NCBI RefSeq assembly: GCF_035994945.1
Contig: NZ_CP108677.1
Coordinates: 6,076,001-6,140,000 of the forward strand
Length of the DNA stretch: 64,000 nucleotides
Reading direction: 5' to 3'
DNA from: Streptomyces sp. NBC_01216
Lineage (GTDB): Bacteria > Actinomycetota > Actinomycetes > Streptomycetales > Streptomycetaceae
A program made the translations under genes and the position numbers. Shown one piece after another: positions 1-64,000 of the stretch. The notes under the pieces are model-generated. The model did no database searches, was not told the origin of the DNA, and saw only the letters and a program-made list of their open reading frames with translations. Positions within the stretch are counted from its first letter, which is position 1; the number at the start of each line of letters is the position of its first letter.

Positions 1-43
1 AGAACCGGGCTGCCGACGGGCACCCCGGGGGCAGGTCCCCACC

Positions 44-616
44 ATGACCAGCACCCTCGACCGGACCACGCCCCGCGACCTCACCGCAGACCTCCCGGCT
101 CGCTTGTCCCTCACCCCGATGACCACGCTCGTCGGCCGGCTGGACGGTGCCTGGTGGCCCCGCTCCCGCGACCTCGAAGCCGAACTCCCGCCGCTCGCCG
201 CCGCTTTGGAGGAACCCTGGGGTCGCGTCACCCGTGTCACCGTGAACCCCACCCGCTGGCCTGTCGTACCCCACACGGTCGCCGTGCACGGGCGCACACT
301 GCACGTGGGCTGGTTCACCGAACAGCACCCCGACACGCTGATCCTGCTCTCTTACACCGTCGGCCGCTGGGACCTCCTCGTCATCCCGCCCGAGACGGCA
401 CCCGCCGCGGCGGCCCGCCTGATGGCGGCCGCGGTGATCCCGGGCAGCCTCCTCACCGCGGGCATGCTCATGGCCGACGAAGCCACCGGGCGAGGCGTCC
501 GTGATGCCGCGCGGCGGGAAGCCGCCTGGGAGGGCGAGGGCGGAGCCTGTGCGGCCCCCTCCGAGGAACCGACCGGGGGAAGCGTCCACTCGTTGTCCGC
601 GAACGGCCGGAGGTGA
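44..616 (+). CDS. DUF5994 family protein
   Basis: This 190-residue protein resembles the actinobacterial DUF5994 family, whose function is unknown. The recognisable part is residues 20-150, with the segment around LDGAWWPRSRDLEAELP near the N-terminus and WFTEQHPDTLILLSYTVGRWDLLVIPP in the middle. The C-terminal 40 residues look disordered. There is no signal peptide or membrane segment. The ATG at 44 follows GGGGGCAGG about 9 bases upstream, an acceptable ribosome site. The stop lies 5 bases before the next small gene, so the two are probably co-transcribed. The family assignment is by pattern memory, not by search. Confidence 0.75.
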   Translation: MTSTLDRTTPRDLTADLPARLSLTPMTTLVGRLDGAWWPRSRDLEAELPPLAAALEEPWGRVTRVTVNPTRWPVVPHTVAVHGRTLHVGWFTEQHPDTLILLSYTVGRWDLLVIPPETAPAAAARLMAAAVIPGSLLTAGMLMADEATGRGVRDAARREAAWEGEGGACAAPSEEPTGGSVHSLSANGRR

Positions 617-621
617 GCTCC

Positions 622-792
622 GTGGAGACCGTCGTCGTCGCGGCGATCATCCTTGCGATCGTCACCGTGATGGGCTGCATCCACCTGCTCAACGCTCGGC
701 ACGACGCACGGATCGCGGTCCACCCCTCTCGGCCACCCCCTACCGAGGCATCCTGCCCCGCACGCGTCCCGAAAGGAGTCCCGCCCAGGTGA
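622..792 (+). CDS. small single-pass membrane peptide (56 aa)
   Basis: This short ORF was read directly from the sequence. It opens at GTG 622, with GGAGG at 609-613 inside the end of the upstream gene. Residues 4-22 form a hydrophobic stretch (VVVAAIILAIVTVMGCIHL) that can span the membrane once, followed by a basic, proline-rich tail. Its TGA (790-792) overlaps the GTG start of the next gene in the sequence GTGA, the 4-base overlap typical of translational coupling. It therefore sits inside a three-gene unit with the DUF5994 gene and the next small gene. No family is recognised. Confidence 0.6.
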   Translation: METVVVAAIILAIVTVMGCIHLLNARHDARIAVHPSRPPPTEASCPARVPKGVPPR

Positions 793-1055
793 AGTACATC
801 GAGACCCAGACGCCGCCGTCGCCCGGACACGCCGAGGTACGGATCATTGCGCACACGCCCGAAGCCGCCCGAGCGGTAGCGGAGGCGCTGCGCCACTGCT
901 TCGCCGGCTCGGAGCAACGCAGCTATCCCGGCCTCGACGGCGACACCCGCCTCCACCTCACCGTGGACACGGCGACACCCGCCGGCCCGGCCCGCTCCTG
1001 GCTGGCCGCGAGCACGGCCGCCGCCGGTACCGGCGCACACTCCGACGAGGTATGA
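789..1055 (+). CDS. small hypothetical protein (88 aa)
   Basis: A cytoplasmic 88-residue protein starting at GTG 789, with AAAGGAG at 771-777 about 11 bases upstream. An upstream in-frame ATG would run through the previous gene and is not preferred. The sequence (ETQTPPSPGHAEVRIIAHTP, then EALRHCFAGSEQRSYPG and LHLTVDTATP) suggests a small mixed alpha/beta fold, with two strands carrying R/H residues. It overlaps the preceding membrane-peptide gene by 4 bases. Function unknown. Confidence 0.65.
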   Translation: MKYIETQTPPSPGHAEVRIIAHTPEAARAVAEALRHCFAGSEQRSYPGLDGDTRLHLTVDTATPAGPARSWLAASTAAAGTGAHSDEV

Positions 1056-1122
1056 GAAGGCGCGGCCGGCACCCGGAACCACCTCGTGTGCCCCCACACG
1101 CCGCACGCCAAAGGACACGGTC

Positions 1123-1452
1123 ATGGCCACACCGCGCGGACGCACGTACCGCGGACAGGTGCTCCGGATTCCGTACGGAGCCGTCGAGGGCAACCGCCTG
1201 GTCGGCGCAGGACGGATCGGATCACCGTCGACCGGGAGGCCGGTGACACCCCGGTGGTGGCCACCCTCACCCACGAGGGAGTCCGGCACCGGGAGGCCGA
1301 GGAGGGCCTCGGGCGGTTCTCGGGCGGGCCGATCGGCGACACGTGGTCGAAACAGACGTGCCAGGCAGGACCGTCGAGTCGAGGGCGGTCACCTCGTGCG
1401 CAGCGCAGACCGGCAGCCGCCCGTCCCGGACCCGGAAACGGACGAACATCTT
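1123..1452 (+). pseudogene. frameshifted small hypothetical gene
   Basis: An ATG at 1123 with AAAGGA 7-12 bases upstream opens a good coding frame (MATPRGRTYRGQVLRIPYGA and on) with high GC3. After about residue 30 the protein-like frame moves: DRITVDREAGDTPVVATLTH and GLGRFSGGPIGDTW continue in a different plus frame up to about 1350. Past that point no frame is convincing. The simplest reading is one gene with at least one frameshift, near 1210-1220. The protein family is not recognised, and a sequencing error would give the same picture. Confidence 0.35.
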
Positions 1453-1730
1453 GAGCGGTTCGCCGACCGCGGTCGCGTCCGCGACGCTCCGGGGCCGCGC
1501 GATCTCCTCCACCTCGTGGATGCAGACCGGGACGTGGTCGAGCCGGGCGATCTCGTCGAAGCGCCGGTTCACCCCGCCCGCTCGCCCGCCCGTACTCGGC
1601 GGCGGCCGGCCATGCCGCCCAGGGCCTGGCGCGGGAGCCGTGTGGCGTACCCCGTCGCCGGGGAGCATCCTGGAGGCCACGCCGTCCGTGCGGCCGGACG
1701 CCGCCCCGCCGCCTGGTTGGAGGCAACAGG

Positions 1731-2930
1731 ATGACCGTCGGAGGTCGCGCGGACCCGGATCTCTCCGAGAGCTTCGGGGAGGCACTGCTCGGGGTGTTCC
1801 TGGACCGGGCACACGAGCTGCCGCCTCATCTGGTCGGCCCGCTCGTCGCGGAGACAGTGGTTCGCATAGGGGGCCGGGAACCACAGATCCTGCTTCAGGA
1901 CTACGGCCAGCAGTATCTGGTCCCTCTGCCCGGAGCGGGAGGAGCCGCCGGCGATCCGCAGCCCATCGACCGGTCCGAAGCCGGCCGCTGCTTCCTGGGG
2001 TCACACCCCGTCGAAGTCCCGGCATCCGACGGTGTACGGGTCCACCTGCCCCTGCTGGACGGCGCCGACCAGGTGGGGGTCCTCGCGGTCACCCTGGACG
2101 GGATCGACGACGACATCCGCCGCCTCCTGCGTAGGATCGCCGGCCTGGCGGCCGACCTGCTGCAGAGCAAGAACGGCTACACGGATCTCTTCTTCCGGAC
2201 CCGCCGCAGTGAACCGATGAGCGTCGCCGCGGAGATCCAGTGGTCCCTGCTGCCCCCGCTGTCGATGGTGATGCCCCACGTCGCGGTCGCCGGAGTCCTG
2301 GAGCCGGCCTATGCCGTGGCGGGGGACAGCTTCGACTACGCCCTCAACGGCGATGTCCTGCACCTGGCCATGGTCGACGCGATGGGACACGGTCTGGACG
2401 CGGCGACGATGGCCACGGTGGCCATCGGCGCGTACCGCCACGCCCGCCGGATCAGCATCGAACTGTCCGAGATCTATCTCTTCATGGACCGGGCCGTCGC
2501 CGAGCAGTTCGACCAGGACCACTTCGTGACCGCCCAGATGATGCGCCTGGACACGGACACGGGACGCCTCCACTGGGTCAACGCGGGACATCCCGCGCCC
2601 ATGCTGATCCGCTCGCACCGCGTCGTACGCCGTCTGGACAGCCCCACGACGTTCCCCGTCGGCATCGGAGGGGCCCAGCCGCAGGTCAGCACGGTGGCGC
2701 TGGAGCCGGGCGACCGCGTCCTCTGCTTCACCGACGGCCTGATCGAGGAACACGAAAGCGGGCAGGAGCAGTTCGGCGAGGAGCAGCTGATCGACTGGGT
2801 GAACCGGCTGGAGGAGGCTGACCACGGGATCCGCACGGTGGCCCGGGACCTGTCCCACACTCTCAAGCGGGCGCGTGGCGAGACCACCTCGGACGACGCG
2901 ACGCTCGTCCTGGTCGAGTGGCGCGGATGA
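1731..2930 (+). CDS. PP2C-family (SpoIIE-type) serine phosphatase
   Basis: A 399-residue protein with an N-terminal sensor-like region (about residues 1-150, GAF-like but not certain) and a C-terminal SpoIIE/PP2C phosphatase domain (about 165-395). Key motifs are AAEIQWSLLPP, VAGDSFDYALNGD, MVDAMGHGLDAA, WVNAGHPAPML, CFTDGLIEEHE and DDATLVLVEW. The aspartates in GDSFDY and in the DG and DD motifs are the usual Mn-binding ligands. Enzymes of this type dephosphorylate anti-sigma-factor antagonists in partner-switching systems. No anti-sigma gene is adjacent. The ATG at 1731 has GGAGG 10 bases upstream. Confidence 0.88.
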   Translation: MTVGGRADPDLSESFGEALLGVFLDRAHELPPHLVGPLVAETVVRIGGREPQILLQDYGQQYLVPLPGAGGAAGDPQPIDRSEAGRCFLGSHPVEVPASDGVRVHLPLLDGADQVGVLAVTLDGIDDDIRRLLRRIAGLAADLLQSKNGYTDLFFRTRRSEPMSVAAEIQWSLLPPLSMVMPHVAVAGVLEPAYAVAGDSFDYALNGDVLHLAMVDAMGHGLDAATMATVAIGAYRHARRISIELSEIYLFMDRAVAEQFDQDHFVTAQMMRLDTDTGRLHWVNAGHPAPMLIRSHRVVRRLDSPTTFPVGIGGAQPQVSTVALEPGDRVLCFTDGLIEEHESGQEQFGEEQLIDWVNRLEEADHGIRTVARDLSHTLKRARGETTSDDATLVLVEWRG

Positions 2931-3184
2931 CGCGAGGCCGTGCCGCAACGCGCCGGCAGGAGCGGCGCACAGTGGCCGAAGAGGGCAACCGTCCTTCCAC
3001 GGGGCGGACCTGACCGATCTGGAACTCGATGGCCGCGTCGCACCCGTACCGGAGTACGCCCGGCCCGTCCGGGGGCGCCGGCCCGCCGGACGCCCCGGCG
3101 CCACCGCGGCGCCGGACCGAACTGGTTCGGTTCCCCGGCCGACTGGACGCGCACTGCCCGTCGCCGGAAGGCTGTTCCCCGACG

Positions 3185-3745
3185 CTACAGCGGCGGGTTC
3201 GCACGTGGCGGGCGGACCTCTCGGTTCCTGACGGCCTGTGCGACCTGCCGGGCGGCCTGGGCGGGCGTGAGGTGAGTGGTGTCGATGACCTCGGCCTCGC
3301 GGTGCAGCCAGGTGCGGGCCGCCTCGGCATAGGGCTCGAGGTACCGGAGGCGGAAAGGGGAATCGGGACCGAGAACGGTGTCGCCCCGGATGCGCGCACG
3401 GAGGGTCGCCTGGTCGGCGTGGAGGACGAAGTGCCGTACCGGAAGGGCATGCTGGGCGAGGCCCGTACTGATCTCGTGCCAGTACCGCTCGACCAGCACC
3501 GTCATGGGCATCACCAGAGTGCCGCCGGTGTAGTCGATGACGCGGCGGGCGGTCTCGACGACGAGCGGTCGCCATGGCGGCCAGTGCTGGAAGTTGTCCG
3601 TCTCGGGCAACCCCGGTGTGACGTCCATGAGTGTTTCGCCGACCTTCTCGGCGTCGAACACCCTGGAGTCCGGAATCAGTTGCCGCACGAGCGCGGCGGT
3701 CGTCGTCTTGCCCGCGCCGTGGGTGCCGTTCAGCCATACGATCAC
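3185..3745 (-). CDS. TmrB-like AAA ATPase
   Basis: A 186-residue P-loop protein with Walker A GTHGAGKTT at residues 7-15. Its layout matches the tunicamycin-resistance protein TmrB of Bacillus: MIVWLNG start, then VFDAEKVGE, DNFQHWPPWRPLV, LVMPMTVL and HFVLHADQATLRARI, and a predicted basic helix near the C-terminus. The fold is that of small nucleotide kinases. TmrB itself is thought to bind tunicamycin, but the substrate here cannot be told from sequence. It is a stand-alone gene with about 250 non-coding bases before the upstream phosphatase. Confidence 0.8.
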   Translation of the reverse strand: MIVWLNGTHGAGKTTTAALVRQLIPDSRVFDAEKVGETLMDVTPGLPETDNFQHWPPWRPLVVETARRVIDYTGGTLVMPMTVLVERYWHEISTGLAQHALPVRHFVLHADQATLRARIRGDTVLGPDSPFRLRYLEPYAEAARTWLHREAEVIDTTHLTPAQAARQVAQAVRNREVRPPRANPPL

Positions 3746-4183
3746 GGGGCCACGCTAGCGCCGCGCGCCGTGGGATCGGCGGGAAACGGGGCCCGGTACG
3801 GCTTCGGCAGGTCGTCCGAGTCGGGCAGTGGACCGGCCGGAGCGCCCACGGGCCGGTCACGGCAATCCGTCGCGGCAGTCCGTTGACCCCGCGTACTCGG
3901 CGGGGGCGTGGGTTGTCGCAGGTGCCCTGGACGTCGGCGAACGCCGCAGTGCGACCCCACCGCCTGGGCACGGTCGGCTGACCCGCCACGAAACGGCGGT
4001 TCCCGGGACTTCGGCCACCCCCAGGGCCCCGCTCCCCACCGGGGCGGCCACCAGGGAGCGCGGCCCCTCGCCACGCCGGCCCCGACGCAGCCGGCCGCCA
4101 CCCACCGTTCGATCATGGCCGTGCACGCCCGCCTCGCTGACCCGAGGCCGCCACGGGCGATGAACCTGTTCGAGACGCGCGAG
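3746..4183. other. gene-poor stretch
   Basis: No frame on either strand shows a recognisable family. The minus strand may hold decayed continuation of the short-chain dehydrogenase whose start is at 4241, but the reading is broken in all frames. Treated as degraded DNA. Confidence 0.4.
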
Positions 4184-4241
4184 TGAAGCCGGCCGATTCC
4201 CTTGTTCGCGCCGGTGACCAGCGTAATCGTTCGTTCGCTCA
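4184..4241 (-). pseudogene. short-chain dehydrogenase (SDR) 5' remnant
   Basis: Starting at ATG 4241 on the minus strand, the first 18 residues, MSERTITLVTGANKGIGR, are the classic Rossmann start of an SDR oxidoreductase (TGxxxGIG cofactor motif). The frame then runs into sequence with no SDR features and no catalytic YxxxK. The gene is therefore a truncated remnant. It is divergent from the LysR gene at 4338 and the two share the palindrome at 4297-4319, so the LysR protein probably once controlled it. Confidence 0.6.
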
Positions 4242-4296
4242 TGGGGACCATGCTGCTCTCGGACCCCGGCAGCGGTCCAAGACCGATCGGGTGGGC

Positions 4297-4319
4297 ATCG
4301 ATACCGTCAGGGTATCGAT
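4297..4319. promoter_or_regulatory. palindromic operator in LysR/SDR divergent region
   Basis: A perfect inverted repeat: ATCGATACC, a five-base spacer GTCAG, then GGTATCGAT. It includes the T-N11-A spacing usual for LysR-type binding sites. It overlaps the expected -35 region of the LysR gene and lies upstream of the SDR remnant, as expected for an autoregulated divergent pair. Confidence 0.65.
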
Positions 4320-4325
4320 CCGGAG

Positions 4326-4331
4326 TACGGT
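4326..4331 (+). promoter_or_regulatory. -10 element of leaderless LysR transcript
   Basis: TACGGT fits TANNNT and ends 6 bases before ATG 4338, the spacing expected when transcription starts on the A of the start codon. No Shine-Dalgarno sequence is needed in that case. Confidence 0.45.
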
Positions 4332-4337
4332 GGCGGG

Positions 4338-5203
4338 ATGGAGACCGGGAGCTGCGATATTTCGTCGCTGTCGCTGAGGAGCTGCACTTCGGGCGCGCCG
4401 CGCAGCGGCTCGGGATCGCGCAGCCGCCTCTGTCGCGGGCGATCCAGCGGCTCGAACGCCGGCTCGGGGCAGCACTGCTGGATCGGACCAGCCACACCGT
4501 CACGCTGACCGAGGTCGGCTCGGTGCTGTTGGCCGAGGGCCGGGTGGCCCTCGACGCGGTCGACGCCGCCGAGCGCCGGACCCGCCGCGCAGCCCGTTCG
4601 GTGACCGGCCGGCCCGGCCTGGCCCTGATCACGAAGGCCAGCGCGTCCCGCGAACTGTTGGCCGGACTGCTCGACGCGTACGCCGCGGAACCCGACGCGG
4701 TCCCCGTCGACGTCATCCTGTGCGGCCCGTCCGAGCAGCAACGACTTCTGCGCGAAGGCCGGGCCGACGTGGCGCTGTTGCACCGACCGTTCGACTCGAC
4801 AGCCGGGTTCCACACCGAAGAGCTCAGCACTCAGGGCCAGGTCGTGGTCCGGCCGTCCGGGCATCCGCTCACCGTCCGGGCCCATGTGCACATGGCCGAC
4901 ATCACCGCCCTGCCGGGCCTGCCCCTGCCGCGCGGGCCCGACCCGGACGGTACCTACCCGCCCGGCCCCGGCCCACAAGTCCGCGACCACGCACAGTTGC
5001 TGCAGCTCGTCGCGCTCGGCCGCGCGTGCGCGGTCTCACCGGAGTCCTGTCGCGCCCAACTGCACGGTGACCTCGCCGCCGTGCCCGTGCTGGACGCGCC
5101 GGCGGTCACCACCGTCATCGCCTGGCCCCCGCGCAGCCGGTCCAGAGCCGTCGCCGACCTCGTCCGGACCGCGACACGTCTCTCAGGGCTGCCCGGTAAA
5201 TGA
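4338..5203 (+). pseudogene. LysR-family regulator, frameshifted at codon 4
   Basis: The body is a normal LysR regulator of about 288 residues. An N-terminal winged helix-turn-helix (RELRYFVAVAEELHFGRAAQ, then RLGIAQPPLSRAIQRLERRL) is followed by a type-2 periplasmic-binding effector domain. The family normally begins MET-RELRYF. The sequence has ATGGAGACC at 4338, but the following CGGGAG is in another frame because one C appears to be missing near 4345. Read in the LysR frame there is no start codon near here; the next in-frame ATGs (4241, 4250) lie upstream of the operator. Either the gene is inactive or one base was lost in sequencing. Confidence 0.6.
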
Positions 5204-5249
5204 TCTCTGACTGACGGGAACGTGGGCGGTGATCAATCCGGCCGCTCGT

Positions 5250-5401
5250 CTATCCGGCGAGGTTGAGGTTGTGCATGCGTGCGATGCCGAGCATGGTGTG
5301 GTAAGAACCATCGCCTTTGAGGCGGCAGTCGCGGAGGATCTTCCAGGTCTTCATGCGGGCAAAGACGTGCTCCTGCCGCCCCAAGCCCTCGATTCTGCGT
5401 G
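5250..5401 (-). pseudogene. IS5-type transposase C-terminal remnant
   Basis: About 50 codons in one minus frame encode GRQEHVFARMKTWKILRDCR, followed by a segment ending GIARMHNLNLAG. This is the C-terminal signature of IS5-group transposases from actinomycetes, including the final glutamate-containing helix region. No N-terminal or central DDE part is present, so this is a leftover from an old insertion. It marks the left edge of the accessory stretch that carries the hydrolase and the IS701 element. Confidence 0.7.
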
Positions 5402-5540
5402 AGGGGTCCGCCCTCTCCGAGATGTGAGGACTTCGGCATCGAGCGCCTGGCGCACCGATGAGTTTTCTGCGCCGCGGGGGTCCTATCGGAGTAACGCACA
5501 CCACAGCAGTACGGCCCCTACGCGAACCGGAGAGATGGAC

Positions 5541-6377
5541 ATGGCAACAGCGCGAGAGCAGTCGGCCAGAGTCGAGGCCCGTGTCGCCTCCGCTGACGGC
5601 ACCGAGATCGCATTCGAGCAGTCGGGCCGCGGGCCGGCCGTCGTCCTGGTTGCCTCGGCACTGGCAGACCGCTCGGACACGACCAAACTCGCGGCTCTCC
5701 TCGCCCAGCACTTCACTGTGATCAACTACGACCGGCGCGGACGGGGTGCCAGCGGTGACGCCAATGCTCACACCCCCGATCGCGAGACTGAAGACATCGC
5801 CGCGCTGGTCGAACACGTCGGCGGTTCGGCGTCGCTGTTCGGCTCGTCCTCCGGAGCCGTCCTCGCCCTGCGCGCGGCCGCTGCCGGAGTGAACGTCGAC
5901 CGCCTGGCTCTGTATGAGCCGCCGTTCGTGGTCGCCGAAGGCGACGACGGGCCGCCCGAGGATCTCGCACAGCAGATCACCGTGCTGCTTGCGGAGGGCC
6001 GGCACAGTGACGCGGTCGAGTACTTCATGACCAGAGTGCAGGGCATGCCCCGCATCGCCGTGTTCTTCATGAAGCTCATGCCGAAGACGTGGGCAAACCT
6101 CACCAAGCTGGCCAGCACTCTGCCCTATGACATCGCGGTCATGGGCGATACCCAGCAAGGCAAGCCGCTCGACGCCGAGGAGTGGAAAGGGGTGGCCGTA
6201 CGCACCCGTGTGTTGACCGGCGGCAAGAGCCCGGCCGCGTTCCAGCGCGCCGCCCTCGCCGTCACCGAGATCCTGCCGCAGGCCGACCACCGCACTCTGC
6301 CCGGGCTCAACCACGGTGCCGTCGTCATGGCTCCGAGGAAAATCGCCCCGCAGATCATCGAGTTCATCAAGGGATGA
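5541..6377 (+). CDS. alpha/beta hydrolase
   Basis: A 278-residue alpha/beta-hydrolase fold protein. The nucleophile elbow is LFGSSSGAV (Ser about 103) and the catalytic His is in LNHGAVV (about 258). YDRRGRGASGD around residues 63-73 is the usual strand-loop after the oxyanion region. There is no signal peptide, so it is cytoplasmic. ATG 5541 is preferred because GGAGAG lies 6 bases upstream; ATG 5535 would sit on the ribosome site. It lies between two transposase features and is probably acquired. Substrate unknown. Confidence 0.85.
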   Translation: MATAREQSARVEARVASADGTEIAFEQSGRGPAVVLVASALADRSDTTKLAALLAQHFTVINYDRRGRGASGDANAHTPDRETEDIAALVEHVGGSASLFGSSSGAVLALRAAAAGVNVDRLALYEPPFVVAEGDDGPPEDLAQQITVLLAEGRHSDAVEYFMTRVQGMPRIAVFFMKLMPKTWANLTKLASTLPYDIAVMGDTQQGKPLDAEEWKGVAVRTRVLTGGKSPAAFQRAALAVTEILPQADHRTLPGLNHGAVVMAPRKIAPQIIEFIKG

Positions 6378-6540
6378 GCTTGTCGTTCGAGCGGTTCGGC
6401 GGCGCTTGGTACCCCTCCTGGTACTCGGAGCGGAGCGCGACCCACCTCCAACTGACCGCCGAACCCCGGACGACCACAACTTACGAGCAAGCCCTTAGCC
6501 TCAATGCCAGAGACTCTTAAGTCACTGGTATTGGCCCTAG

Positions 6541-6565
6541 TGCTCCAGCTGTAGATCGCGATCTT
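6541..6565 (+). repeat. IS701 left inverted repeat
   Basis: Begins TGCTCCAGCTGTAGATCGCG and ends ATCTT. It matches the reverse complement of 7931-7955 except for its second base (G versus A). Confidence 0.85.
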
Positions 6566-6617
6566 GATGGTCGGGGCTGGTCCGGGAACGGGTGCGGCCA
6601 CCGGTGATCATCGGTGT

Positions 6618-10298
<3,681 letters not shown>

Positions 10299-10302
<4 letters not shown>

Positions 10303-11222
10303 CCAGCAGCACGCGGAAGCACACCGCTCTCCCCAAGGCGCAGACCCTGATCGAGGCCCTGCCCTGGCTGACCCGGCACCACGGCAAGACCGTCGTCATC
10401 AAGTTCGGCGGCAACGCCATGATCGACGAGGACCTCAAGGCGGCGTTCGCCCAGGACGTCGTCTTCCTGCGCCACGCCGGTCTCAAGCCGGTCGTCGTGC
10501 ACGGCGGCGGCCCCCAGATCAGTGCAGCCCTCGACCAGGCCGGCCTGGTCAGCGAGTTCAAGGCCGGGCTGCGGGTCACCACGCCCGAGGCCATGGACGT
10601 CGTGCGGATGGTCCTCGCCGGACAGGTCCAGCGCGAACTCGTCGGGCTGCTCAACCAGCACGGCCCGTTCGCCGTCGGCATGACCGGCGAGGACGCGCAC
10701 ACCATCACCGCCACCCAACACCGGCCGGTCATCGAGGGAGAGCGGGTCGACATCGGCCGCGTCGGTGAGATCACCGCTCTCGACACCGGAGCCATCGAGG
10801 CGCTCCTGGAGGACGGCCGGATCCCGGTCATCTCCTCCATCGCCCGTTCCCAGGACGACGGACATGTCTACAACGTCAATGCTGATACGGCGGCTGCGGC
10901 TCTCGCTGCGGCGCTGGGCGCCGAGACCCTGATGGTCCTCACCGACGTCGAGGGCCTCTACGAGGACTGGCCGCACAGCGACGAGGTCATCTCCCGGCTC
11001 ACCGCGAGCCAGCTGGAGAAGCTGCTGCCCGAACTCTCCAGCGGCATGGTGCCCAAGATGGAGGGCTGCCTGCACGCCGTACGCAACGGCGTCACCACCG
11101 CCCGGGTGATCGACGGCCGGGTCCAGCACTCGATCCTGCTGGAGATCTTCACCGACGAAGGCATCGGGACCATGGTCGTGGCCGACGAGCGGTTCACGGC
11201 CGGGGAACGGGAGGAATCGTGA
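10299..11222 (+). CDS. argB: acetylglutamate kinase
   Basis: A 307-residue amino-acid kinase that phosphorylates N-acetylglutamate, often the arginine-inhibited step. Seen: [10 protein letters not shown] near residue 32, [10 protein letters not shown] near 66, [14 protein letters not shown] and VLTDVEGLY. The basic N-terminal extension (about 20 residues before VVIKFGG) is the part that mediates hexamer formation in feedback-sensitive forms. It overlaps argJ and argD by 4 bases each. Confidence 0.97.
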
Positions 11223-12421
11223 GCGGCGCCAACGCGGAACTCGCCCGGCGGTGGCGGGGCGCGCTGATGGACAACTACGGCACGCCGCAACTGTCGCTGG
11301 TACGCGGCGAAGGCGCCCGGGTCTGGGACGCCGAGGGGAAGCCGTACCTCGACTTCGTCGGCGGCATCGCCGTCAACGCCCTCGGCCACGCCCATCCCGC
11401 GGTCGTCGACGCCGTGTCCCGGCAGATCGCGTCCCTCGGCCACGTCTCCAACCTGTTCGTCGCCGAGCCGCCCGTGGCGCTCGCCGAGCGGCTGCTCCGG
11501 CTCTTCGGCCGCCCTGGCCGGGTCTTTTTCTGCAACTCGGGCGCCGAGGCCAACGAGGGCGCCTTCAAGATCGGCCGGCTGACCGGGCGGACCCACATGG
11601 TCGCCACCCTGGGCGGCTTCCACGGCCGGACCATGGGGGCCCTCGCGCTGACCGGCCAGCCCGGCAAGCAGGACCCTTTCCGGCCGCTGCCCGGCGACGT
11701 CACGCACGTGCCCTATGGCGACACCGAGGCGCTGCGCGCCGCCGTCACCGAACAGACCGCGTTCGTCGTCATCGAGCCGATCCAGGGCGAGAACGGAGTG
11801 GTCGTACCACCCGTGGGGTACCTCCAGGCCGCCCGCGAGATCACCCGCGCGACCGGCACCCTGCTCGTCCTCGACGAGGTCCAGACGGGCATCGGCCGGA
11901 CCGGGCACTGGTTCGCCTGCCAGGGCCACGGAGTCGAGCCCGACATCGTGACGCTGGCCAAGGGGCTCGGCGGAGGGCTGCCGCTCGGCGCGACCGTCGC
12001 CTTCGGCGAGTCGGCCGAGCTCCTCCGGCCCGGACACCACGGCACCACCTTCGGCGGCAACCCGGTCTCCTGCGCCGCGGGACTGGCCGTCCTGGACACC
12101 CTGGCCGCCGAGGGAGCCCTCGACCACGTGAAGCGGGTGGGCGAGCGGCTGCGCGACGGAATCGAGGCTCTGCACCACCCGTTGGTCTCCCATGTCCGTG
12201 GTGCGGGCCTTCTGCTGGGTATCGTGCTCACCGAGTCCGTTGCCGCCCAGGTGCAGCAGGCGGCTCAGGACGCCGGACTTCTGGTGAACGCGCCCGCCCC
12301 CGATGTCGTACGGCTCATGCCGGCACTGATCGTCACCGACGCGGAGGTGGACACCTTCCTGGAAGCATTTCCGGCCGTCCTCGACGCAGCGGTGAACGGG
12401 GAAGGACGAACCGGAGAATGA
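11219..12421 (+). CDS. argD: acetylornithine aminotransferase
   Basis: A 400-residue class-III PLP aminotransferase that converts N-acetylglutamate semialdehyde to N-acetylornithine. Seen: [15 protein letters not shown], the cofactor aspartate in [15 protein letters not shown] (Asp219), and the PLP-binding Lys248 in [13 protein letters not shown]. Starts at GTG 11219, overlapping argB in GTGA. Followed after 7 bases by argR. Confidence 0.96.
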
Positions 12422-12428
12422 GACGACG

Positions 12429-12992
12429 ATGACCGACGCGCAGGAAACCGGGAACTGGGGGTCCCCCCAGGCGGAGCCTGGGGCAGGGCCGTCCGTTCCG
12501 CAGACCCGCACCGCACGCCACCGCAGGATCGTCGACATCCTCAACCGGCAGCCGGTGCGTTCACAGAGCCAGCTCGCGAAGCTCCTCGCGGACGACGGGC
12601 TGAGCGTCACCCAGGCGACGCTCTCCCGCGACCTCGACGAACTCGGCGCGGTGAAGATCCGCAACACGGGCGGCGAGCTGATCTACGCGGTCCCCAGCGA
12701 GGGCGGATTCCGTACCCCGCAGGCCCCGCTCGGCGAGTCGGCCAAGGAGGAGCGCATGCGACGCCTCTCCGGTGAGCTGCTGATCTCCGCCGAGGCGTCC
12801 GCCAACCTGGTGGTGCTGCGGACGCCACCGGGCGCGGCCCAGTTCCTCGCGTCGGCCATCGACCAGGCCGAGCTGCACGCGATCCTCGGCACGATCGCGG
12901 GAGACGACACGCTGCTGCTGATCTCCCGCGACCCGGCCGGCGGCCAGGCACTCGCCGACCACCTGCTGAGACTCGCGCAGAACGACCGATAG
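12429..12992 (+). CDS. argR: arginine repressor
   Basis: A 187-residue ArgR. Residues about 25-90 form the winged helix DNA-binding domain ([20 protein letters not shown] and [18 protein letters not shown]). Residues 110-187 form the arginine-binding hexamer core ([34 protein letters not shown]). It is longer than usual at the N-terminus because the first 20 codons include a palindromic repeat (12465-12493). It ends the operon that it is expected to repress together with argG. Confidence 0.95.
12465..12493. repeat. palindromic repeat inside argR 5' coding region
   Basis: Two overlapping palindromes: CTGGGGG followed by TCCCCCCAG, and CCCCAGGC-GGA-GCCTGGGG, an 8-bp stem with a 3-base loop. 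Elements of this shape are scattered through Streptomyces genomes. Here the repeat is in frame and adds a linker of low-complexity residues (about [13 protein letters not shown]) before the DNA-binding domain. Confidence 0.6.
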
Positions 12993-13127
12993 CGCCGGAC
13001 CGGTACCCGCGAACGTCAGGCTTCCGTCGGGGCGCGCGGGGCGCGAGCGTGGGGACCTTTTGGTGCCTGCTACCGCGTCGGGCGGGCTTCGCCCTGAGGC
13101 GGCACTGGCGGGCGGCCCGGCGGCGGA

Positions 13128-13862
13128 TCAGTACCGACTGATCGCCGTCGGGCCGCCGTGCGTTCCGACGGCGATGTGCGGGCGCCGCGCCGGATCGGCC
13201 CAGAGGAGCAGCGCGCGCATCGTCTCCTCCGGCACGGACACGCAACCTGCTGTCGCCGCACGTCCGTTGACGTGGAGGAAGATTCCGGCGCCGCGCCCGC
13301 GCACCGGGCGGTCGTAGTTGAAGCCGATGACCAGCGCGTGCGCGTACTGCGTGGGGTAGGTGACGAGGTGCTCGGCCTCCGAGGGGCGGCAGTCGCCGGG
13401 AAGCCCCTCGGTCCAGCGGTTGTAGGCGTGCGAGGCGTTGTCCTGGCACCACCAGGACCGTTCGGTGACCCGTGCGTAGCCGTAGGCGGTCCCGGCGGGC
13501 GCGGGCCGGATACCGAAGGCGTACGGCAGCGGGTAGAGCCCGGTGGGCGTGGTGCTGGTGCCCTGCCGGCGCCGCGCTCCCTCGGCCAGGCCGTTCGCGC
13601 CGAACCGGGCGGGCGCCTCGCCCACCCGCACCCAGTGCCCGTCGCGCCGGTCCCACCAGGTGACCGTCCCGGTGGTGGAGCCGGGCGTCGGGGCCTCCGC
13701 GGTGATCAGCTGAGAGCCGCCCCCGGTGTCCGCCATCCGCTCGGGGAGCGGGACGGGCCCGGTCGTGCCGGAGGCGGGGGAAGAGGGCGCGACGGACACG
13801 GGCGCGGGGGTGGCGAGGCATGCCAGGAGGGTGCCGAGGGCGATCAGGGTGCGGATGCGCAT
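13128..13862 (-). CDS. secreted L,D-transpeptidase-like protein
   Basis: A 244-residue exported protein. A signal peptide covers roughly residues 1-25 (MRIRTLIALGTLLACLATPA). A YkuD-like catalytic domain follows, with the L,D-transpeptidase signature at IFLHVNGRAATAGCVSVP: His197 and catalytic Cys207. Such enzymes make 3-3 cross-links in peptidoglycan or attach ligands to it. The usual S/T-x-G-C reads ATAGCVS here, which fits. It lies convergent to argR, 135 bases downstream, and faces away from the PPOX gene. Confidence 0.85.
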   Translation of the reverse strand: MRIRTLIALGTLLACLATPAPVSVAPSSPASGTTGPVPLPERMADTGGGSQLITAEAPTPGSTTGTVTWWDRRDGHWVRVGEAPARFGANGLAEGARRRQGTSTTPTGLYPLPYAFGIRPAPAGTAYGYARVTERSWWCQDNASHAYNRWTEGLPGDCRPSEAEHLVTYPTQYAHALVIGFNYDRPVRGRGAGIFLHVNGRAATAGCVSVPEETMRALLLWADPARRPHIAVGTHGGPTAISRY

Positions 13863-13964
13863 GGTGTGACGCTAGCGCCCCTTGTGTCGCCGTATGTCCG
13901 GTCATGGGTCCCGACGCGCGTACGCGTCGTACCCGGCTGCCACCCGCGTGGCCGGCGGGCGGCC

Positions 13965-14570
13965 CTACGCGTCCGGGCGGGGGAGGGGCGGGAGCGGAAG
14001 CGGCAGCCCCGGCAGGCCGTCGATGCTGGTCGCGATGTGGTCCTTCCCGGCGAAGTACGCGTCCAGCGAGGCGTCGTCCTCGCGCGCGAACCGCTTGGCG
14101 TGCAGGTCCCGGTCTTTGTCGTACGCCATGAACGGCACTCCGTACCCGCAGGTGTCCCGGATGAGTTCGGCCGTCACCACCACGATGGCCCGGAGCCCGT
14201 GTGCCGCCCCGTCGATCCCGGGGAAGTGCGCCGTGAGCGTCTCCCATCGGGCGTCGTCGCGGGACACGGGCTCGCCGCGGCCGTGGACGCGCACGATGTT
14301 CGGGGGTCCCTGGAAGGCGCACCACATGAGGGTGATGCGCCCGTTCTCCCGGAGGTGCGCGACGGTCTCGGCGTTGCTCCCCGCGAAGTCCAGGTAGGCG
14401 ACGGTCCGTTCGTCGATGACGGCGAAGGAGCCGGTCAGCCCCTTGGGGGAGAGGTTGATGGTCCCCTCGCCGTCCAGGGGGGCGGTGGCGGTGAAGAAGA
14501 CCGGCTGGGCCTCGATGAAGGCGCGGAGGCGCCCGTCGATGTGTTCGTGCGCCTTTCCCATGGAGGTCAT
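13965..14570 (-). CDS. pyridoxamine 5'-phosphate oxidase family protein
   Basis: A split-barrel flavin-type protein of about 201 residues. Seen: FFTATAPLDGEGTINLSPKG, VAYLDFAGSNAETVAHLREN and ITLMWCAFQGPPNIVRVHGR, all typical of the PPOX/FMN-binding group whose members bind FMN, F420 or heme. No true PdxH substrate motifs are seen, so a specific reaction cannot be named. The start is at ATG 14570 or ATG 14561; the upstream ORF extension lacks coding character. It diverges from argG, sharing the intergenic region with its promoter. Confidence 0.8.
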   Translation of the reverse strand: MTSMGKAHEHIDGRLRAFIEAQPVFFTATAPLDGEGTINLSPKGLTGSFAVIDERTVAYLDFAGSNAETVAHLRENGRITLMWCAFQGPPNIVRVHGRGEPVSRDDARWETLTAHFPGIDGAAHGLRAIVVVTAELIRDTCGYGVPFMAYDKDRDLHAKRFAREDDASLDAYFAGKDHIATSIDGLPGLPLPLPPLPRPDA

Positions 14571-14638
14571 TGTCGCGCCGCCCGCCGGGGCCGCGTGGGC
14601 CGGTGGGTACTCCGGTCCGGGGAGGGCGCGCCGACTCT

Positions 14639-14676
14639 TTGACAAAACATACGGAGGACTGCATAGTTATACCCAT
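14639..14676 (+). promoter_or_regulatory. argG promoter with probable ARG box
   Basis: TTGACA at 14639-14644 and CATAGT at 14662-14667 with a 17-base spacer. The -10 region lies in CTGCATAGTTATACCCAT, which resembles an ArgR box half-site pair and shares the TGCATA element with the argC promoter. Joint ArgR control of argC and argG is inferred. Confidence 0.6.
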
Positions 14677-14703
14677 CAGTGATTGCAAGGTAAGGAGAAA
14701 CCC

Positions 14704-15897
14704 GTGACCGAGCGCGTCGTACTCGCCTACTCGGGCGGCCTGGACACCTCCGTCGCCATCGGCTGGATCGCCGAGGAGACGGGTGCCGAGGTCATCGCCG
14801 TCGCCGTGGACGTCGGCCAGGGCGGCGAGGACCTGGACGTCATCCGCAAGCGCGCGCTCGCCTGTGGCGCGGTCGAGGCCGAGGTCGCGGACGCCAAGGA
14901 CGAGTTCGCCGAGGAGTACTGCCTCCCCGCGATCAAGGCCAACGCCCTCTACATGGACCGCTACCCGCTGGTCTCCGCCCTCTCCCGGCCGACCATCGTC
15001 AAGCACCTCGTCGCCGCCGCCAGGAAGCACGACGCCGGCATCGTGGCCCACGGCTGCACGGGCAAGGGCAACGACCAGGTGCGCTTCGAGGCGGGCATCC
15101 AGGCGCTGGGGCCGGACCTGAAGTGCATCGCCCCGGTGCGGGACTACGCCATGACCCGGGACAAGGCCATCGCTTTCGCCGAGAAGGCGAACCTGCCGAT
15201 CGCGACGACGAAGAAGTCCCCGTACTCCATCGACCAGAACGTCTTCGGCCGCGCCGTCGAGACGGGCTTCCTCGAGGACATCTGGAACGCGCCGATCGAG
15301 GACATCTACGAGTACACGCAGAACCCGGCGACGCCGCGCGAGGCCGACGAGGTCGTCATCTCCTTCAAGGAGGGCGTCCCGGTCGCCATCGACGGCCGCC
15401 CCGTCACCGTCCTCCAGGCGATCCAGCAGCTGAACGAGCGGGCCGGTGCCCAGGGCGTCGGCCGGATCGACATGGTCGAGGACCGGCTCGTCGGCATCAA
15501 GTCCCGTGAGGTCTACGAGGCCCCCGGCGCGATCGCGCTGATCACCGCTCACCAGGAGCTCGAGAGCGTCACCGTCGAGCGCGAGCTGGCCCGCTACAAG
15601 CGGCAGGTCGAGCAGCGCTGGGGCGAGATGGTCTACGACGGCCTGTGGTTCTCCCCGCTCAAGCGCGCCCTGGACGGCTTCGTCAACGAGGCGAACCAGC
15701 ACGTCACCGGTGACATCCGGATGACCCTGCACGCCGGGCGCGCCGTGGTCACCGGCCGGCGGTCCGAGGAGTCGCTGTACGACTTCAACCTCGCGACCTA
15801 CGACTCGGGCGACACCTTCGACCAGTCCAAGGCCCAGGGCTTCATCGACATCTTCGCGCTCTCCGCGAAGATCGCCGCGAAGCGTGACCTCGCCTGA
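14704..15897 (+). CDS. argG: argininosuccinate synthase
   Basis: A 397-residue ATP-dependent ligase joining citrulline and aspartate. Seen: the PP-loop [17 protein letters not shown] at the N-terminus, [14 protein letters not shown] near residue 115, and [20 protein letters not shown]. The start is GTG 14704 with TAAGGAG 7 bases upstream; an earlier TTG at 14683 has no ribosome site. It is separated from argH by 120 bases holding a large hairpin. Confidence 0.97.
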
Positions 15898-15913
15898 GCG
15901 CGACTCGTTCCCC

Positions 15914-15985
15914 AGCCGCCTCCCCTGTCCACCGCGCCGGGGCGGGACCCCCGACGGGCCCGCCGGGGCGCGGCGGGAGGCGGCT
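15914..15985 (+). terminator. nested stem-loop between argG and argH
   Basis: Three nested perfect stems: AGCCGCCTCCC with GGGAGGCGGCT (11 bp), CCGCGCC with GGCGCGG (7 bp), and GGCGGG with CCCGCC (6 bp). No T tract follows. It could terminate, protect the argG mRNA 3' end, or limit read-through into argH. Confidence 0.6.
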
Positions 15986-16005
15986 CGTCTTCACCCGTGT
16001 CTTGA

Positions 16006-17445
<1,440 letters not shown>

Positions 17446-17456
17446 TGCCGCGGCAG

Positions 17457-17491
17457 GCGATGTTCGCCCCTCGCGACAGGGCGAAGGTCGC
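17457..17491. terminator. stem-loop between argH and HAD gene
   Basis: GCGATGTTCGCCC and GGGCGAAGGTCGC pair at 11 of 13 positions with a 9-base loop. It is placed between convergent genes and can serve both. No T run is present, as is common in Streptomyces. Confidence 0.6.
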
Positions 17492-17530
17492 CTGACACCG
17501 CACCAGCGCGGGGAGCGTCACCCGCCCGCG

Positions 17531-18040
17531 TCACAGCGCCGCCGCCCAGTCCGCGAGCGCGTCGAAGTCCGGCCGGATCAGCCCGATCCGGGGGTCGACG
17601 CTCAGCAACAGGGCGGCGGCGAGATGGTGTTCCCGCACGTACTCGTGGTCGTACGAGGTGATGTCGTCGTCCAGCCAGGCGAACGGCCGTCCCTCCGCGT
17701 ACTCCAGGACGTACTGCGTCTTCCAGAAGGTCCCGCGAGGGGCCTTTCCGTGCATACGGGGCCAGTCGACGAACGGCAGCTCGGGCAGTCCGAGGAGCGG
17801 CCCTATCCAGGTGTTCGCCTCTCCCTTCCAGGTCGTCGCCCAGACCAGTTCGTACGCCTCCGCCAGCGCGAGCAGCTCCGCCCCGTGCCGGTGATCCAGC
17901 CACACCCGCAGCGGCTTCCTCTCGAACCAGCCGCCGGGCCGCATCCGGTGCGTCGTGTAGCCCTCCGGGCGACGTTCGCGCTGCGCCGCGTAAGGGTTCA
18001 GTGGCCCGTCCACGTCGATCAACAGCAGTGGCTTCGTCAT
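17531..18040 (-). CDS. HAD-like domain protein
   Basis: A 169-residue protein opening with MTKPLLLIDVDGPLNPYAAQ, the DxD motif I of haloacid dehalogenase phosphatases (Asp9 and Asp11). Later, LVWATTWKGEANTWIG supplies a motif II T and FAWLDDDITSYDHEY gives motif IV acidic residues. This spacing matches the HAD domain group found in Swiss-army-knife RNA-repair-type proteins. The reaction is unknown. It is divergent from the tetR gene and convergent with argH. Confidence 0.75.
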   Translation of the reverse strand: MTKPLLLIDVDGPLNPYAAQRERRPEGYTTHRMRPGGWFERKPLRVWLDHRHGAELLALAEAYELVWATTWKGEANTWIGPLLGLPELPFVDWPRMHGKAPRGTFWKTQYVLEYAEGRPFAWLDDDITSYDHEYVREHHLAAALLLSVDPRIGLIRPDFDALADWAAAL

Positions 18041-18087
18041 GTCCGTAGCTTCCCCCTTGGCCTCCGATGAGGCATCGATTTATCTGG

Positions 18088-18118
18088 TGAGACAGCTGTG
18101 TCTCATTCGGTGTATTCT
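18088..18118 (+). promoter_or_regulatory. tetR promoter and palindromic operator
   Basis: TGAGACA-GCTG-TGTCTCA (18088-18105) is a perfect 7-bp inverted repeat. TATTCT (18113-18118) is a TANNNT -10 box ending 6 bases before ATG 18125, so the transcript is likely leaderless. The operator covers the -35 position (GAGACA), a classic layout for self-repression by the TetR product. Confidence 0.6.
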
Positions 18119-18124
18119 CGTCTC

Positions 18125-18676
18125 ATGTCACTCGACCGTCATCAGGTGCTCCGCTCCGCCGCCGCCCTGCTCGCCCGGAAGTCGACCGCCACCATGGACG
18201 AGGTCGCGCGGGCCGCCGGGATCGGCCGCGCCACCCTCCACCGGCACTTCGCCGGGCGGGACGCGCTGGTCAGGGCCCTGGAAGCGATGGGCATCGAGGA
18301 GTTCGAGGCCGCCTTCGATGCCGCGCGCCTCGACGAGGGGCCCGCGGACGACGCGTTGCGCCGGCTCGTGGCCGCATCCGAGCCGAACGCCCAGCTGCTG
18401 GCCTTCCTCGTCACCGAGAACCAGCTCTTCGAGGGGGACCAGGTCGACGAAGGGTGGGCGCGGCTCGACGCCCGGGTCAGCGCCCTGTTCAGACGCGGCC
18501 AGGAGGAAGGTGCCTTCCGGATCGATCTGAGCCCCGCCTGGCTCACCGAGGCCCTCTACGGCCTCATCGGCGCCTGCGCCTGGTCGATCATGGACGGACG
18601 GGTGGCCGCCAAGGACTTTCAGCACATGATCACCGAGCTGTTGCTCGGTGGCGCACGACGGAGCGTGGAACGATGA
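18125..18676 (+). CDS. TetR-family transcriptional regulator
   Basis: A 183-residue regulator. The N-terminal HTH is MDEVARAAGIGRATLHRHFAGRDALVRAL (residues about 22-50), with the rest a helical ligand-binding domain. ATG 18125 is preferred over GTG 18098, which lies within the operator palindrome. Its stop overlaps the MFS start (ATGA), so it is the usual co-transcribed repressor of an efflux pump. The inducer is unknown. Confidence 0.85.
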   Translation: MSLDRHQVLRSAAALLARKSTATMDEVARAAGIGRATLHRHFAGRDALVRALEAMGIEEFEAAFDAARLDEGPADDALRRLVAASEPNAQLLAFLVTENQLFEGDQVDEGWARLDARVSALFRRGQEEGAFRIDLSPAWLTEALYGLIGACAWSIMDGRVAAKDFQHMITELLLGGARRSVER

Positions 18677-20217
18677 GCGGGACCCGACAGGCTGTTGCGA
18701 CCACGGGGACGGAGGCGAAGAGCCCCGGCCGCTGGCTCGCGCTCTCGGTACTCGTCCTGGCCGTCCTGCTGGTCGCGGTCGACGCCACCGTACTCGGTCT
18801 CGCGACCCCCGCGCTCAGTGAGGATCTCAAGCCGTCCGGCACCCAGTTGCTCTGGATCGGCGACATCTACTCGTTCGTCATCGCCGGTCTGCTGGTCTCC
18901 ATGGGCTCCCTGGGTGACCGCATCGGACGCAAGAAGCTGCTGCTGACGGGTGCGACGGCCTTCGGCGCCGTCTCCGTGCTCAACGCCTACGCCACCAGTC
19001 CCGAGATGATGATCGTGGCCCGCGCCCTCCTCGGCGTGGCCGGTGCGACGCTGATGCCGTCGACGCTGGCGCTGATCCGGAACATCTTCCACGACCCCAA
19101 GGAGCGCAGCCTGGCCATCGGCATCTGGGGTGCGACCGCCTCGGCCGGCGCGGCCATCGGCCCCGTCGTCGGCGGCGCGCTGCTCCAGCACTTCTACTGG
19201 GGCTCGGTCTTCCTCATCAACCTGCCGGTCATGGCCGTGCTGGTCCTCGTCGGCGTCAAGCTGCTGCCAGAGTCCAGGAACCCGGTCGCGGGCCCCTGGG
19301 ACCTGATCAGCGTCGGTCTCTCGCTCTTCGGCGTCATCGGCGTCGTGTACGCGGTGAAGGAGGTCGCCTCGCACGGGGCGAGCTGGGAGGCCGGGATCGC
19401 CGCACTCGCCGGCGCCGCCTGTCTCCACGCGTTCGTCCGCCGTCAGTACACGCTGAGCTCACCGCTGCTCGACATGCGGCTGTTCCGACACCGGGGCTTC
19501 TCGGGCGCGGTCCTGGCCGACTTGCTGACCGTCTTCGGCCTCTCCGGACTCGTCTTCTTCCTGTCCCAGTTCCTCCAGCTGGTCCAGGGGCGCGAGCCGC
19601 TGGAAGCCGGTCTGGCCGAGCTGCCCGCCGCGATCGGCGCCGTGGCCACCGGTCTGCTCGCGGGCCGGTACGCCCGGCGGTACTCGGTCCGTGGCATCGT
19701 CGCGGGCGGCCTCGCCGCCATCGGGCTGGCCCTGGCCGTCATCACCCTGGTCCACCGGGAGACCGGCTATCCGCTGCTCGGCGCGGCCCTGCTCGTGGTC
19801 GGCCTCGGCGCGGGCTTCTCGTTCACCGTGACCGCCGACGTGATTCTCTCCAGTGTGCCCAAGGAACAGGCCGGTTCGGCCTCCGCGGTCTCCGAGACCG
19901 CGTACGAACTGGGCGCGGCCCTCGGCATCGCGCTCCTCGGGTCCGTCGTGACCGGTGTCTACCGGGACTTCACGCCGCCCGCGGGCACTCCGGCGGACAC
20001 GGCCGCGGCGGCCCACGAGTCGCTCGGCGGCGCGGTCGAGGCATCCGCCGGGCTCGCCCCGGGCACGGCGGAGGCGTTGGTCTCGGCCGCCCAGGACGCC
20101 TTCGTCGACGGACTGCGTATCGCTTCGGGCGTGGGCGCGGCGGTCCTGCTGGCCACCGCGGTCGCGGCCTGGTTCCTACTCAAGGGCCAGAAGCTCGAGG
20201 AGGGCATCGGGCACTGA
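18673..20217 (+). CDS. MFS drug-efflux transporter (DHA2 type, 14 TM)
   Basis: A 514-residue integral membrane protein. Residues 23-45 form TM1, followed by VDATVLGLATPALSEDL, the MFS motif A GSLGDRIGRKKLLL, and motif C-like GATASAGAAIGPVVGGALLQ. The length and the spread of hydrophobic segments fit the 14-helix QacA/Stp-like proton antiporters. The RQYTLSSPLLDMRLFRHRGF segment is typical of the middle of this group. Coupled to the tetR gene by a 4-base overlap. Confidence 0.9.
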   Translation: MSGTRQAVATTGTEAKSPGRWLALSVLVLAVLLVAVDATVLGLATPALSEDLKPSGTQLLWIGDIYSFVIAGLLVSMGSLGDRIGRKKLLLTGATAFGAVSVLNAYATSPEMMIVARALLGVAGATLMPSTLALIRNIFHDPKERSLAIGIWGATASAGAAIGPVVGGALLQHFYWGSVFLINLPVMAVLVLVGVKLLPESRNPVAGPWDLISVGLSLFGVIGVVYAVKEVASHGASWEAGIAALAGAACLHAFVRRQYTLSSPLLDMRLFRHRGFSGAVLADLLTVFGLSGLVFFLSQFLQLVQGREPLEAGLAELPAAIGAVATGLLAGRYARRYSVRGIVAGGLAAIGLALAVITLVHRETGYPLLGAALLVVGLGAGFSFTVTADVILSSVPKEQAGSASAVSETAYELGAALGIALLGSVVTGVYRDFTPPAGTPADTAAAAHESLGGAVEASAGLAPGTAEALVSAAQDAFVDGLRIASGVGAAVLLATAVAAWFLLKGQKLEEGIGH

Positions 20218-20267
20218 GCCCGCGCCGGGCACCGTCCGGCTCCCGGCCGCCTCGGGGGCGGAGACGC

Positions 20268-20287
20268 CTCGGGGGCGGCGCCCCGAG
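20268..20287. terminator. stem-loop between MFS and plsC-like genes
   Basis: CTCGGGG and CCCCGAG pair across a 6-base loop. It is preceded by a direct repeat of GCCTCGGGGGCGG (two copies, 17 bases apart start to start). The genes on both sides converge here. Confidence 0.55.
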
Positions 20288-20312
20288 CGGTCCGCGCTTC
20301 AGAGCGACCCGG

Positions 20313-20984
20313 TCACGCGGCCTTCGCCTTGGTGGCGTACATGTCGACGTACTCCTGCCCGGACAGCCGCATCACCTCGGCCATCACCGAGTCCGTCACG
20401 GCCCGCAGGACATAGCGGTCCCGGTCCATTCCCTCGTACCGGGAGAACTCCATCGGCTCGCCGAACCGGACCGTCACCCGTCCCGGCCGCGGCAGCCCGG
20501 CCCCGCCCGGCTGGATCTTGTCGGTACCGATCATCGCGAACGGCACCACCGGCGCGCCGGTCATCAGCGTCAGCCGCGCGATGCCGGTGCGGCCCCGGTA
20601 CAGCCGGCCGTCGGGGGAGCGCGTGCCCTCCGGGTAGATGGAGAAGATCTTGCCCTCCTCCAGGATCCGGCGGCCCGTCATGAGCGCGGCGACGCCGCCC
20701 CGGCCACCGTCACGGTCCACCGGGATCATGCCGACGCTGGTGAAGAACCAGGCCATCAGCCGTCCCTTGAAGCCCTTGCCCGTCACGTACTCGTCCTTGC
20801 CGATGAAGAAGACCGGGCGGTCCGTGCAGATCGGCATGATCATCGAGTCGATGAAGGTGAGGTGGTTGCCCGCCAGGATGACCGGGCCCGTTCCCGGGAT
20901 GTTCTCCGCGCCCTCGACGCGTGGGCGGAACATCAGGCGCAGGATCGGTCCGAGCACTGCCTTGATGAGCGCGAGACGGGACAA
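20313..20984 (-). CDS. lysophospholipid acyltransferase (PlsC-like)
   Basis: A 1-acyl-glycerol-3-phosphate acyltransferase-type membrane enzyme of about 223 residues. Seen: the catalytic NHLTFID (H41, D46), the GMIPVDRDGG block, YPEGTRSPDG (E119-R122) and VVPFAMIGT. TTG 20984 is chosen as the start because GGAGG lies 5 bases before it and SRLALIKAVLGPILRLMFRP is the usual beginning of this group. An ATG at 21128 would add 48 residues without family features. Confidence 0.85.
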   Translation of the reverse strand: MSRLALIKAVLGPILRLMFRPRVEGAENIPGTGPVILAGNHLTFIDSMIMPICTDRPVFFIGKDEYVTGKGFKGRLMAWFFTSVGMIPVDRDGGRGGVAALMTGRRILEEGKIFSIYPEGTRSPDGRLYRGRTGIARLTLMTGAPVVPFAMIGTDKIQPGGAGLPRPGRVTVRFGEPMEFSRYEGMDRDRYVLRAVTDSVMAEVMRLSGQEYVDMYATKAKAA

Positions 20985-21219
20985 CGGTTCCTCCGGTGTC
21001 GAGGCGGTCGAGGTCTGAGCGGGGTCGAGCGGGTGACGGTGCAGGTGAGGACGATACTCGTGGGTCACCACCGTGCGCACGTCGGGTTCACCGAGTCGAT
21101 ACGCAGTGTTGACGTGTGTTTCCGCCATGTTCGACCAGGAGCCGCCGCAGGCAAGGGGCGTACGCCTACGGTCGGAGCACCCGTCGGCAGGTGCGGGACA
21201 TCACATCGAAGGAGCTCTC

Positions 21220-22392
21220 ATGACGCAGGATGCGCGCCGGACCCCGGCACGGCGGACGGTGCTCGGAGCGGCCGGTGTGGCCGGCGCGGCGGTCCTCGGT
21301 GCCACGGCGGCCCTGCCGGCGGGCAGCGCGCAGGCGGCGGGCGCCGCCGCGGCCGACCGCCGCGGGCACGGGTACCGATCGCTCCCCGTCCCCACCGTCA
21401 TCGGCCACCGCGGCGCCCCCGGCTACCGGCCCGAACACACCCTCGGTTCCTACCAGCTCGCCCTGGACCTCGGCGCCGACGTGATCGAACAGGACCTCGT
21501 CCCCACCCGAGACGGTCACCTCGTCTGCCGCCACGAGAACGACATCACCGGCACGACCGACGTCGCCGACCACCCCGAGTTCGCCTCCCGCAGGACCACC
21601 AAATCGGTCGACGGCGTCTCCCTGACGGGCTGGTTCACCGAGGACTTCACCCTCGCGGAGCTCAAGACCCTGCGGGCCTTGGAGCGGATTCCCGGCACCC
21701 GCCAGGAGAACACCCTCTACGACGGCCGCTGGCGTATCCCGAGCTTCGAGGAGGTCCTGGCGTGGGCCGAGCGGGAAGGCCGGCGTCGGGGCCGCCCGGT
21801 GTGGCTGCACGTCGAGACGAAGCACCCCACCTACTTCCGTGGCCTGGGCCTCGGCACGGAGGAGCGGCTGGCCAGGCTGCTGCGCCGCCACGGACGCCAC
21901 CGTGCCGACTCGGCGGTCTTCCTCCAGTCCTTCGAGCCGAGCAGCATCCAGCGCCTCGCGCGGCTGGTCGGCTGTCCGCGCGTGGTCCTGCTGTCGGGAC
22001 CGGCCGCCCGCCCCTGGGACTTCGTCGTGGCCGGTGACCCGCGTACCGTCGCCGATCTCGTCACCCCGGAGGGCCTGCGGCACATCGCCTCGTACGCGCA
22101 GGGCATCGGCCCCACGCTGGACCTGGTCATTCCCAGGGACGCCGCCGGACGGCTGGGCACCCCCACCACGCTGGTGAGCGACGCCCACGCGGCGGGCCTG
22201 ATCCTCCACCCCTACACCCACCGCAACGAGAACGCCTTCCTGCCCGCGGAGTACCGCCGCGGGACCGACCCGACGGCCTACGGCGACGCCTTCGGCGCCC
22301 TGCGGACGTACCTGGCGACCGGCATCGACGGCATCTTCTCCGACAACCCGGACACGGCCCTCCTCGCCGCGGCGGACCTCAGGTCCCACTGA
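21220..22392 (+). CDS. Tat-exported glycerophosphodiester phosphodiesterase
   Basis: A 390-residue secreted enzyme. The N-terminus carries a twin-arginine signal (ARRTVLGAAGVAGAAVLG) with cleavage likely near residue 38. The TIM-barrel GDPD domain follows: IGHRGAPGYRPEHTLGSYQL (catalytic His), DVIEQDLVPTRDGHLVCRHE (metal-binding E and D and catalytic His), VWLHVETKHPTY, and GIDGIFSDNPD at the end. It hydrolyses glycerophosphodiesters to glycerol-3-phosphate and an alcohol. ATG 21220 has GAAGGAG upstream. Confidence 0.92.
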   Translation: MTQDARRTPARRTVLGAAGVAGAAVLGATAALPAGSAQAAGAAAADRRGHGYRSLPVPTVIGHRGAPGYRPEHTLGSYQLALDLGADVIEQDLVPTRDGHLVCRHENDITGTTDVADHPEFASRRTTKSVDGVSLTGWFTEDFTLAELKTLRALERIPGTRQENTLYDGRWRIPSFEEVLAWAEREGRRRGRPVWLHVETKHPTYFRGLGLGTEERLARLLRRHGRHRADSAVFLQSFEPSSIQRLARLVGCPRVVLLSGPAARPWDFVVAGDPRTVADLVTPEGLRHIASYAQGIGPTLDLVIPRDAAGRLGTPTTLVSDAHAAGLILHPYTHRNENAFLPAEYRRGTDPTAYGDAFGALRTYLATGIDGIFSDNPDTALLAAADLRSH

Positions 22393-22596
22393 CCCGGCTC
22401 CCGCCCCCGCGTCGCCCGCCGGCGGTACGGGGGCGGGGCGGCACGGACGGCGGGACGCGTGCGGGTGCGGCGGCGCGGGCGCAGGACGGGGCGCGGGCGC
22501 CTGCCTGAGGACGCCGGGTCAGGTTCGGTCTCCGGCGTGCACCCGGCCGGGTGGTTTGGGCGCCGCCTCGCAACCGTCCCGGAGCCGTCGTCCGTC

Positions 22597-23130
22597 GTGC
22601 CCGACATGACCCACACCGAACCCCACCTCCTGCGGACCCTGGCCCCGCTGCTCGCCGCCGAGTCCCGTGCCGAGGCACCCGCCGCCGGGGTCGAGGCGGG
22701 CGACCTCGAACAGGCCGTCTGGCTCAGACTCCTCGAACGGCTCCAGGAGGACGACGCCCCCCGCCACCCCGCCGACTGGCTGCGCAGGGCCGTCCGCGCC
22801 GAGGCCCGCCGGGCCCGCCGTGCCGTGCGGAGGGAGCGGCCCTACCGCGAGGACGACGCCGCCGAACCCCACGGCTCTCCCGAGAGCTCCGCCCTCGTGT
22901 CCGAACGGCGCCGCGTCGTGCGCGCCGCCGTCCGCCGCACACCCGGACGCTGCCCCGGTCTGCTCGCCGCGATGCTCGATCCCGCCGATCCGACGTACCG
23001 GGAAATCGCAGGAGAGTTGGGTATCTCACAGGGCAGTCTGGGGCCGATGCGTTCCCGCTGCCTGGGATGCCTGCGCAGAATGCTGGCGGCAGAGGTTCCC
23101 GCTCCCCGCCCGCGGGGAAAGGTGCGGTAG
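22597..23130 (+). CDS. sigma-70-like protein
   Basis: A protein of about 177 residues resembling small sigma factors. DLEQAVWLRLLERLQ and HPADWLRRAVRAEARRARRA correspond to region 2-like helices. YREIAGELGISQGSLGPMRSRCLGCLRRML is a region 4 helix-turn-helix. It is rather short and has no convincing region 2.4, so it may be a sigma-like regulator. Starts at GTG 22597 (GGAG 12 bases upstream) or ATG 22606. No anti-sigma gene is adjacent. Confidence 0.7.
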   Translation: MPDMTHTEPHLLRTLAPLLAAESRAEAPAAGVEAGDLEQAVWLRLLERLQEDDAPRHPADWLRRAVRAEARRARRAVRRERPYREDDAAEPHGSPESSALVSERRRVVRAAVRRTPGRCPGLLAAMLDPADPTYREIAGELGISQGSLGPMRSRCLGCLRRMLAAEVPAPRPRGKVR

Positions 23131-23167
23131 ACCGATCGGCGGACAGATGAGCGGGAGGCATGCGCAC

Positions 23168-23650
23168 ATGGGCATGAGCGTGACCATCTCAGCGGCGGAC
23201 GCACAGGACGCGGAGCACATCCTCAAGCTCCAGTACCTCTGCTACCAGAGCGAGGCCGAGCTCTACGGCGACTACTCGATCGAACCCCTCACCCAGTCCC
23301 TGGACTCCCTGAAGGCCGAGATCGCCCGGGGACACGCGCTCGTGGCGCGCCTCGGCGACGAGGTGGTCGCCTCCGTACGCGGCGAGGCCGACGAGACCGG
23401 CACCGTGGGGATCGCCAGGCTGATCGTCCATCCCCGGATGCGGCGGCACGGCCTCGGCGGTCGGCTGCTCGACGCGATCGAGGCGCACTTCGCCCTGGAC
23501 CCGGCCCCCGCGGCCAAGCGCTTCCGGCTCTTCGCCGGCCACCTCGGAGACGGCAGCCTCCGGCTCTATCGCAGCCGGGGCTACGAACAGGTGGCCCTGC
23601 GGGAGATCGGTCCCCGGCAAACGCTCGTGACCCTGGAGAAGGCCGCGTAG
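23168..23650 (+). CDS. GNAT-family N-acetyltransferase
   Basis: A 160-residue protein with a GNAT fold. VGIARLIVHPRMRRHGLGGRLL carries the acetyl-CoA pyrophosphate-binding R/Q-x-x-G-x-G/A motif, and SLRLYRSRGYEQV is the closing motif B. ATG 23168 has GGGAGG about 10 bases before it; ATG 23174 is also possible. Acceptor substrate unknown. Confidence 0.85.
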   Translation: MGMSVTISAADAQDAEHILKLQYLCYQSEAELYGDYSIEPLTQSLDSLKAEIARGHALVARLGDEVVASVRGEADETGTVGIARLIVHPRMRRHGLGGRLLDAIEAHFALDPAPAAKRFRLFAGHLGDGSLRLYRSRGYEQVALREIGPRQTLVTLEKAA

Positions 23651-23804
23651 GTCCCGTCCGGCAGGGCTTCCGCGCGGCCTGGTACCGGGGTCTCGCACCC
23701 GGCCGTGTCGCACTCCGCCCGGGTGACGTCGCCGGATCGCCGGGCGGGGCGGCCCACCCGGCGCGCGGGGCCGCCGCGGCCCCGGGAGTCCGGTCGCCCG
23801 GAGC

Positions 23805-24233
23805 TCAGGAGGGTGTGCGCGAGCGGCGCAGCCACCAGATTCCGGTGACCGGAAGCAGCACCGGAATGAAGAGGTAGCCGTATCCGTAGTCCGACCAGAC
23901 GGTGGCGTCGGGGAAGGCCGACGGGTCGGCCAGCGTCCAGGTGCCCACGGTCAGCACGCCCACCAGCTCGGCGGCGCAGCAGAGCAGCGCCGCCCGGCGG
24001 GCCGTCTCCCCACCCCGCACCAGCGTGTAGGTGATGAAGGCGTAGACGACGGCCGCGACCGCCGAAAGGGCGTACGCCAGCGGCGCCCGGTCGAACTCGG
24101 TGGCGATCTGGTAGACCGAGCGGGAGACCGCGCCGACCGACATCACGCCGTACAGCCACACCAGGAGCATCCCGGGCCCCTCGACCAGCCGGGAGGCCTG
24201 CGCGTGGCCCGTGGTCTCGTCCGTCGCGGTCAA
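23805..24233 (-). CDS. four-TM membrane protein
   Basis: A 142-residue integral membrane protein with about four hydrophobic segments (LLVWLYGVMSVGAV, YALSAVAAVVYAFITYTLV, ALLCCAAELVGVLTVGTWTL, LFIPVLLPVTGIWWL). The start is probably TTG 24233, one base after the stop of the upstream gene on this strand, so the two form a unit. It looks like the conserved Streptomyces membrane proteins without assigned function. Confidence 0.75.
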   Translation of the reverse strand: MTATDETTGHAQASRLVEGPGMLLVWLYGVMSVGAVSRSVYQIATEFDRAPLAYALSAVAAVVYAFITYTLVRGGETARRAALLCCAAELVGVLTVGTWTLADPSAFPDATVWSDYGYGYLFIPVLLPVTGIWWLRRSRTPS

Positions 24234-24234
24234 C

Positions 24235-24597
24235 TCAGCCCACCGTCCAGATGTCGTGGAGACGCACTTCCAGCACCGCCAGGACGACGGCGCCGGCCGC
24301 GACCGTCGCCGACCCCCACCGACTGCGTTCGGTCAGCGACATGAAGCCCGCCGCCGGCACCGCGCACAGCGCGCCCAGCAGATACGCGACGAAGATCGCC
24401 GTGCCCTCCTCCGCGTTCTCTCCGCGCGCCAGCTGGACGACACCGGTCACCAGCTGCGCCAAGGCGAGCACGGTCACCACGGCCATGCCGATGAAGTGCC
24501 AGTCCTTGGTGGGCTGGTCCCGGGTGAAGGCGAAGCCGCACCAGGCGGCGAGGGCGAGCGCGGCCACCGAGACCGCGACCGTCAGGGCGTCAAGCAT
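24235..24597 (-). CDS. four-TM membrane protein
   Basis: A 120-residue integral membrane protein with about four transmembrane helices; the loop FTRDQPTKDWHFIG precedes TM2. It starts at ATG 24597. It is immediately followed by the 23805-24233 gene, and the pair probably forms a complex or related function. No family name can be given. Confidence 0.75.
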   Translation of the reverse strand: MLDALTVAVSVAALALAAWCGFAFTRDQPTKDWHFIGMAVVTVLALAQLVTGVVQLARGENAEEGTAIFVAYLLGALCAVPAAGFMSLTERSRWGSATVAAGAVVLAVLEVRLHDIWTVG

Positions 24598-24961
24598 GGG
24601 CCGAGGGTATTACGGACAGAAGGGGCCGACGCGCGCGCCCCCACCCCGTACGGTCCCGGGCGGCGCCCACCCCGGGGCCGCGGTCTCCCCACCCCGCGGG
24701 GGCCGGAGCCGCCCTCCCCGTGCGCGCGCGTCCCGCCGGCCCGGGTGAGGTCCCCTGCGCCGTGGCCTTGACCACAGCCGTGGCCGCGGCAGCGCCCCGG
24801 GCCGTACCGCCACGCACACGCGACGGCGCAGGCCACGCACGGGCGACGGGGGCCGCGACCGAGGAGGGGCGGAATCCCGGGTGTCCGCATGCTGTCTCAG
24901 CGATGTCCGCTATTCGGACAAGCCGGAAGCGGGTGGTCAGGTGCGTGCTTTACTTGCACCC
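24598..24961. other. non-coding stretch upstream of the met leader
   Basis: Long C- and G-rich runs with no frame of coding character. The last 30 bases, including TTTACTTGCACCC just before ATG 24962, probably contain the promoter for the leader ORF and metNIQ. Confidence 0.5.
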
Positions 24962-25048
24962 ATGACCACGACGAGCAGCCGCACCCTTGCGACCGAGGCG
25001 ATCACGACGCCCGGTGCTCGTTGTATGTGTCGAATGTGCGCCTTCTGA
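24962..25048 (+). CDS. putative Cys/Met leader peptide of metNIQ
   Basis: A 28-codon ORF encoding a threonine-rich start and the end GARCMCRMCAF. Three Cys and two Met codons fall within six consecutive positions, which is highly unusual in this GC-rich genome. It ends 211 bases before metN. ATG 24962 follows TACTTG-CACCC, so it may be leaderless. A hairpin (25063-25084) begins 14 bases after the stop. Leaderless cysteine-rich ORFs that attenuate sulfur genes are known in mycobacteria. The role here, sensing Cys-tRNA or Met-tRNA supply, is inferred. Confidence 0.5.
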   Translation: MTTTSSRTLATEAITTPGARCMCRMCAF

Positions 25049-25062
25049 GGGCCCCTGCCCGA

Positions 25063-25084
25063 GTCCCGCGCCCCGAAGCGGGAC
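25063..25084 (+). promoter_or_regulatory. stem-loop downstream of leader ORF
   Basis: GTCCCGC and GCGGGAC form a perfect 7-bp stem with loop GCCCCGAA. It lies where an attenuator would be, between the Cys/Met ORF and metN. There is no T tract, so Rho or a structural switch would be needed. Confidence 0.45.
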
Positions 25085-25259
25085 CCTGACGGACGAGCCG
25101 GTCCAGCCACCTCCCGGTGCCGGACCGTGCCTGCCCCCGCGCACGCGCCGCCCCTGGTCACCCCTCCCGGAGCGGCCCTTCTGCGCCCGACTGTCCGAAC
25201 GACGAATGCCCCGTGCCCGGCGGACCCCGCGCCGCGCACTCGACAGTGACGGAAACCCT

Positions 25260-26318
25260 GTGATCACCACTTCGGGCCTGACCAAGGTCTACGAGTCGCG
25301 AGGCCGCCAGGTCACCGCTCTGGACGACGTCGACCTCCACGTCCGCGAGGGCGAGGTGTACGGCGTGATCGGCCAGAGCGGCGCCGGCAAGTCCTCGCTC
25401 ATCCGCTGCGTCAACCTCCTGGAGCGCCCCACCTCCGGCACCGTGACCGTCGACGGAGTCGACCTCACCGCACTGGCCTCACGGGGCCGTCGCGTCGGCA
25501 AGGACCTGCGCCGGGCGCGCAGCGGCATCGGCATGGTCTTCCAGCACTTCAACCTGTTGTCCTCGCGCACCGTGAAGGACAACGTCGAGCTGCCGCTGGA
25601 GATCATCGGAGTGCCACGTGCCGAGCGGGGGCGACGTGCCCTGGAACTGCTCGACCTCGTCGGCCTCGCCGACAAGGCCACGTCCTACCCCGGCCAGCTG
25701 TCCGGTGGCCAGAAGCAGCGCGTCGGCATCGCGCGCGCCCTGGCCGGCGAGCCCAAGGTGCTGCTCTCGGACGAGGCCACCAGCGCCCTCGACCCGGAGA
25801 CCACCCGCTCCATCCTCCAGCTGCTGCGCGACATCAACCGACGGCTCGGGCTGACCGTCCTGCTCATCACACACGAGATGGACGTCGTGAAGACGATCTG
25901 CGACTCGGCCGCGCTGATGAGCCGGGGCCGGATCGTCGAGTCCGGCACCGTGAGCGAACTGCTCGCCACCCCCGGCTCCCGGCTGGCGGCCGAACTGTTC
26001 CCGGTGAGCGGCGCCGCCACCGGCCCCGACCGCACCGTCGTCGACGTCACCTTCCACGGCGACGCCGCCACCCAGCCGGTGATCTCCCAGCTGTCCCGTA
26101 CCTACAACATCGACATCTCGATCCTCGGAGCCGCGATGGACACCGTCGGCGGACGACAGATCGGCCGCATGCGGATCGAGCTCCCCGGACGCTACGAGGA
26201 CAACGTCGTTCCGGTCGGGTTCCTGCGCGAGCGGGGCCTCCAGATCGACGTCGTGGACGAGGAGGCCGTCGCCCCGTCGTCCGCCGCCCCCGTGCTGGTC
26301 AAGGAAGGTGCCAAGTGA
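25260..26318 (+). CDS. metN: methionine ABC transporter ATP-binding protein
   Basis: A 352-residue ABC ATPase. Seen: Walker A GQSGAGKSS, Q-loop VFQHFNLL, signature LSGGQKQRVGIARAL, and Walker B VLLSDEATSALD. The C-terminal 90 residues (TVVDVTFHGDAATQPVISQL onward) are the NIL/ACT-like domain that allows inhibition by intracellular methionine. GTG 25260 begins MITTSGLTKVYESRG; longer upstream frames lack coding features. Overlaps metI (GTGA). Confidence 0.93.
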   Translation: MITTSGLTKVYESRGRQVTALDDVDLHVREGEVYGVIGQSGAGKSSLIRCVNLLERPTSGTVTVDGVDLTALASRGRRVGKDLRRARSGIGMVFQHFNLLSSRTVKDNVELPLEIIGVPRAERGRRALELLDLVGLADKATSYPGQLSGGQKQRVGIARALAGEPKVLLSDEATSALDPETTRSILQLLRDINRRLGLTVLLITHEMDVVKTICDSAALMSRGRIVESGTVSELLATPGSRLAAELFPVSGAATGPDRTVVDVTFHGDAATQPVISQLSRTYNIDISILGAAMDTVGGRQIGRMRIELPGRYEDNVVPVGFLRERGLQIDVVDEEAVAPSSAAPVLVKEGAK

Positions 26319-26983
26319 CCTGGTCCGAGATGTGGCCCCTGCTGGAACAGGGCACCGTCGACACGCTCTACATGGTCCTGTGGGCCACGGTCGTCACCAT
26401 CGCCGGCGGACTGCCCCTGGGTATCCTTCTCGTCCTCACGGACAAGGGCGGGCTGGCCCGGAACGCGGTGGTGAACAAGATCGTCGGCGTGATCGTGAAC
26501 ATCGGCCGCTCGCTGCCCTTCATCATCCTGCTGATCGCCCTGATCCCCTTCACCACCTTCGTGGTCGGCACCTTCATCGGCCCCACCGCCATGATCGTGC
26601 CGCTCGCCATCGGCGCCATCCCCTTCTTCGCGCGGCTCGTCGAGACCTCGATCCGGGAGGTCGACCACGGACTGGTCGAGGCCGTCCAGTCCATGGGCGG
26701 CTCGGTGCCCACGATCATCCGCAAGGTGCTGCTGCCGCAGGCCCTTCCGTCCCTGGTATCGGGCGTCACCACCACCGTGATCGTCCTCATCGGCTACTCC
26801 GCGATGGCCGGCGCCGTCGGCGGCGAAGGACTCGGGTCCAAGGCGATCACCTACGGATACCAGCGCTTCGACACCCGGTTCATGCTGGTCACCGTCGTCG
26901 TCCTGATCGCGATCGTCACCGTCGTCCAGCTCGCCGGCGACCTGGCCGTCCGGCTCCTCGCCCGTCGCGGGCGCACCGCGTAA
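26315..26983 (+). CDS. metI: methionine ABC transporter permease
   Basis: A 222-residue membrane protein with five or more hydrophobic segments. The permease EAA loop is VEAVQSMGGSVPTIIRKVLLPQALPSLVSG, which contacts MetN. Starts at GTG 26315, overlapping metN by 4 bases. About 100 bases separate it from metQ. It probably imports methionine; D-Met or related sulfur amino acids cannot be excluded. Confidence 0.93.
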   Translation: MTWSEMWPLLEQGTVDTLYMVLWATVVTIAGGLPLGILLVLTDKGGLARNAVVNKIVGVIVNIGRSLPFIILLIALIPFTTFVVGTFIGPTAMIVPLAIGAIPFFARLVETSIREVDHGLVEAVQSMGGSVPTIIRKVLLPQALPSLVSGVTTTVIVLIGYSAMAGAVGGEGLGSKAITYGYQRFDTRFMLVTVVVLIAIVTVVQLAGDLAVRLLARRGRTA

Positions 26984-27084
26984 TCCCGGCGCACCGCGCC
27001 ACCCCACCGACTTCGTCCGACGAAGAACAGCAGCCCGGACTCGTTGTCCAGGCGTCCACCGCACCACCGAAAGAGGCACTCTTC

Positions 27085-27951
27085 GTGCGTAGGAACACCA
27101 AGCTCACCGCCGGTCTCGCCGCCACCGCCGCACTCGCCCTGGGCCTCACCGCCTGCGGCACCTCCTCCGACCCGGCCTCCGCCAAGGACACGGCCGGCGC
27201 CGGCGACCTCTCCAAGCCGCTCGTCGTCGCCGCGTCGCCCACGCCGCACGCCGACATCCTCGGCTTCGTCAAGGACCACCTGGCCGCGAAGGAGGGCCTG
27301 AAGCTGGAGGTGAAGGAGTTCACGGACTACGTCCTGCCGAACACCGCCACCGAGTCCGGCCAGGTGGACGCCAACTTCTTCCAGCACAAGCCGTACCTCG
27401 ACGACTTCAACGCGAAGAACAAGACCCACATCGTCCCCGTGGTCGACGTCCACCTGGAGCCGCTCGGCCTGTACTCCAAGAAGGTCGAGGATCTCAAGGA
27501 CCTCAAGCCCGGCCAGACCATCGCCGTCCCGAACGACACCACCAACGGCGGCCGCGCGCTCCGGCTGCTCGCCGACAACGGCCTCATCACCCTGAAGGAC
27601 GGCGTCGGTTCGAACGGGAAACTCTCGGACATCACCGACAGGAAGGGCCTGGAGTTCAAGGAGCTGGAGGCCGCCACCGTGCCCCGCGCCCTCGACGACG
27701 TGGACGCCGCGGTGGTCAACGGCAACTACGCCATCGAGGCCGACCTCAACCCGGCCACCGACTCCCTGGCCCTGGAGAAGGCGGAGGGCAACCCCTACGC
27801 CAACTTCCTCGCCGTCAAGGAGGGCAACGAGAAGGACGCCCGCGTGCAGAAGCTCGCCAAGCTCCTCAACTCGCCCGAGGTGAAGCAGTACATCGAGGAC
27901 ACCTACAAGAACGGTGCGGTCGTCCCGGCCTTCGGCGCCGTCGCCAAGTAG
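27085..27951 (+). CDS. metQ: methionine-binding lipoprotein
   Basis: A 288-residue NlpA-family substrate-binding protein. The signal peptide ends in the lipobox LTAC with the lipidated Cys at residue 24. The mature part contains VVAASPTPHADILGFVKDHL, VDANFFQHKPYLDDFNAKN, IAVPNDTTNGGRALRLLADN and VVNGNYAIEADL, all typical of methionine-binding proteins. Followed by a strong terminator that closes the metNIQ unit. Confidence 0.94.
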   Translation: MRRNTKLTAGLAATAALALGLTACGTSSDPASAKDTAGAGDLSKPLVVAASPTPHADILGFVKDHLAAKEGLKLEVKEFTDYVLPNTATESGQVDANFFQHKPYLDDFNAKNKTHIVPVVDVHLEPLGLYSKKVEDLKDLKPGQTIAVPNDTTNGGRALRLLADNGLITLKDGVGSNGKLSDITDRKGLEFKELEAATVPRALDDVDAAVVNGNYAIEADLNPATDSLALEKAEGNPYANFLAVKEGNEKDARVQKLAKLLNSPEVKQYIEDTYKNGAVVPAFGAVAK

Positions 27952-27974
27952 CGCCCACAGTAAGGTTCCTGTAG

Positions 27975-28014
27975 CGAAGGCCCCCCGCATCCCGTCCGGT
28001 GCGTGGGGCCTTCG
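27975..28014 (+). terminator. metNIQ terminator
   Basis: CGAAGGCCCC and GGGGCCTTCG pair perfectly over 10 bp, with extra pairing of CCGCA and TGCG at the base of the loop. It lies 23 bases after the metQ stop. Confidence 0.8.
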
Positions 28015-28116
28015 TGGCGCCCCGCGCACAGCGGACCCGGCCATGCGTGACGGCGATGCATGCTGCATGCTGTGCGTTCACGGTCGATTCGGACGGTCCT
28101 CGGCATGGAGCTGCGC

Positions 28117-28752
28117 ATGACTACCACCTTTCCGGACATCTCCATCAGCACGGACCGGTTGGTGCTGCGCCCGTACGAAGAGGCCGACATCCCCGCGTTC
28201 GTGGAGATGATGAACGACGAACTCATCACCGCCTGGACTTCGGTGACACACCCCTACACCCGCGCCGACGCCGAGGAATGGGTACGCGGGATCGCTCCCG
28301 CGGAACGCGCCGAAGGCCGTGGCATCGTCTTCGCCGTCACCGAGTTCCTCACCCAGCGACTCGTCGGCACGGTCCGGCTGCGGGACACGCACTGGCGGAC
28401 GCTCGCCACCGAGGTGGCCTATGTGACCGCGCCGTGGGCCCGCGGCGAGGGCTATGCCACGGAATCCGTGCTCGCCGTCGCCCAATGGCTCTTCCGCGAC
28501 CGGAAGTTCGAGCGTATGGAGCTACGCACCGCCGCCGACAACACCGCCGCCCAGCAGGTGGCCCAGAAGATCGGCTGCATCAGCGAGGGCGTGCTGCGCA
28601 ACGCCTGGATAGCGCGTACACAGACCGAGTCCGGCGAGTGGACCGACATCCGCACCGACCTGATCGTCTGGAGCCTCCTGCCGGAGGACCTCGAAGGGGT
28701 GGCCGACCAGATGGCCGAGGCCGGATACTCCTCGTACACCGACTGGAGCTGA
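28117..28752 (+). CDS. GNAT acetyltransferase, RimJ/RimL-like
   Basis: A protein of 211 residues of the Acetyltransf_3 type. Seen: STDRLVLRPYEEADIPAFVE at the start, then APWARGEGYATESVLAVAQW with the acetyl-CoA loop and RTAADNTAAQQVAQKIGCIS. ATG 28117 has GGAG 6 bases upstream; ATG 28105 overlaps that ribosome site. Close to ribosomal protein or antibiotic-type acetyltransferases, but the acceptor is unknown. Confidence 0.85.
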   Translation: MTTTFPDISISTDRLVLRPYEEADIPAFVEMMNDELITAWTSVTHPYTRADAEEWVRGIAPAERAEGRGIVFAVTEFLTQRLVGTVRLRDTHWRTLATEVAYVTAPWARGEGYATESVLAVAQWLFRDRKFERMELRTAADNTAAQQVAQKIGCISEGVLRNAWIARTQTESGEWTDIRTDLIVWSLLPEDLEGVADQMAEAGYSSYTDWS

Positions 28753-28913
28753 CCCCGGGGACCGGAGGACGGCCGCCGCGGCGGCACCACGCCGCCCGGA
28801 TCCGTTCCGTCCCCGCCCCCGGCGAGCTCCGCCCGCCGCTCCTGGGCGGCGCCCCTCCGGGGTACGCTCACACCCCCCAACCTGCAACGACACACCTCAG
28901 GAGACACGCCACG

Positions 28914-30116
28914 ATGGCCGACCGGGTCACGGTGATCGGCTGGGACGGTTCGCCCCTCACCGCAGCGGCCCGGTCCGCGCTGTCCGCCGCCACGCTGGTG
29001 GCGGGGGCGGGCCACCATCTGGCCCTGCCCGAGGTGCCGCCCGGCGCCGAGCGCATCCGCCTCGGCAGCGTCGACCTCGCCGCCCGCCGGATCGCCGGCC
29101 ACCGCGGCAGCGCCGTCGTCCTGGCCGACGGGGATCCCGGCTTCTTCGGCGTCGTCCGCACGCTGCACGCCCCCGAGCACGGTCTCGAGGTCGAGGTCGT
29201 CCCCGCCGTCTCCTCCGTCGCCGCCGCCTTCGCGCGGGCCGGCATGCCCTGGGACGACGCCCGTATCGTCGTCGCCCACCAGCGCGACCTGCGCCGCGCC
29301 GTCAACGTCTGCCGCGCCCATCCGAAGGTCGCGGTCCTGACCTCACCCGGCGCCGGCCCGGCGGAACTCGCCCTCCTCCTCGACGGCGTGCACCGGACCT
29401 TCGTCATCTGCGAGGAACTCGGCACCGACCGTGAGCAGGTCACCGTCCTCACCTCCGACAAGGCCGCCGACCACGTCTGGCGCGACCCGAACGTCGTCAT
29501 CGTCATCGGCGGCTCCTCCACCGGGGGCAAGGGTGGCGGCTGGCTGATGGGCCAGGAGACCCCGGCCGCGCGGGGCTGGGCGCGGCCCACCGCCGACGAC
29601 GAGCCCGGCCGCGGCGACGGCCCCGCCCTCCGCGCAGCCCAGCTGGCCCGCCTCGGGCCCCGGATCGGCGACCTCGTCTGGGACGTCGGGTGCGGCGGCG
29701 GCGCCTTCTCGGTGGACGCCGCCCGCTTCGGCGCCGCCGTCATCGCCGTCGACGCCGACCCCGCCGCCTGCGCCCGGACCGAGGCCGCCGCCCGCCTGGC
29801 CGACGTCCGGGTCCAGGCCGTGTCCGGCCGCGCCCCGCATGTGCTGGAGCGGCTCCCCGAACCCGATGTCGTACGGATCGGGGCCGGTTCGGTCCCGGTC
29901 GTCACCGCGTGCACCGACCGCAGGCCGGAGCGGATCGTCGCGCACGCCGCCACCCGGGACGAGGCCGAGGCCGTGGGGGCGGCCCTGGCGGCCGGCGGGT
30001 ACGAGGTCGAGTGCACGCTGCTGCAGACGGTCGGGCTGGACCCCGAGGTCTGGACGGAGCGCGAGCGGACCGTCGTCTTCCTGCTCGGAGGGCGCAGGAT
30101 CGACCGCGCCCCGTGA
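28914..30116 (+). CDS. cobL: precorrin-6Y C5,15-methyltransferase (CbiE-CbiT fusion)
   Basis: A 400-residue corrinoid enzyme. Residues 1-205 form the tetrapyrrole methylase domain (VTVIGWDGSPL, VVLADGDPGFFG, SSVAAAFARAGMPWDD) and residues 225-400 the SAM-dependent decarboxylating methylase domain (GDLVWDVGCGGGAFSVDAAR). Together they methylate C5 and C15 and remove the C12 acetate carboxyl in vitamin B12 synthesis. ATG 28914 has CAGGAG upstream. It lies next to the BluB-CobT gene. Confidence 0.92.
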   Translation: MADRVTVIGWDGSPLTAAARSALSAATLVAGAGHHLALPEVPPGAERIRLGSVDLAARRIAGHRGSAVVLADGDPGFFGVVRTLHAPEHGLEVEVVPAVSSVAAAFARAGMPWDDARIVVAHQRDLRRAVNVCRAHPKVAVLTSPGAGPAELALLLDGVHRTFVICEELGTDREQVTVLTSDKAADHVWRDPNVVIVIGGSSTGGKGGGWLMGQETPAARGWARPTADDEPGRGDGPALRAAQLARLGPRIGDLVWDVGCGGGAFSVDAARFGAAVIAVDADPAACARTEAAARLADVRVQAVSGRAPHVLERLPEPDVVRIGAGSVPVVTACTDRRPERIVAHAATRDEAEAVGAALAAGGYEVECTLLQTVGLDPEVWTERERTVVFLLGGRRIDRAP

Positions 30117-30422
30117 CCGGACGGCCCCGCAGGGGCAGGTAGGCTGGCCGATTGTTGTACCGCACCGGGTCGTTCGGTGGTTTGTTCGTCAATGTCGTGA
30201 CGTAGTGGCCGCATCCGGCCGCTGAGGTGGTGCGGAGCAGCGCGGGGATGCGCGACGTGGCGCAGTCCACAGCGCACCGTGGCGGATCGGCCTGCCACGA
30301 TGGCCGAAGCCCGCGACAATGCTGGGGGTGCCCGCGCGTCATTCGTGCCGCACGGCGCCCACGCTCGTTCTTGTCGACGGGCGAAGGTCTGAAGGAGCAC
30401 AACCGATGGGCGAGGGGTACGC
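30117..30422. other. 306-bp intergenic region before bluB-cobT
   Basis: No gene is seen. TAGGCT near 30141 fits a -10 element. I looked for the cobalamin riboswitch B12-box and did not find it, so B12 control of the downstream gene by that route is not supported. Confidence 0.5.
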
Positions 30423-33400
30423 ATGACGGACACCGGCCAGGTCCCGGGCGAGGGGCTGCCGGAGAACGCAGGCATGGTCGAGCAGCCGGGCATCCCCGCA
30501 CCGGGCGCGTACGCCTTCCTGGACCCCTCCGAGAACGCAGCCGAGGACGACGATCTCCTTCTGATGCCGGGCGCCCAGGGCGCGTGGAGCGAGCACCAGC
30601 CGGGTGCGGCGCCCCTGGCGCCGGCCGCGGTCCCCGCGCAGGGCACGGCGCCGGGCCGGATGCCCCCGACGGTCGACCCGCTGACCGACCCGCTGGCCGG
30701 CCCCCTCGCGGACGCGCTTGCCGCCCAGGTCCCGATGGGCCGGGCCGTGCCGGGCACGCAGGCGCCGATCGGCACGCCGCCGCACGGCGTACCCGCCGCC
30801 GCGACCCAGCAGGTCCCGACCCCGACCCACGGCGTTCCGTCCGGTGAGCCGGGCGTCCCCACCCCCGCCCACGGGGTCCCGGCGGCGCCGCAGGAGCCGC
30901 TCGTCACCGACCACGGCTACGAGCCCGGCATTCTTGACACCGGTGCCCACGAGGCCGCGGGCCGTGACACCGGCTCCGTCGACCTCGGTGCCGTCCGCGG
31001 TCCCGCATCCGCCGCGTCCGCGGGCCCGTCGCCCACGCGCCGCCCGCTGCACATGGGCCCGGTCACCCCGGAGAACACCGGGGGAGTGGTGCGTTCGCTG
31101 GCCGACCGGGGTCCCGCCGCCGCGTCCGTGCCCGCCCCGGCCGCGCCTCCGGTCGCCGCCACCGCGACCGGCCCCGTGCCGGTCCGTGTACAGGGCCCGC
31201 CGACGACCGGACCCGAGTACCTCGACGTCCCGCAGGACGTCCAGGAGCAGTCCGCTCCACAGGGCGCCGTGCCGTGGGACTCCCCGCCTCCGGAGCCGTC
31301 GGCCCCGCAGCCCGCGAACCCCGTGGTAGCAGAAACGGTCGGCCGGTTCGTGCAGGTGGAGGGCACGGTGCCGACCGCCCCGCACCTCGCGCCCGCGCCG
31401 GTGGCGGAGGTCTCCCGGGAGCCTGTCGCCGAAGCCGCTCCGGTCCCGACGGCTCCGGCCGAGCCGGGCCCGGGCGCCGGGGTCCCGGCGCCGCAGGAAC
31501 CCGCCGCCCAGCCGACACCCGTGGTGGCCGAGGCGCCGGTGGCCGAGGAACCCCAGGCCGCCGTGCCGGCCCCGCGCGACGGTGGTTCCACCATGGCCGA
31601 CCCGGCCGGGGCCGGCGCCGAGACGGCGGCCCCGGAGGAGGCCGTGGCCGCTCCCGAGAGCGCGCCCGCGCCCGAGGCGGTGGCCGCACCCGAGGCCATG
31701 TCCGTGCCGGAGGCCGTCGCCGCCCCCGAACCCCAGCCCGCCCCCGAACCCCAGCCGGAGTCCGCGGCGCCCGTCGTCGTCCGGCCCGAGACGGCGGAGC
31801 CCCTCGCGGAGCCTGCCGCCGAGGACGCCCCGGTCGTCGCCGAGGAGCCTGCCGCCGAGGACGCCCCGCTCGTCGCCGAGGCCGCCGGCGAGGCCGTCGC
31901 GGCGCCCGCCGCAGTCGAGCGGTCCGGCCCCGCGCAGACCGCCGCCGAACCGTCCGAGGATCTCGCCGCGCCGGAGCCTCCTGCGCCGGCCGACGCGCCG
32001 GAGGTCGCCGCGGTACCCATGGAAGCGCCCGCCGAGCCCGTCGCCGCAGAGGCTGTCCCGGCCGCGCCCCATGCGTCGGACGCGACCGAGACCGCGCTCC
32101 CCGAGACCGGCACCCCGCGGCCCGAGCCGGCCGGACCTCCCGCCCCCGGGTACGACGACGCCGAGCGTGAGGCGGTTCTGCGTGTGATGCGCGAGCGCCG
32201 CGACATCCGCAACGGCTTCCGCTCCGACCCGATCCCGCACGAGGTGCTGCTCCGTGTCCTGGAGGCCGCACACACCGCCCCCAGCGTCGGCCACTCCCAG
32301 CCCTGGGACTTCGTCGTCATCCGCTCCGCCGAGACCCGCCGGAGCATGCACGAACTCGCCCAGCGTCAGCGCGAGGCGTACGCCAAGTCGCTGCCGAAGG
32401 CCCGTGCGAAGCAGTTCAAGGAACTGAAGATCGAGGCCATTCTCGACACTCCGGTCAACATCGTCGTGACCGCCGACCCCACCCGGGGAGGCCGGCACAC
32501 CCTCGGCCGCTACACGCAGCCGCAGATGGCGCCGTACTCCTCCGCCCTGGCCGTCGAGAACCTCTGGCTCGCCGCCCGCGCCGAGGGCCTCGGCGTCGGC
32601 TGGGTCAGCTTCTTCGACGAGCGCGAGATGGTCCGGGCGCTGGGCCTGCCCGAACACCTGGAAGTCGTCGCCTACCTGTGCGTGGGATACGTCGACGAGT
32701 TCCCGGAGGAGCCCGAGCTGATGCAGGCGGGCTGGTCCAAGCGCCGGCCGCTGTCCTGGGTCGTCCACGAGGAGACCTACGGCCGCCGCGCCCTGCCCGG
32801 CGAGGAGCCGCACGACCTGCTCCAGGAGACCGTCTCCAACATCCGCCCGCTGGACGCCAAGGCACTCGGCGAGGCGTGGGAGCGGCAGAAGCGCATGACG
32901 AAGCCCGCGGGGGCGCTCGGCATGCTGGAGATCATCGCCGCGCAGCTCTCCGGACTCTCCCGGATGTGCCCGCCCCCGATCCCGGAGCCCGCGGCCGTCG
33001 CGATCTTCGCTGGTGACCACGGCGTGCACGCCCAGGGAGTCACCGCCTGGCCGCAGGAGGTGACCGGCCAGATGGTCGCGAACTTCCTCGGCGGGGGGGC
33101 GGTCTGCAACGCCTTCGCCAACCAGGTCGGCGCCGAGGTCTGCGTCGTCGACGTCGGCGTCGCGACCGAGCTGCCGTCCACGCCGGGGCTGCTGCCCCGC
33201 AAGGTCCGTCCGGGTACCGGCGACTTCACGACCGGCCTCGCGATGACCCGCGAGGAGGTGCTCGCCGCGATCGAGGTGGGCATCGAGACCGCGCGGGACC
33301 TTGTGGCGGCCGGCAACAAGGCGCTGCTCACGGGCGAGATGGGCATCGCGAACACGACCGCGTCGGCTGCCCTGATCGCCGTCTACACCGGGGTCGACCC

Positions 33401-33866
33401 GGTCGAGGTCACCGGCCGCGGCACGGGCATCAACGACGAGATGCACGCGCGGAAGGTGGACGTGGTCCGCCGTGCGCTCGATCTCCACAAGCCGGACCCG
33501 GCGGACCCGGTCGGCGTCCTGTCGGCCATCGGCGGGCTGGAGCACGCGGCCCTCGTGGGCCTGATCCTGGGCGCGGCCTCGCTGCGCACGCCGGTCGTCC
33601 TGGACGGAGTGTCCACGGGCGCGGCGGCGCTGGTGGCGCGGGCGATCGCCCCGGAGTCCCTGGCGGCCTGCGTCGCCGGTCACCGCAGCGCGGAGCCGGG
33701 GCACGTGGCGGCCCTCAACAAGCTGGGTCTGCGCCCGCTGGTCGACCTCGACCTGCGCCTGGGCGAGGGCACCGGCGCACTGCTGGCCCTGCCCATCGTG
33801 CAGAGCGCGGCCCGCGCGATGCACGAGGTGGCGACGTTCGACTCCGCGGGCGTGACCGAGAAGTAG
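30423..33866 (+). CDS. cobT: BluB-CobT fusion with long disordered N-terminus
   Basis: An 1147-residue protein in three parts. Residues 1 to about 575 are a low-complexity Pro/Ala/Glu/Val region with repeats of the APEAVAAPE and EPAAEDAP type. Residues about 576-795 are a nitroreductase-fold BluB-like domain (RERRDIRNGFRSDPIPHEVL, APSVGHSQPWDFV, GVGWVSFFDEREMVRALGLP), which would make 5,6-dimethylbenzimidazole from FMN. Residues 796-1147 are CobT, nicotinate-nucleotide:DMB phosphoribosyltransferase (IFAGDHGVHAQGVTAWPQEV, GEMGIANTTASAALIA, GRGTGINDEMH, LDGVSTGAAALVA). The fusion couples making the lower ligand to activating it. CobT catalytic Glu appears in LRLGEGTGALLALP. Confidence 0.92.
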   Translation: MTDTGQVPGEGLPENAGMVEQPGIPAPGAYAFLDPSENAAEDDDLLLMPGAQGAWSEHQPGAAPLAPAAVPAQGTAPGRMPPTVDPLTDPLAGPLADALAAQVPMGRAVPGTQAPIGTPPHGVPAAATQQVPTPTHGVPSGEPGVPTPAHGVPAAPQEPLVTDHGYEPGILDTGAHEAAGRDTGSVDLGAVRGPASAASAGPSPTRRPLHMGPVTPENTGGVVRSLADRGPAAASVPAPAAPPVAATATGPVPVRVQGPPTTGPEYLDVPQDVQEQSAPQGAVPWDSPPPEPSAPQPANPVVAETVGRFVQVEGTVPTAPHLAPAPVAEVSREPVAEAAPVPTAPAEPGPGAGVPAPQEPAAQPTPVVAEAPVAEEPQAAVPAPRDGGSTMADPAGAGAETAAPEEAVAAPESAPAPEAVAAPEAMSVPEAVAAPEPQPAPEPQPESAAPVVVRPETAEPLAEPAAEDAPVVAEEPAAEDAPLVAEAAGEAVAAPAAVERSGPAQTAAEPSEDLAAPEPPAPADAPEVAAVPMEAPAEPVAAEAVPAAPHASDATETALPETGTPRPEPAGPPAPGYDDAEREAVLRVMRERRDIRNGFRSDPIPHEVLLRVLEAAHTAPSVGHSQPWDFVVIRSAETRRSMHELAQRQREAYAKSLPKARAKQFKELKIEAILDTPVNIVVTADPTRGGRHTLGRYTQPQMAPYSSALAVENLWLAARAEGLGVGWVSFFDEREMVRALGLPEHLEVVAYLCVGYVDEFPEEPELMQAGWSKRRPLSWVVHEETYGRRALPGEEPHDLLQETVSNIRPLDAKALGEAWERQKRMTKPAGALGMLEIIAAQLSGLSRMCPPPIPEPAAVAIFAGDHGVHAQGVTAWPQEVTGQMVANFLGGGAVCNAFANQVGAEVCVVDVGVATELPSTPGLLPRKVRPGTGDFTTGLAMTREEVLAAIEVGIETARDLVAAGNKALLTGEMGIANTTASAALIAVYTGVDPVEVTGRGTGINDEMHARKVDVVRRALDLHKPDPADPVGVLSAIGGLEHAALVGLILGAASLRTPVVLDGVSTGAAALVARAIAPESLAACVAGHRSAEPGHVAALNKLGLRPLVDLDLRLGEGTGALLALPIVQSAARAMHEVATFDSAGVTEK

Positions 33867-33885
33867 CCCCCTCGGTGGCGTACGG

Positions 33886-33920
33886 CCGGCCGGGACCCCC
33901 CACGGGCGGGTCCCGGCCGG
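33886..33920 (+). terminator. bluB-cobT terminator
   Basis: A 13-bp perfect stem, CCGGCCGGGACCC with GGGTCCCGGCCGG, and a 9-base loop, 20 bases after the stop codon. No T tract. Confidence 0.75.
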
Positions 33921-34149
33921 CGTTCTCCCGCACCGCCCGGGTGCCGGCCGCGCCCGGCCCCGCACTCCTGATGCCCGCCGCCCGCCGTGCGCCGCCGGGA
34001 GTCCCCTGTCCCTCGGCGCGCCGTCCGGGCCGTCGCCGCCCCGCCCCCGCGTTCTACGGCCCTCCGCCCCGCTCCGTCCCGACTCGTGCCCGGGTCCGCC
34101 CGTCGCCGACGACCCCGCCGGTTCCGCCCGGGAGGGACATGGGTCACAG

Positions 34150-34184
34150 CCTGCCCACCTCGGGTGACCGATATCGTGGGCAGG
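34150..34184 (+). promoter_or_regulatory. inverted repeat over cobA/cysG promoter
   Basis: CCTGCCCAC and GTGGGCAGG form a perfect 9-bp inverted repeat. TATCGT (34172-34177), a TANNNT -10 candidate, overlaps its right arm. The start codon is 86 bases downstream of the repeat. An operator is plausible; the factor is unknown. The rest of the 403-bp region (33867-34269) holds the terminator at 33886 and nothing else recognised. Confidence 0.4.
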
Positions 34185-34269
34185 GGGCCACTCACCGTGC
34201 CCCACCAGCCGCTCCACCGCCGCAGCGGCCCCCCTGCCCCGCCCCGCCCTTCCGAGGAGCCGCACGCCC

Positions 34270-35502
34270 ATGGCCGAGCACGTCGAGCACCCCGCCTACC
34301 CTGTCGGTCTGCGCCTCTCCGGCCGCCGTGTCGTCGTCTTCGGCGGTGGGCAGGTCGCCCAGCGACGACTGCCCGCGCTGATCGCCTCGGGCGCGGACAT
34401 CACCCTCGTCTCCCCGTCGGCCACTCCGTCCGTCGAGGCCATGGCGGAGGCCGGCGAGATCACTTGGGTCAAGCGCCGCTATCAGGACGGCGACATGGCC
34501 GACACCTGGTACGCGCTCGTCGCGACCAGCGACCCGGTCGCCAACGCCGCCGCCTCCGCCGAGGCCGAGCGGACCAGGACCTGGTGCGTGCGCTCCGACG
34601 ACGCCGAGGCCGCCACCGCCTGGACCCCGGCGACCGGCCGCAGCGAGGGAGTGACCGTCGCGGTGCTCACCGGCCACGATCCCCGCCGCTCGGCCGCCGT
34701 GCGGGACGCCATCGTGGAGGGCCTGCGCGACGGTTCCCTCGCCGCCCCGCAGCACCGCTCCCGTACGCCCTTCGTCGCCCTGGTGGGCGGTGGTCCCGGC
34801 GACCCCGACCTGATCACGGTCCGCGGACGCCGTCTGCTCGCCGAGGCGGACGTCGTCATCGCCGACCGTCTCGGACCCCGCGACCTGCTCGACGAACTCC
34901 CCCCGCACGTCGAGGTCGTCGACGCGGCGAAGATCCCCTACGGTCGTTTCATGGCCCAGGAGGCCATCAACAACGCGCTCATCGAGCACGCCAAGGCCGG
35001 GAAGTCCGTGGTCCGCCTCAAGGGCGGCGACCCCTTCGTGTTCGGCCGCGGCATGGAGGAGGCCCAGGCACTCGCCGCGGAGGGTATCGCCTGCACGGTC
35101 GTCCCCGGTATCTCCAGCTCGATCTCCGTGCCGGGCGCGGCCGGTATCCCGGTCACCCACCGGGGCGTGGCCCACGAGTTCACCGTCGTCAGCGGTCATG
35201 TCGCGCCGGACGACCCGCGGTCGCTGGTCGACTGGGCCGCGATGGCCAGGCTCACCGGCACGCTGGTGATCCTCATGGGCGTCGACAAGATCGGCAGGAT
35301 CGCCGAGGCCCTCGTCGCCCACGGCAAGGACCCCGGCACCCCGCTCGCCCTGATCCAGGAGGGCACCACGGCCGCCCAGCGCCGCGTGGACGCCACGCTG
35401 GCCACGGTCGCGGAGACGGTACGGGCTCAGGACGTCCGCCCGCCCGCCGTCATCGTCATCGGTGACGTGGTGGGCGAGGGCCCCGGCAAGCTCGTGCAGT
35501 AG
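34270..35502 (+). CDS. cobA: uroporphyrinogen-III C-methyltransferase with precorrin-2 dehydrogenase domain (CysG-like)
   Basis: A 410-residue bifunctional enzyme. Residues 8-150 are a Rossmann-type dehydrogenase/ferrochelatase domain (RRVVVFGGGQVAQRRLPALI, ALVATSDPVANA). Residues 163-405 are the SAM uroporphyrinogen methyltransferase (VALVGGGPGDPDLITVRGRR, VRLKGGDPFVFGRGMEEAQA, VVPGISSSISVPGAAGIPVT, LMGVDKIGRIAEAL). It supplies precorrin-2 for B12 and siroheme. The N-terminal domain may also oxidise it to sirohydrochlorin. Symbol cobA is given for the methylase half; cysG also fits. Confidence 0.9.
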   Translation: MAEHVEHPAYPVGLRLSGRRVVVFGGGQVAQRRLPALIASGADITLVSPSATPSVEAMAEAGEITWVKRRYQDGDMADTWYALVATSDPVANAAASAEAERTRTWCVRSDDAEAATAWTPATGRSEGVTVAVLTGHDPRRSAAVRDAIVEGLRDGSLAAPQHRSRTPFVALVGGGPGDPDLITVRGRRLLAEADVVIADRLGPRDLLDELPPHVEVVDAAKIPYGRFMAQEAINNALIEHAKAGKSVVRLKGGDPFVFGRGMEEAQALAAEGIACTVVPGISSSISVPGAAGIPVTHRGVAHEFTVVSGHVAPDDPRSLVDWAAMARLTGTLVILMGVDKIGRIAEALVAHGKDPGTPLALIQEGTTAAQRRVDATLATVAETVRAQDVRPPAVIVIGDVVGEGPGKLVQ

Positions 35503-35569
35503 CTACCACGGGTAACCGACCCCCGCCCCGCACATTGGCACCGCTCCCCGGACAAGGCAGTATCACCTC

Positions 35570-36466
35570 GTGGCCGAACTCATCACCATCGACGATCCCG
35601 ACGACCCGCGCCTGAGCGACTACACGGGCCTGACCGACGTGGAGCTCCGTCGCAGACGCGAGCCCGCGGAGGGGCTGTTCATCGCGGAGGGCGAGAAGGT
35701 CATCCGCCGGGCGCGCCAGGCAGGCTACGAGATGCGGTCCATGCTGCTCTCCGCCAAGTGGGTCGACGTCATGCGCGACGTCATCGACGAGGTACCGGCG
35801 CCCGTGTACGCCGTGCAGCCGGACCTCGCCGAGCGCGTCACCGGCTACCACGTGCACCGCGGAGCCCTCGCCTCCATGCAGCGCAAGCCGTTGCCGACCG
35901 CCGCGGAACTCCTCGGCCCGGCCCGCCGGGTCGCCGTCATGGAGTCGGCCGACGACCACACCAACATCGGCGCCATGTTGCCCTTGGGTGTGCAGGAAGG
36001 TACAGGTCAGCGCGTCGCCATCTTCGAGGACATCGTTGATCACACGAATCTGGGGGCTGCTTTCCGCAACGCGGCCGCTCTGGGCGTGGACGCCGTCTTC
36101 CTCACACCACGCTGCGCCGACCCCCTCTACCGGCGGGCCGTGAAGGTATCGATGGGCGCCGTCTTCCACGTCCCCTGGACCCGGCTGACCTCGTGGCCGG
36201 AGGACGTCGAGCTCTTCCGTCAGCACGGTTTCGTGACGGCTGCCCTGTGTCTCTCGGAGAAGTCGATCACGATTGACGAACTGGCCGCCCGCCGGCACGA
36301 GAAGCTGGCCCTGATGCTCGGCACCGAAGGCGACGGACTGTCGACCGGCGCCCTGCGCGCGGCCGATGAATGGGTCAGGATCCCGATGGCCGCGGGGGTG
36401 GACTCCCTCAACGTCGCCGCGGCCTCCGCCGTGACTTTCTATGCGACCCGCCCGCGAGGCGCCTGA
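35570..36466 (+). CDS. SpoU/TrmH-type RNA 2'-O-methyltransferase, mosaic
   Basis: A 298-residue SPOUT methyltransferase. The N-terminal half (residues 1-115: GLFIAEGEKVIRRARQAGYE) is the substrate-binding domain. The SpoU motif 1 appears twice: RVAVMESADDHTNIGA (120-135) and RVAIFEDIVDHTNLGA (148-164), separated by MLPLGVQEGTGQ. Relatives have it once. Motifs 2 and 3 (MLGTEGDGLS, IPMAAGVDSLNVAAASAV) are intact, giving the trefoil knot SAM site. Codon choice is less GC3-biased from about 36000 on. With the remnant at 38156, this suggests the 3' half was replaced by recombination. It may still be active. Confidence 0.8.
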   Translation: MAELITIDDPDDPRLSDYTGLTDVELRRRREPAEGLFIAEGEKVIRRARQAGYEMRSMLLSAKWVDVMRDVIDEVPAPVYAVQPDLAERVTGYHVHRGALASMQRKPLPTAAELLGPARRVAVMESADDHTNIGAMLPLGVQEGTGQRVAIFEDIVDHTNLGAAFRNAAALGVDAVFLTPRCADPLYRRAVKVSMGAVFHVPWTRLTSWPEDVELFRQHGFVTAALCLSEKSITIDELAARRHEKLALMLGTEGDGLSTGALRAADEWVRIPMAAGVDSLNVAAASAVTFYATRPRGA

Positions 36467-36475
36467 ACCGGCGCG

Positions 36476-36685
36476 GTGACGGCCTCGACGCTCGCCGTCG
36501 CGGCGCTGTTCGTGCGGGTGCTGGACCGTTTCCGGAAGCGGGACCGGTCACGCCTCCGCCATGTCCGCGATGGTCTCCGAGTGGCCGAGGCCACGTCGTG
36601 GCCGGCGTCCGATCGCCTGAAGGCGCCGAGGGAGCACTGGTGCCTTCCGGTCAGACCTGCCGGACGTGGACGTCGGTGGGATTGA
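36476..36685 (+). other. possible short ORF, weak
   Basis: GTG 36476 opens 69 codons, starting with a hydrophobic run (TASTLAVAALFVRVLDRFRK) and then basic residues. Its 3' end overlaps the PIN toxin gene on the other strand. There is no ribosome site and no family. Probably not a gene. Confidence 0.15.
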
Positions 36686-37136
36686 GTACGGCGAGATACG
36701 CCTCGATGTCCTCCGGGTCGCTGGTGAAGATCACCGCACTGCCATGTCTGGCGGCGGACAGGGCCACCCAGGCGTCCACTGCATCCGGCCTCTTCTTCGA
36801 TGGGAGCTTCGCCTCACCGAGAGCCGTGCCGATGCGGCGCCAGTCGGCGATGTCAGGGCCGGTGGCGCAGGCGATGCACTCGGGCCGGCCGGCGTTCGTC
36901 TCGCGCATGGGTGGTTCGGCCGTCCGCGCCTGCGGAACAGTGCAGTCCTTCAGGGTGCCGGTCAAGGCGTGAACGACCGCCGGGCGCGGCCGCCACACCT
37001 GTGCGAGTACCGGACCGAGGACGAGGGCTCGGTGGGGTGTGCGCTTGAGACCGTCGTGCAGCGCGAGAGCCTTGGCCTTGCGGTCTGCGAGGGCGATGAG
37101 CATTCCGGTGTCGTACACCGGAACTCGTGTGCTCAT
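36651..37136 (-). CDS. PIN-domain toxin (VapC-like)
   Basis: A 161-residue PIN-domain protein, a predicted metal-dependent ribonuclease. The N-terminal acidic residue is in VPVYDTGMLIALADR (Asp9). The later acidic positions are in RPDAVDAWVALSAARHG and VIFTSDPEDIEAYL, the usual C-terminal TSDxxD. Its ATG (37136) overlaps the stop of the antitoxin gene in ATGA, the normal antitoxin-first order. The pair lies in the segment inserted into the SpoU gene. Confidence 0.82.
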   Translation of the reverse strand: MSTRVPVYDTGMLIALADRKAKALALHDGLKRTPHRALVLGPVLAQVWRPRPAVVHALTGTLKDCTVPQARTAEPPMRETNAGRPECIACATGPDIADWRRIGTALGEAKLPSKKRPDAVDAWVALSAARHGSAVIFTSDPEDIEAYLAVLNPTDVHVRQV

Positions 37137-37459
37137 GCGACCTGTCCGGGTCGGGTGCTTGCGCGGTCTTCGCCGTAGACCAGATCGAGGGCGGCTTCTA
37201 CGTCGCGCCGCTCTTGCTCGGTCAACTGCCCTGCCGTCACCTTCGGCACTTCCGGGAGCGCTCCCGCCTCCGCCTCCGCCGCCGCGATAAGCGCGTCGAC
37301 TTCGGAGAACTGCTCCTCTATGGCTTCTGTCTCCGCCATCTGACGCGTCGCTGCATGCACGAGGTATGCCGAGACGTCCATGCCCGCCCGCTCGGCATGC
37401 CGCCTGATGTGCTCGGCCTGCTCCTGCTCAAGGCTGATGCTCAGTCGCGTCTTGGTCAT
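37133..37459 (-). CDS. ribbon-helix-helix antitoxin
   Basis: A 108-residue protein. The N-terminal TKTRLSISLEQEQAEHIRRH and AGMDVSAYLVHAATRQM form a ribbon-helix-helix DNA-binding domain. The acidic C-terminal half (EQFSEVDALIAAAEAEAGAL) is likely the toxin-neutralising part, and LTEQERRDVEAALDLVYGE resembles antitoxin tails. Together with the PIN gene it makes a type II toxin-antitoxin module, expected to autorepress its promoter at 37460-37500. Confidence 0.8.
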   Translation of the reverse strand: MTKTRLSISLEQEQAEHIRRHAERAGMDVSAYLVHAATRQMAETEAIEEQFSEVDALIAAAEAEAGALPEVPKVTAGQLTEQERRDVEAALDLVYGEDRASTRPGQVA

Positions 37460-37589
37460 GAAGCGAGTGTATGACGCGTATTACGGATCGCTCAACTCGC
37501 TCAAGCGGAAGTGGCGGGCTGCGTCGTGTCGACCCGGCGCAGATCTGTAGCCCGATGTGTTCGGCAGCGACAAGGAGTGGCGAGGGCCT

Positions 37590-37971
37590 GATCGTAAGCT
37601 TGACCGCCCCGAGATCAACTTCGGTGTCGGTCGCCTGTTGGCCGGGCCTCGGCGTCTGGAAGCAGACCTTCCAATTCCGATCGAGTACCCGGTTCCGGCC
37701 ACGGCCGAGCGAGTCATGAGATGTTACGAGGAAGCCGGCAGCTCGCGCGGCGTCCTGGGCGCTCTGCGACCCCTTGCCGACAAGATCGGGAAGCTCCGCC
37801 ATCTTCGCCGCTTCGGTGGTGGCTGGGGTAGTTGGCGCCGCTTCGGTGGGAGCAGGCGTGACGGGCACCGTGGTTTCAGTCGGCGGTGCGGCGCCCCTGG
37901 GGTCTTCGTCCCCGCACGGTGAGCGACAGAAGGGCAACGACGCTGAGGAGTGCTTTGGCGTGGTTTCGCAT
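37590..37971 (-). pseudogene. PASTA-domain lipoprotein, frameshifted in its signal peptide
   Basis: ATG 37971 on the minus strand starts MRNHAKALLSVVALLSLTV, a lipoprotein signal. Just after it the frame breaks: the lipobox Cys and the mature part (CGDEDPRG, a Thr/Pro/Ala linker, then LPDLVGKGSQSAQDAARAAG and RVLDRNWKVCFQTPRPGQQ) are in another frame, as if two bases of an LTAC lipobox were lost. The mature part is a PASTA-like domain with the conserved DRNWKVCxQTP. Beyond about 37590 the tail is not family-like. Probably non-functional, or affected by a sequencing error. Confidence 0.5.
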
Positions 37972-38123
37972 GTCGTGATGGTGCCGACCTACCCGACTAC
38001 CGCATGCAGACAGGGCCGCATATTCGGCAGTTGTTGCAGAGTGCCACGGATGGTGGGCCGAAGTGAAGCTCCCAATGAGGTTCCCTGAGTTGACAACGAG
38101 ACCCGTACATTGGAGGCGTCCCG

Positions 38124-38270
38124 ATGACGATCGTCTACGACCGCACGAAGACCGAGCCGCCGCGGCCGTCGCCTTCTACGCGGTCGCCTCGGGCCGCCCC
38201 CAGGACCAGACCGGCTCCTGACGCCGTCCCGTCGTTCCCGGCGGGCGCGCGACGGGCGCTCTACCCCTGA
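38124..38270 (+). pseudogene. truncated gene start at insertion junction
   Basis: ATG 38124 follows TTGGAGG at a proper distance and opens MTIVYDRTKTE, then runs into low-quality Pro/Arg/Ser-rich residues from codon 12. The switch coincides with the start of the SpoU C-terminal remnant in another frame. This is best read as a gene start fused to unrelated DNA. Confidence 0.35.
38156..38221 (+). pseudogene. displaced C-terminus of a SpoU methyltransferase
   Basis: Twenty-one codons plus TGA read AAAAVAFYAVASGRPQDQTG and a final S. This closely matches the usual end of Streptomyces SpoU/TrmH proteins (the segment after DSLN-V) and aligns with AAASAVTFYATRPRGA at the end of the gene at 35570. 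No SpoU sequence precedes it locally. It is most simply the original 3' end of that gene, pushed about 2.2 kb downstream. Confidence 0.6.
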
Positions 38271-39421
38271 AGCGCCTGCGCCGCCGCGATGCCCAGGGCC
38301 ACGACCAGCGTCACCACGACGAAGACGAACAGCCGCTGGCGCAGCAGGCGCGGATGAGCGGGCCGCCGGCCGGTGGAGGTGGTGCGCCCGCCCGCCCGGG
38401 AGGGAACGGGCCGGCCGTTGGGCCGCGAGGGCGCGGGGCGTGATCCGCCGCCGGTGCGGGGAGCGGACGGGCGGGAGGCGGGCCCCTGCCCCTGCGCGCG
38501 GCCCTGGGTGGGGTGCTCGGTGTACCGCTCGGTCGGACGGTTCTCCGCGGCCTGTTCCGCGCGCTCCCGCTGCGCCGGAGGCCGGGACGCCGGCAGGCCC
38601 TGCGCCTCGCGCGCCGCGATCTCCTTCAGCCGCATGGACAGCTGGAGCGTGCTGGGGCGCTCCTCCGGGTCCTTCGCCAGACAGGCCCGTACGAGCGGGG
38701 CCAGCGCGTCCGGCACACCGTGCAGCAGCGGCTCCTCGTGGACCACCCGGTAGAGCATCACCTCGGAACTTCCGTGCCCGAACGGAGAGTCCGCCATCGC
38801 CGCGTAGGCAAGGGTGGCGCCGAGCGAGAAGACGTCCGTGGCAGGGGTGACAGCCGCGCCGCGCACCTGCTCGGGGGCGAGGAATCCGGGGGAGCCGACG
38901 GCGGTGCCCACGTGAGTGAGGGTGCTGGCACCGGTGGCCCAGGCGATGCCGAAGTCGATGATCCGCGGCCCTTTGGGGGAGAGCAGGATGTTCGACGGCT
39001 TGAGGTCTCGGTGGACGACCCCGGCCTCGTGGACGGCGACCAGGCCCTCCGAGAGCGCCGCGCCGATCGCGGCGACGTCGGCCGCCCGCAGGGGTCCCTC
39101 CTCGGCGACACGGTCGTGCAGGGACGGACCGGGCACGTACTGGGTCGCGAACCAGGGGCGCTCGGCCTCCAGATCGGCGGCGACCAGGCGGGCGGTGCAG
39201 CCGCCCCGGATGCGCCGGGCGGCGGACACCTCCCGGGCGAACCGGGAGCGGAACTCCTGGTCCTCGGCCAGGTCGGGGCGGATCACCTTCAGCGCCACCC
39301 GCTGCCCGCGCCGGTCGGACCCCAGGTAGACGACCCCCATACCGCCCGCGCCGAGCCGCCGGTGGAGCCGGAACGACCCGACGATCCGCGGATCCTCGCG
39401 CCGGAGCCGCATCATCGCCAT
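38261..39421 (-). CDS. Hanks-type Ser/Thr protein kinase
   Basis: A 386-residue membrane kinase. Kinase domain, residues 15-275: GAGGMG P-loop (24-29), ATP Lys45 in ALKVI, VVHRDLKPSNILL (catalytic Asp139), DFG (156-158), and GSPGFLAPEQVRG. A Pro/Arg/Ser-rich linker (285-360) leads to one transmembrane helix near the C-terminus (LFVFVVVTLVVALGIAAA). There is almost no extracellular part, so no PASTA-type sensor. ATG 39421 is preferred; the upstream ATG at 39451 adds a short basic tail. Confidence 0.9.
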   Translation of the reverse strand: MAMMRLRREDPRIVGSFRLHRRLGAGGMGVVYLGSDRRGQRVALKVIRPDLAEDQEFRSRFAREVSAARRIRGGCTARLVAADLEAERPWFATQYVPGPSLHDRVAEEGPLRAADVAAIGAALSEGLVAVHEAGVVHRDLKPSNILLSPKGPRIIDFGIAWATGASTLTHVGTAVGSPGFLAPEQVRGAAVTPATDVFSLGATLAYAAMADSPFGHGSSEVMLYRVVHEEPLLHGVPDALAPLVRACLAKDPEERPSTLQLSMRLKEIAAREAQGLPASRPPAQRERAEQAAENRPTERYTEHPTQGRAQGQGPASRPSAPRTGGGSRPAPSRPNGRPVPSRAGGRTTSTGRRPAHPRLLRQRLFVFVVVTLVVALGIAAAQALQG

Positions 39422-39616
39422 GTCCGTCCCCTCGTCCGTTCGACGAGGCACAGCTTACGTATCGGCGCCCCGGCACGCTCATAGGCCGCGCCCTCGCCGC
39501 CGCATCGATTGTCAGTGCTGAGGAGGACACTTGAGGGGTGGTCAGGACGCCGCCCACGGCGGACGGCTCGGCCGCGGCATTTTCCAATGTCCGTTCACAG
39601 GAGGGGGATTGGACCG

Positions 39617-39850
39617 ATGAAGGGTGATCGCGTGGAGATTGTCGTGGATGCGGGGGACACGACGCGGACGTACGAAGTGGTGGCAAGCCGGGCAGGCCGG
39701 AGGGTGGAGACGGCGGTCCGTCGAGGGGTGGTCGAAGTGAGCGAAGTCACGCGTACCGGGGTGGTCGTCCGCACCGCGCGGTTCATGGCCAGCCGTGTCC
39801 TCGCGCTGGTCGAGCAGCCGGTACCCCTCCGGGAAGACCCTCAGTCCTAA
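39617..39850 (+). CDS. small hypothetical protein (77 aa)
   Basis: A protein of 77 residues rich in Val, Arg and Thr (VEIVVDAGDTTRTYEVVASR), probably a small beta-rich fold. ATG 39617 follows GGAGGGGG. Similar short proteins are found next to kinases in other Streptomyces by memory. No function can be given. Confidence 0.6.
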   Translation: MKGDRVEIVVDAGDTTRTYEVVASRAGRRVETAVRRGVVEVSEVTRTGVVVRTARFMASRVLALVEQPVPLREDPQS

Positions 39851-40040
39851 CGGCGCGTCTCCACCCTGGGGAGTACGTCGCGCGGGCGGGGGTCATCCTC
39901 CCGGAGGCCCGGAAGTCGGTACGCGGGCATGACGTCCGGTCGGAGCCCGCTGCCTAGTGTGGACGTCAAGCGGCGGGGGCAAGCACTCGTCCCCCGAGGC
40001 CACGCGCCCGCCGCCCGTCAGACACGACAGGAGAGGACCC

Positions 40041-40208
40041 ATGGCGCACCCGGCACCGCGGCTGAACACCCGCCCCTCGGGCCGCCGCCACCCTCTGGTG
40101 GCGACCGCCATGGTCCTCCCTCTCGCGGCCCTGCTCGTGGTCGCCTTCGGCGGCTGGGACGCGGTGGTCACTCAGGCGTCGTCCGTGGGCGTGATGCTGG
40201 GGCGCTGA
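40041..40208 (+). CDS. small single-TM protein (55 aa)
   Basis: A 55-residue peptide with a basic N-terminus (MAHPAPRLNTRPSGRRH) and one hydrophobic segment (LVATAMVLPLAALLVVAFGG), so either a membrane anchor or an uncleaved signal. ATG 40041 has CAGGAGAGG 8 bases before it. Function unknown. Confidence 0.55.
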   Translation: MAHPAPRLNTRPSGRRHPLVATAMVLPLAALLVVAFGGWDAVVTQASSVGVMLGR

Positions 40209-40388
40209 ACGGCGCCCTGGACCCGGGAGAGCGGCCCGGGTCGGGGACATCCGGCCGACAGCCCCGTGGGGACGGGGGTGCGACGGACGACAGCGTGTGG
40301 CCGGTCAGCGGGGAGCTGGCCGGCCATCGCGCGTTCCGCCCCGCGAAGGCCGGCCTCACCCGCGGCGCGGTCGGCGTAGGCTCCCCGG

Positions 40389-41411
40389 GTGCTGCCTGAC
40401 GACCTCGCCCTCCTCCACGCGCTCGCCCGGGACACCGCCCACACCGGGGCCCCCGCCCGGGACGCAGGCCACGCCGGGACGTCCCCCGCCCGCCCCGGCA
40501 CCGTCTGCTCCTGCGTCACCGCCGTCCTCGCCGACCGGGTGGACGGCACCGTCGTGCGGCACGGCGCGGTCGTCGTCAAGGCGCACGCGCCGGGCACGGT
40601 CCCGGCCGAGCACATCCTGCGGACGGCGGTGGCGGCCCACCCGGACACGGACGGGGTCCTGCTGCGTCCCCTTCCGTTCCCCGGACGTACCGTCGCCGGC
40701 CGCGCCCTGACCGCCTGGCCCTACGGCGGTCCCGTCGACCCAGCGGACCCCGACGCGGCGCCCTGGGAGGAGGCCGCGCGACTGCTCGCACGGCTGCACG
40801 CGACCGTGCCCCCGTACCCTCTCCCCGCGATGCGCGCCCCGGCCAAGGCGGCGCTCGCCGTCGACCGCATGCGACGGTCCGGGGCGCCCGCGCCCGCTGT
40901 CGACGCCGTGCTGCGCGCCTGGCGCACCGTGCCCGAGGCGATCACCGACACCGGTCACCTGTGCCATGGGGACTTCCACCTCGGCCAGCTCGTCCGGGAC
41001 CCGGCGGTCGGCGGGCGCTGGCTGCTCATCGACGTCGACGACCTCGGCCGGGGCGACCCGGCCTGGGATCTGGCGCGCCCCGCCGCCTGGTACGCCGCCG
41101 GGCTCCTGCCTCCGGACGTCTGGAGCCGCTTCCTGGACGCCTACCGTACGGCCGGCGGTCCCGCCGTCACACCGCCGCCGTCCGTCCCGCCCGCCCGGCG
41201 TCCGGTCGCGGTGACGCCCCCGACGACCGGCGACCCGTGGGAGCGACTGGACGTCCCGGCGCGTGCCCTCACCGTGCAGACGGCCGCGCTCGCCCTGGCG
41301 AAGTCCACCGCCGAGGGCCGGCCCCTGGACGAGGTGGAGGAAGTGATCATCGACACGTGCTCCCGAATCGGCACCTTCCGAACCGAGTTGGCTCCGCCCG
41401 CGTCCACGTAA
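40389..41411 (+). CDS. aminoglycoside phosphotransferase (APH)-fold kinase
   Basis: A 340-residue APH/choline-kinase-fold protein. The catalytic loop is HLCHGDFHLGQLV and the metal site is LLIDVDDLGRGDPAWDLARPAAW. The ATP-binding lysine is probably in AVVVKAHAPGT. The region before residue 80 and a Pro-rich stretch near 255-270 are variable. It could phosphorylate a sugar, antibiotic or other small molecule. Starts at GTG 40389, close to an upstream tight intergenic. Confidence 0.8.
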   Translation: MLPDDLALLHALARDTAHTGAPARDAGHAGTSPARPGTVCSCVTAVLADRVDGTVVRHGAVVVKAHAPGTVPAEHILRTAVAAHPDTDGVLLRPLPFPGRTVAGRALTAWPYGGPVDPADPDAAPWEEAARLLARLHATVPPYPLPAMRAPAKAALAVDRMRRSGAPAPAVDAVLRAWRTVPEAITDTGHLCHGDFHLGQLVRDPAVGGRWLLIDVDDLGRGDPAWDLARPAAWYAAGLLPPDVWSRFLDAYRTAGGPAVTPPPSVPPARRPVAVTPPTTGDPWERLDVPARALTVQTAALALAKSTAEGRPLDEVEEVIIDTCSRIGTFRTELAPPAST

Positions 41412-41452
41412 GGTGAAGCGGTCCTTTCGAACGGCAGGGAGTTGAGCCGACC

Positions 41453-41740
41453 ATGCAGTGCCCCAAGTGCCATGCAGCGATGCACACGTACAACCGCAAC
41501 GGCGTTCAGATCGAGCAGTGCAGCGGCTGCCGCGGGATCTTCCTGGACTACGGCGAGCTGGAGGCCCTGACCCGCCTGGAGTCCCAGTGGGTGCAGCAGG
41601 CCCCGCCCGCACCCGCGCCGCCCGCCTACCCGGCCCAGGGTGCTCCCGCCGCCCCCGCCTGGGGCGCCCCGCATCACGGTGGGCACCGCGGCGGCCACTA
41701 CCGTAAGCACGGTTTCGGCCGGATGCTCTTCTCCTCCTGA
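41453..41740 (+). CDS. zf-TFIIB zinc-ribbon protein
   Basis: A 95-residue protein with two CxxC knuckles, MQCPKCHAAMHTYNRNGVQI and EQCSGCRGIFLDYGELEAL, the zinc ribbon of the zf-TFIIB family. The C-terminal half is Pro/Ala/His/Gly-rich and disordered. Function unknown. A strong terminator follows. Confidence 0.85.
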   Translation: MQCPKCHAAMHTYNRNGVQIEQCSGCRGIFLDYGELEALTRLESQWVQQAPPAPAPPAYPAQGAPAAPAWGAPHHGGHRGGHYRKHGFGRMLFSS

Positions 41741-41759
41741 ACGGGAGTGGGGCATGCGA

Positions 41760-41792
41760 AAGCCCCCGGTCGCCTGAGGCGGCCGGGGGCTT
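41760..41792 (+). terminator. stem-loop after zinc-ribbon gene
   Basis: AAGCCCCCGG and CCGGGGGCTT pair perfectly over 10 bp. It lies directly before the minus-strand tRNA array and may end transcription from both sides. Confidence 0.8.
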
Positions 41793-41799
41793 CCCGTGG

Positions 41800-41871
41800 T
41801 GCGCGATACTGGGATTGAACCAGTGACCTCTTCCGTGTCAGGGAAGCGCTCTCCCGCTGAGCTAATCGCGC
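41800..41871 (-). tRNA. tRNA-Val (GAC)
   Basis: The reverse complement folds as a cloverleaf: acceptor GCGCGAT with ATCGCGC, D-loop AGCTCAGCGGGAGAGC, anticodon loop CTGACAC (anticodon GAC), and T-arm CTGGTTCAATCCCAG. Here the bases after the discriminator A read CCA. Confidence 0.95.
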
Positions 41872-41910
41872 GGGACGGTCCGGAACCATACAGGACCAGG
41901 GTTTGCTGCG

Positions 41911-41982
41911 TGCGCGATACTGGGATTGAACCAGTGACCTCTTCCGTGTCAGGGAAGCGCTCTCCCGCTGAGCTAATCGCGC
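41911..41982 (-). tRNA. tRNA-Val (GAC)
   Basis: Identical in body and acceptor to the copy at 41800, but no CCA is encoded after the discriminator A. Second of three tandem copies. Confidence 0.95.
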
Positions 41983-42001
41983 GGGGATCCTCGCGGACCA
42001 G

Positions 42002-42073
42002 TGGACGATACTGGGATTGAACCAGTGACCTCTTCCGTGTCAGGGAAGCGCTCTCCCGCTGAGCTAATCGTCC
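42002..42073 (-). tRNA. tRNA-Val (GAC), variant acceptor
   Basis: Same D, anticodon (GAC) and T arms as the two other copies, but the acceptor stem is GGACGAT paired with ATCGTCC, so both strands changed together. The first Val copy in transcription order. Confidence 0.95.
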
Positions 42074-42074
42074 T

Positions 42075-42148
42075 TGGAGGTGGAGACGGGATTTGAACCC
42101 GTGTAGACGGCTTTGCAGGCCGTTGCCTCGCCTCTCGGCCACTCCACC
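42075..42148 (-). tRNA. tRNA-Cys (GCA)
   Basis: Acceptor GGTGGAG with CTCCACC, anticodon stem-loop CGGCCTGCAAAGCCG (anticodon GCA), T-arm ACGGGTTCAAATCCCGT, discriminator T, and encoded CCA. Confidence 0.95.
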
Positions 42149-42187
42149 AGGAGTGAATACGGGGGTTCGGGAAGATCCCCCACATCG

Positions 42188-42260
42188 AGCGGACGACGAG
42201 ATTCGAACTCGCGACCCTCACCTTGGCAAGGTGATGCTCTACCAACTGAGCCACGTCCGC
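42188..42260 (-). tRNA. tRNA-Gly (GCC)
   Basis: Acceptor GCGGACG with CGTCCGC, anticodon stem-loop CACCTTGCCAAGGTG (anticodon GCC), T-arm GCGAGTTCGAATCTCGT. First gene of the array in transcription order. Confidence 0.95.
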
Positions 42261-42302
42261 TTGTCGGTTCCGTTGCGCTTGCGCGTCCCGGCGACGTGTT
42301 GA

Positions 42303-42330
42303 ACTCTAGCGGATTCCCGGGCCAGCACAA
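42303..42330 (-). promoter_or_regulatory. promoter of the tRNA Gly-Cys-Val-Val-Val array
   Basis: On the minus strand TTGTGC (42325-42330) and TAGAGT (42303-42308) are separated by 16 bases and lie about 43 bases before tRNA-Gly. The only good promoter upstream of the array, so all five tRNAs may come from one transcript. Confidence 0.55.
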
Positions 42331-42480
42331 AAACGCGTTTCCGCAGCGTGCTGACGTGCGTGCCGATCCGAGCGCCGGCCGCCGCCAGGGAGCGTTCCCG
42401 CCGCGGTCACTCCCCGTGTTCCTCGGATGACCCACCGCCGCCCCCGGCGCCTCCTGCCCACCCGCCATAGACTCACATCC

Positions 42481-43533
42481 GTGCACACCCTCGCTCCCAT
42501 GGCCCGCTTCGGCGGCCTCGTCGCCACCGACCTGCGGGATGTGACCCGTGACCCCGAAGCCCTGGACTCGCGGGGCTTCTGGGCCGTCTCCGCCGACTTC
42601 GAAGGCCGTCTGACCTGCGCCCGCTTCGGCGAGGTGCGCCGACGACCGGTTCCCGCGCCCGCCCCCGGAGCGTGGCGCGGGCCCGCCGTCGGTGACTGGA
42701 CGTCCTCCCTCGACCGCTCCGCGTACACCGACGGAGTGCGCCGGATCCGTGCCCACATCGCGCGCGGCGAGGTCTACCAGGCCAACCTCTGCCGCGTGCT
42801 GTCCGCGCGCTTGCCCGACCCCGCGGGCGCCGACGTCGACGCCCTCACCGCACTCCTCGCCCGCGGGAACCCGGCCCCTTACGCCGGCACGATCAGGCTG
42901 CCCGCGCACGGGGTGGAGATCGCGACCGCCTCGCCGGAGCTCTACCTGCGCCGCGACGGTTGTGTCGTCGCCTCCGGTCCCATCAAGGGCACCGGCCGCA
43001 CCGCCGCGGACCTGCTGGAGAAGGACCACGCGGAGAACGTGATGATCGTGGACCTGGTCCGCAACGACCTCGGCCGGGTCTGCGCCACCGGCTCGGTGAC
43101 CGTCCCCGAGCTCTGCGCCGTGGAGGCCCATCCCGGCCTCGTCCACCTCGTCTCCACCGTCCGCGGCGAGCTGCCCGGAGGGACCGGCTGGCGTGAGCTC
43201 CTCGACGCCACCTTCCCGCCCGGCTCCGTCACCGGAGCGCCCAAGTCCAGTGCCCTGCGGATCATCCGGGCGCTGGAGACCGCACCCCGCGGCCCCTACT
43301 GCGGCGGCATCGGCTGGGTGGACGCCGACCGGCGCACCGGGGAGCTCGCCGTCGGCATACGCACCTTCTGGATCGACCGAGGCGAGGGGATACTCCGTTT
43401 CGGCACCGGCGCCGGTATCACCTGGGGCTCCGACCCCGAGCGGGAATGGGCGGAGACCGAACTCAAGGCCGCTCGCCTCCTCGCGGTAGCGTCGGGCACG
43501 TACGAGGCGAGCGGAAGGGCCATTTCTCGATGA
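42481..43533 (+). CDS. pabB: aminodeoxychorismate synthase component I (chorismate-binding)
   Basis: A 350-residue chorismate-utilising enzyme. Seen: RGEVYQANLCRVLSARL, YAGTIRLPAHGVEIATASPE, SGPIKGTGRTAADLLEKDHAENVMIVDLVRNDLGR (Lys of the PIKGT motif marks PabB rather than TrpE), and FPPGSVTGAPKSSALRIIRAL. It makes 4-amino-4-deoxychorismate for folate. GTG 42481 follows TAGACT by 7 bases, so it is probably leaderless; the upstream ATG 42427 is rejected. Overlaps pabC by 4 bases. Confidence 0.85.
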   Translation: MHTLAPMARFGGLVATDLRDVTRDPEALDSRGFWAVSADFEGRLTCARFGEVRRRPVPAPAPGAWRGPAVGDWTSSLDRSAYTDGVRRIRAHIARGEVYQANLCRVLSARLPDPAGADVDALTALLARGNPAPYAGTIRLPAHGVEIATASPELYLRRDGCVVASGPIKGTGRTAADLLEKDHAENVMIVDLVRNDLGRVCATGSVTVPELCAVEAHPGLVHLVSTVRGELPGGTGWRELLDATFPPGSVTGAPKSSALRIIRALETAPRGPYCGGIGWVDADRRTGELAVGIRTFWIDRGEGILRFGTGAGITWGSDPEREWAETELKAARLLAVASGTYEASGRAISR

Positions 43534-44360
43534 AACTCTGGGTCAACGGCGGGCTGTACGACGAGGAGGAAGCCCGGGTGTCCGTCCTGGACCACGGGCT
43601 GACCGTCGGCGACGGGATCTTCGAAACGGTCAAGGCCCAGCGGGGCGAGACCTTCGCGCTCACGCTCCACCTCGAACGCCTGACCCGCTCCGCCCGGGGT
43701 CTGGGCCTGCCCGACCCCGACCTCGACGAGGTCCGCCGCGCCTGCGAGGCCGTGCTGGAGGCCAACCCGATGGAGCTCGGCCGGCTCCGCGTCACGTACA
43801 CCGGCGGCGTGTCCCCGCTGGGGTCCGAGCGGGGAACCGCCGGAGCCGGTCTCGTCGTGGCGCTCGGCGAGACCACCCGCAGGCCCGACTCCACCGCCGT
43901 GGTCACCGTTCCCTGGACCCGCAACGAGCGCGGCGCGGTCACCGGTCTGAAGACCACCTCGTACGCGGAGAACGTCGTCGCTCTCGCCAGGGCCCGCGAA
44001 CAGGGCGCCTCCGAGGCCCTGTTCGCCAACACGGCCGGCCGGCTCTGCGAGGGCACCGGCTCCAACGTCTTCGTCGTGATCGACGGCCGTATCCACACCC
44101 CGCCGCTCGCCTCCGGCTGTCTGGCCGGCATCACCCGCGCGCTCGCGCTGGAGTGGACCGGAGGTCAGGAGACGGCCCTGCCCCTCGACGTCCTGGAGAC
44201 CGCCGAGGAGGTCTTCCTGACCTCGACGCTCCGCGACGTCCAGGCCGTCCACCGGGTCGACGGCCGCACCTGGGAGACCGCGCCCGGGCCGGTGACGGCG
44301 AAGGCGATGAGGGTCTTCGACGAGCGCGCCGCGACGGACCGGGACCCACACCTCGGCTGA
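43530..44360 (+). CDS. pabC: aminodeoxychorismate lyase / class IV aminotransferase
   Basis: A 276-residue fold-type IV PLP enzyme that releases pyruvate to give p-aminobenzoate. The Schiff-base Lys141 lies in VTGLKTTSYAENVVAL. GDGIFETVKAQRGE near the N-terminus and LFANTAGRLCEGTGSNVFVV are typical. The overlap with pabB (ATGA) and the context make PabC more likely than a branched-chain or D-amino-acid transaminase, though those share the fold. Confidence 0.85.
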   Translation: MKLWVNGGLYDEEEARVSVLDHGLTVGDGIFETVKAQRGETFALTLHLERLTRSARGLGLPDPDLDEVRRACEAVLEANPMELGRLRVTYTGGVSPLGSERGTAGAGLVVALGETTRRPDSTAVVTVPWTRNERGAVTGLKTTSYAENVVALARAREQGASEALFANTAGRLCEGTGSNVFVVIDGRIHTPPLASGCLAGITRALALEWTGGQETALPLDVLETAEEVFLTSTLRDVQAVHRVDGRTWETAPGPVTAKAMRVFDERAATDRDPHLG

Positions 44361-44394
44361 CGGCCGACGGGACCCGGCGCCTCCGGTCCGGGAC

Positions 44395-44473
44395 CCGGAC
44401 CCCGGCCGAGTACAGGGCCGGAGCCGGGGTCCGGTCGTCGGGTCGCGCCCGCCGGGCGCGACCCGACGACCGG
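44395..44473 (+). terminator. two overlapping strong stem-loops after pabC
   Basis: Stem 1: CCGGACCCCGGC with GCCGGGGTCCGG (44395-44434, 12 bp). Stem 2: 44431-44450 with 44454-44473, a perfect 20-bp stem with a 3-base loop GCC. They share bases 44431-44434, so full formation of one limits the other. Confidence 0.75.
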
Positions 44474-44525
44474 ACGCGCGCAAAAGGGGATGACGGACGG
44501 CCCCGGTGTGGGTAGAACACGGGTG

Positions 44526-45365
44526 ATGACCACCACCCTGCGGCCGGTCGAGCCGCTTCAGCAGACCCCCGGCGGCGGCCGTGCGCGCACCTACGACGTC
44601 TGCGTGAACAGCCGCCGCGTCGGGTCCGTCCGTCTCGCCACCGTGCCGGGATTCGGCCCCGGGGCGGGCGAGATCACCGCTCTGGCGATCGACGAGCCGG
44701 ACCGGCGCAGGGGCCGCGGCACGGTCGCCGCGCTGGCCGGGGAGGAGATCCTGCGGGGCTGGGGCTGCGGCCGGATCCACGTCTCCGTCCCCGCGGGGGC
44801 CGACGCGGCGCTGCGGATGACCACCGCGCTCGGCTACACGGAACGCAGCCGGAACATGGTGAAGGAGCTGCCCGCGGAGCCTCCCGAGCTGCCGCCGGGC
44901 GTCGAGACCCGCCCCATGACCGAGGCGGAGTACCCGGAGTGGGAGGCACGGGCCCGGCAGGGGTTCGCGCAGAGCTGGATCGACCGGGGTGTCCCGGCGG
45001 ACCAGGCCCGCGCCAAGGCCGAGGCGAGCCACCGCGCCCATCTGCCGCAGGGTCTCGCCACGCCCGGGACCACGATCGAGGTGGTGCTGCGGGACGGGGC
45101 GCCGACCGGTTCCCTGTGGACCGGCCGGATCGAGTTCGAACCCGGCACCACCGGCGCCTACGTCTACGACGTCGAGATCGACGAGGCCCGGCGGGGCCAG
45201 GGCTACGGGCGCGCGCTCATGCTGCTCGCCGAGCGCGTCGCGCTGGACGCCGGGGAGAGCCTGCTCGGGCTGCACGTCTTCGCGGGGAACATCCCGGCGT
45301 TGCGGCTCTACGCCTCCCTCGGCTACCGCACGACCCACGTCAACAGCTTCAAGACGCTGGTGTGA
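44526..45365 (+). CDS. GNAT acetyltransferase with two GNAT domains
   Basis: A 279-residue protein with tandem GNAT folds. First (residues 15-115): EITALAIDEPDRRRGRGTVA then TTALGYTERSRNM. Second (125-279): VYDVEIDEARRGQGYGRALM and NIPALRLYASLGYRTTHVN, with a full acetyl-CoA site. The first lacks a complete motif and may be structural. ATG 44526 follows TAGAAC by 7 bases, so it is possibly leaderless. Confidence 0.82.
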   Translation: MTTTLRPVEPLQQTPGGGRARTYDVCVNSRRVGSVRLATVPGFGPGAGEITALAIDEPDRRRGRGTVAALAGEEILRGWGCGRIHVSVPAGADAALRMTTALGYTERSRNMVKELPAEPPELPPGVETRPMTEAEYPEWEARARQGFAQSWIDRGVPADQARAKAEASHRAHLPQGLATPGTTIEVVLRDGAPTGSLWTGRIEFEPGTTGAYVYDVEIDEARRGQGYGRALMLLAERVALDAGESLLGLHVFAGNIPALRLYASLGYRTTHVNSFKTLV

Positions 45366-45605
45366 CGTCCGCTGCCCGTCCCGGACGGCGGGGGATTCCG
45401 GCAACGGCCGGCTGACCGAGTCGGTGGGTTCCCGCTTCGCCGCGCTGTGCCGGTGCGGGTACCGGTCCTATCCGCTCTCGACAGGCTGACACCGCCGGTC
45501 CGGCGGCCTCGGCGACCGTTGACCGCCGTGTTCGTCGACGTCCCGGTCGAGGACGGCCCCGCACACGACACCTTCGGGCGGCGGGCCTTCCGCGTTCCCG
45601 TGGGG

Positions 45606-46124
45606 TCAGCCCGCGAGCAGGCGGTCGGCGATCTCCTCGACACGGGCGCGGAGGCCCTGCTGGCTCTTGCCGCCGTCGAGACGCTCACCGCCGATCACAT
45701 AGGTGGGGGTGCCGGTGACCTTGATCGCCTTCCCCTCGGCCTGGTCGGCGTCGACGGCCAGCAGGTGCCGTCCGTCGATCAGGGCGGTGTCGAACTCCTC
45801 AGCGTCCAGGCCCAGTTCGCCGGCAAGCTCGACGAGTAGCGACTCGCCCCGGTCGCCCAGCTCCGCGGTCCTGGCCAGCAGCGCCTCGACGTATGGTCCG
45901 CCGCTGCCCTGCTCGGCCGCTTCCTCCGCCGCCTGGGCCGCCGCGTAGGCGTGCTTGTTCTTCTCCAGCGGGAAGTGCCGCAGCCGCACGTCGATCCGGT
46001 CGCCGTACTTCTCCCTCAGCGCCCGCACGTCGTCGAGTGCCACGAAGCAATCCGGGCACTGGAGGTCGAACCAGGTCTCCAGGACGACGGGGGAGGCGGT
46101 GGTGGCGGTGGTGGACTCACTCAT
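45606..46124 (-). CDS. DsbA-family oxidoreductase (FrnE-like)
   Basis: A 172-residue thioredoxin-fold protein with an inserted helical domain. The active site is WFDLQCPDCFVAL (Cys23, Cys26; CPDC in place of CPWC/CPHC). The cis-proline loop is VTGTPTYVIGG. There is no signal peptide, which points to a cytoplasmic role like FrnE rather than exported DsbA. ATG 46124 has GGGAG upstream. Confidence 0.85.
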   Translation of the reverse strand: MSESTTATTASPVVLETWFDLQCPDCFVALDDVRALREKYGDRIDVRLRHFPLEKNKHAYAAAQAAEEAAEQGSGGPYVEALLARTAELGDRGESLLVELAGELGLDAEEFDTALIDGRHLLAVDADQAEGKAIKVTGTPTYVIGGERLDGGKSQQGLRARVEEIADRLLAG

Positions 46125-46291
46125 GGGAGCAGTCTCCCAGTAGGCCGCCGCGCGGCCCAACCGGGACCTGGGGAGGAGATCCCCCCGGCGCGACCCGGAG
46201 ATCTCCCTGAGGTCGGACCCGGCCCATGGCCGCACACGGCCCGGACGGTGCAGGATGGAAGGGACGTATCACACTGTGCCGGGAGGACCGC

Positions 46292-46714
46292 ATGCTTGCC
46301 GAGACCATTTGTTCCGCGGCGTCCGCGGCGGGGCTGGGCATCGCCGCGATCACGGCGTACCGCAAGCGGTTCCTCGCCGCGGCCAGGATCACGGCCTACG
46401 CACTGGTGCCCCTCGGCCTGGTCCTGACGGGCGCGGTCGAGTGGGCCTTCGACACCGTCTTCAGCCCGACCGCCTGGCTCGGGTTCGGGCTGCTCGGCGT
46501 GGCCTGGATGCTGTTCCTGTCCACCCGCGCGGTGGAGCGGCGCCGGGGTGGCCGGAAGGCGGCGGACCAGGGGGCCGGTCCGGAGGCCGTCGCCCCGGCC
46601 GCCTCCGCCCCCTCGCTCGGTCAGGGGCAGCATGGAGCGGCCCCGAAACCGAAGGACGCTCCCGCCGACGACTTCAGCGACATCGAGGCGATCCTGAAGA
46701 AACACGGGATCTGA
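46292..46714 (+). CDS. small membrane protein with cytoplasmic tail (140 aa)
   Basis: Three hydrophobic segments (ETICSAASAAGLGIAAITAY, ITAYALVPLGLVLTGAVEWA, PTAWLGFGLLGVAWMLFLST) are followed by a charged tail ending DDFSDIEAILKKHGI, a conserved-looking end in Streptomyces relatives. ATG 46292 has GGGAGGA 8 bases upstream. Function unknown. Confidence 0.75.
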   Translation: MLAETICSAASAAGLGIAAITAYRKRFLAAARITAYALVPLGLVLTGAVEWAFDTVFSPTAWLGFGLLGVAWMLFLSTRAVERRRGGRKAADQGAGPEAVAPAASAPSLGQGQHGAAPKPKDAPADDFSDIEAILKKHGI

Positions 46715-46849
46715 CACGAAGGGCACGGGACCCGGGGCGCGGATTCCCATCGCGCGAGACCGGAACATCCACGGAATGGGATGAACTCCCGCGCTCGTGG
46801 GGCGTGTTGCGGCGTGGCCGCAGTGCTTCCTGCGTCATCATCCCCCGAG

Positions 46850-47005
46850 ATGCCGGATACCTCGCACGATCACGCCCCCGCCCCCGTCCCCGCCGAGTCG
46901 CGCGGCTGTCTGTTCGCGCTCTCCCAGCCACCCCTGATGATCTTCCTCGCGGTGATCGGTGTGCTGCTCCTGATGGGCGCCGTGCACGATCTCTTCCTGC
47001 TGTGA
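46850..47005 (+). CDS. small single-TM protein (51 aa)
   Basis: A 51-residue peptide with the membrane segment PPLMIFLAVIGVLLLMGAVH near the C-terminus. ATG 46850 is preferred; an ATG at 46781 adds a Cys/Ala-rich extension with no support. No clear ribosome site. Function unknown. Confidence 0.5.
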   Translation: MPDTSHDHAPAPVPAESRGCLFALSQPPLMIFLAVIGVLLLMGAVHDLFLL

Positions 47006-47057
47006 GGGGGACGTGACGGCGGCGGCCCCTCGCGCACCAGACCGCGTCCGCCTGCCC

Positions 47058-47084
47058 GGTCAGAGGCCACCCGGCAGGCTCTCA
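47058..47084 (-). repeat. 27-bp stop-codon-linked repeat, copy 1
   Basis: Read on the minus strand it begins with the TGA of the CGNR gene and continues GAGCCTGCCGGGTGGCCTCT-GACC. It differs from the copy at 61349 at two of 27 positions. It can form a weak stem (AGAG-CC with GGCCTCT). Confidence 0.65.
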
Positions 47085-47639
47085 GCCGGCCGCTTCCTTG
47101 CGGCGCGCCCGGTAGGCGGCCACATGCAGGCGATTGCCGCAGGTGCGGCTGTCGCAGTAGCGGCGCGAGCGGTTGCGGGACAGGTCGACGAAGGCCCGGC
47201 CGCAGTCCGGCGCCTCGCAGCGCCGCAGCCGCTCCTGCTCGCCGGCCACGACGATGAACGCGAGGGCCATGCCACAGTCGGCGCCGAGGTGCTCGGCGAC
47301 CGAGGCGCCCGGCGCGAAGTAGTGCACGTGCCAGTCGTAGCCGTCGTGGTCGGTGAGCTGTGGCGTGGTGCCCACCGCCGCGACCAGTTCGTTGACCAGC
47401 GTGGCCGCGATCCGGGCGTCCGGGGCGCCGAAGATGGCGGTGAACCTGCCCCGGACGTCCCGCACGGCCCGCAGGTCGCGCTCGCCGAGCTCACCGACGT
47501 CGCTGATGTCGTGGGCCAGGACGAAGGACCGGAGTGCGTCGAGGTCCGCGAGTTCGTCGGCACCGTCTCCCTGCGGTGCGGTGTTCATCAGATCGACGAC
47601 GGTGTCGAGGGCGATCCGGGTGTCGTGGGGGATCAGCAC
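47082..47639 (-). CDS. CGNR zinc-finger / ABATE-domain protein
   Basis: A 185-residue putative regulator. The N-terminal 125 residues are the ABATE-like stress-induced domain (TVVDLMNTAPQG, RAVRDVRGRFTAIF). The C-terminal zinc finger is RRCEAPDCGRAFVDLSRNRS and YCDSRTCGNRLHVAAYRARR (CGNR motif). The start is GTG 47639 with GGGAG upstream; TAGAGT at 47688-47693 on the same strand is a likely -10 box. Confidence 0.85.
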   Translation of the reverse strand: MLIPHDTRIALDTVVDLMNTAPQGDGADELADLDALRSFVLAHDISDVGELGERDLRAVRDVRGRFTAIFGAPDARIAATLVNELVAAVGTTPQLTDHDGYDWHVHYFAPGASVAEHLGADCGMALAFIVVAGEQERLRRCEAPDCGRAFVDLSRNRSRRYCDSRTCGNRLHVAAYRARRKEAAG

Positions 47640-47911
47640 GATTCGCTCCCTGGCAGGCTGCGGGCGGGCGCCCGCGGAATTGCGCTGACTCTAGCGGCTC
47701 CGCCCCCGCCCGCCCGGGGCGGTCCGCGCGCGGACGCCGATGACGCGCCACCGGGGCCGGAACCCGGCCCCGCCCCGCGGGGCGGGAAACGGGCGACGGC
47801 GCCCACCGCCGCGCCGGCTGCGCGAGGAGGACGCCGAAGTCTGCCGTATGTGGTTGTCCGCGCGGCGCCATCTCCCCGAGTCGGACGGCGCCGTGCGGCT
47901 CTCGGCCTGGC

Positions 47912-48325
47912 TCAGCTGTCGGCCAGGATGTGGGAGAGCTCGGTGTCGAGGTCGAAGTGCCGGTGCTCGGTGCCAGGTGGCACGGCCGCGTCGGTCCGCT
48001 TGAGGAACGACTCCAGGGCCCTCGCCGGGGCCTCGAGCAGGGCTTCGCCCTCGGGTGAACTCAACGCGATGCAGACGACGCCCTGACCGTGACTGCGGGA
48101 CGGCCAGACTCTGACGTCGCCGGTGCCGGTGGGCCGGTGCAGCCCCTCGGCGAGAAGGTCGCGGGCGAAGACCCACTCGACCGTCTCCTCGGCTCCGGTG
48201 TGGAAGGTGGCGTGCACGGCATAGGGATCGGCCGTGTCATACCGCAGGCCCGCGGGTACAGGCAGTGAGGACTCGCTCGACACAACGAGGCGCAGGTGCA
48301 GCTCGCAGCTGACCGTGGTGTTCAT
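47912..48325 (-). CDS. ssgB: sporulation-specific cell division protein SsgB
   Basis: A 137-residue SsgA-like protein, recognised nearly word for word: MNTTVSCELHLRLVVSSESS, then LPVPAGLRYDTADPYAVHAT and FKRTDAAVPPGTEHRHFDL-type end. SsgB is the ancestral SALP. With SsgA it positions FtsZ at future septum sites in aerial hyphae, so ssgB mutants do not sporulate. ATG 48325 matches the known start. Upstream, about 190 bases are shared with the divergent 48515 gene; known control is by stress sigma SigH, and GGGTTTAC with CCGTAGGTG about 70 bases upstream may be that promoter (inference). Confidence 0.96.
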   Translation of the reverse strand: MNTTVSCELHLRLVVSSESSLPVPAGLRYDTADPYAVHATFHTGAEETVEWVFARDLLAEGLHRPTGTGDVRVWPSRSHGQGVVCIALSSPEGEALLEAPARALESFLKRTDAAVPPGTEHRHFDLDTELSHILADS

Positions 48326-48514
48326 AAGCGCCAGGGCCTTTCGCTCAGTGTGCGCTCGGGGATTCGCACGTCGGCGAAATCGACATGCCACCTACGGTGC
48401 CGTTGTAAACCCCTCTGTCTGTTTTGTGGTCGTTCAGGTAGCTCGTACGGGTGTGCGTGACTTGGGGTAATACCGCCATTCCGGTGAGGGCGCGAAATCC
48501 GGTAGGTTGGGGCC

Positions 48515-48937
48515 ATGCATGCGGAGAGTGACGAGCGGGCCCGAGGGGCCGCACCCCAGGGGGAGGCCGAGCTCGGCTCCCGGGCCCCGGACTTCATCAA
48601 AGCCCGGCGAACGCTGCATCTGAGCTGGCAGGTCGGCGTCTTCGTCGTCGGTCTCGCCGTCGTCGGCGCCGGTGTCGTCATGCTGCCGCTGCCCGGCCCC
48701 GGATGGCTGGTCATCTTCGCGGGCATGGCGATCTGGGCGACCGAGTTCGTCTGGGCGCAGCTCGTGCTGCGCTGGACGAAGCGCAAGGTCACCGAGGCCG
48801 CCCAGCGCGCCCTCGACCCCCGGGTTCGCCGTCGGAACATCATCCTCACCACGCTCGGCCTGGTGATCATCGCGGTGCTCGCCGGGATCTACCTCTGGAA
48901 GTTCGGCTTCGTCATGCCGTGGAAGATCGACCAGTGA
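48515..48937 (+). CDS. TIGR02611-type membrane protein
   Basis: A 140-residue integral membrane protein. The hallmark is VMLPLPGPGWLVIFAGMAIW, in a PGPGW loop between two helices, then a third helix near the end (TLGLVIIAVLAGIYLWKFG). ATG 48515 follows TAGGTT by 6 bases, so it is probably leaderless. Function unknown; conserved in actinomycetes next to ssgB and tRNA-Val. Confidence 0.82.
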   Translation: MHAESDERARGAAPQGEAELGSRAPDFIKARRTLHLSWQVGVFVVGLAVVGAGVVMLPLPGPGWLVIFAGMAIWATEFVWAQLVLRWTKRKVTEAAQRALDPRVRRRNIILTTLGLVIIAVLAGIYLWKFGFVMPWKIDQ

Positions 48938-49001
48938 CCTGGGACCGGCGTACGCCGGTCCCAGGTACCCGCTGACATGGGGTAATGTGAGCCGTGCGCC
49001 C

Positions 49002-49076
49002 GGGCGATTAGCTCAGTGGGAGAGCGCTTCGTTCACACCGAAGAGGTCACTGGTTCGAACCCAGTATCGCCCACCA
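49002..49076 (+). tRNA. tRNA-Val (CAC)
   Basis: Acceptor GGGCGAT with ATCGCCC, anticodon loop TTCACAC (anticodon CAC), T-arm CTGGTTCGAACCCAG, discriminator A, and encoded CCA. TAATGT about 13 bases upstream is a likely -10 box. Confidence 0.95.
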
Positions 49077-49151
49077 CCCGGACCGAAGGCCCGGAGACGG
49101 AAGACCGTCTTCGGGCCTTCGGCGTTCCCCGCCGCCGGGCGACACCGTCCG

Positions 49152-51581
49152 CTACCGCAGGCGGCCCAGCCCTTCCCGCAGCCGGCGAGCGTCCCTCAGT
49201 CGTTGCTCGTACGTCGCCCCCACGCCCAGCAGCAGCAGCCCCGCCAAGGCCGGCGGCAGCCAGCGCGGCAGTGCCTCCACGGCCCGCAGCACGTACGGGG
49301 CCAGCTCGTGCGTCCCGACCAGGAGCACCACCGCGCCGCCGAGCAGCAGCGGCGCCTGAAGCCGGAAGCGGGCCCCCAGCAGCGTCACCGCGAGCGCGGC
49401 GAGGCCCAGCAGCAGGGGACGCGGCCATGCCGGGTCCGCCCACACCGCGACGACGCCCGGCACCAGCGTCGCCGCCAGACCGGGACCGTAGGCCGTCCAC
49501 GACGAAGCCCGCGGGTCGCGCCGCCGCCGCAGCGTCCCGACGACCAGTGCCGGCACGGTCACCGGCACGGTGTACGCCTCCGGCGCCGTCACGTCCCAGA
49601 GCGCGAGCCGCACCCAGGTGGCGAGCAGGAACAACGCCGCCGCGGTCCAGGAGGCGACCGGCCGCCGCTCGGGGCGTACCGCCGTCGCCGCCGCGAGGAC
49701 TCCCGCCAGGGCGAGCACCAGGGCGAGCACGGCCGGCCTGGTGCTCGCGAGGCCGACGGACAGCAGTCCCACGGCGGCGCCCGTGAGCTCCACCGGCGCC
49801 GCGACCGGGTGGCGGCGCAGCCGTGCGCCCACCGCGGCGGTGACCGCCGGGACGGCGAGCAGCGCCACGGCCGTCAGGTGCGCCGGGAGCCCCGCGGCGC
49901 AGGCCCCGGCCACCACCAGCCCGGTCGCCGCGGCCACGGCCGCGCAGGCGGCGACGCTCCGCCGGGCCCCCTCGGCCAGGAACCCGGCCGCCGTGAACAG
50001 CCCGAGCAGCAGGCCCAGCGCGACGAAGGTGCCGCCCCGGGTGTCCAGCGCGACGGCCACGCAGCTCAGCGCGGACGCGAGTCCGCAGGCGAGACCCGAG
50101 CGCGCGAGGACCGTCTCCGGGGACACCGGCGTACCGGCGGCCTGCGGCCTCCCCGCGGGACCCTCCCCACCGGCGGGTCCGACAGGGACCGGTGTCCCCA
50201 GGGCCCGGGTCGCCGACTCCGGCCGGACCGCGACGAGCAGCGCCGCGGCGGTGGTCAGCAGCTGGAGCGCCGACGTCACGCCGTACGGCAGCCCCAGGGA
50301 GACGGGCAGGGCGGTCGCCAGGGCCCACACCAGGAACAGGGCGCCGCAGCGGGCCCACAGGCGCGGGACGAGGGCCAGGGCCACCGCTCCCAGGAGCAGG
50401 ACCAGCGGAGCCGTCGCCGGGTACCAGGCGAGCAGCCGCTCGGCCCGCGGCCCCGACCACACCACCGTCGTCCGTGCGGCCGGGCCCACCAGCCCCGCCA
50501 CGACCGGCGGCAGCGCCCAGAGCAGACCCAGCGCGAGGACCGCGGCTCCCGCGCCCGCGAGGCCCCGCCGCACCGCGCGCGGCGCCGCCGAGCGCCACGC
50601 CACCGCCACCACCGGCGCGCACAGCACGTACACCGGCACCACCCAGTCGGCCGGGACCACCGCGCGCAGCACCCCGCCGGCCGCCGCGACCACCGCGAGG
50701 CCCGCCACCACGGCGGCCGCCTCGGCGACGGGAACCATCCGCCACGCCACGTACAGCGCCGCCGCGGCGCCCGCCAGCAGCAGCGCCCCGGCCGGAACGG
50801 CCGACGACAGCGACAGCAGGCCGCCCGTCAGCAGTGCCCAGCCGCCCAGCGCGCCGCCGAGGCCCCCCGCCGTGACCCGTACCGCCGCGGGCTTCGCCCA
50901 CCGGGCCAGGGCCAGGTCCGCCACGGCCGTGGCGAGCGCCGCCCAGGCCAGCGGGAGCGGTCCGCCGTGCGCGGCGAGAACCGCCAGCGGCAGCGGAAGC
51001 TGGGCCGCCACCACCGCCACCGGCAGCGGTCCCCGCAGCCGTCCGAGGGCCGAGCCGTAGGCCGCCCACGCTCCCGCGAGGACCGCCGTCGCCACGGCCG
51101 CGTACCCGAGGGCGTCCGTGTCCGGGAGCGCCGCCCGGCGCAGCGCGTAAGCGTCCAGCGCCATCAGCGCCAGGCCGAGCGCCGCCAGCGACTCGGCCGT
51201 GGACACCAGACCGCGACGCAGCAGCACGGGAGGCGCGAGGAGCGCGGCCGAGGTCACCGCGCACAGCACGGCCGCTCGTCCGGCGATGCCCATCGAACCC
51301 CAGCTGACCAGGGTGAAGGCGATCGCCGCGATCGTCAGCAGGGCGCCGCCCAGCGTCAGCAGGAGGTTCTGCGCGCCCCGCGGCGTGACGTCCGCGCGCG
51401 GACGCGCGGGGCCGGCCGGCCGCCAGGTGGCCGGCGGCGCCGAGGGCCCCGCCGCCGGAGCGGCGAGGACCCTCAGCAGCCAGGCCCGGCGGGCCAGCAA
51501 CTGGGACCTGCGGGCGTCGAGTCGGGCTAGCTCGCGGTCGACGAGCACCAGTTCGTCCGCGGGCGGCAGGCTGTTCTCCAT
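49152..51581 (-). CDS. large polytopic membrane protein (809 aa)
   Basis: After a charged N-terminal 70 residues (ELARLDARRSQLLARRAWLL coiled helix) nearly the whole chain is hydrophobic with 20 or more predicted helices and short Arg/Pro loops. Such proteins are annotated in Streptomyces as integral membrane proteins of the SCO7-helix type without a role. No transporter, glycosyltransferase or ABC motif was found. ATG 51581 begins MENSLPPADELVLVDREL. Confidence 0.75.
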   Translation of the reverse strand: MENSLPPADELVLVDRELARLDARRSQLLARRAWLLRVLAAPAAGPSAPPATWRPAGPARPRADVTPRGAQNLLLTLGGALLTIAAIAFTLVSWGSMGIAGRAAVLCAVTSAALLAPPVLLRRGLVSTAESLAALGLALMALDAYALRRAALPDTDALGYAAVATAVLAGAWAAYGSALGRLRGPLPVAVVAAQLPLPLAVLAAHGGPLPLAWAALATAVADLALARWAKPAAVRVTAGGLGGALGGWALLTGGLLSLSSAVPAGALLLAGAAAALYVAWRMVPVAEAAAVVAGLAVVAAAGGVLRAVVPADWVVPVYVLCAPVVAVAWRSAAPRAVRRGLAGAGAAVLALGLLWALPPVVAGLVGPAARTTVVWSGPRAERLLAWYPATAPLVLLLGAVALALVPRLWARCGALFLVWALATALPVSLGLPYGVTSALQLLTTAAALLVAVRPESATRALGTPVPVGPAGGEGPAGRPQAAGTPVSPETVLARSGLACGLASALSCVAVALDTRGGTFVALGLLLGLFTAAGFLAEGARRSVAACAAVAAATGLVVAGACAAGLPAHLTAVALLAVPAVTAAVGARLRRHPVAAPVELTGAAVGLLSVGLASTRPAVLALVLALAGVLAAATAVRPERRPVASWTAAALFLLATWVRLALWDVTAPEAYTVPVTVPALVVGTLRRRRDPRASSWTAYGPGLAATLVPGVVAVWADPAWPRPLLLGLAALAVTLLGARFRLQAPLLLGGAVVLLVGTHELAPYVLRAVEALPRWLPPALAGLLLLGVGATYEQRLRDARRLREGLGRLR

Positions 51582-51775
51582 GTCCGGAGTGTGTCCCCGG
51601 AGGTGCCCTGGCGGAATGCGCGCGGGTACTCATCTCCCGGTCTGAGTACGTCGCGCGAGGAAGCGCGTGGTGCGTGGCGGGGGGCGGCGCGTCGCGGGAG
51701 CGTCCGCCGGCCCGCGTTCCCGCTCCCCGGGACGGGCGCCGGACGCAGCGACCACGCGGTGCCGTCCCGCGCGGT

Positions 51776-51805
51776 TTGAACGAGGCCCGCCGGGACCTGT
51801 ATGGT
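51776..51805 (+). promoter_or_regulatory. promoter of second tRNA-Val (CAC)
   Basis: TTGAAC (51776-51781) and TATGGT (51800-51805) with an 18-base spacer, 13 bases before the tRNA. A good housekeeping-type promoter. Confidence 0.6.
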
Positions 51806-51818
51806 TCAACCCGTTCCC

Positions 51819-51890
51819 GGGCGATTAGCTCAGCGGGAGAGCACTTCGTTCACACCGAAGGGGTCACTGGTTCGATCCCAGTATCGCCCA
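51819..51890 (+). tRNA. tRNA-Val (CAC)
   Basis: Acceptor GGGCGAT with ATCGCCC, anticodon loop TTCACAC, T-arm CTGGTTCGATCCCAG. It differs from the copy at 49002 at a few positions in the D, variable and T arms, and no CCA is encoded. Confidence 0.95.
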
Positions 51891-51976
51891 CCGGGAGAGG
51901 CCGGTCCGTCACAAGACGGACCGGCCTTCCGCATGTCCGAGCCGGAACGCCCGGCCGGAACGCCTGAGCGGACGTC

Positions 51977-52702
51977 TCACGCGGCCGTGCGCAGCTCCGG
52001 CCGCAACGGCCACGCCGGATCCACCGCCTCCGGCGTCCCGTTGCGCGCGAACCACGCCTGAAGACCGCGTGCCTGCGCCGCGTGCCACACCGCCTGCAGG
52101 GTGTGCAGCTCCGCCGGTGACAGCCGTTCGAGGCGGGACGCGAAGCGCCGCGCCACCGCCCGGACGACGTCCAGTGCGGCCGTCGCGTCCGCCGCCGCGT
52201 CGTGCGCGCCGTCCAGCACCACGTCGTACTGCTCGCACAGGTCGGTCAGCGTCCGCCGGCCCTTGCGGTAGCGGTCCAGGTGCTTGTCCAGCACTCGCGG
52301 ATCGAGCACGCACAACGGTGTGTTCTGGAGGTAGCGACTCAGCGAGGAGGCGCGGTGCCGGCGCAGCTCGCGGTCCAGGATCGTCAGGTCGAAGGGTGCG
52401 TTCATCACCACCAGCGGCCGGCCGGCCGCGCACTGCTCGGCGAGCGCACGCGCCAGCTCCTCCATCACGGGAGCCGGCCAGCGTCCGTTCCGCTGAAGGT
52501 GATCATCCGTCAGGCCGTGTACCGCGGTGGCCGCTTCCGGAACCGGCAGCCCGGGATTGACGAGCCAGCGCGTCACTCGCGGACGCCCGCCCGCCGCGTC
52601 CTGGACGACGAGGGCGGCCGAGACGATCCGGTCCTCCTCGACGTCGACTCCTGTGGTTTCCGTGTCGAATGAGGCCAGGGGCCCCTCGTACCAGTGCGTC
52701 AT
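51977..52702 (-). CDS. 3'-5' exonuclease (DnaQ/DEDDh type)
   Basis: A 241-residue RNase T/DnaQ-fold nuclease. Exo I: LASFDTETTGVDVEEDRIVS (Asp and Glu). Exo II: LVVMNAPFDLTILDRELRR (Asp). Exo III: LDGAHDAAADATAALDVVRA (His and Asp; the H-x(4)-D spacing of DEDDh). Catalytic residues are all present. It could be a proofreading-like or DNA-repair enzyme. ATG 52702 has GAGGAG about 9 bases upstream. Confidence 0.9.
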   Translation of the reverse strand: MTHWYEGPLASFDTETTGVDVEEDRIVSAALVVQDAAGGRPRVTRWLVNPGLPVPEAATAVHGLTDDHLQRNGRWPAPVMEELARALAEQCAAGRPLVVMNAPFDLTILDRELRRHRASSLSRYLQNTPLCVLDPRVLDKHLDRYRKGRRTLTDLCEQYDVVLDGAHDAAADATAALDVVRAVARRFASRLERLSPAELHTLQAVWHAAQARGLQAWFARNGTPEAVDPAWPLRPELRTAA

Positions 52703-52822
52703 CCCCGAACTCCTCGCACCTGTGCGGCAGATGGCGGTCCCTCTGCCCGATTCGGTGATACCCGGGCTGTTTGCGTCGTACGCGGGGCGGTGACAACACA
52801 GATGACGGGGAAGGGAATTGAC

Positions 52823-53398
52823 ATGGCGCTCGCCCAGCCCGAATCGGGAGGGCTGCCGCCCCAGCGGACAGCACCGCTCCGTGGCTCGCTCGCCACCACC
52901 GCCTGTATGGAGACACTTCAGGTGGGGTACCTGCACGCGGTCGCGGCGGCGGCGGGCTGCTCGCTGTCGCAGCCGTTCCCGGACAACGGCATCGACTGGC
53001 ACGTGAGCCACAGTGCTCCCGGCCACACCGTGGACGACGAAGTGACCATCAAGGTGCAGCTCAAGTGCACCTACCAGCTGCCGCCGAGAACTCCGGGACC
53101 CGCGTCCGCGGCGTTCTCCTTCACCCTCGACAACGACCACCTGGCGAAGCTCGCGCGGACCCCGGTGTCGGTGCACAAGATCCTCGTCGTGATGCTCGTC
53201 CCGCGCTCCCAGGAGGACTGGCTGCGGGCCGGACACGACCGGCTGGACCTGAGGCACTGCTGCTACTGGACCAACCTGGCCGGCCATCCGGTCACGGGAC
53301 GGCGCCGGACCACCGTGCGCATCCCGACGGCACGGATCTTCGACGACCGGGCGCTCTGCGAGATCATGGCCCGCGTCGGCGGGGGAGGGAGACCCTGA
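52823..53398 (+). CDS. DUF4365 protein
   Basis: A 191-residue DUF4365 protein. The core NGIDWHVSHSAPGHTVDDEV and TIKVQLKCTYQ is the D...x-Q-x-K motif of PD-(D/E)xK-like nucleases. ATG 52823 is preferred over 52802 because AAGGGA is correctly placed. Its stop codon overlaps the next start by one base (TGATG). The pair is conserved in Streptomyces; function unknown. Confidence 0.8.
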   Translation: MALAQPESGGLPPQRTAPLRGSLATTACMETLQVGYLHAVAAAAGCSLSQPFPDNGIDWHVSHSAPGHTVDDEVTIKVQLKCTYQLPPRTPGPASAAFSFTLDNDHLAKLARTPVSVHKILVVMLVPRSQEDWLRAGHDRLDLRHCCYWTNLAGHPVTGRRRTTVRIPTARIFDDRALCEIMARVGGGGRP

Positions 53399-54690
53399 TG
53401 CACCGGCCGACCGACGAGCCGGAGGACGGGGCGGGCCCCGGCTCCGCGCCCCCGCCCTTCCGTCCCCACCCCACGTTCGCCGACCTTCCGGGGCCCTGGA
53501 GCGGTGGAACCGCCGCGCCCGCCGGCCCCTGGGCGGACGCCGGCGGCCCACCGGACCCCGGCCGCGTCGACCCGCTCGTCCTCGGCGCGCTGCTCGCCCG
53601 CCACGGCTGGCGACGGCGCGGCGGGGCCCCCGGCCGCTACAGCCGTTGGACGCCACCGGGATCGGCCACCGGAAGCCTCCTGGTGCCCGAGAGCAGTGCC
53701 TTCCCGGACTGCGAGGACCTGCTGGGCGAGGCGCTGACCGCCCTCGCCCGCAGCGCCGCGCCGTCCGCCCGGGAGGTGCTGATCGGGCTGACCCTGCCCA
53801 GTGACGAGATCCGCTGGTGGCGGGACGTCCCGCCGGGCCCCTCCGGTACCGTCCCGTGGGCCGTGCAGGAGCGGTTCCGGTCCGCGGCCCGCCAGCTCCT
53901 GCTCGCCGGCGCCCTCGCCGTGCGCGGCCGGGCCGGCTACTACGGCGCACGGCACCGCCGCCAGGCCCAGGCGTCCCTGGCGGCCGTCGCCGTCGGCGCC
54001 GCCCCCGACGGCCGTGGCCTGACCGCTTTCGTGCCCGTCGACACCGGGCGGGCGATCGCGGTGCGGCTCTACCACGCGCTCTACGCCGCCCGGGAGGCCA
54101 CCGACTACCAGCGGGCCACCGGAGGCATGGAAGCCTTCGACGCCGCCGTCGCCGCCGGGGTGAGCCGGGAGCTGACCGAGTCCCTCGTCGCCCTGGTCCG
54201 GGGCAGCGAAGGAGCCAGGATCGCCCTGGAGTGGGCACCCGCCGCCGGAACCCCCGAGGGCTGCGCCGCCCGGCCCGAACCGGTCGAGTTCTCGGCGGGC
54301 GATCTGCCCGCGCTGCGGGAGGCCGGCGCCCGCTACCTCACCGGCGAGCCGTCCGTGCCCGTACGGATCACCGGGGCCGTCGTCCGGATGCGCCGCTCCG
54401 GCCCGCGCGGCGAGGGCACCGTACGGCTGCGGGTGCTGGCCGGCGCCGAGGTCCCGCACGTCCGCGTCGTCCTGGACGAGGAGTCGTACCGGACCGCCGG
54501 CCACGCCCACCTGGTCGGCCTGCCCATCCGGGTCGTGGGCCGCCTCGAGAGCCGGGGCGGCTTCCGGAGGCTGACCGACGCCTCCTCCGTCGTTCCGGTG
54601 CAGGTGGACGAGGCGGAGCGGGACCGGCTGATGAAGTCGCTGCACGAGAACCTCGACTACTTCGAGGAGGCGTGCGGTCCGGGCGAGTGA
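53398..54690 (+). CDS. hypothetical protein coupled to DUF4365 (430 aa)
   Basis: A 430-residue protein with no family recognised. Residues 1-45 are Pro-rich. A central region (60-290) has an [20 protein letters not shown] start and a long helical part. The C-terminal third ([20 protein letters not shown], then [20 protein letters not shown] and [20 protein letters not shown]) looks like an OB-like beta barrel. The stop-start overlap with the DUF4365 gene suggests coupled production and joint action. Confidence 0.75.
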
Positions 54691-54697
54691 GCGCGGA

Positions 54698-54703
54698 TAT
54701 GTT
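54698..54703 (+). promoter_or_regulatory. thrS -10 element
   Basis: TATGTT fits TANNNT and is located just after the previous gene stop. Transcription from about 54710 would give a 110-base leader with the stem-loops at 54743 and 54776. Confidence 0.45.
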
Positions 54704-54742
54704 TCGCGGGGGGCCTCCCCGGCTCGGTACGATCGACGGCGA

Positions 54743-54798
54743 CGCGGCACCTCGTCTCTGCCGCGCGCCGCCGGCGCCGGCACTTCGTCTCTGCCGGC
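54743..54798 (+). promoter_or_regulatory. tandem hairpins in the thrS leader
   Basis: Hairpin 1 (54743-54765): CGCGGCA, loop CCTCGTCTC, TGCCGCG. Hairpin 2 (54776-54798): GCCGGCA, loop CTTCGTCTC, TGCCGGC. Both have a 7-bp perfect stem, almost the same 9-base loop, and stem sequences that differ by paired changes. Hairpin 2 ends 11 bases before the ribosome site. It looks like an RNA element controlling thrS; it is not a T-box. Confidence 0.5.
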
Positions 54799-54820
54799 CC
54801 CCCAAGTGAGAGAAGCACCA

Positions 54821-56797
54821 GTGTCTGAAGTCCGTGTGACCGTCCAGTCCGCCTCCGGAGCCGAGGAACGGGCGGTGAGCGCGGGCACCACCGCCGGCGC
54901 GCTGTTCGCCGACGACCGGTCCGTGATCGCCGCCCGCGTCGACGGCGAGCTGAGGGACCTCACCTGCGTCGTCGCCGACGGCGAGGTCGTCGAGCCGGTC
55001 GAGATCTCCTCCCCGGACGGTCTCGACATCCTGCGCCACTCCACCGCGCATGTGATGGCCCAGGCCGTCCAGGAGCTGTTCCCCGAGGCCAAGCTCGGCA
55101 TCGGCCCGCCGGTCCGGGACGGCTTCTACTACGACTTCGACGTCGAGAAGCCCTTCACGCCGGAGGACCTCAAGGCCGTCGAGAAGAAGATGCAGGAGAT
55201 CCAGAAGCGCGGCCAGCGCTTCTCACGCCGTGTGGTCACCGACGAGGCGGCCCGCGAGGAGCTCGCGGACGAGCCGTACAAGCTGGAGCTGGTCGGCCTC
55301 AAGGGCGCGGCCTCCAGCGACGACGGCGCGGACGTCGAGGTCGGCGGCGCCGAGCTGACCATCTACGACAACCTCGACGCCAAGACCGGCGACCTGTGCT
55401 GGAAGGACCTCTGCCGCGGCCCGCACCTGCCCACCACGCGCAACATCCCCGCGTTCAAGCTGATGCGCAACGCCGCCGCCTACTGGCGCGGCAGCGAGAA
55501 GAACCCGATGCTCCAGCGTATCTACGGCACCGCGTGGCCCTCGAAGGAGGAGCTGAAGGCGCACCTCGACTTCCTCGCCGAGGCCGAGAAGCGCGACCAC
55601 CGCAAGCTCGGCAACGAGCTCGACCTCTTCTCCGTCCCCGACGAGATCGGCTCCGGCCTCGCCGTCTTCCACCCCAAGGGCGGCATCATCCGCCGGACCA
55701 TGGAGGACTACTCGCGCCGCCGCCACGAGGAGGAGGGCTACGAGTTCGTCTACTCTCCGCACGCCACCAAGGGCGCCCTCTTCGAGAAGAGCGGGCACCT
55801 CGACTGGTACGCGGAGGGCATGTACCCCCCCATGCAGCTCGACGGTGGTACCGACTACTACCTCAAGCCGATGAACTGCCCCATGCACAACCTGATCTTC
55901 GACGCGCGCGGCCGCTCCTACCGTGAGCTGCCGCTGCGCCTGTTCGAGTTCGGCACCGTGTACCGCTACGAGAAGTCCGGCGTCGTGCACGGCCTGACCC
56001 GGGCCCGCGGCTTCACCCAGGACGACGCCCACATCTACTGCACCCGCGAGCAGATGGCGGAGGAGCTCGACCGCACCCTCACCTTCGTCCTCAACCTGCT
56101 CCGCGACTACGGCCTGACCGACTTCTACCTGGAGCTCTCGACCAAGGACCCGGAGAAGTTCGTCGGCTCGGACGAGGTCTGGGAGGAGGCCACCGCAGTC
56201 CTCCGGCAGGTCGCGGAGAAGCAGGGGCTGCCGCTGACCCCCGACCCGGGCGGCGCCGCGTTCTACGGCCCGAAGATCTCGGTGCAGGCGCGTGACGCCA
56301 TCGGCCGCACCTGGCAGATGTCCACCGTGCAGCTCGACTTCAACCTGCCGGAGCGCTTCGACCTGGAGTACACCGGCCCGGACGGCACCAAGCAGCGCCC
56401 GGTCATGATCCACCGCGCGCTGTTCGGTTCCATCGAGCGCTTCTTCGCCGTGCTCCTCGAGCACTACGCGGGCGCCATGCCGCCGTGGCTGGCGCCGGTG
56501 CAGGCGGTCGGCATCCCGATCGGCGACGCGCACGTCGAGTACCTCCAGGACTTCGCCGCGGAGGCGAGGAAGAAGGGCCTGCGGGTCGAGGTCGACGCCT
56601 CCTCCGACCGGATGCAGAAGAAGATCCGCAACCAGCAGAAGCAGAAGGTCCCCTTCATGATCATCGTCGGTGACGAGGACATGGCCGCGGGCACCGTCTC
56701 CTTCCGCTACCGCGACGGCTCGCAGGAGAACGGTGTGCCCCGTGACGAGGCGCTCGCCAAGCTGGCCGACGTGGTGGAGCGTCGCGTCCAGGTCTGA
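54821..56797 (+). CDS. thrS: threonyl-tRNA synthetase
   Basis: A 658-residue class II synthetase. Residues 1-62 form the TGS domain ([20 protein letters not shown]). The editing domain carries [16 protein letters not shown]. The catalytic core includes [10 protein letters not shown] (Zn cysteine), motif 2 [20 protein letters not shown] and motif 3 [20 protein letters not shown]. The C-terminal anticodon-binding domain starts at about residue 560 ([20 protein letters not shown]). GTG 54821 with GAGAGAAG upstream is preferred; GTG 54806 is too early. Confidence 0.97.
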
Positions 56798-56836
56798 TCC
56801 CTGCCCCGCGCCCGCGGGGTGCGGGTCCCGTCCGTT

Positions 56837-56873
56837 CCGGGTGGTCTCCGCCGACCTGCGGGAGACCACCCGG
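56837..56873. terminator. thrS terminator
   Basis: CCGGGTGGTCTCC and GGAGACCACCCGG form a perfect 13-bp stem, extended outside by CCGTCCG with CGGACGG. Placed between thrS and the convergent 56937 gene. Confidence 0.8.
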
Positions 56874-56913
56874 AGGCGGACGGCGCGGGACGGGGCTCGG
56901 CTCAGGGCCTGTC

Positions 56914-56939
56914 GGCCGAAGGCCACCCGACATGCCTCA
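56914..56939 (-). repeat. stop-codon-linked repeat, divergent copy 3
   Basis: On the minus strand it begins with the TGA of the 99-residue gene and continues GGCATGTCGGGTGGCCTT-CGGCC. It aligns with the copies at 47058 and 61349 with one gap and several changes; the core GGTGGCCT is kept. Confidence 0.45.
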
Positions 56940-57236
56940 GTGCGCGACGGGCGCCGGGGACGGTTTCAGCCCGAGCGGACGGTCGGCGAACGCCTGCCGG
57001 GCGTCGACCTCGTAGCAGACGTTGACGCTCGAGTCCCCGAGCGTGGTGTCGGCGAAGCGCTGGACGTCCGCGACGGACACGGTCTCCCAGAGGCAGGTCA
57101 CGACGGAACCGTCCACGTGCGGGTAGAACTGCAGCACCCGGGTCCCTTCGGGCGCGCCGGTGCCGTCCATCAGCGCCTGGCCGCGCGGAAAGGCGGTCTC
57201 CGGGTGGATGATCCGGTGCTGGACCACGACGTACAT
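56937..57236 (-). CDS. small conserved hypothetical protein (99 aa)
   Basis: A protein of 99 residues starting MYVVVQHRIIHPETAFPRGQ. It looks like a small ferredoxin-like/dimeric alpha-beta barrel (NIPSNAP- or antibiotic-monooxygenase-like), given TRVLQFYPHVDGSVVTCLWE and DVQRFADTTLGDSSVNVCYE. The assignment is weak. ATG 57236 has GAGGAGG about 7 bases upstream. Confidence 0.65.
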   Translation of the reverse strand: MYVVVQHRIIHPETAFPRGQALMDGTGAPEGTRVLQFYPHVDGSVVTCLWETVSVADVQRFADTTLGDSSVNVCYEVDARQAFADRPLGLKPSPAPVAH

Positions 57237-57456
57237 GGTGTCCTCCTCGTCCGGTTGCGTGGCGGGTCGCTCGTACGGTTCGACGCTAGGCGCGCGTGGA
57301 CCCGCGGCGCATCGCCAGGGATCACCAATCGCCGGCGGACCGGGTGGTGAATCCTCACCACCCGGCCCGGCCGCCGAGGACGGCCGCCGGGCCGGACTCC
57401 CCCGTCGTGCCGCCCGGCCCGCGGCGCGGCGCCCGACGGGTGCCGGACCGTGTGGC

Positions 57457-57537
57457 TCACAGCAGGCCGTGCTCCAGCGCGTAGGTGCAGGCCGCCCGTC
57501 CGCGAGGAGACGCCCAGCTTGGCGAAGATGGGGTGCC
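57457..57537 (-). pseudogene. C-terminal HTH end of a LuxR-type regulator
   Basis: The minus strand encodes IFAKLGVSSRT and, after one extra base, AACTYALEHGLL with TGA. This is the last helix of a LuxR-type DNA-binding domain. No N-terminal part lies next to it. The TPR-rich front part of such a regulator is at 59125-59567, on the same strand and in the right order. The two probably belong to one gene split by the insert 57538-59124. Confidence 0.6.
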
Positions 57538-57550
57538 GGTAAGAACGGTG

Positions 57551-58330
57551 TCACCGATCCTGCTGGCTTATTGGGGGTCTCAGCGTGCCTGGGTCATGCC
57601 CCAGGTCCTCCGTCACGGGCAGGCACTCGGCGAGCAGGTCGACGACGTCGCGCCAGGCTCGCTGCGCGTGCTGTGGGTGGTAGCCGACGCCGGGGACCGT
57701 GGGGTGGTCGACCGGCGGGTGGTGGAAGGCGTGCAAGGCTCCGCCATAGACCGCGAGGCGCCAGTCGACGCCCGCGGCCTGCATCTCAGCGGTAAACGCG
57801 TTTCGTTGCGCGGGCGGCATGATCGGGTCTTCCGACCCGACCCCGGCCCACACCGGGCAGCGAATGCGCGCCGCCTCGCCCGGTCGACCCGTGGTAGTTG
57901 CGTTGACTGTCCCGATCGCGCGCAGGTTGACGCCATCGCGCCCGAGTTCCAGCGCGATGGCGCCCCCGGTGCCGTAGCCGACGGCGGCGATCCGGTCGGG
58001 GTCGGTCCGTGGTTCGGTGCGTAACACGTCGAGCGCCGCATGGCCGATCCCCCGCATCCGGTCGGGATCGGCGAGCAGCGGCAGGCAACGGGCCAGCATC
58101 TCCTCGGGGTCACCCAAATAGCGCCCGCCGTGAAGGTCGAAGGCCAGCGCTACATATCCCAGCTCGGCGAGAACATCGGCCCGGCGGCGGTCGACGTCGC
58201 TGAGCCCCATGCCCTCTGGTCCGAGCAGCACCGCGGGCCGGCGGTCGATCCCGGCCGGGAGCGCGAGGTGCCCGATCATCGTCAATCCGTCGGCCGGGTA
58301 CTCGACCGTACGCGTCGTAATCGTCGTCAT
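57551..58330 (-). CDS. dienelactone hydrolase-like protein
   Basis: A 259-residue alpha/beta-hydrolase of the dienelactone type. Seen: EGMGLSDVDRRRADVLAELG, the elbow AAVGYGTGGAIALELG, and the acid/base pair in GSEDPIMPP and GALHAFHHPP. The nucleophile position (G-x-C/S-x-G) is Gly120 here, so classical catalysis is doubtful. It lies between the two halves of the LuxR gene. The last residues (LRPPISQQDR) may come from the insertion junction. Confidence 0.78.
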   Translation of the reverse strand: MTTITTRTVEYPADGLTMIGHLALPAGIDRRPAVLLGPEGMGLSDVDRRRADVLAELGYVALAFDLHGGRYLGDPEEMLARCLPLLADPDRMRGIGHAALDVLRTEPRTDPDRIAAVGYGTGGAIALELGRDGVNLRAIGTVNATTTGRPGEAARIRCPVWAGVGSEDPIMPPAQRNAFTAEMQAAGVDWRLAVYGGALHAFHHPPVDHPTVPGVGYHPQHAQRAWRDVVDLLAECLPVTEDLGHDPGTLRPPISQQDR

Positions 58331-58499
58331 GAGACTGGACCGTAGTGATCGTCGAGCCCGGTCCGGCCGGTGTTCTGCCGCTGGCAGAACAGCGCGGGTG
58401 TCCCTCTGAAATACGGCGACGGCCCCGGCGCTCAGGGCTTCAAGATCATCCCATTGCCCCTTTGGCGCCAGATTCACACCCCTGGTACCCCTTACTCGG

Positions 58500-59124
58500 T
58501 CACACGACGAGGGAGAGATCGAGGCGGGCAAGGTGGCCGACGCGGGTGCGGTCGAGCGGGTGGGCGTTCCACCAGGCATCGAGGCGAATGAGGTTGAGCG
58601 CAACGGCGGAGAAGACGTGCTCCAGGTGAGTCTTCTGGAGACCGAGGTAGCGGGCACGTCTCATGCCGGTGACCGCGACAGCCTGGTGGATGGTTCCCTC
58701 GATGCCGGCGCGGGTTCCGTACTTGGCTCGCCACTGCTCGTCGCCCTGTCGGAGGCGGGCATGGTCGAGGACTTCTTGCACCTCGCGGGGTTGCAGGGAG
58801 AGGGTTCGGCCGCCGGTCTTCGAGCGGGTGCACTGGTCGCGCACCGGGCAGGGGCGACATGTCTCCTTGTCGAACTTGATGACGATGGCCTTGGTGCCGC
58901 GCAGGGTGGTGGGGCTCCACCAGGTGCTGGTGTCCCCGCGTGGGCAGGTGGCCTGCCGCTTGTCCCGGTCGATGGTGAACGCGGTGCGGTCGAAGCCTGC
59001 GCCGGCACGTGCCTGGGGTGAGCTGTTCATCAGGACCGGGGTGACCAGGGTGACCCCGAAGTTCTTCTTCATGCCGACGATCAACTCGGCGGAAGCGTAG
59101 CCGGAGTCGAGGAGCCCGTTCCTG
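58500..59124 (-). pseudogene. IS1182-type transposase C-terminal fragment
   Basis: The frame holds LLDSGYASAELIVGMKKNFG at its upstream end, then TCRPCPVRDQCTRSKTGGR and the closing RAGIEGTIHQAVAVTGMRRA with ALNLIRLDAWW. This is the DDE_Tnp_1/IS1182 C-terminus, including the last catalytic Glu. The N-terminal 250 or so residues are missing, cut at about 59124 where the LuxR-TPR sequence begins. Inactive. The 58331-58499 stretch next to it holds nothing recognised. Confidence 0.7.
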
Positions 59125-59567
59125 CTCGCGGGTGCCCTCGGACACCGCGCGGCGGATGGTCGCCGTCGCGGCCTCGGTGTTGCCCAGCGCCAGCCGGAGC
59201 AACGCGAAGCCGGGCTGCGGTTCGCACCCGCAGCGGCTGGCCTTCCGGTAGGCGTCCTCGGCCTCGGCCGTCCGGCCCACCAGCCGGTGGATTTCCCCCT
59301 GCCGGTAGAACGCCTGCCCGAGCGCGATCCGGTTCAGCACCCCCTGCCGGAAGCGCGTGCAGGCCCGGCGGGCCTCGTCGAGCGCGGCGGGCCAGTCCCC
59401 GCCGTACTGCAGCACCTCGGCCCGGTGGACCAGGCACAGACCGTTGTGCGCGACCATCTGCGGGCGGTACGCGCACCAGCGGCGGCGCTCAGGCTCTCGA
59501 AGGCGTCGAGCCAGTCCTCGGCGGCGTAGTGCGCGCGAGCCCGGACCAGTGCGCTGTCGGTGTCCAC
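59125..59567 (-). pseudogene. N-terminal TPR part of a LuxR-family regulator
   Basis: GTG 59567 starts VDTDSALVRARAHYAAEDWL-DAFESLSAA. The chain then moves to another frame at about 59485: YRPQMVAHNGLCLVHRAEVL and GQAFYRQGEIHRLVGRTAEA, ending RRAVSEGTREQ at the IS1182 junction. These are TPR helices of large LuxR regulators. The usual middle 200 residues are missing, so an internal deletion and frameshift preceded or accompanied the insertion. The HTH end is at 57457. Confidence 0.6.
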
Positions 59568-59644
59568 ACGCCGACTATCGACCCGCCGCCGCGTCACGTC
59601 GCGGCCCGCAGTGCCCGAGTGGGGGGTGGAACCCCGGGGGAGCG

Positions 59645-60322
59645 CTACGCGGCGCCCGGGGGGTTCCCCGGAGGCCGCTTCTCGTCCTCCCGCGTGAACG
59701 TCTGGATCAGCCAGGAGGAGAACGAGCCAGTCACCGCGCCCAGCAGCGCAAGCCCGCAGGCCATCATCCCGACCGCGGTGACGCGCCCCATCACGGTCAC
59801 CGGGGTGACGTCCCCGTACCCCACCGTCGCCAGGGTCGAGCAGGCCCACCACAGCGAGTCGCCGAAGGTGAGGATGGTGGCCCCCGGGGCGTCGTACTCG
59901 TAGTGGTAGACGGTCAGCGCGCCCGCGAAGCCCAGCAGGATCACGGTGAGACCGGCGTACGCCATCACCCGCGCGTACAGCGACAGCCGCGGTTTGTCCT
60001 GGCGGCGCTGGATCCTGTCGTACGCGGTCACCATCCGCAGCGGGCGCAGCAGCGGCAGCACCAGGACCACCGTGTCCAGCGGGTGACGGCGCAGGAAGCG
60101 CAGCGGACGCATACCGCTCAGCCGCAGCCGGACCAGGTAGTCCACGACGAACAGAGCCCAGGCCGTGAAGGTGAGAGCCATGCACAGGTCGCGCCAGAGC
60201 GCGGACAGGTCGTGCCCGAGGACGCGGACCGCGTACGAGGCGAGGAACGCCGTCGACGCCACCGCGAGCGGACCCGCCGTCCACTCCTCCCACTGCTGCT
60301 GCTTGCGCGCCCTGTCGTCCAT
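59645..60322 (-). CDS. voltage-gated-type K+ channel
   Basis: A 225-residue membrane protein with S1-S6-like helices, the selectivity filter ATVGYGDVTP (166-171) and the pore helix DSLWWACSTL. RPLRFLRRHPLDTVVLVLPL and LLRPLRMVTAYDRIQRRQDK are the S3-S4-like region with regularly spaced Arg. No C-terminal RCK domain. ATG 60322 is the start; the frame upstream to 60403 runs into the HIT promoter. Confidence 0.85.
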   Translation of the reverse strand: MDDRARKQQQWEEWTAGPLAVASTAFLASYAVRVLGHDLSALWRDLCMALTFTAWALFVVDYLVRLRLSGMRPLRFLRRHPLDTVVLVLPLLRPLRMVTAYDRIQRRQDKPRLSLYARVMAYAGLTVILLGFAGALTVYHYEYDAPGATILTFGDSLWWACSTLATVGYGDVTPVTVMGRVTAVGMMACGLALLGAVTGSFSSWLIQTFTREDEKRPPGNPPGAA

Positions 60323-60401
60323 CGGATCAGCATCGCCCCGGCGGAAGTTCCCCGGCCCCCGGCGACACGGTCCGAACGGGCTAAGCAATATGCTGCACAG
60401 C

Positions 60402-60962
60402 ATGACGACTGAGCCGGAGCAGCAGATCGGAGTGGGGACGCAGGACGCGTTCCAGCGCCTGTGGACGCCTCACCGGATGGCATACATCCAGGGCGAGAAC
60501 AAGCCCACCGGGCCCGGGGCCGAGGACGGCTGTCCGTTCTGCTCGATTCCGGCGATGTCGGACGAGAACGGCCTCGTGATCGCGCGCGGCGAGCGCGTGT
60601 ACGCCGTGCTCAACCTCTACCCGTACAACGGCGGGCACCTGATGGTGGTGCCCTACCGGCACGTCGCCGACTACACCGGTCTCGACGAGGCGGAGACGGC
60701 CGAGCTCGGCGCGTTCACCAAGCGGGCGATGACCGCGCTGCGGGCCGCCTCCGGCGCGCACGGCTTCAACATCGGCATGAACCAGGGCACGGTCGCCGGC
60801 GCGGGCATCGCCGCCCACCTGCACCAGCACGTCGTGCCCCGCTGGGGCGGCGACACCAACTTCATGCCCGTCGTCGGCCACACCAAGGTGCTCCCGCAAC
60901 TGCTCGCCGACACCCGCAAGATGCTCGCCGACGCCTGGCCGGAGCCGTCCGGCACCGTGTAG
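60402..60962 (+). CDS. HIT-family hydrolase
   Basis: A 186-residue histidine-triad protein. The triad AAHLHQHVVPRW (H139, H141, H143) and the CPFC zinc knuckle (C44, C47) are visible. Members hydrolyse AMP-linked nucleotides such as Ap4A. ATG 60402 follows TATGCT by 7 bases, so it is leaderless; ATG 60390 lies within the -10. It normally follows thrS in Streptomyces; here the 57-60 kb insertions lie between. Confidence 0.88.
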   Translation: MTTEPEQQIGVGTQDAFQRLWTPHRMAYIQGENKPTGPGAEDGCPFCSIPAMSDENGLVIARGERVYAVLNLYPYNGGHLMVVPYRHVADYTGLDEAETAELGAFTKRAMTALRAASGAHGFNIGMNQGTVAGAGIAAHLHQHVVPRWGGDTNFMPVVGHTKVLPQLLADTRKMLADAWPEPSGTV

Positions 60963-61181
60963 GGCGTGTATCGAGTCGTGATCATCGAGTGGTTCGCGTG
61001 AGGTGCTTGAACCCGGTCACGGAGGCCCGCAGGCGGAGTCCGGCCTGGTAGCTCACGGGGGTACTGGCGCAGCGGGTGGCGATCCCGCTCCCGCCACTGC
61101 CGGAAACGGCCGTGCACGGGGACCACGAGCCCGTACCCACATTCCCGCCGGCGACGCTGGCCCGTCGTCCGACCGGCCCGC

Positions 61182-61330
61182 TCACCCCGCGTCGTTCACC
61201 AGTCCGGTGACCGGGCCCAGCCGCCCGGCGGTTGTGTCGGACAACCGGTCCACGTCCCCCGCGTCGGCTGTGTCGACCGCGACCGCGACGGCCGCCCGGC
61301 CCAGCGCGCGCCCTTTCGGCCACGCCCTCG
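61182..61330 (-). pseudogene. short-chain dehydrogenase remnant
   Basis: In one minus frame the residues AVAVAVDTADAGDVDRLSDT and TAGRLGPVTGLVNDAG match the SDR segment with the NNAG motif (here NDAG). A frameshift follows, with VSGPVGRRAS in the next frame. No active site. The rest of 60963-61372 holds no recognisable gene. Confidence 0.5.
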
Positions 61331-61348
61331 GCCGCCTCGGGGCCACCC

Positions 61349-61375
61349 GGTCAGAGGCCACCTGACAGGCTCTCA
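61349..61375 (-). repeat. 27-bp stop-codon-linked repeat, copy 2
   Basis: On the minus strand it begins with the TGA of the 559-residue gene and continues GAGCCTGTCAGGTGGCCTCT-GACC. 25 of 27 bases match the copy at 47058. Confidence 0.65.
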
Positions 61376-63052
61376 GGCGTCGTACAGGTCCGCCTTCCGC
61401 GGGCCCGGTTCCTGGACGGCGCCGCTCAGTACCAGCGAGCGGTTGGTGAAGCGTTCCGTGTCCACACCATGCTCGTCGAGCACCCGGATCGTCGCGGCGT
61501 GCACCGCGCGCATCACGGGGGTCGCGGCGCGTATGGCGTCGTCGGCCATGAAACGGTGGCGCCAGGGCTGCGCGGCCCAGGCGTGCCGCAGGCCGAACGG
61601 CTCGGGCAGGCCGAGCTTGCCGCCGAGGAAGTCCAGGACGGGCGGGAACCAGGTGAGCGGTGCGCGCAGCGCCTTGCGGACGACCTCGTCGTCCTCCAGC
61701 AGTGGCAGCGTGATCTCCCGCGTCTCCCAGAAGCGGACGGTCTTGGAGACCTCCTTGGTCCTCGCCTTGGGCTTGCTGGTGAACAACGAGTGCACCGGGC
61801 CGAGCGCGTGACCGGTGACTTCCACCCGCAGGGTGTGCAGCAGCGAGGTGACCGTGATCATCATGGTCAGGACCAGCTGGCCGTCCCAGAGGGTGAACTG
61901 GACGCCCAGGTAGTGGCGGTTCCCTGCGCCGAACTGCTGGTCGTTGCAGATGCGCTGTATCTCGTGCGGCTTCACCTGGAAGGCGACGACGTTCTCGCCC
62001 TCGGGCCGTGACACCTCGTCGGCGCCCTCGCCGACGGGCGCGACGATCCAGTGCTTGACCGTCGGCTTGGGGAAGCCGGTCTTCAGCGAGCCGCGTTCGA
62101 GCAGCTTCAGCTGGTCGTGGATCTGCCGGACGATGTCCCAGGCGCGGAAGTCGTGGATCTCCTTGCCCTCCTGGGGGACCAGCTCCTCGGCGAGGGTCCA
62201 GCTGCCCCAGCGGGTGCCCATGCCGAGTATGCCCTTGGGCCCGGCGTAGAAGAGGACGTTCGACTGCTGCTCGGCGCTGAGTTTCTCCAGGGACTGCCGC
62301 AGCTCCTCGGCCGCCGTCTGCCCCGGGTCCTGTGGCACCGCCTCGGGGATCTTGGCCCCGATGCCGCCGCCGCTGAGAAGGGAGTCCCAGCGGGCGCGCA
62401 GGTCCCGTGCGGTGGACTCGCAGACCCGCTTCGCCAGCAGCCAGCCGACGACCGGGGCCACCAGCATGGCGCGGAGGTAGATCGGCAGGACGCCGTCGAA
62501 GGGCAGCCTGAACAGCGCGATCGCGGCGAGCAGCGCGACGCCGATGAGGAGGGCCGTGCCCAGCGCGCTCGCGCGCTTGTCGTCGGTGCCCGCCAGGACC
62601 CGGCGGAGCTTCACGACACCGAGCCACAGGAGCAGGCCGGGCAGGAACAGCACGCCGAAGACGAGCGTGATCAGAGTGAGCCGGGTGTCACGCTGCTTCC
62701 GGATGCGGGTCGCGGCCAGGCAGTGCTCCACCACGGGCTGCGGCTCGGTGCCGAAGGACTGGATCAGCGCCTTGCGGGCACCGCCGAGCATGCGCACCTG
62801 CACGGCCCGGGAGAACGCCTCACCGAGGTCCGGTTTGAACAGGGAGAACCACTTGCCCTCCTTGACGGTCGACTTGTGCCAGTCGTTGTCTGCCTTGAGG
62901 ATCTCCTCCACCGGGCTGTCACGGTAGGCGGCGGAGGCGAGGGCATGGGTCGCCGCCGTCTGTCCGTCCGTGCCCTGGAGGGGGATCTGTGCCCCGGGTC
63001 CGAAACTGCCGATGCTCACTGCCGCCCCCATCGCCGCTGCCCGCTGGCCCAC
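61373..63052 (-). CDS. hypothetical membrane protein (559 aa)
   Basis: Residues about 125-225 contain three or four hydrophobic segments (LTLITLVFGVLFLPGLLLWL, LGTALLIGVALLAAIALF, AMLVAPVVGWLLAK). The rest is soluble: an N-terminal 120 residues (SPVEEILKADNDWHKSTVKE) and a long C-terminal part with LSAEQQSNVLFYAGPKGILG and GRFWETREITLPLLEDDEVV-type stretches. No family is recognised. GTG 63052 has GAGGG at the right distance; ATG 63031 is possible. Unrelated to its neighbours. Confidence 0.75.
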   Translation of the reverse strand: MGQRAAAMGAAVSIGSFGPGAQIPLQGTDGQTAATHALASAAYRDSPVEEILKADNDWHKSTVKEGKWFSLFKPDLGEAFSRAVQVRMLGGARKALIQSFGTEPQPVVEHCLAATRIRKQRDTRLTLITLVFGVLFLPGLLLWLGVVKLRRVLAGTDDKRASALGTALLIGVALLAAIALFRLPFDGVLPIYLRAMLVAPVVGWLLAKRVCESTARDLRARWDSLLSGGGIGAKIPEAVPQDPGQTAAEELRQSLEKLSAEQQSNVLFYAGPKGILGMGTRWGSWTLAEELVPQEGKEIHDFRAWDIVRQIHDQLKLLERGSLKTGFPKPTVKHWIVAPVGEGADEVSRPEGENVVAFQVKPHEIQRICNDQQFGAGNRHYLGVQFTLWDGQLVLTMMITVTSLLHTLRVEVTGHALGPVHSLFTSKPKARTKEVSKTVRFWETREITLPLLEDDEVVRKALRAPLTWFPPVLDFLGGKLGLPEPFGLRHAWAAQPWRHRFMADDAIRAATPVMRAVHAATIRVLDEHGVDTERFTNRSLVLSGAVQEPGPRKADLYDA

Positions 63053-63212
63053 CGGGTTTCCCTCTGCGGGCTGTTCCCCACGCTCGTGCCCCGCACACCT
63101 TCCGAACTGGGCACCTCAGCGTAGCGGGGTACGCGCGGATGCGTCACCGTGCGGCCGAATGCCGCCCCCTGAAAGGGAATTGAGGGGGCGACACCGACCG
63201 TAGGACCGTCGG

Positions 63213-64000
63213 CTACGATCCGTTCGCGCTCGATGCGCGCATCCGGTCCGCGAGCTGCGCCGGCATGGCCTGGTGCCGGGAGTAGGCGCGTTCGAAGCGG
63301 CCGGTTCCGTGCGAGACGGACCGCAGTTCGACGGCGTACGTGCCGATCTCGATCTCGGGTACCTCCGCACGTACCAGGGTGCGCCCCGGTCCGGCCTGTT
63401 CGGTGCCGACGACCCGGCCGCGCCGGCCCGACAGGTCGCTCATCACCGGGCCCACGTACTCGTCCGGTACGAGGACCCGTACCTCGGCCACCGGTTCGAG
63501 CAGCTGGACGCCCGCCTCCGCCGCCGCCTCGCGCAGCGCCAGCGCGCCGGCCGTCTGGAAGGCGGCGTCCGAGGAGTCGACCGAGTGCGCCTTGCCGTCG
63601 CGCAGGGTGATCCGCACGTCCACCAGCGGGTATCCGGCGTCCACACCGCGCGCCGCCTGGGCCCGTACGCCCTTCTCGACGGAGGGGATGAACTGGCGCG
63701 GCACGGCACCGCCCACCACCTTGTCGACGAACTCCACGCCGCTGCCCACGGGCAGCGGTTCCACGTCGATCTCGCAGATGGCGTACTGGCCGTGCCCGCC
63801 CGACTGCTTCACGTGCCGGCCCCGGCCCGCGGCGGCGGCGCCGAAGGTCTCGCGGAGCGCGACCTTGTGGGGCACGGTGTCGACCTGCACCCCGTAGCGG
63901 TCGCGCAGCCGCTCCAGGGCTACGTCCCGGTGCGCCTCGCCCAGGCACCACAGGACGATCTGGCGGGTGTCCTGGTTCTGTTCCAGCCGCATCGTCGGGT
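63213..64000 (-). CDS. elongation factor G-like protein (C-terminal part, cut by window edge)
   Basis: At least 259 residues, the 5' end being outside the window. It matches the end of EF-G-like proteins (EF-G2 type): VKQSGGHGQYAICEIDVEPL, FVDKVVGGAVPRQFIPSVEK (domain IV), PVAEVRVLVPDEYVGPVMSD and LSGRRGRVVGTEQ (domain V). It lacks the sequence of the main FusA and is likely the actinobacterial paralogue; resistance-type factors are related. Role unknown. Confidence 0.85.
   Translation of the reverse strand, partial: PTMRLEQNQDTRQIVLWCLGEAHRDVALERLRDRYGVQVDTVPHKVALRETFGAAAAGRGRHVKQSGGHGQYAICEIDVEPLPVGSGVEFVDKVVGGAVPRQFIPSVEKGVRAQAARGVDAGYPLVDVRITLRDGKAHSVDSSDAAFQTAGALALREAAAEAGVQLLEPVAEVRVLVPDEYVGPVMSDLSGRRGRVVGTEQAGPGRTLVRAEVPEIEIGTYAVELRSVSHGTGRFERAYSRHQAMPAQLADRMRASSANGS

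Follow-up and report, generated by a model that had tools for sequence, protein, structure and literature searches.

A Streptomyces spoU/trmH gene with a phage-type catalytic domain resembles the attL joint of an old phage integration

RESULTS

The spoU/trmH locus and its neighbours

The window, i.e. the whole stretch of 64,000 nucleotides of Streptomyces sp. NBC_01216 that was analysed (genome G000 in our comparisons), contains a spoU/trmH gene between a conserved cobA-like gene and a conserved Ser/Thr protein kinase gene (Table 1). In a profile search, the SPOUT domain of its product (PF00588) scored well above the cut-off (117 versus 29.7 bits), and residues 139–296 are the range within which solved SPOUT enzymes match; the N-terminal substrate-binding domain (PF22435) reached 25.9 bits, below its cut-off of 27, and is precomputed for many close homologs. 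We take the three conserved motifs of the catalytic domain to be SpoU motifs 1, 2 and 3. Two copies of motif 1 are present, VAVMESADDHTNIGAM (residues ~121–136) and VAIFEDIVDHTNLGAAFRNAAALG (from residue 148); a previous sequence-only reading of this DNA had described the motif as doubled, which is correct except that the VAVMESADDHTNIGAM copy consists of the left part only. It is the only close ortholog found in G000, the other listed matches being 28–32% identical.

Table 1. Features of the spoU/trmH locus (positions are those of the window)
Feature	Position	Strand	Basis
cobA-like gene, conserved left neighbour	34270..35502	+	function name by eye from sequence; tblastn beside spoU in fetched loci
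Chimeric spoU/trmH gene, 298 aa	35570..36466	+	PF00588 at residues 150–291, 117 bits
Host-derived resident half: N-terminal domain with its linker, plus the left portion of motif 1 (predicted attB left half)	35570..35970	+	
Predicted crossover dinucleotide GG	35969..35970	+	midpoint of the inverted repeat (48 bp) that forms the Kamino and Sitrop attP
Putative attP-derived right half-site GG-N16-GGTGTGC	35969..35993	+	arm 35987–35993; Kamino arm GGTCTAC
Phage flank adjoining attP, with GGTCAG	35994..36010	+	sequence comparison
Phage-type SPOUT catalytic domain, complete motif 1 and motifs 2 and 3	36011..36466	+	identity to and grouping with phage domains
PIN-like putative toxin gene	36651..37136	-	PF01850, E 0.005, below cut-off
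RHH-like putative antitoxin gene	37133..37459	-	NikA-like PF21983, 26.8 bits, cut-off 27
Broken PASTA-domain gene	37428..37937	-	PF03793, 22.9 bits, cut-off 23.2
Truncated gene start abutting the native spoU tail	38124..38155	+	reading frame
Displaced native spoU: last 21 codons and stop, attR-side remnant	38156..38221	+	tblastn
Ser/Thr protein kinase gene, conserved right neighbour	38261..39451	-	89–99% identical in loci reaching the kinase gene

Alignment to related spoU genes divided the protein into two parts, as had been anticipated: residues 2–136 are 82–93% identical to orthologs of the genus bearing the native gene, and the C-terminal part (from about residue 153–157 to 293) is only 64–69% identical to the same orthologs. 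On these the N- and C-terminal matches overlap, i.e. they have a single motif 1. The catalytic domain shows 68–69% amino acid identity to domains of the phages Kamino and Sitrop and clusters with them, away from the native halves, in a domain tree (102 rows, midpoint rooting only). By these comparisons, the gene is best described as a resident Streptomyces N-terminal half fused to a foreign SPOUT catalytic domain.

Both halves of the fusion are under purifying selection, and the linker is much less so: in 11 non-independent pairs, dN/dS was 0–0.18 for the N half, 0.30–0.73 for the linker and 0.07–0.23 for the catalytic half. The fused gene is maintained by selection, and its product is a putative RNA 2'-O-methyltransferase. 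The predicted structure of the fused protein (46 sequences; mean pLDDT 69.6), with values below 50 in the scar linker (residues 119–143) and of 51–93 for ten-residue blocks of the catalytic half, adds weak support.

Downstream, the peptide AAAAVAFYAVASGRPQDQTGS followed by a stop is the native SpoU C-terminus, as the sequence-only reading had proposed: it is 93% identical over 15 residues (tblastn, E 6e-4) and aligns to positions 135–149 of the 151-residue native catalytic half. The ~120 native residues that precede this tail are absent, so that removal of 35975–38155, the deletion by which the sequence-only reading had proposed to test for one uninterrupted SpoU frame, would not recreate the native gene. 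A deletion joint is presumed at 38155/38156; attR is gone and 21 native codons are left.

Between the fused gene and this tail lie the adjacent PIN-like and RHH-like genes and a broken PASTA gene whose frame extends into the antitoxin start. All of their Pfam matches are below cut-off; their identification as a toxin–antitoxin pair, possibly of the VapBC type, and a PASTA gene is plausible but weak. No integrase or phage structural genes were noticed in the 1.7 kb from 36467 to 38155. The GC content is 0.64–0.67 at 37000–38250, 0.69–0.70 just before and at least 0.73 after. The toxin–antitoxin-like block (36650–37495) has counterparts in no fewer than 27 further Streptomyces genomes, and in all 23 such loci compared the rest of the insert is absent. 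Other scars hold quite different cargo. The pair, initially read as carried by the insert, need not have come with the integration.

An attL-like joint and its phage counterparts

Judged by its sequence, the joint inside the fused gene resembles an attL made by a serine integrase of the Camvirus type: host sequence, GG core, attP half, phage flank and phage-type domain follow each other. A predicted host attB half is joined to an attP half at the core dinucleotide, as in an attL, and the GG occupies codon positions 1 and 2 of a Gly codon on the host side as on the phage side.

A stand-alone SPOUT domain (PF00588) directly adjoins the serine integrase gene (PF00239 and PF07508) of Kamino; in Sitrop the same arrangement was found from its DNA, the domain being without annotation in its record. 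In both phages the domain adjoins attP as well as the integrase gene, and its frame is that of the host. The predicted attP is a 48-bp element, GTAGACC-N16-GG-N16-GGTCTAC in Kamino and phiScoe45 and GTGTACC-N16-GG-N16-GGTACAC in Sitrop, Saftant, phiScoe25 and Pavo (in the Pavo region a further perfect inverted pair of 7 bases is centred elsewhere). The GGTCAG flank is common to the window scar, Kamino, Sitrop, Saftant and phiScoe25, and recurs beside the attP half in scars. When 76 records of phages whose integrase is related were compared, the SPOUT domain was confined to three, those of Kamino and Sitrop; relatives that share the attP, among them phiScoe45 and Saftant, lack it.

Scars and displaced native halves in other Streptomyces

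Twelve scarred and 25 native genes were scored for the number of arm bases (of 7) matched at +18 from the host core. In 10 of the 12 scarred genes 5–7 arm bases were found at the predicted spacing, a result that is partly post hoc, as the spacing was first spotted in Kamino and G408, and that comes from scars sharing descent. The score was 7 in G408 and G409, 6 in G170, G105, G324 and G158, and 5 in G000, G085, G194 and G394. The two decayed scars, G173 (4 of 7) and G374 (3 or 4 of 7, the place of its core being ambiguous), are uninformative. Means at other offsets were 1.6–1.9, and all 25 native genes matched 1 of 7; +36 equals +18 in G170 and in G000, where it is the one other offset with 5 bases.

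In G170 and G408 a native 3' half (88–91% native-like) lies downstream of the fused gene, and the cargo before it differs between the two genomes (type I-E CRISPR-Cas and an oxygenase pair). GTAGACC precedes the attR core of G408 with a spacing of 18 versus the expected 16; the left arm of attR is not recognisable in G170. Native tails are also kept in G158 (E 3e-14), G000 (E 6e-4) and perhaps G324 (E 0.18), and G409 has a native spoU piece near a contig end. An intact prophage in spoU was not found. When 392 genomes were searched for an attR whose left arm is whole, 31 gave matches, all of them away from the known spoU places; these matches were attributed to chance, a reversed control having matched too. 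Four orthologs (G194, G374, G394 and G173) have the doubled motif and no insert, a combination that the sequence-only reading had listed as contrary evidence; their first motif is decayed, and we read them as older scars whose cargo was never present or has been lost.

DISCUSSION

Proposed phage integration at the spoU domain joint

We consider it very probable that a Kamino/Sitrop-type phage once integrated into the resident spoU/trmH gene and left its attL in the window, and that the prophage was later lost while the fused gene was kept; the two uninformative arm tests out of 12 make us slightly less certain of this. Against this reading weigh the failure to find an intact prophage in spoU or a close relative of the Kamino integrase in the genomes searched, the modest identity of the phage domains to that of the window, the rarity of the domain among related phages, the second inverted pair of Pavo, the partly post hoc arm test and the attR arms that are missing in the window and not recognisable in G170. 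Temperate phages of this type appear to insert at the spoU domain joint and to bring their own catalytic domain, whereby the gene stays whole. The phage serine integrase would recombine at the GG within motif 1, i.e. at the boundary of the N-terminal and SPOUT domains. Since the attP lies at the 5' end of a phage stretch whose reading frame continues that of the host and encodes a complete SPOUT domain, integration would cut the host gene and at once rebuild it from the host N-half, a short att linker and the catalytic domain of the phage. The native one, deprived of its start, would be displaced to the attR side. A later deletion would have removed the prophage and all but 21 codons of the native 3' half, and local cargo (the toxin–antitoxin-like pair and the broken PASTA gene) would have stayed or come afterwards. 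Entry of DNA inside the resident gene with a foreign 3' half in frame, as initially suggested, is supported by the attP half-site and by the displaced native halves in two genomes; the replacement of the gene end by integration also stands, apparently as a site-specific event with an attP half-site at the joint. The fusion may also shield the insert from counter-selection.

Distribution of the phage-type domain

Among 377 Streptomyces genomes, 41 carry the phage-type domain. Ten of these show a scar; the other 31 genes have one motif and no scar. The domains of G000, G324, G105, G158 and G408 cluster together (95/91), and their hosts fall in separate native-bearing groups of a host tree built from the 82 rows having both cobA and the N half. 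The least number of state changes on this tree is 13, with G406 and G229 treated as unknown. Linkers among 120 close homologs (the first being the window's own protein, and 12 unparsed ones counted as 'neither') show graded decay and trimming, which would suggest that some one-motif phage-type genes are healed scars.

These data may be accommodated by what can be termed domain-replacing lysogeny: Streptomyces phages would use the methyltransferase domain boundary as attB, each integration swapping the catalytic half; Streptomyces would repeatedly have kept the phage half after phage loss, and defence systems and biosynthetic clusters would since have settled at the emptied att site, the phage integrase perhaps having moved some of them in trans. 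We hold this general scheme only tentatively, at somewhat less than even chances. An equally tentative proposal, which we likewise place a little short of even, is that the phage-type domain goes back to an old allele of Streptomyces itself, which phages acquired from such a host, the one-motif genes owing phages nothing. The 31 of 41 genes without a scar make the latter more likely and the general scheme less so; carriage of the domain by the early-branching hosts G088, G052, G345, G128 and G150 and its absence from phage relatives with the same attP point the same way. However, an old allele bears on the first origin of the domain only, scarred genes keep phage att sequence between their halves, and the graded linkers suggest healing in some of the one-motif genes.

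Cargo behind the scars

CRISPR-Cas, capsule-like and polyketide genes occur behind such scars at one locus. A distance of at least 2 kb before the kinase gene was seen in 6 of 10 evaluable scars versus 1 of 24 native loci (Fisher p 0.001), a comparison that omits contig-end loci (scars G324 and G409, native G209, one-motif G150), takes 19 of the 24 natives non-randomly from the listed native matches and involves loci sharing descent. No phage-type integrase was noticed in the scar cargo read. It has some appeal that the cargo (toxin–antitoxin, CRISPR-Cas, gene clusters) represents integrase-less islands mobilised in trans by the phage integrase through the same att sites, the more so as in G170 and G408 scar and native 3' half flank such cargo. 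We nevertheless regard this as rather unlikely: prophage decay and later insertion would look alike, an intact attR left arm is present in neither of these genomes, and the excess of long intervals comes from non-random loci related by descent.

The donor element

The phage domains being just ~69% identical to that of the window, its donor is unsampled. A search of 392 Streptomyces genomes for the Kamino integrase revealed no close relative (31 genomes matched at E 1e-40, with listed identities of 33–42%), and plasmid records did not contain the integrase at E 1e-60. A DNA search of phages with the whole region matched the methyltransferase part only; the same search of a plasmid collection gave four matches (one annotated RNA methyltransferase, one unannotated spoU-region match and two short ones). 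Searching viral contigs with the attP half of the scar yielded five loci, none with the domain, which we took as chance, and the attP pattern yielded three (Sitrop, a 48,883-base contig and one without an integrase or domain match). MUM 178J (L167), one of four Streptomyces matches to the scar pattern, showed no spoU match in 8 kb and was likewise put down to chance.

With the exact donor absent from the sequences searched and no phage structural genes noticed in the cargo, the scars might be ascribed to another integrative element, e.g. an ICE or genomic island with a related serine integrase, and the accessible text of one report has ICEs using serine integrases too (PMC3218068). This is improbable, given that attP, integrase and domain were found together only in Kamino and Sitrop, that no plasmid record had the integrase at E 1e-60 and that the phage flank GGTCAG recurs by attP in the scars. 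Least probable by our estimate is an exchange of the spoU 3' part with a distant allele by homologous recombination plus an unrelated insertion downstream: the catalytic domain is itself a SpoU homolog and the 31 of 41 one-motif genes resemble ordinary alleles, for which such a swap may hold, but it is disfavoured for scarred genes, as a simple swap would account neither for the doubling of motif 1 next to a phage att half-site of constant spacing nor for the displaced native 3' halves of G170 and G408.

Significance and comparison with known systems

Phage integration with domain delivery, our preferred reading of the window, predicts attP and attB for a Streptomyces phage integrase group: according to the accessible text of a recent study, attP was not identified for phages outside the phiJoe-like ones, and those left without it include the phiScoe10/23/25/45/56 integrase group (PMC10276819). 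In the portions available, the Kamino paper (PMC11536984) mentions neither attB nor TrmH, and the Sitrop paper (PMC8407746) neither attB nor integrase. The predicted sites in spoU could yield a new integration site for genetic tools. The arrangement would also be a route by which a phage integrates in the middle of a gene and yet spares it, and the fresh, decayed and trimmed linkers would make up a graded record of host genes retaining an incoming domain. If domain-replacing lysogeny is true, part of the genus runs its methyltransferase on a phage-delivered domain.

Elements integrating into icd, mnmE or rlmH restore a nearly identical gene end. They resemble the spoU case in that the element rebuilds the end of a target protein gene, and differ in that about half of SpoU is replaced by a diverged domain. 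Kamino and Sitrop have an integrase, an attP and a SPOUT domain of the kind proposed here. Mycobacteriophages with tRNA-dependent lysogeny also break a needed host gene and provide a replacement, but there the replacement is a tRNA gene of its own and the integrase is of the tyrosine type, as far as the available text of that work goes (PMC10865867), whereas in spoU a serine integrase would join the two parts in frame into one protein. phiJoe, an R4-like Streptomyces phage, has a serine integrase, a putative GG crossover and an attB inside a protein gene, at which several genomes have mobile elements that differ in content; in these traits its int/attP system is like the one proposed here. However, its site lies 74 bp from the end of the SCO2606-like gene whereas that in spoU is mid-gene, and the accessible part of the phiJoe report describes no replacement domain (PMC5311408), whereas in spoU a whole catalytic domain would be brought along.

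The chimeric spoU gene and its phage counterpart

The sequence-only reading had ascribed a doubled motif 1 and a foreign 3' half to the spoU/trmH gene of the window; both are real, and the phenomenon is wider than that reading saw. The window is chromosomal DNA (G000, contig 1), assigned to Streptomyces because its close homologs bear that genus name. In a comparison with 40 related genomes, residues 2–136 of the product were 82–93% identical to same-genus orthologs, and its C-terminal part only 64–69% identical to those same orthologs. The two matches overlap on the orthologs because these have one motif 1 and the window gene has two. Two genomes of the genus (G002 and G021) match the product at 78–80% identity across almost its full length, a first sign that the foreign half would not be private to the window strain.

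A DNA search with positions 35400–38400 against 50,697 phage records matched five: three from the Streptomyces phages Kamino and Sitrop (36003–36448, 70% identity), the other two being metagenome records with no annotation. In Kamino the match falls on a free-standing gene, annotated as a TrmH-family methyltransferase, most of which is covered by a SPOUT domain (PF00588, Pfam), and the next gene, divergently oriented, encodes a serine integrase with resolvase and recombinase domains (Pfam). In Sitrop the same domain adjoins the integrase, with no gene annotated for it in the record. These phages therefore carry only the catalytic domain and lack the N-terminal one.

The joint and the displaced 3' half

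Beside the integrase gene start, both elements have perfect 7-base inverted arms centred on GG (GTAGACC-N16-GG-N16-GGTCTAC in Kamino; GTGTACC-N16-GG-N16-GGTACAC in Sitrop). This GG supplies codon positions 1 and 2 of a glycine in both reading frames, that of the phage (NVGAF, HVGAW) and that of the host motif (HTNIGA); recombination at GG would therefore give an in-frame fusion. In the window, host sequence extends up to GG, with an arm (GGTGTGC) at +18, and the joint resembles an attachment site. Among 12 scarred genes (doubled motif 1 or decayed linker), the +18 arm agrees with the Kamino arm at 7, 7, 6, 6, 6, 6, 5, 5, 5, 5, 4 and 3–4 of 7 bases, against means of 1.6–1.9 at other offsets, and no probability is attached to these figures since the test was post hoc in part and the scars have common ancestry. 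No other offset equals +18 in 8 of the 12; +36 ties in G170 and in the window genome (G000), and G173 and G374 are uninformative rows. At the same place, native genes have 1 of 7 bases (25/25). A GGTCAG flank next to attP in Kamino, Sitrop, Saftant and phiScoe25 recurs in scars.

If integration cut the gene, the native 3' half is expected beyond the insert. Such halves are present in G170 and G408 (S. adelaidensis CAP261); in the latter, the core is preceded by the Kamino attP left arm (GTAGACC) at a spacing of 18 bases instead of 16. In G409 (Streptomyces sp. A1277), where two contig ends lie close by, both the fused gene and a native piece are present. Decayed native tails comprise 48 codons in G158, 21 in the window and perhaps 14 in G324 (E 0.18).

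Coordinates of scar-associated features (window positions, or fetched locus: positions)
Feature	Coordinates	Remarks
spoU/trmH chimera, window	35570-36466	298 residues
Core GG, window	35969-35970	end of host sequence
Toxin-antitoxin-like block, window	36650-37495	
CRISPR-Cas and arrays, G170	L131:2686-13949	fills the space from spoU scar to displaced native 3' half
Native 3' half, G170	L131:13983-14408	91% like native reference
Native 3' half, G408	L201:8647-9066	88% like native reference
Cargo, G105	L134:2290-11910	PGA_cap, CapC, Mur ligase, NlpC/P60; transposase-like pieces by eye

Distribution, linker decay and probable recurrence

The window catalytic half found a match in 377 of 392 Streptomyces genomes (E 1e-30): at least 72% identity and 217 bits in 41, at most 68% and 212 bits among the remaining matches listed. 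All 41 phage-type genomes, window included, were fetched. A doubled motif or decayed linker was present in 10 (G000, G324, G105, G158, G374, G394, G170, G085, G194 and G173); the remaining 31 resemble one-motif genes in that their two half-matches overlap, and the 24 linkers obtained among these are short or unlike the scar. Scanning 84,980 species genomes for a fresh-scar pattern gave 54 loci, 4 of them in Streptomyces, of which 3 are scars (G170 among them). Among the best 120 of 7692 homologs from a 5.8-billion-protein set, the first being the window's own protein, 57 keep the first motif (by pattern), 30 have an att-like linker, 25 have both and 58 neither (12 unparsed included); intermediate and short linkers occur (P0072, P0073, P0088, P0092, P0109).

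Some one-motif genes are possibly end points of scar decay. Alternatively, given its presence in early-branching hosts, the phage-type domain may be an old allele of the genus Streptomyces. In the catalytic-half tree, phage-type domains, including those of Kamino and Sitrop, form one group (99/92) apart from native ones, and those of G000, G324, G105, G158 and G408 cluster together as a small group (95/91). The host tree (cobA, N half and kinase; one support measure only) places these five among different native-bearing relatives: G105 with G079, G152 and G209; G324 with G012 and the phage-type G061; G408 with G009, G022 and others; G000 and G158 with G004, G015 and others. A minimum of 13 changes between native and phage type is needed on it. 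Given one domain group against scattered hosts and these 13 changes, near-identical elements probably entered several lineages.

In G406 and G229 (L128, L129), the catalytic half is 66–67% identical to both types and branches next to the phage-type group.

Cargo behind the scars

The interval from scar to conserved kinase gene measures 2.2 kb in the window and ~35 kb in G085 (L132/L133), the latter with ketosynthase, glycosyltransferase and FAD-oxidase genes; genes of aromatic-polyketide and deoxysugar type, partly named by eye, were seen there. G170 carries a type I-E CRISPR-Cas set (cas3, cas8e, cas11e, cas7e, cas5e, cas6e, cas1, cas2) flanked on each side by an array of 61-base-spaced repeats, G105 ~11 kb with capsule/polyglutamate-type genes, G158 pieces of carbamoyltransferase, GDSL and binding-protein genes, and G408 a 2OG oxygenase and a pRiA4b ORF3-like gene; G194, G374, G394 and G173 have <1 kb. 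Cargo of at least 2 kb stands behind 6 of 10 evaluable scars, at 1 of 24 native loci and at 4 of 30 one-motif phage-type loci. At the native-type locus of G361 (L237), spoU and the conserved kinase gene are separated by another kinase-like gene (53% identity).

No phage-type integrase was noticed in the part of the cargo ORFs scanned against Pfam or PADLOC. The cargo may have come through decay followed by later insertion, or through recombination in trans. The window toxin-antitoxin-like block recurs (71–81% identity) in 27 or more further Streptomyces genomes and looks like a module of its own, because the 23 such loci that were compared share no other part of the insert.

Selection on the fused gene and phages without the domain

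Pairwise comparison of scarred genes (11 pairs with members in common) gave dN/dS values of 0–0.18 for the N half, 0.07–0.23 for the catalytic half and 0.30–0.73 for the linker: both halves are kept and the scar drifts. Since both halves are kept and no other close spoU ortholog was found in the window genome, a working fused enzyme is supported, though not proven. The predicted structure has a mean pLDDT of 69.6, with low confidence in the linker.

A related integrase occurs in 76 phage records (E 1e-60). Ten relatives were inspected in addition to Kamino and Sitrop: phiScoe45 (L257), Saftant, phiScoe25 and Pavo (L262-L264) have an attP of this form with perfect arms, the 48-bp attP of Saftant being identical to Sitrop's; Caliburn and phiScoe23 pair 6 of 7 arm positions; in phiScoe10, Alsaber, Amela and Verse the core is GGGCGC and no clear 7-base arms stand at this distance. 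A protein search found the SPOUT domain in none of the ten. If they lysogenise there, such phages would be expected to use the same spoU site and to leave a disrupted gene behind; this is the strongest point at issue about a putative rescue role of the domain.

Relation to known integration systems

The Kamino paper names a serine integrase and suggests attP use, with no mention of attB in its text (PMC11536984). The phiScoe paper reports attP identification only for phiJoe-like phages, leaving the group of phiScoe10, 23, 25, 45 and 56 without one (PMC10276819), and the parts seen of PMC11302927, PMC10656467, PMC3218068, PMC5311408 and PMC4111918 do not name a spoU target. Titles and the starts of abstracts, mostly outside subscription journals, gave no report of spoU as the site of these phages. 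What the genomes suggest is a recurrent, apparently phage-made integration through which a host enzyme exchanges its catalytic half, with the integrase step and the enzyme activity as predictions; it would extend gene-end-preserving integration to a case in which the catalytic half of the host enzyme is itself replaced.
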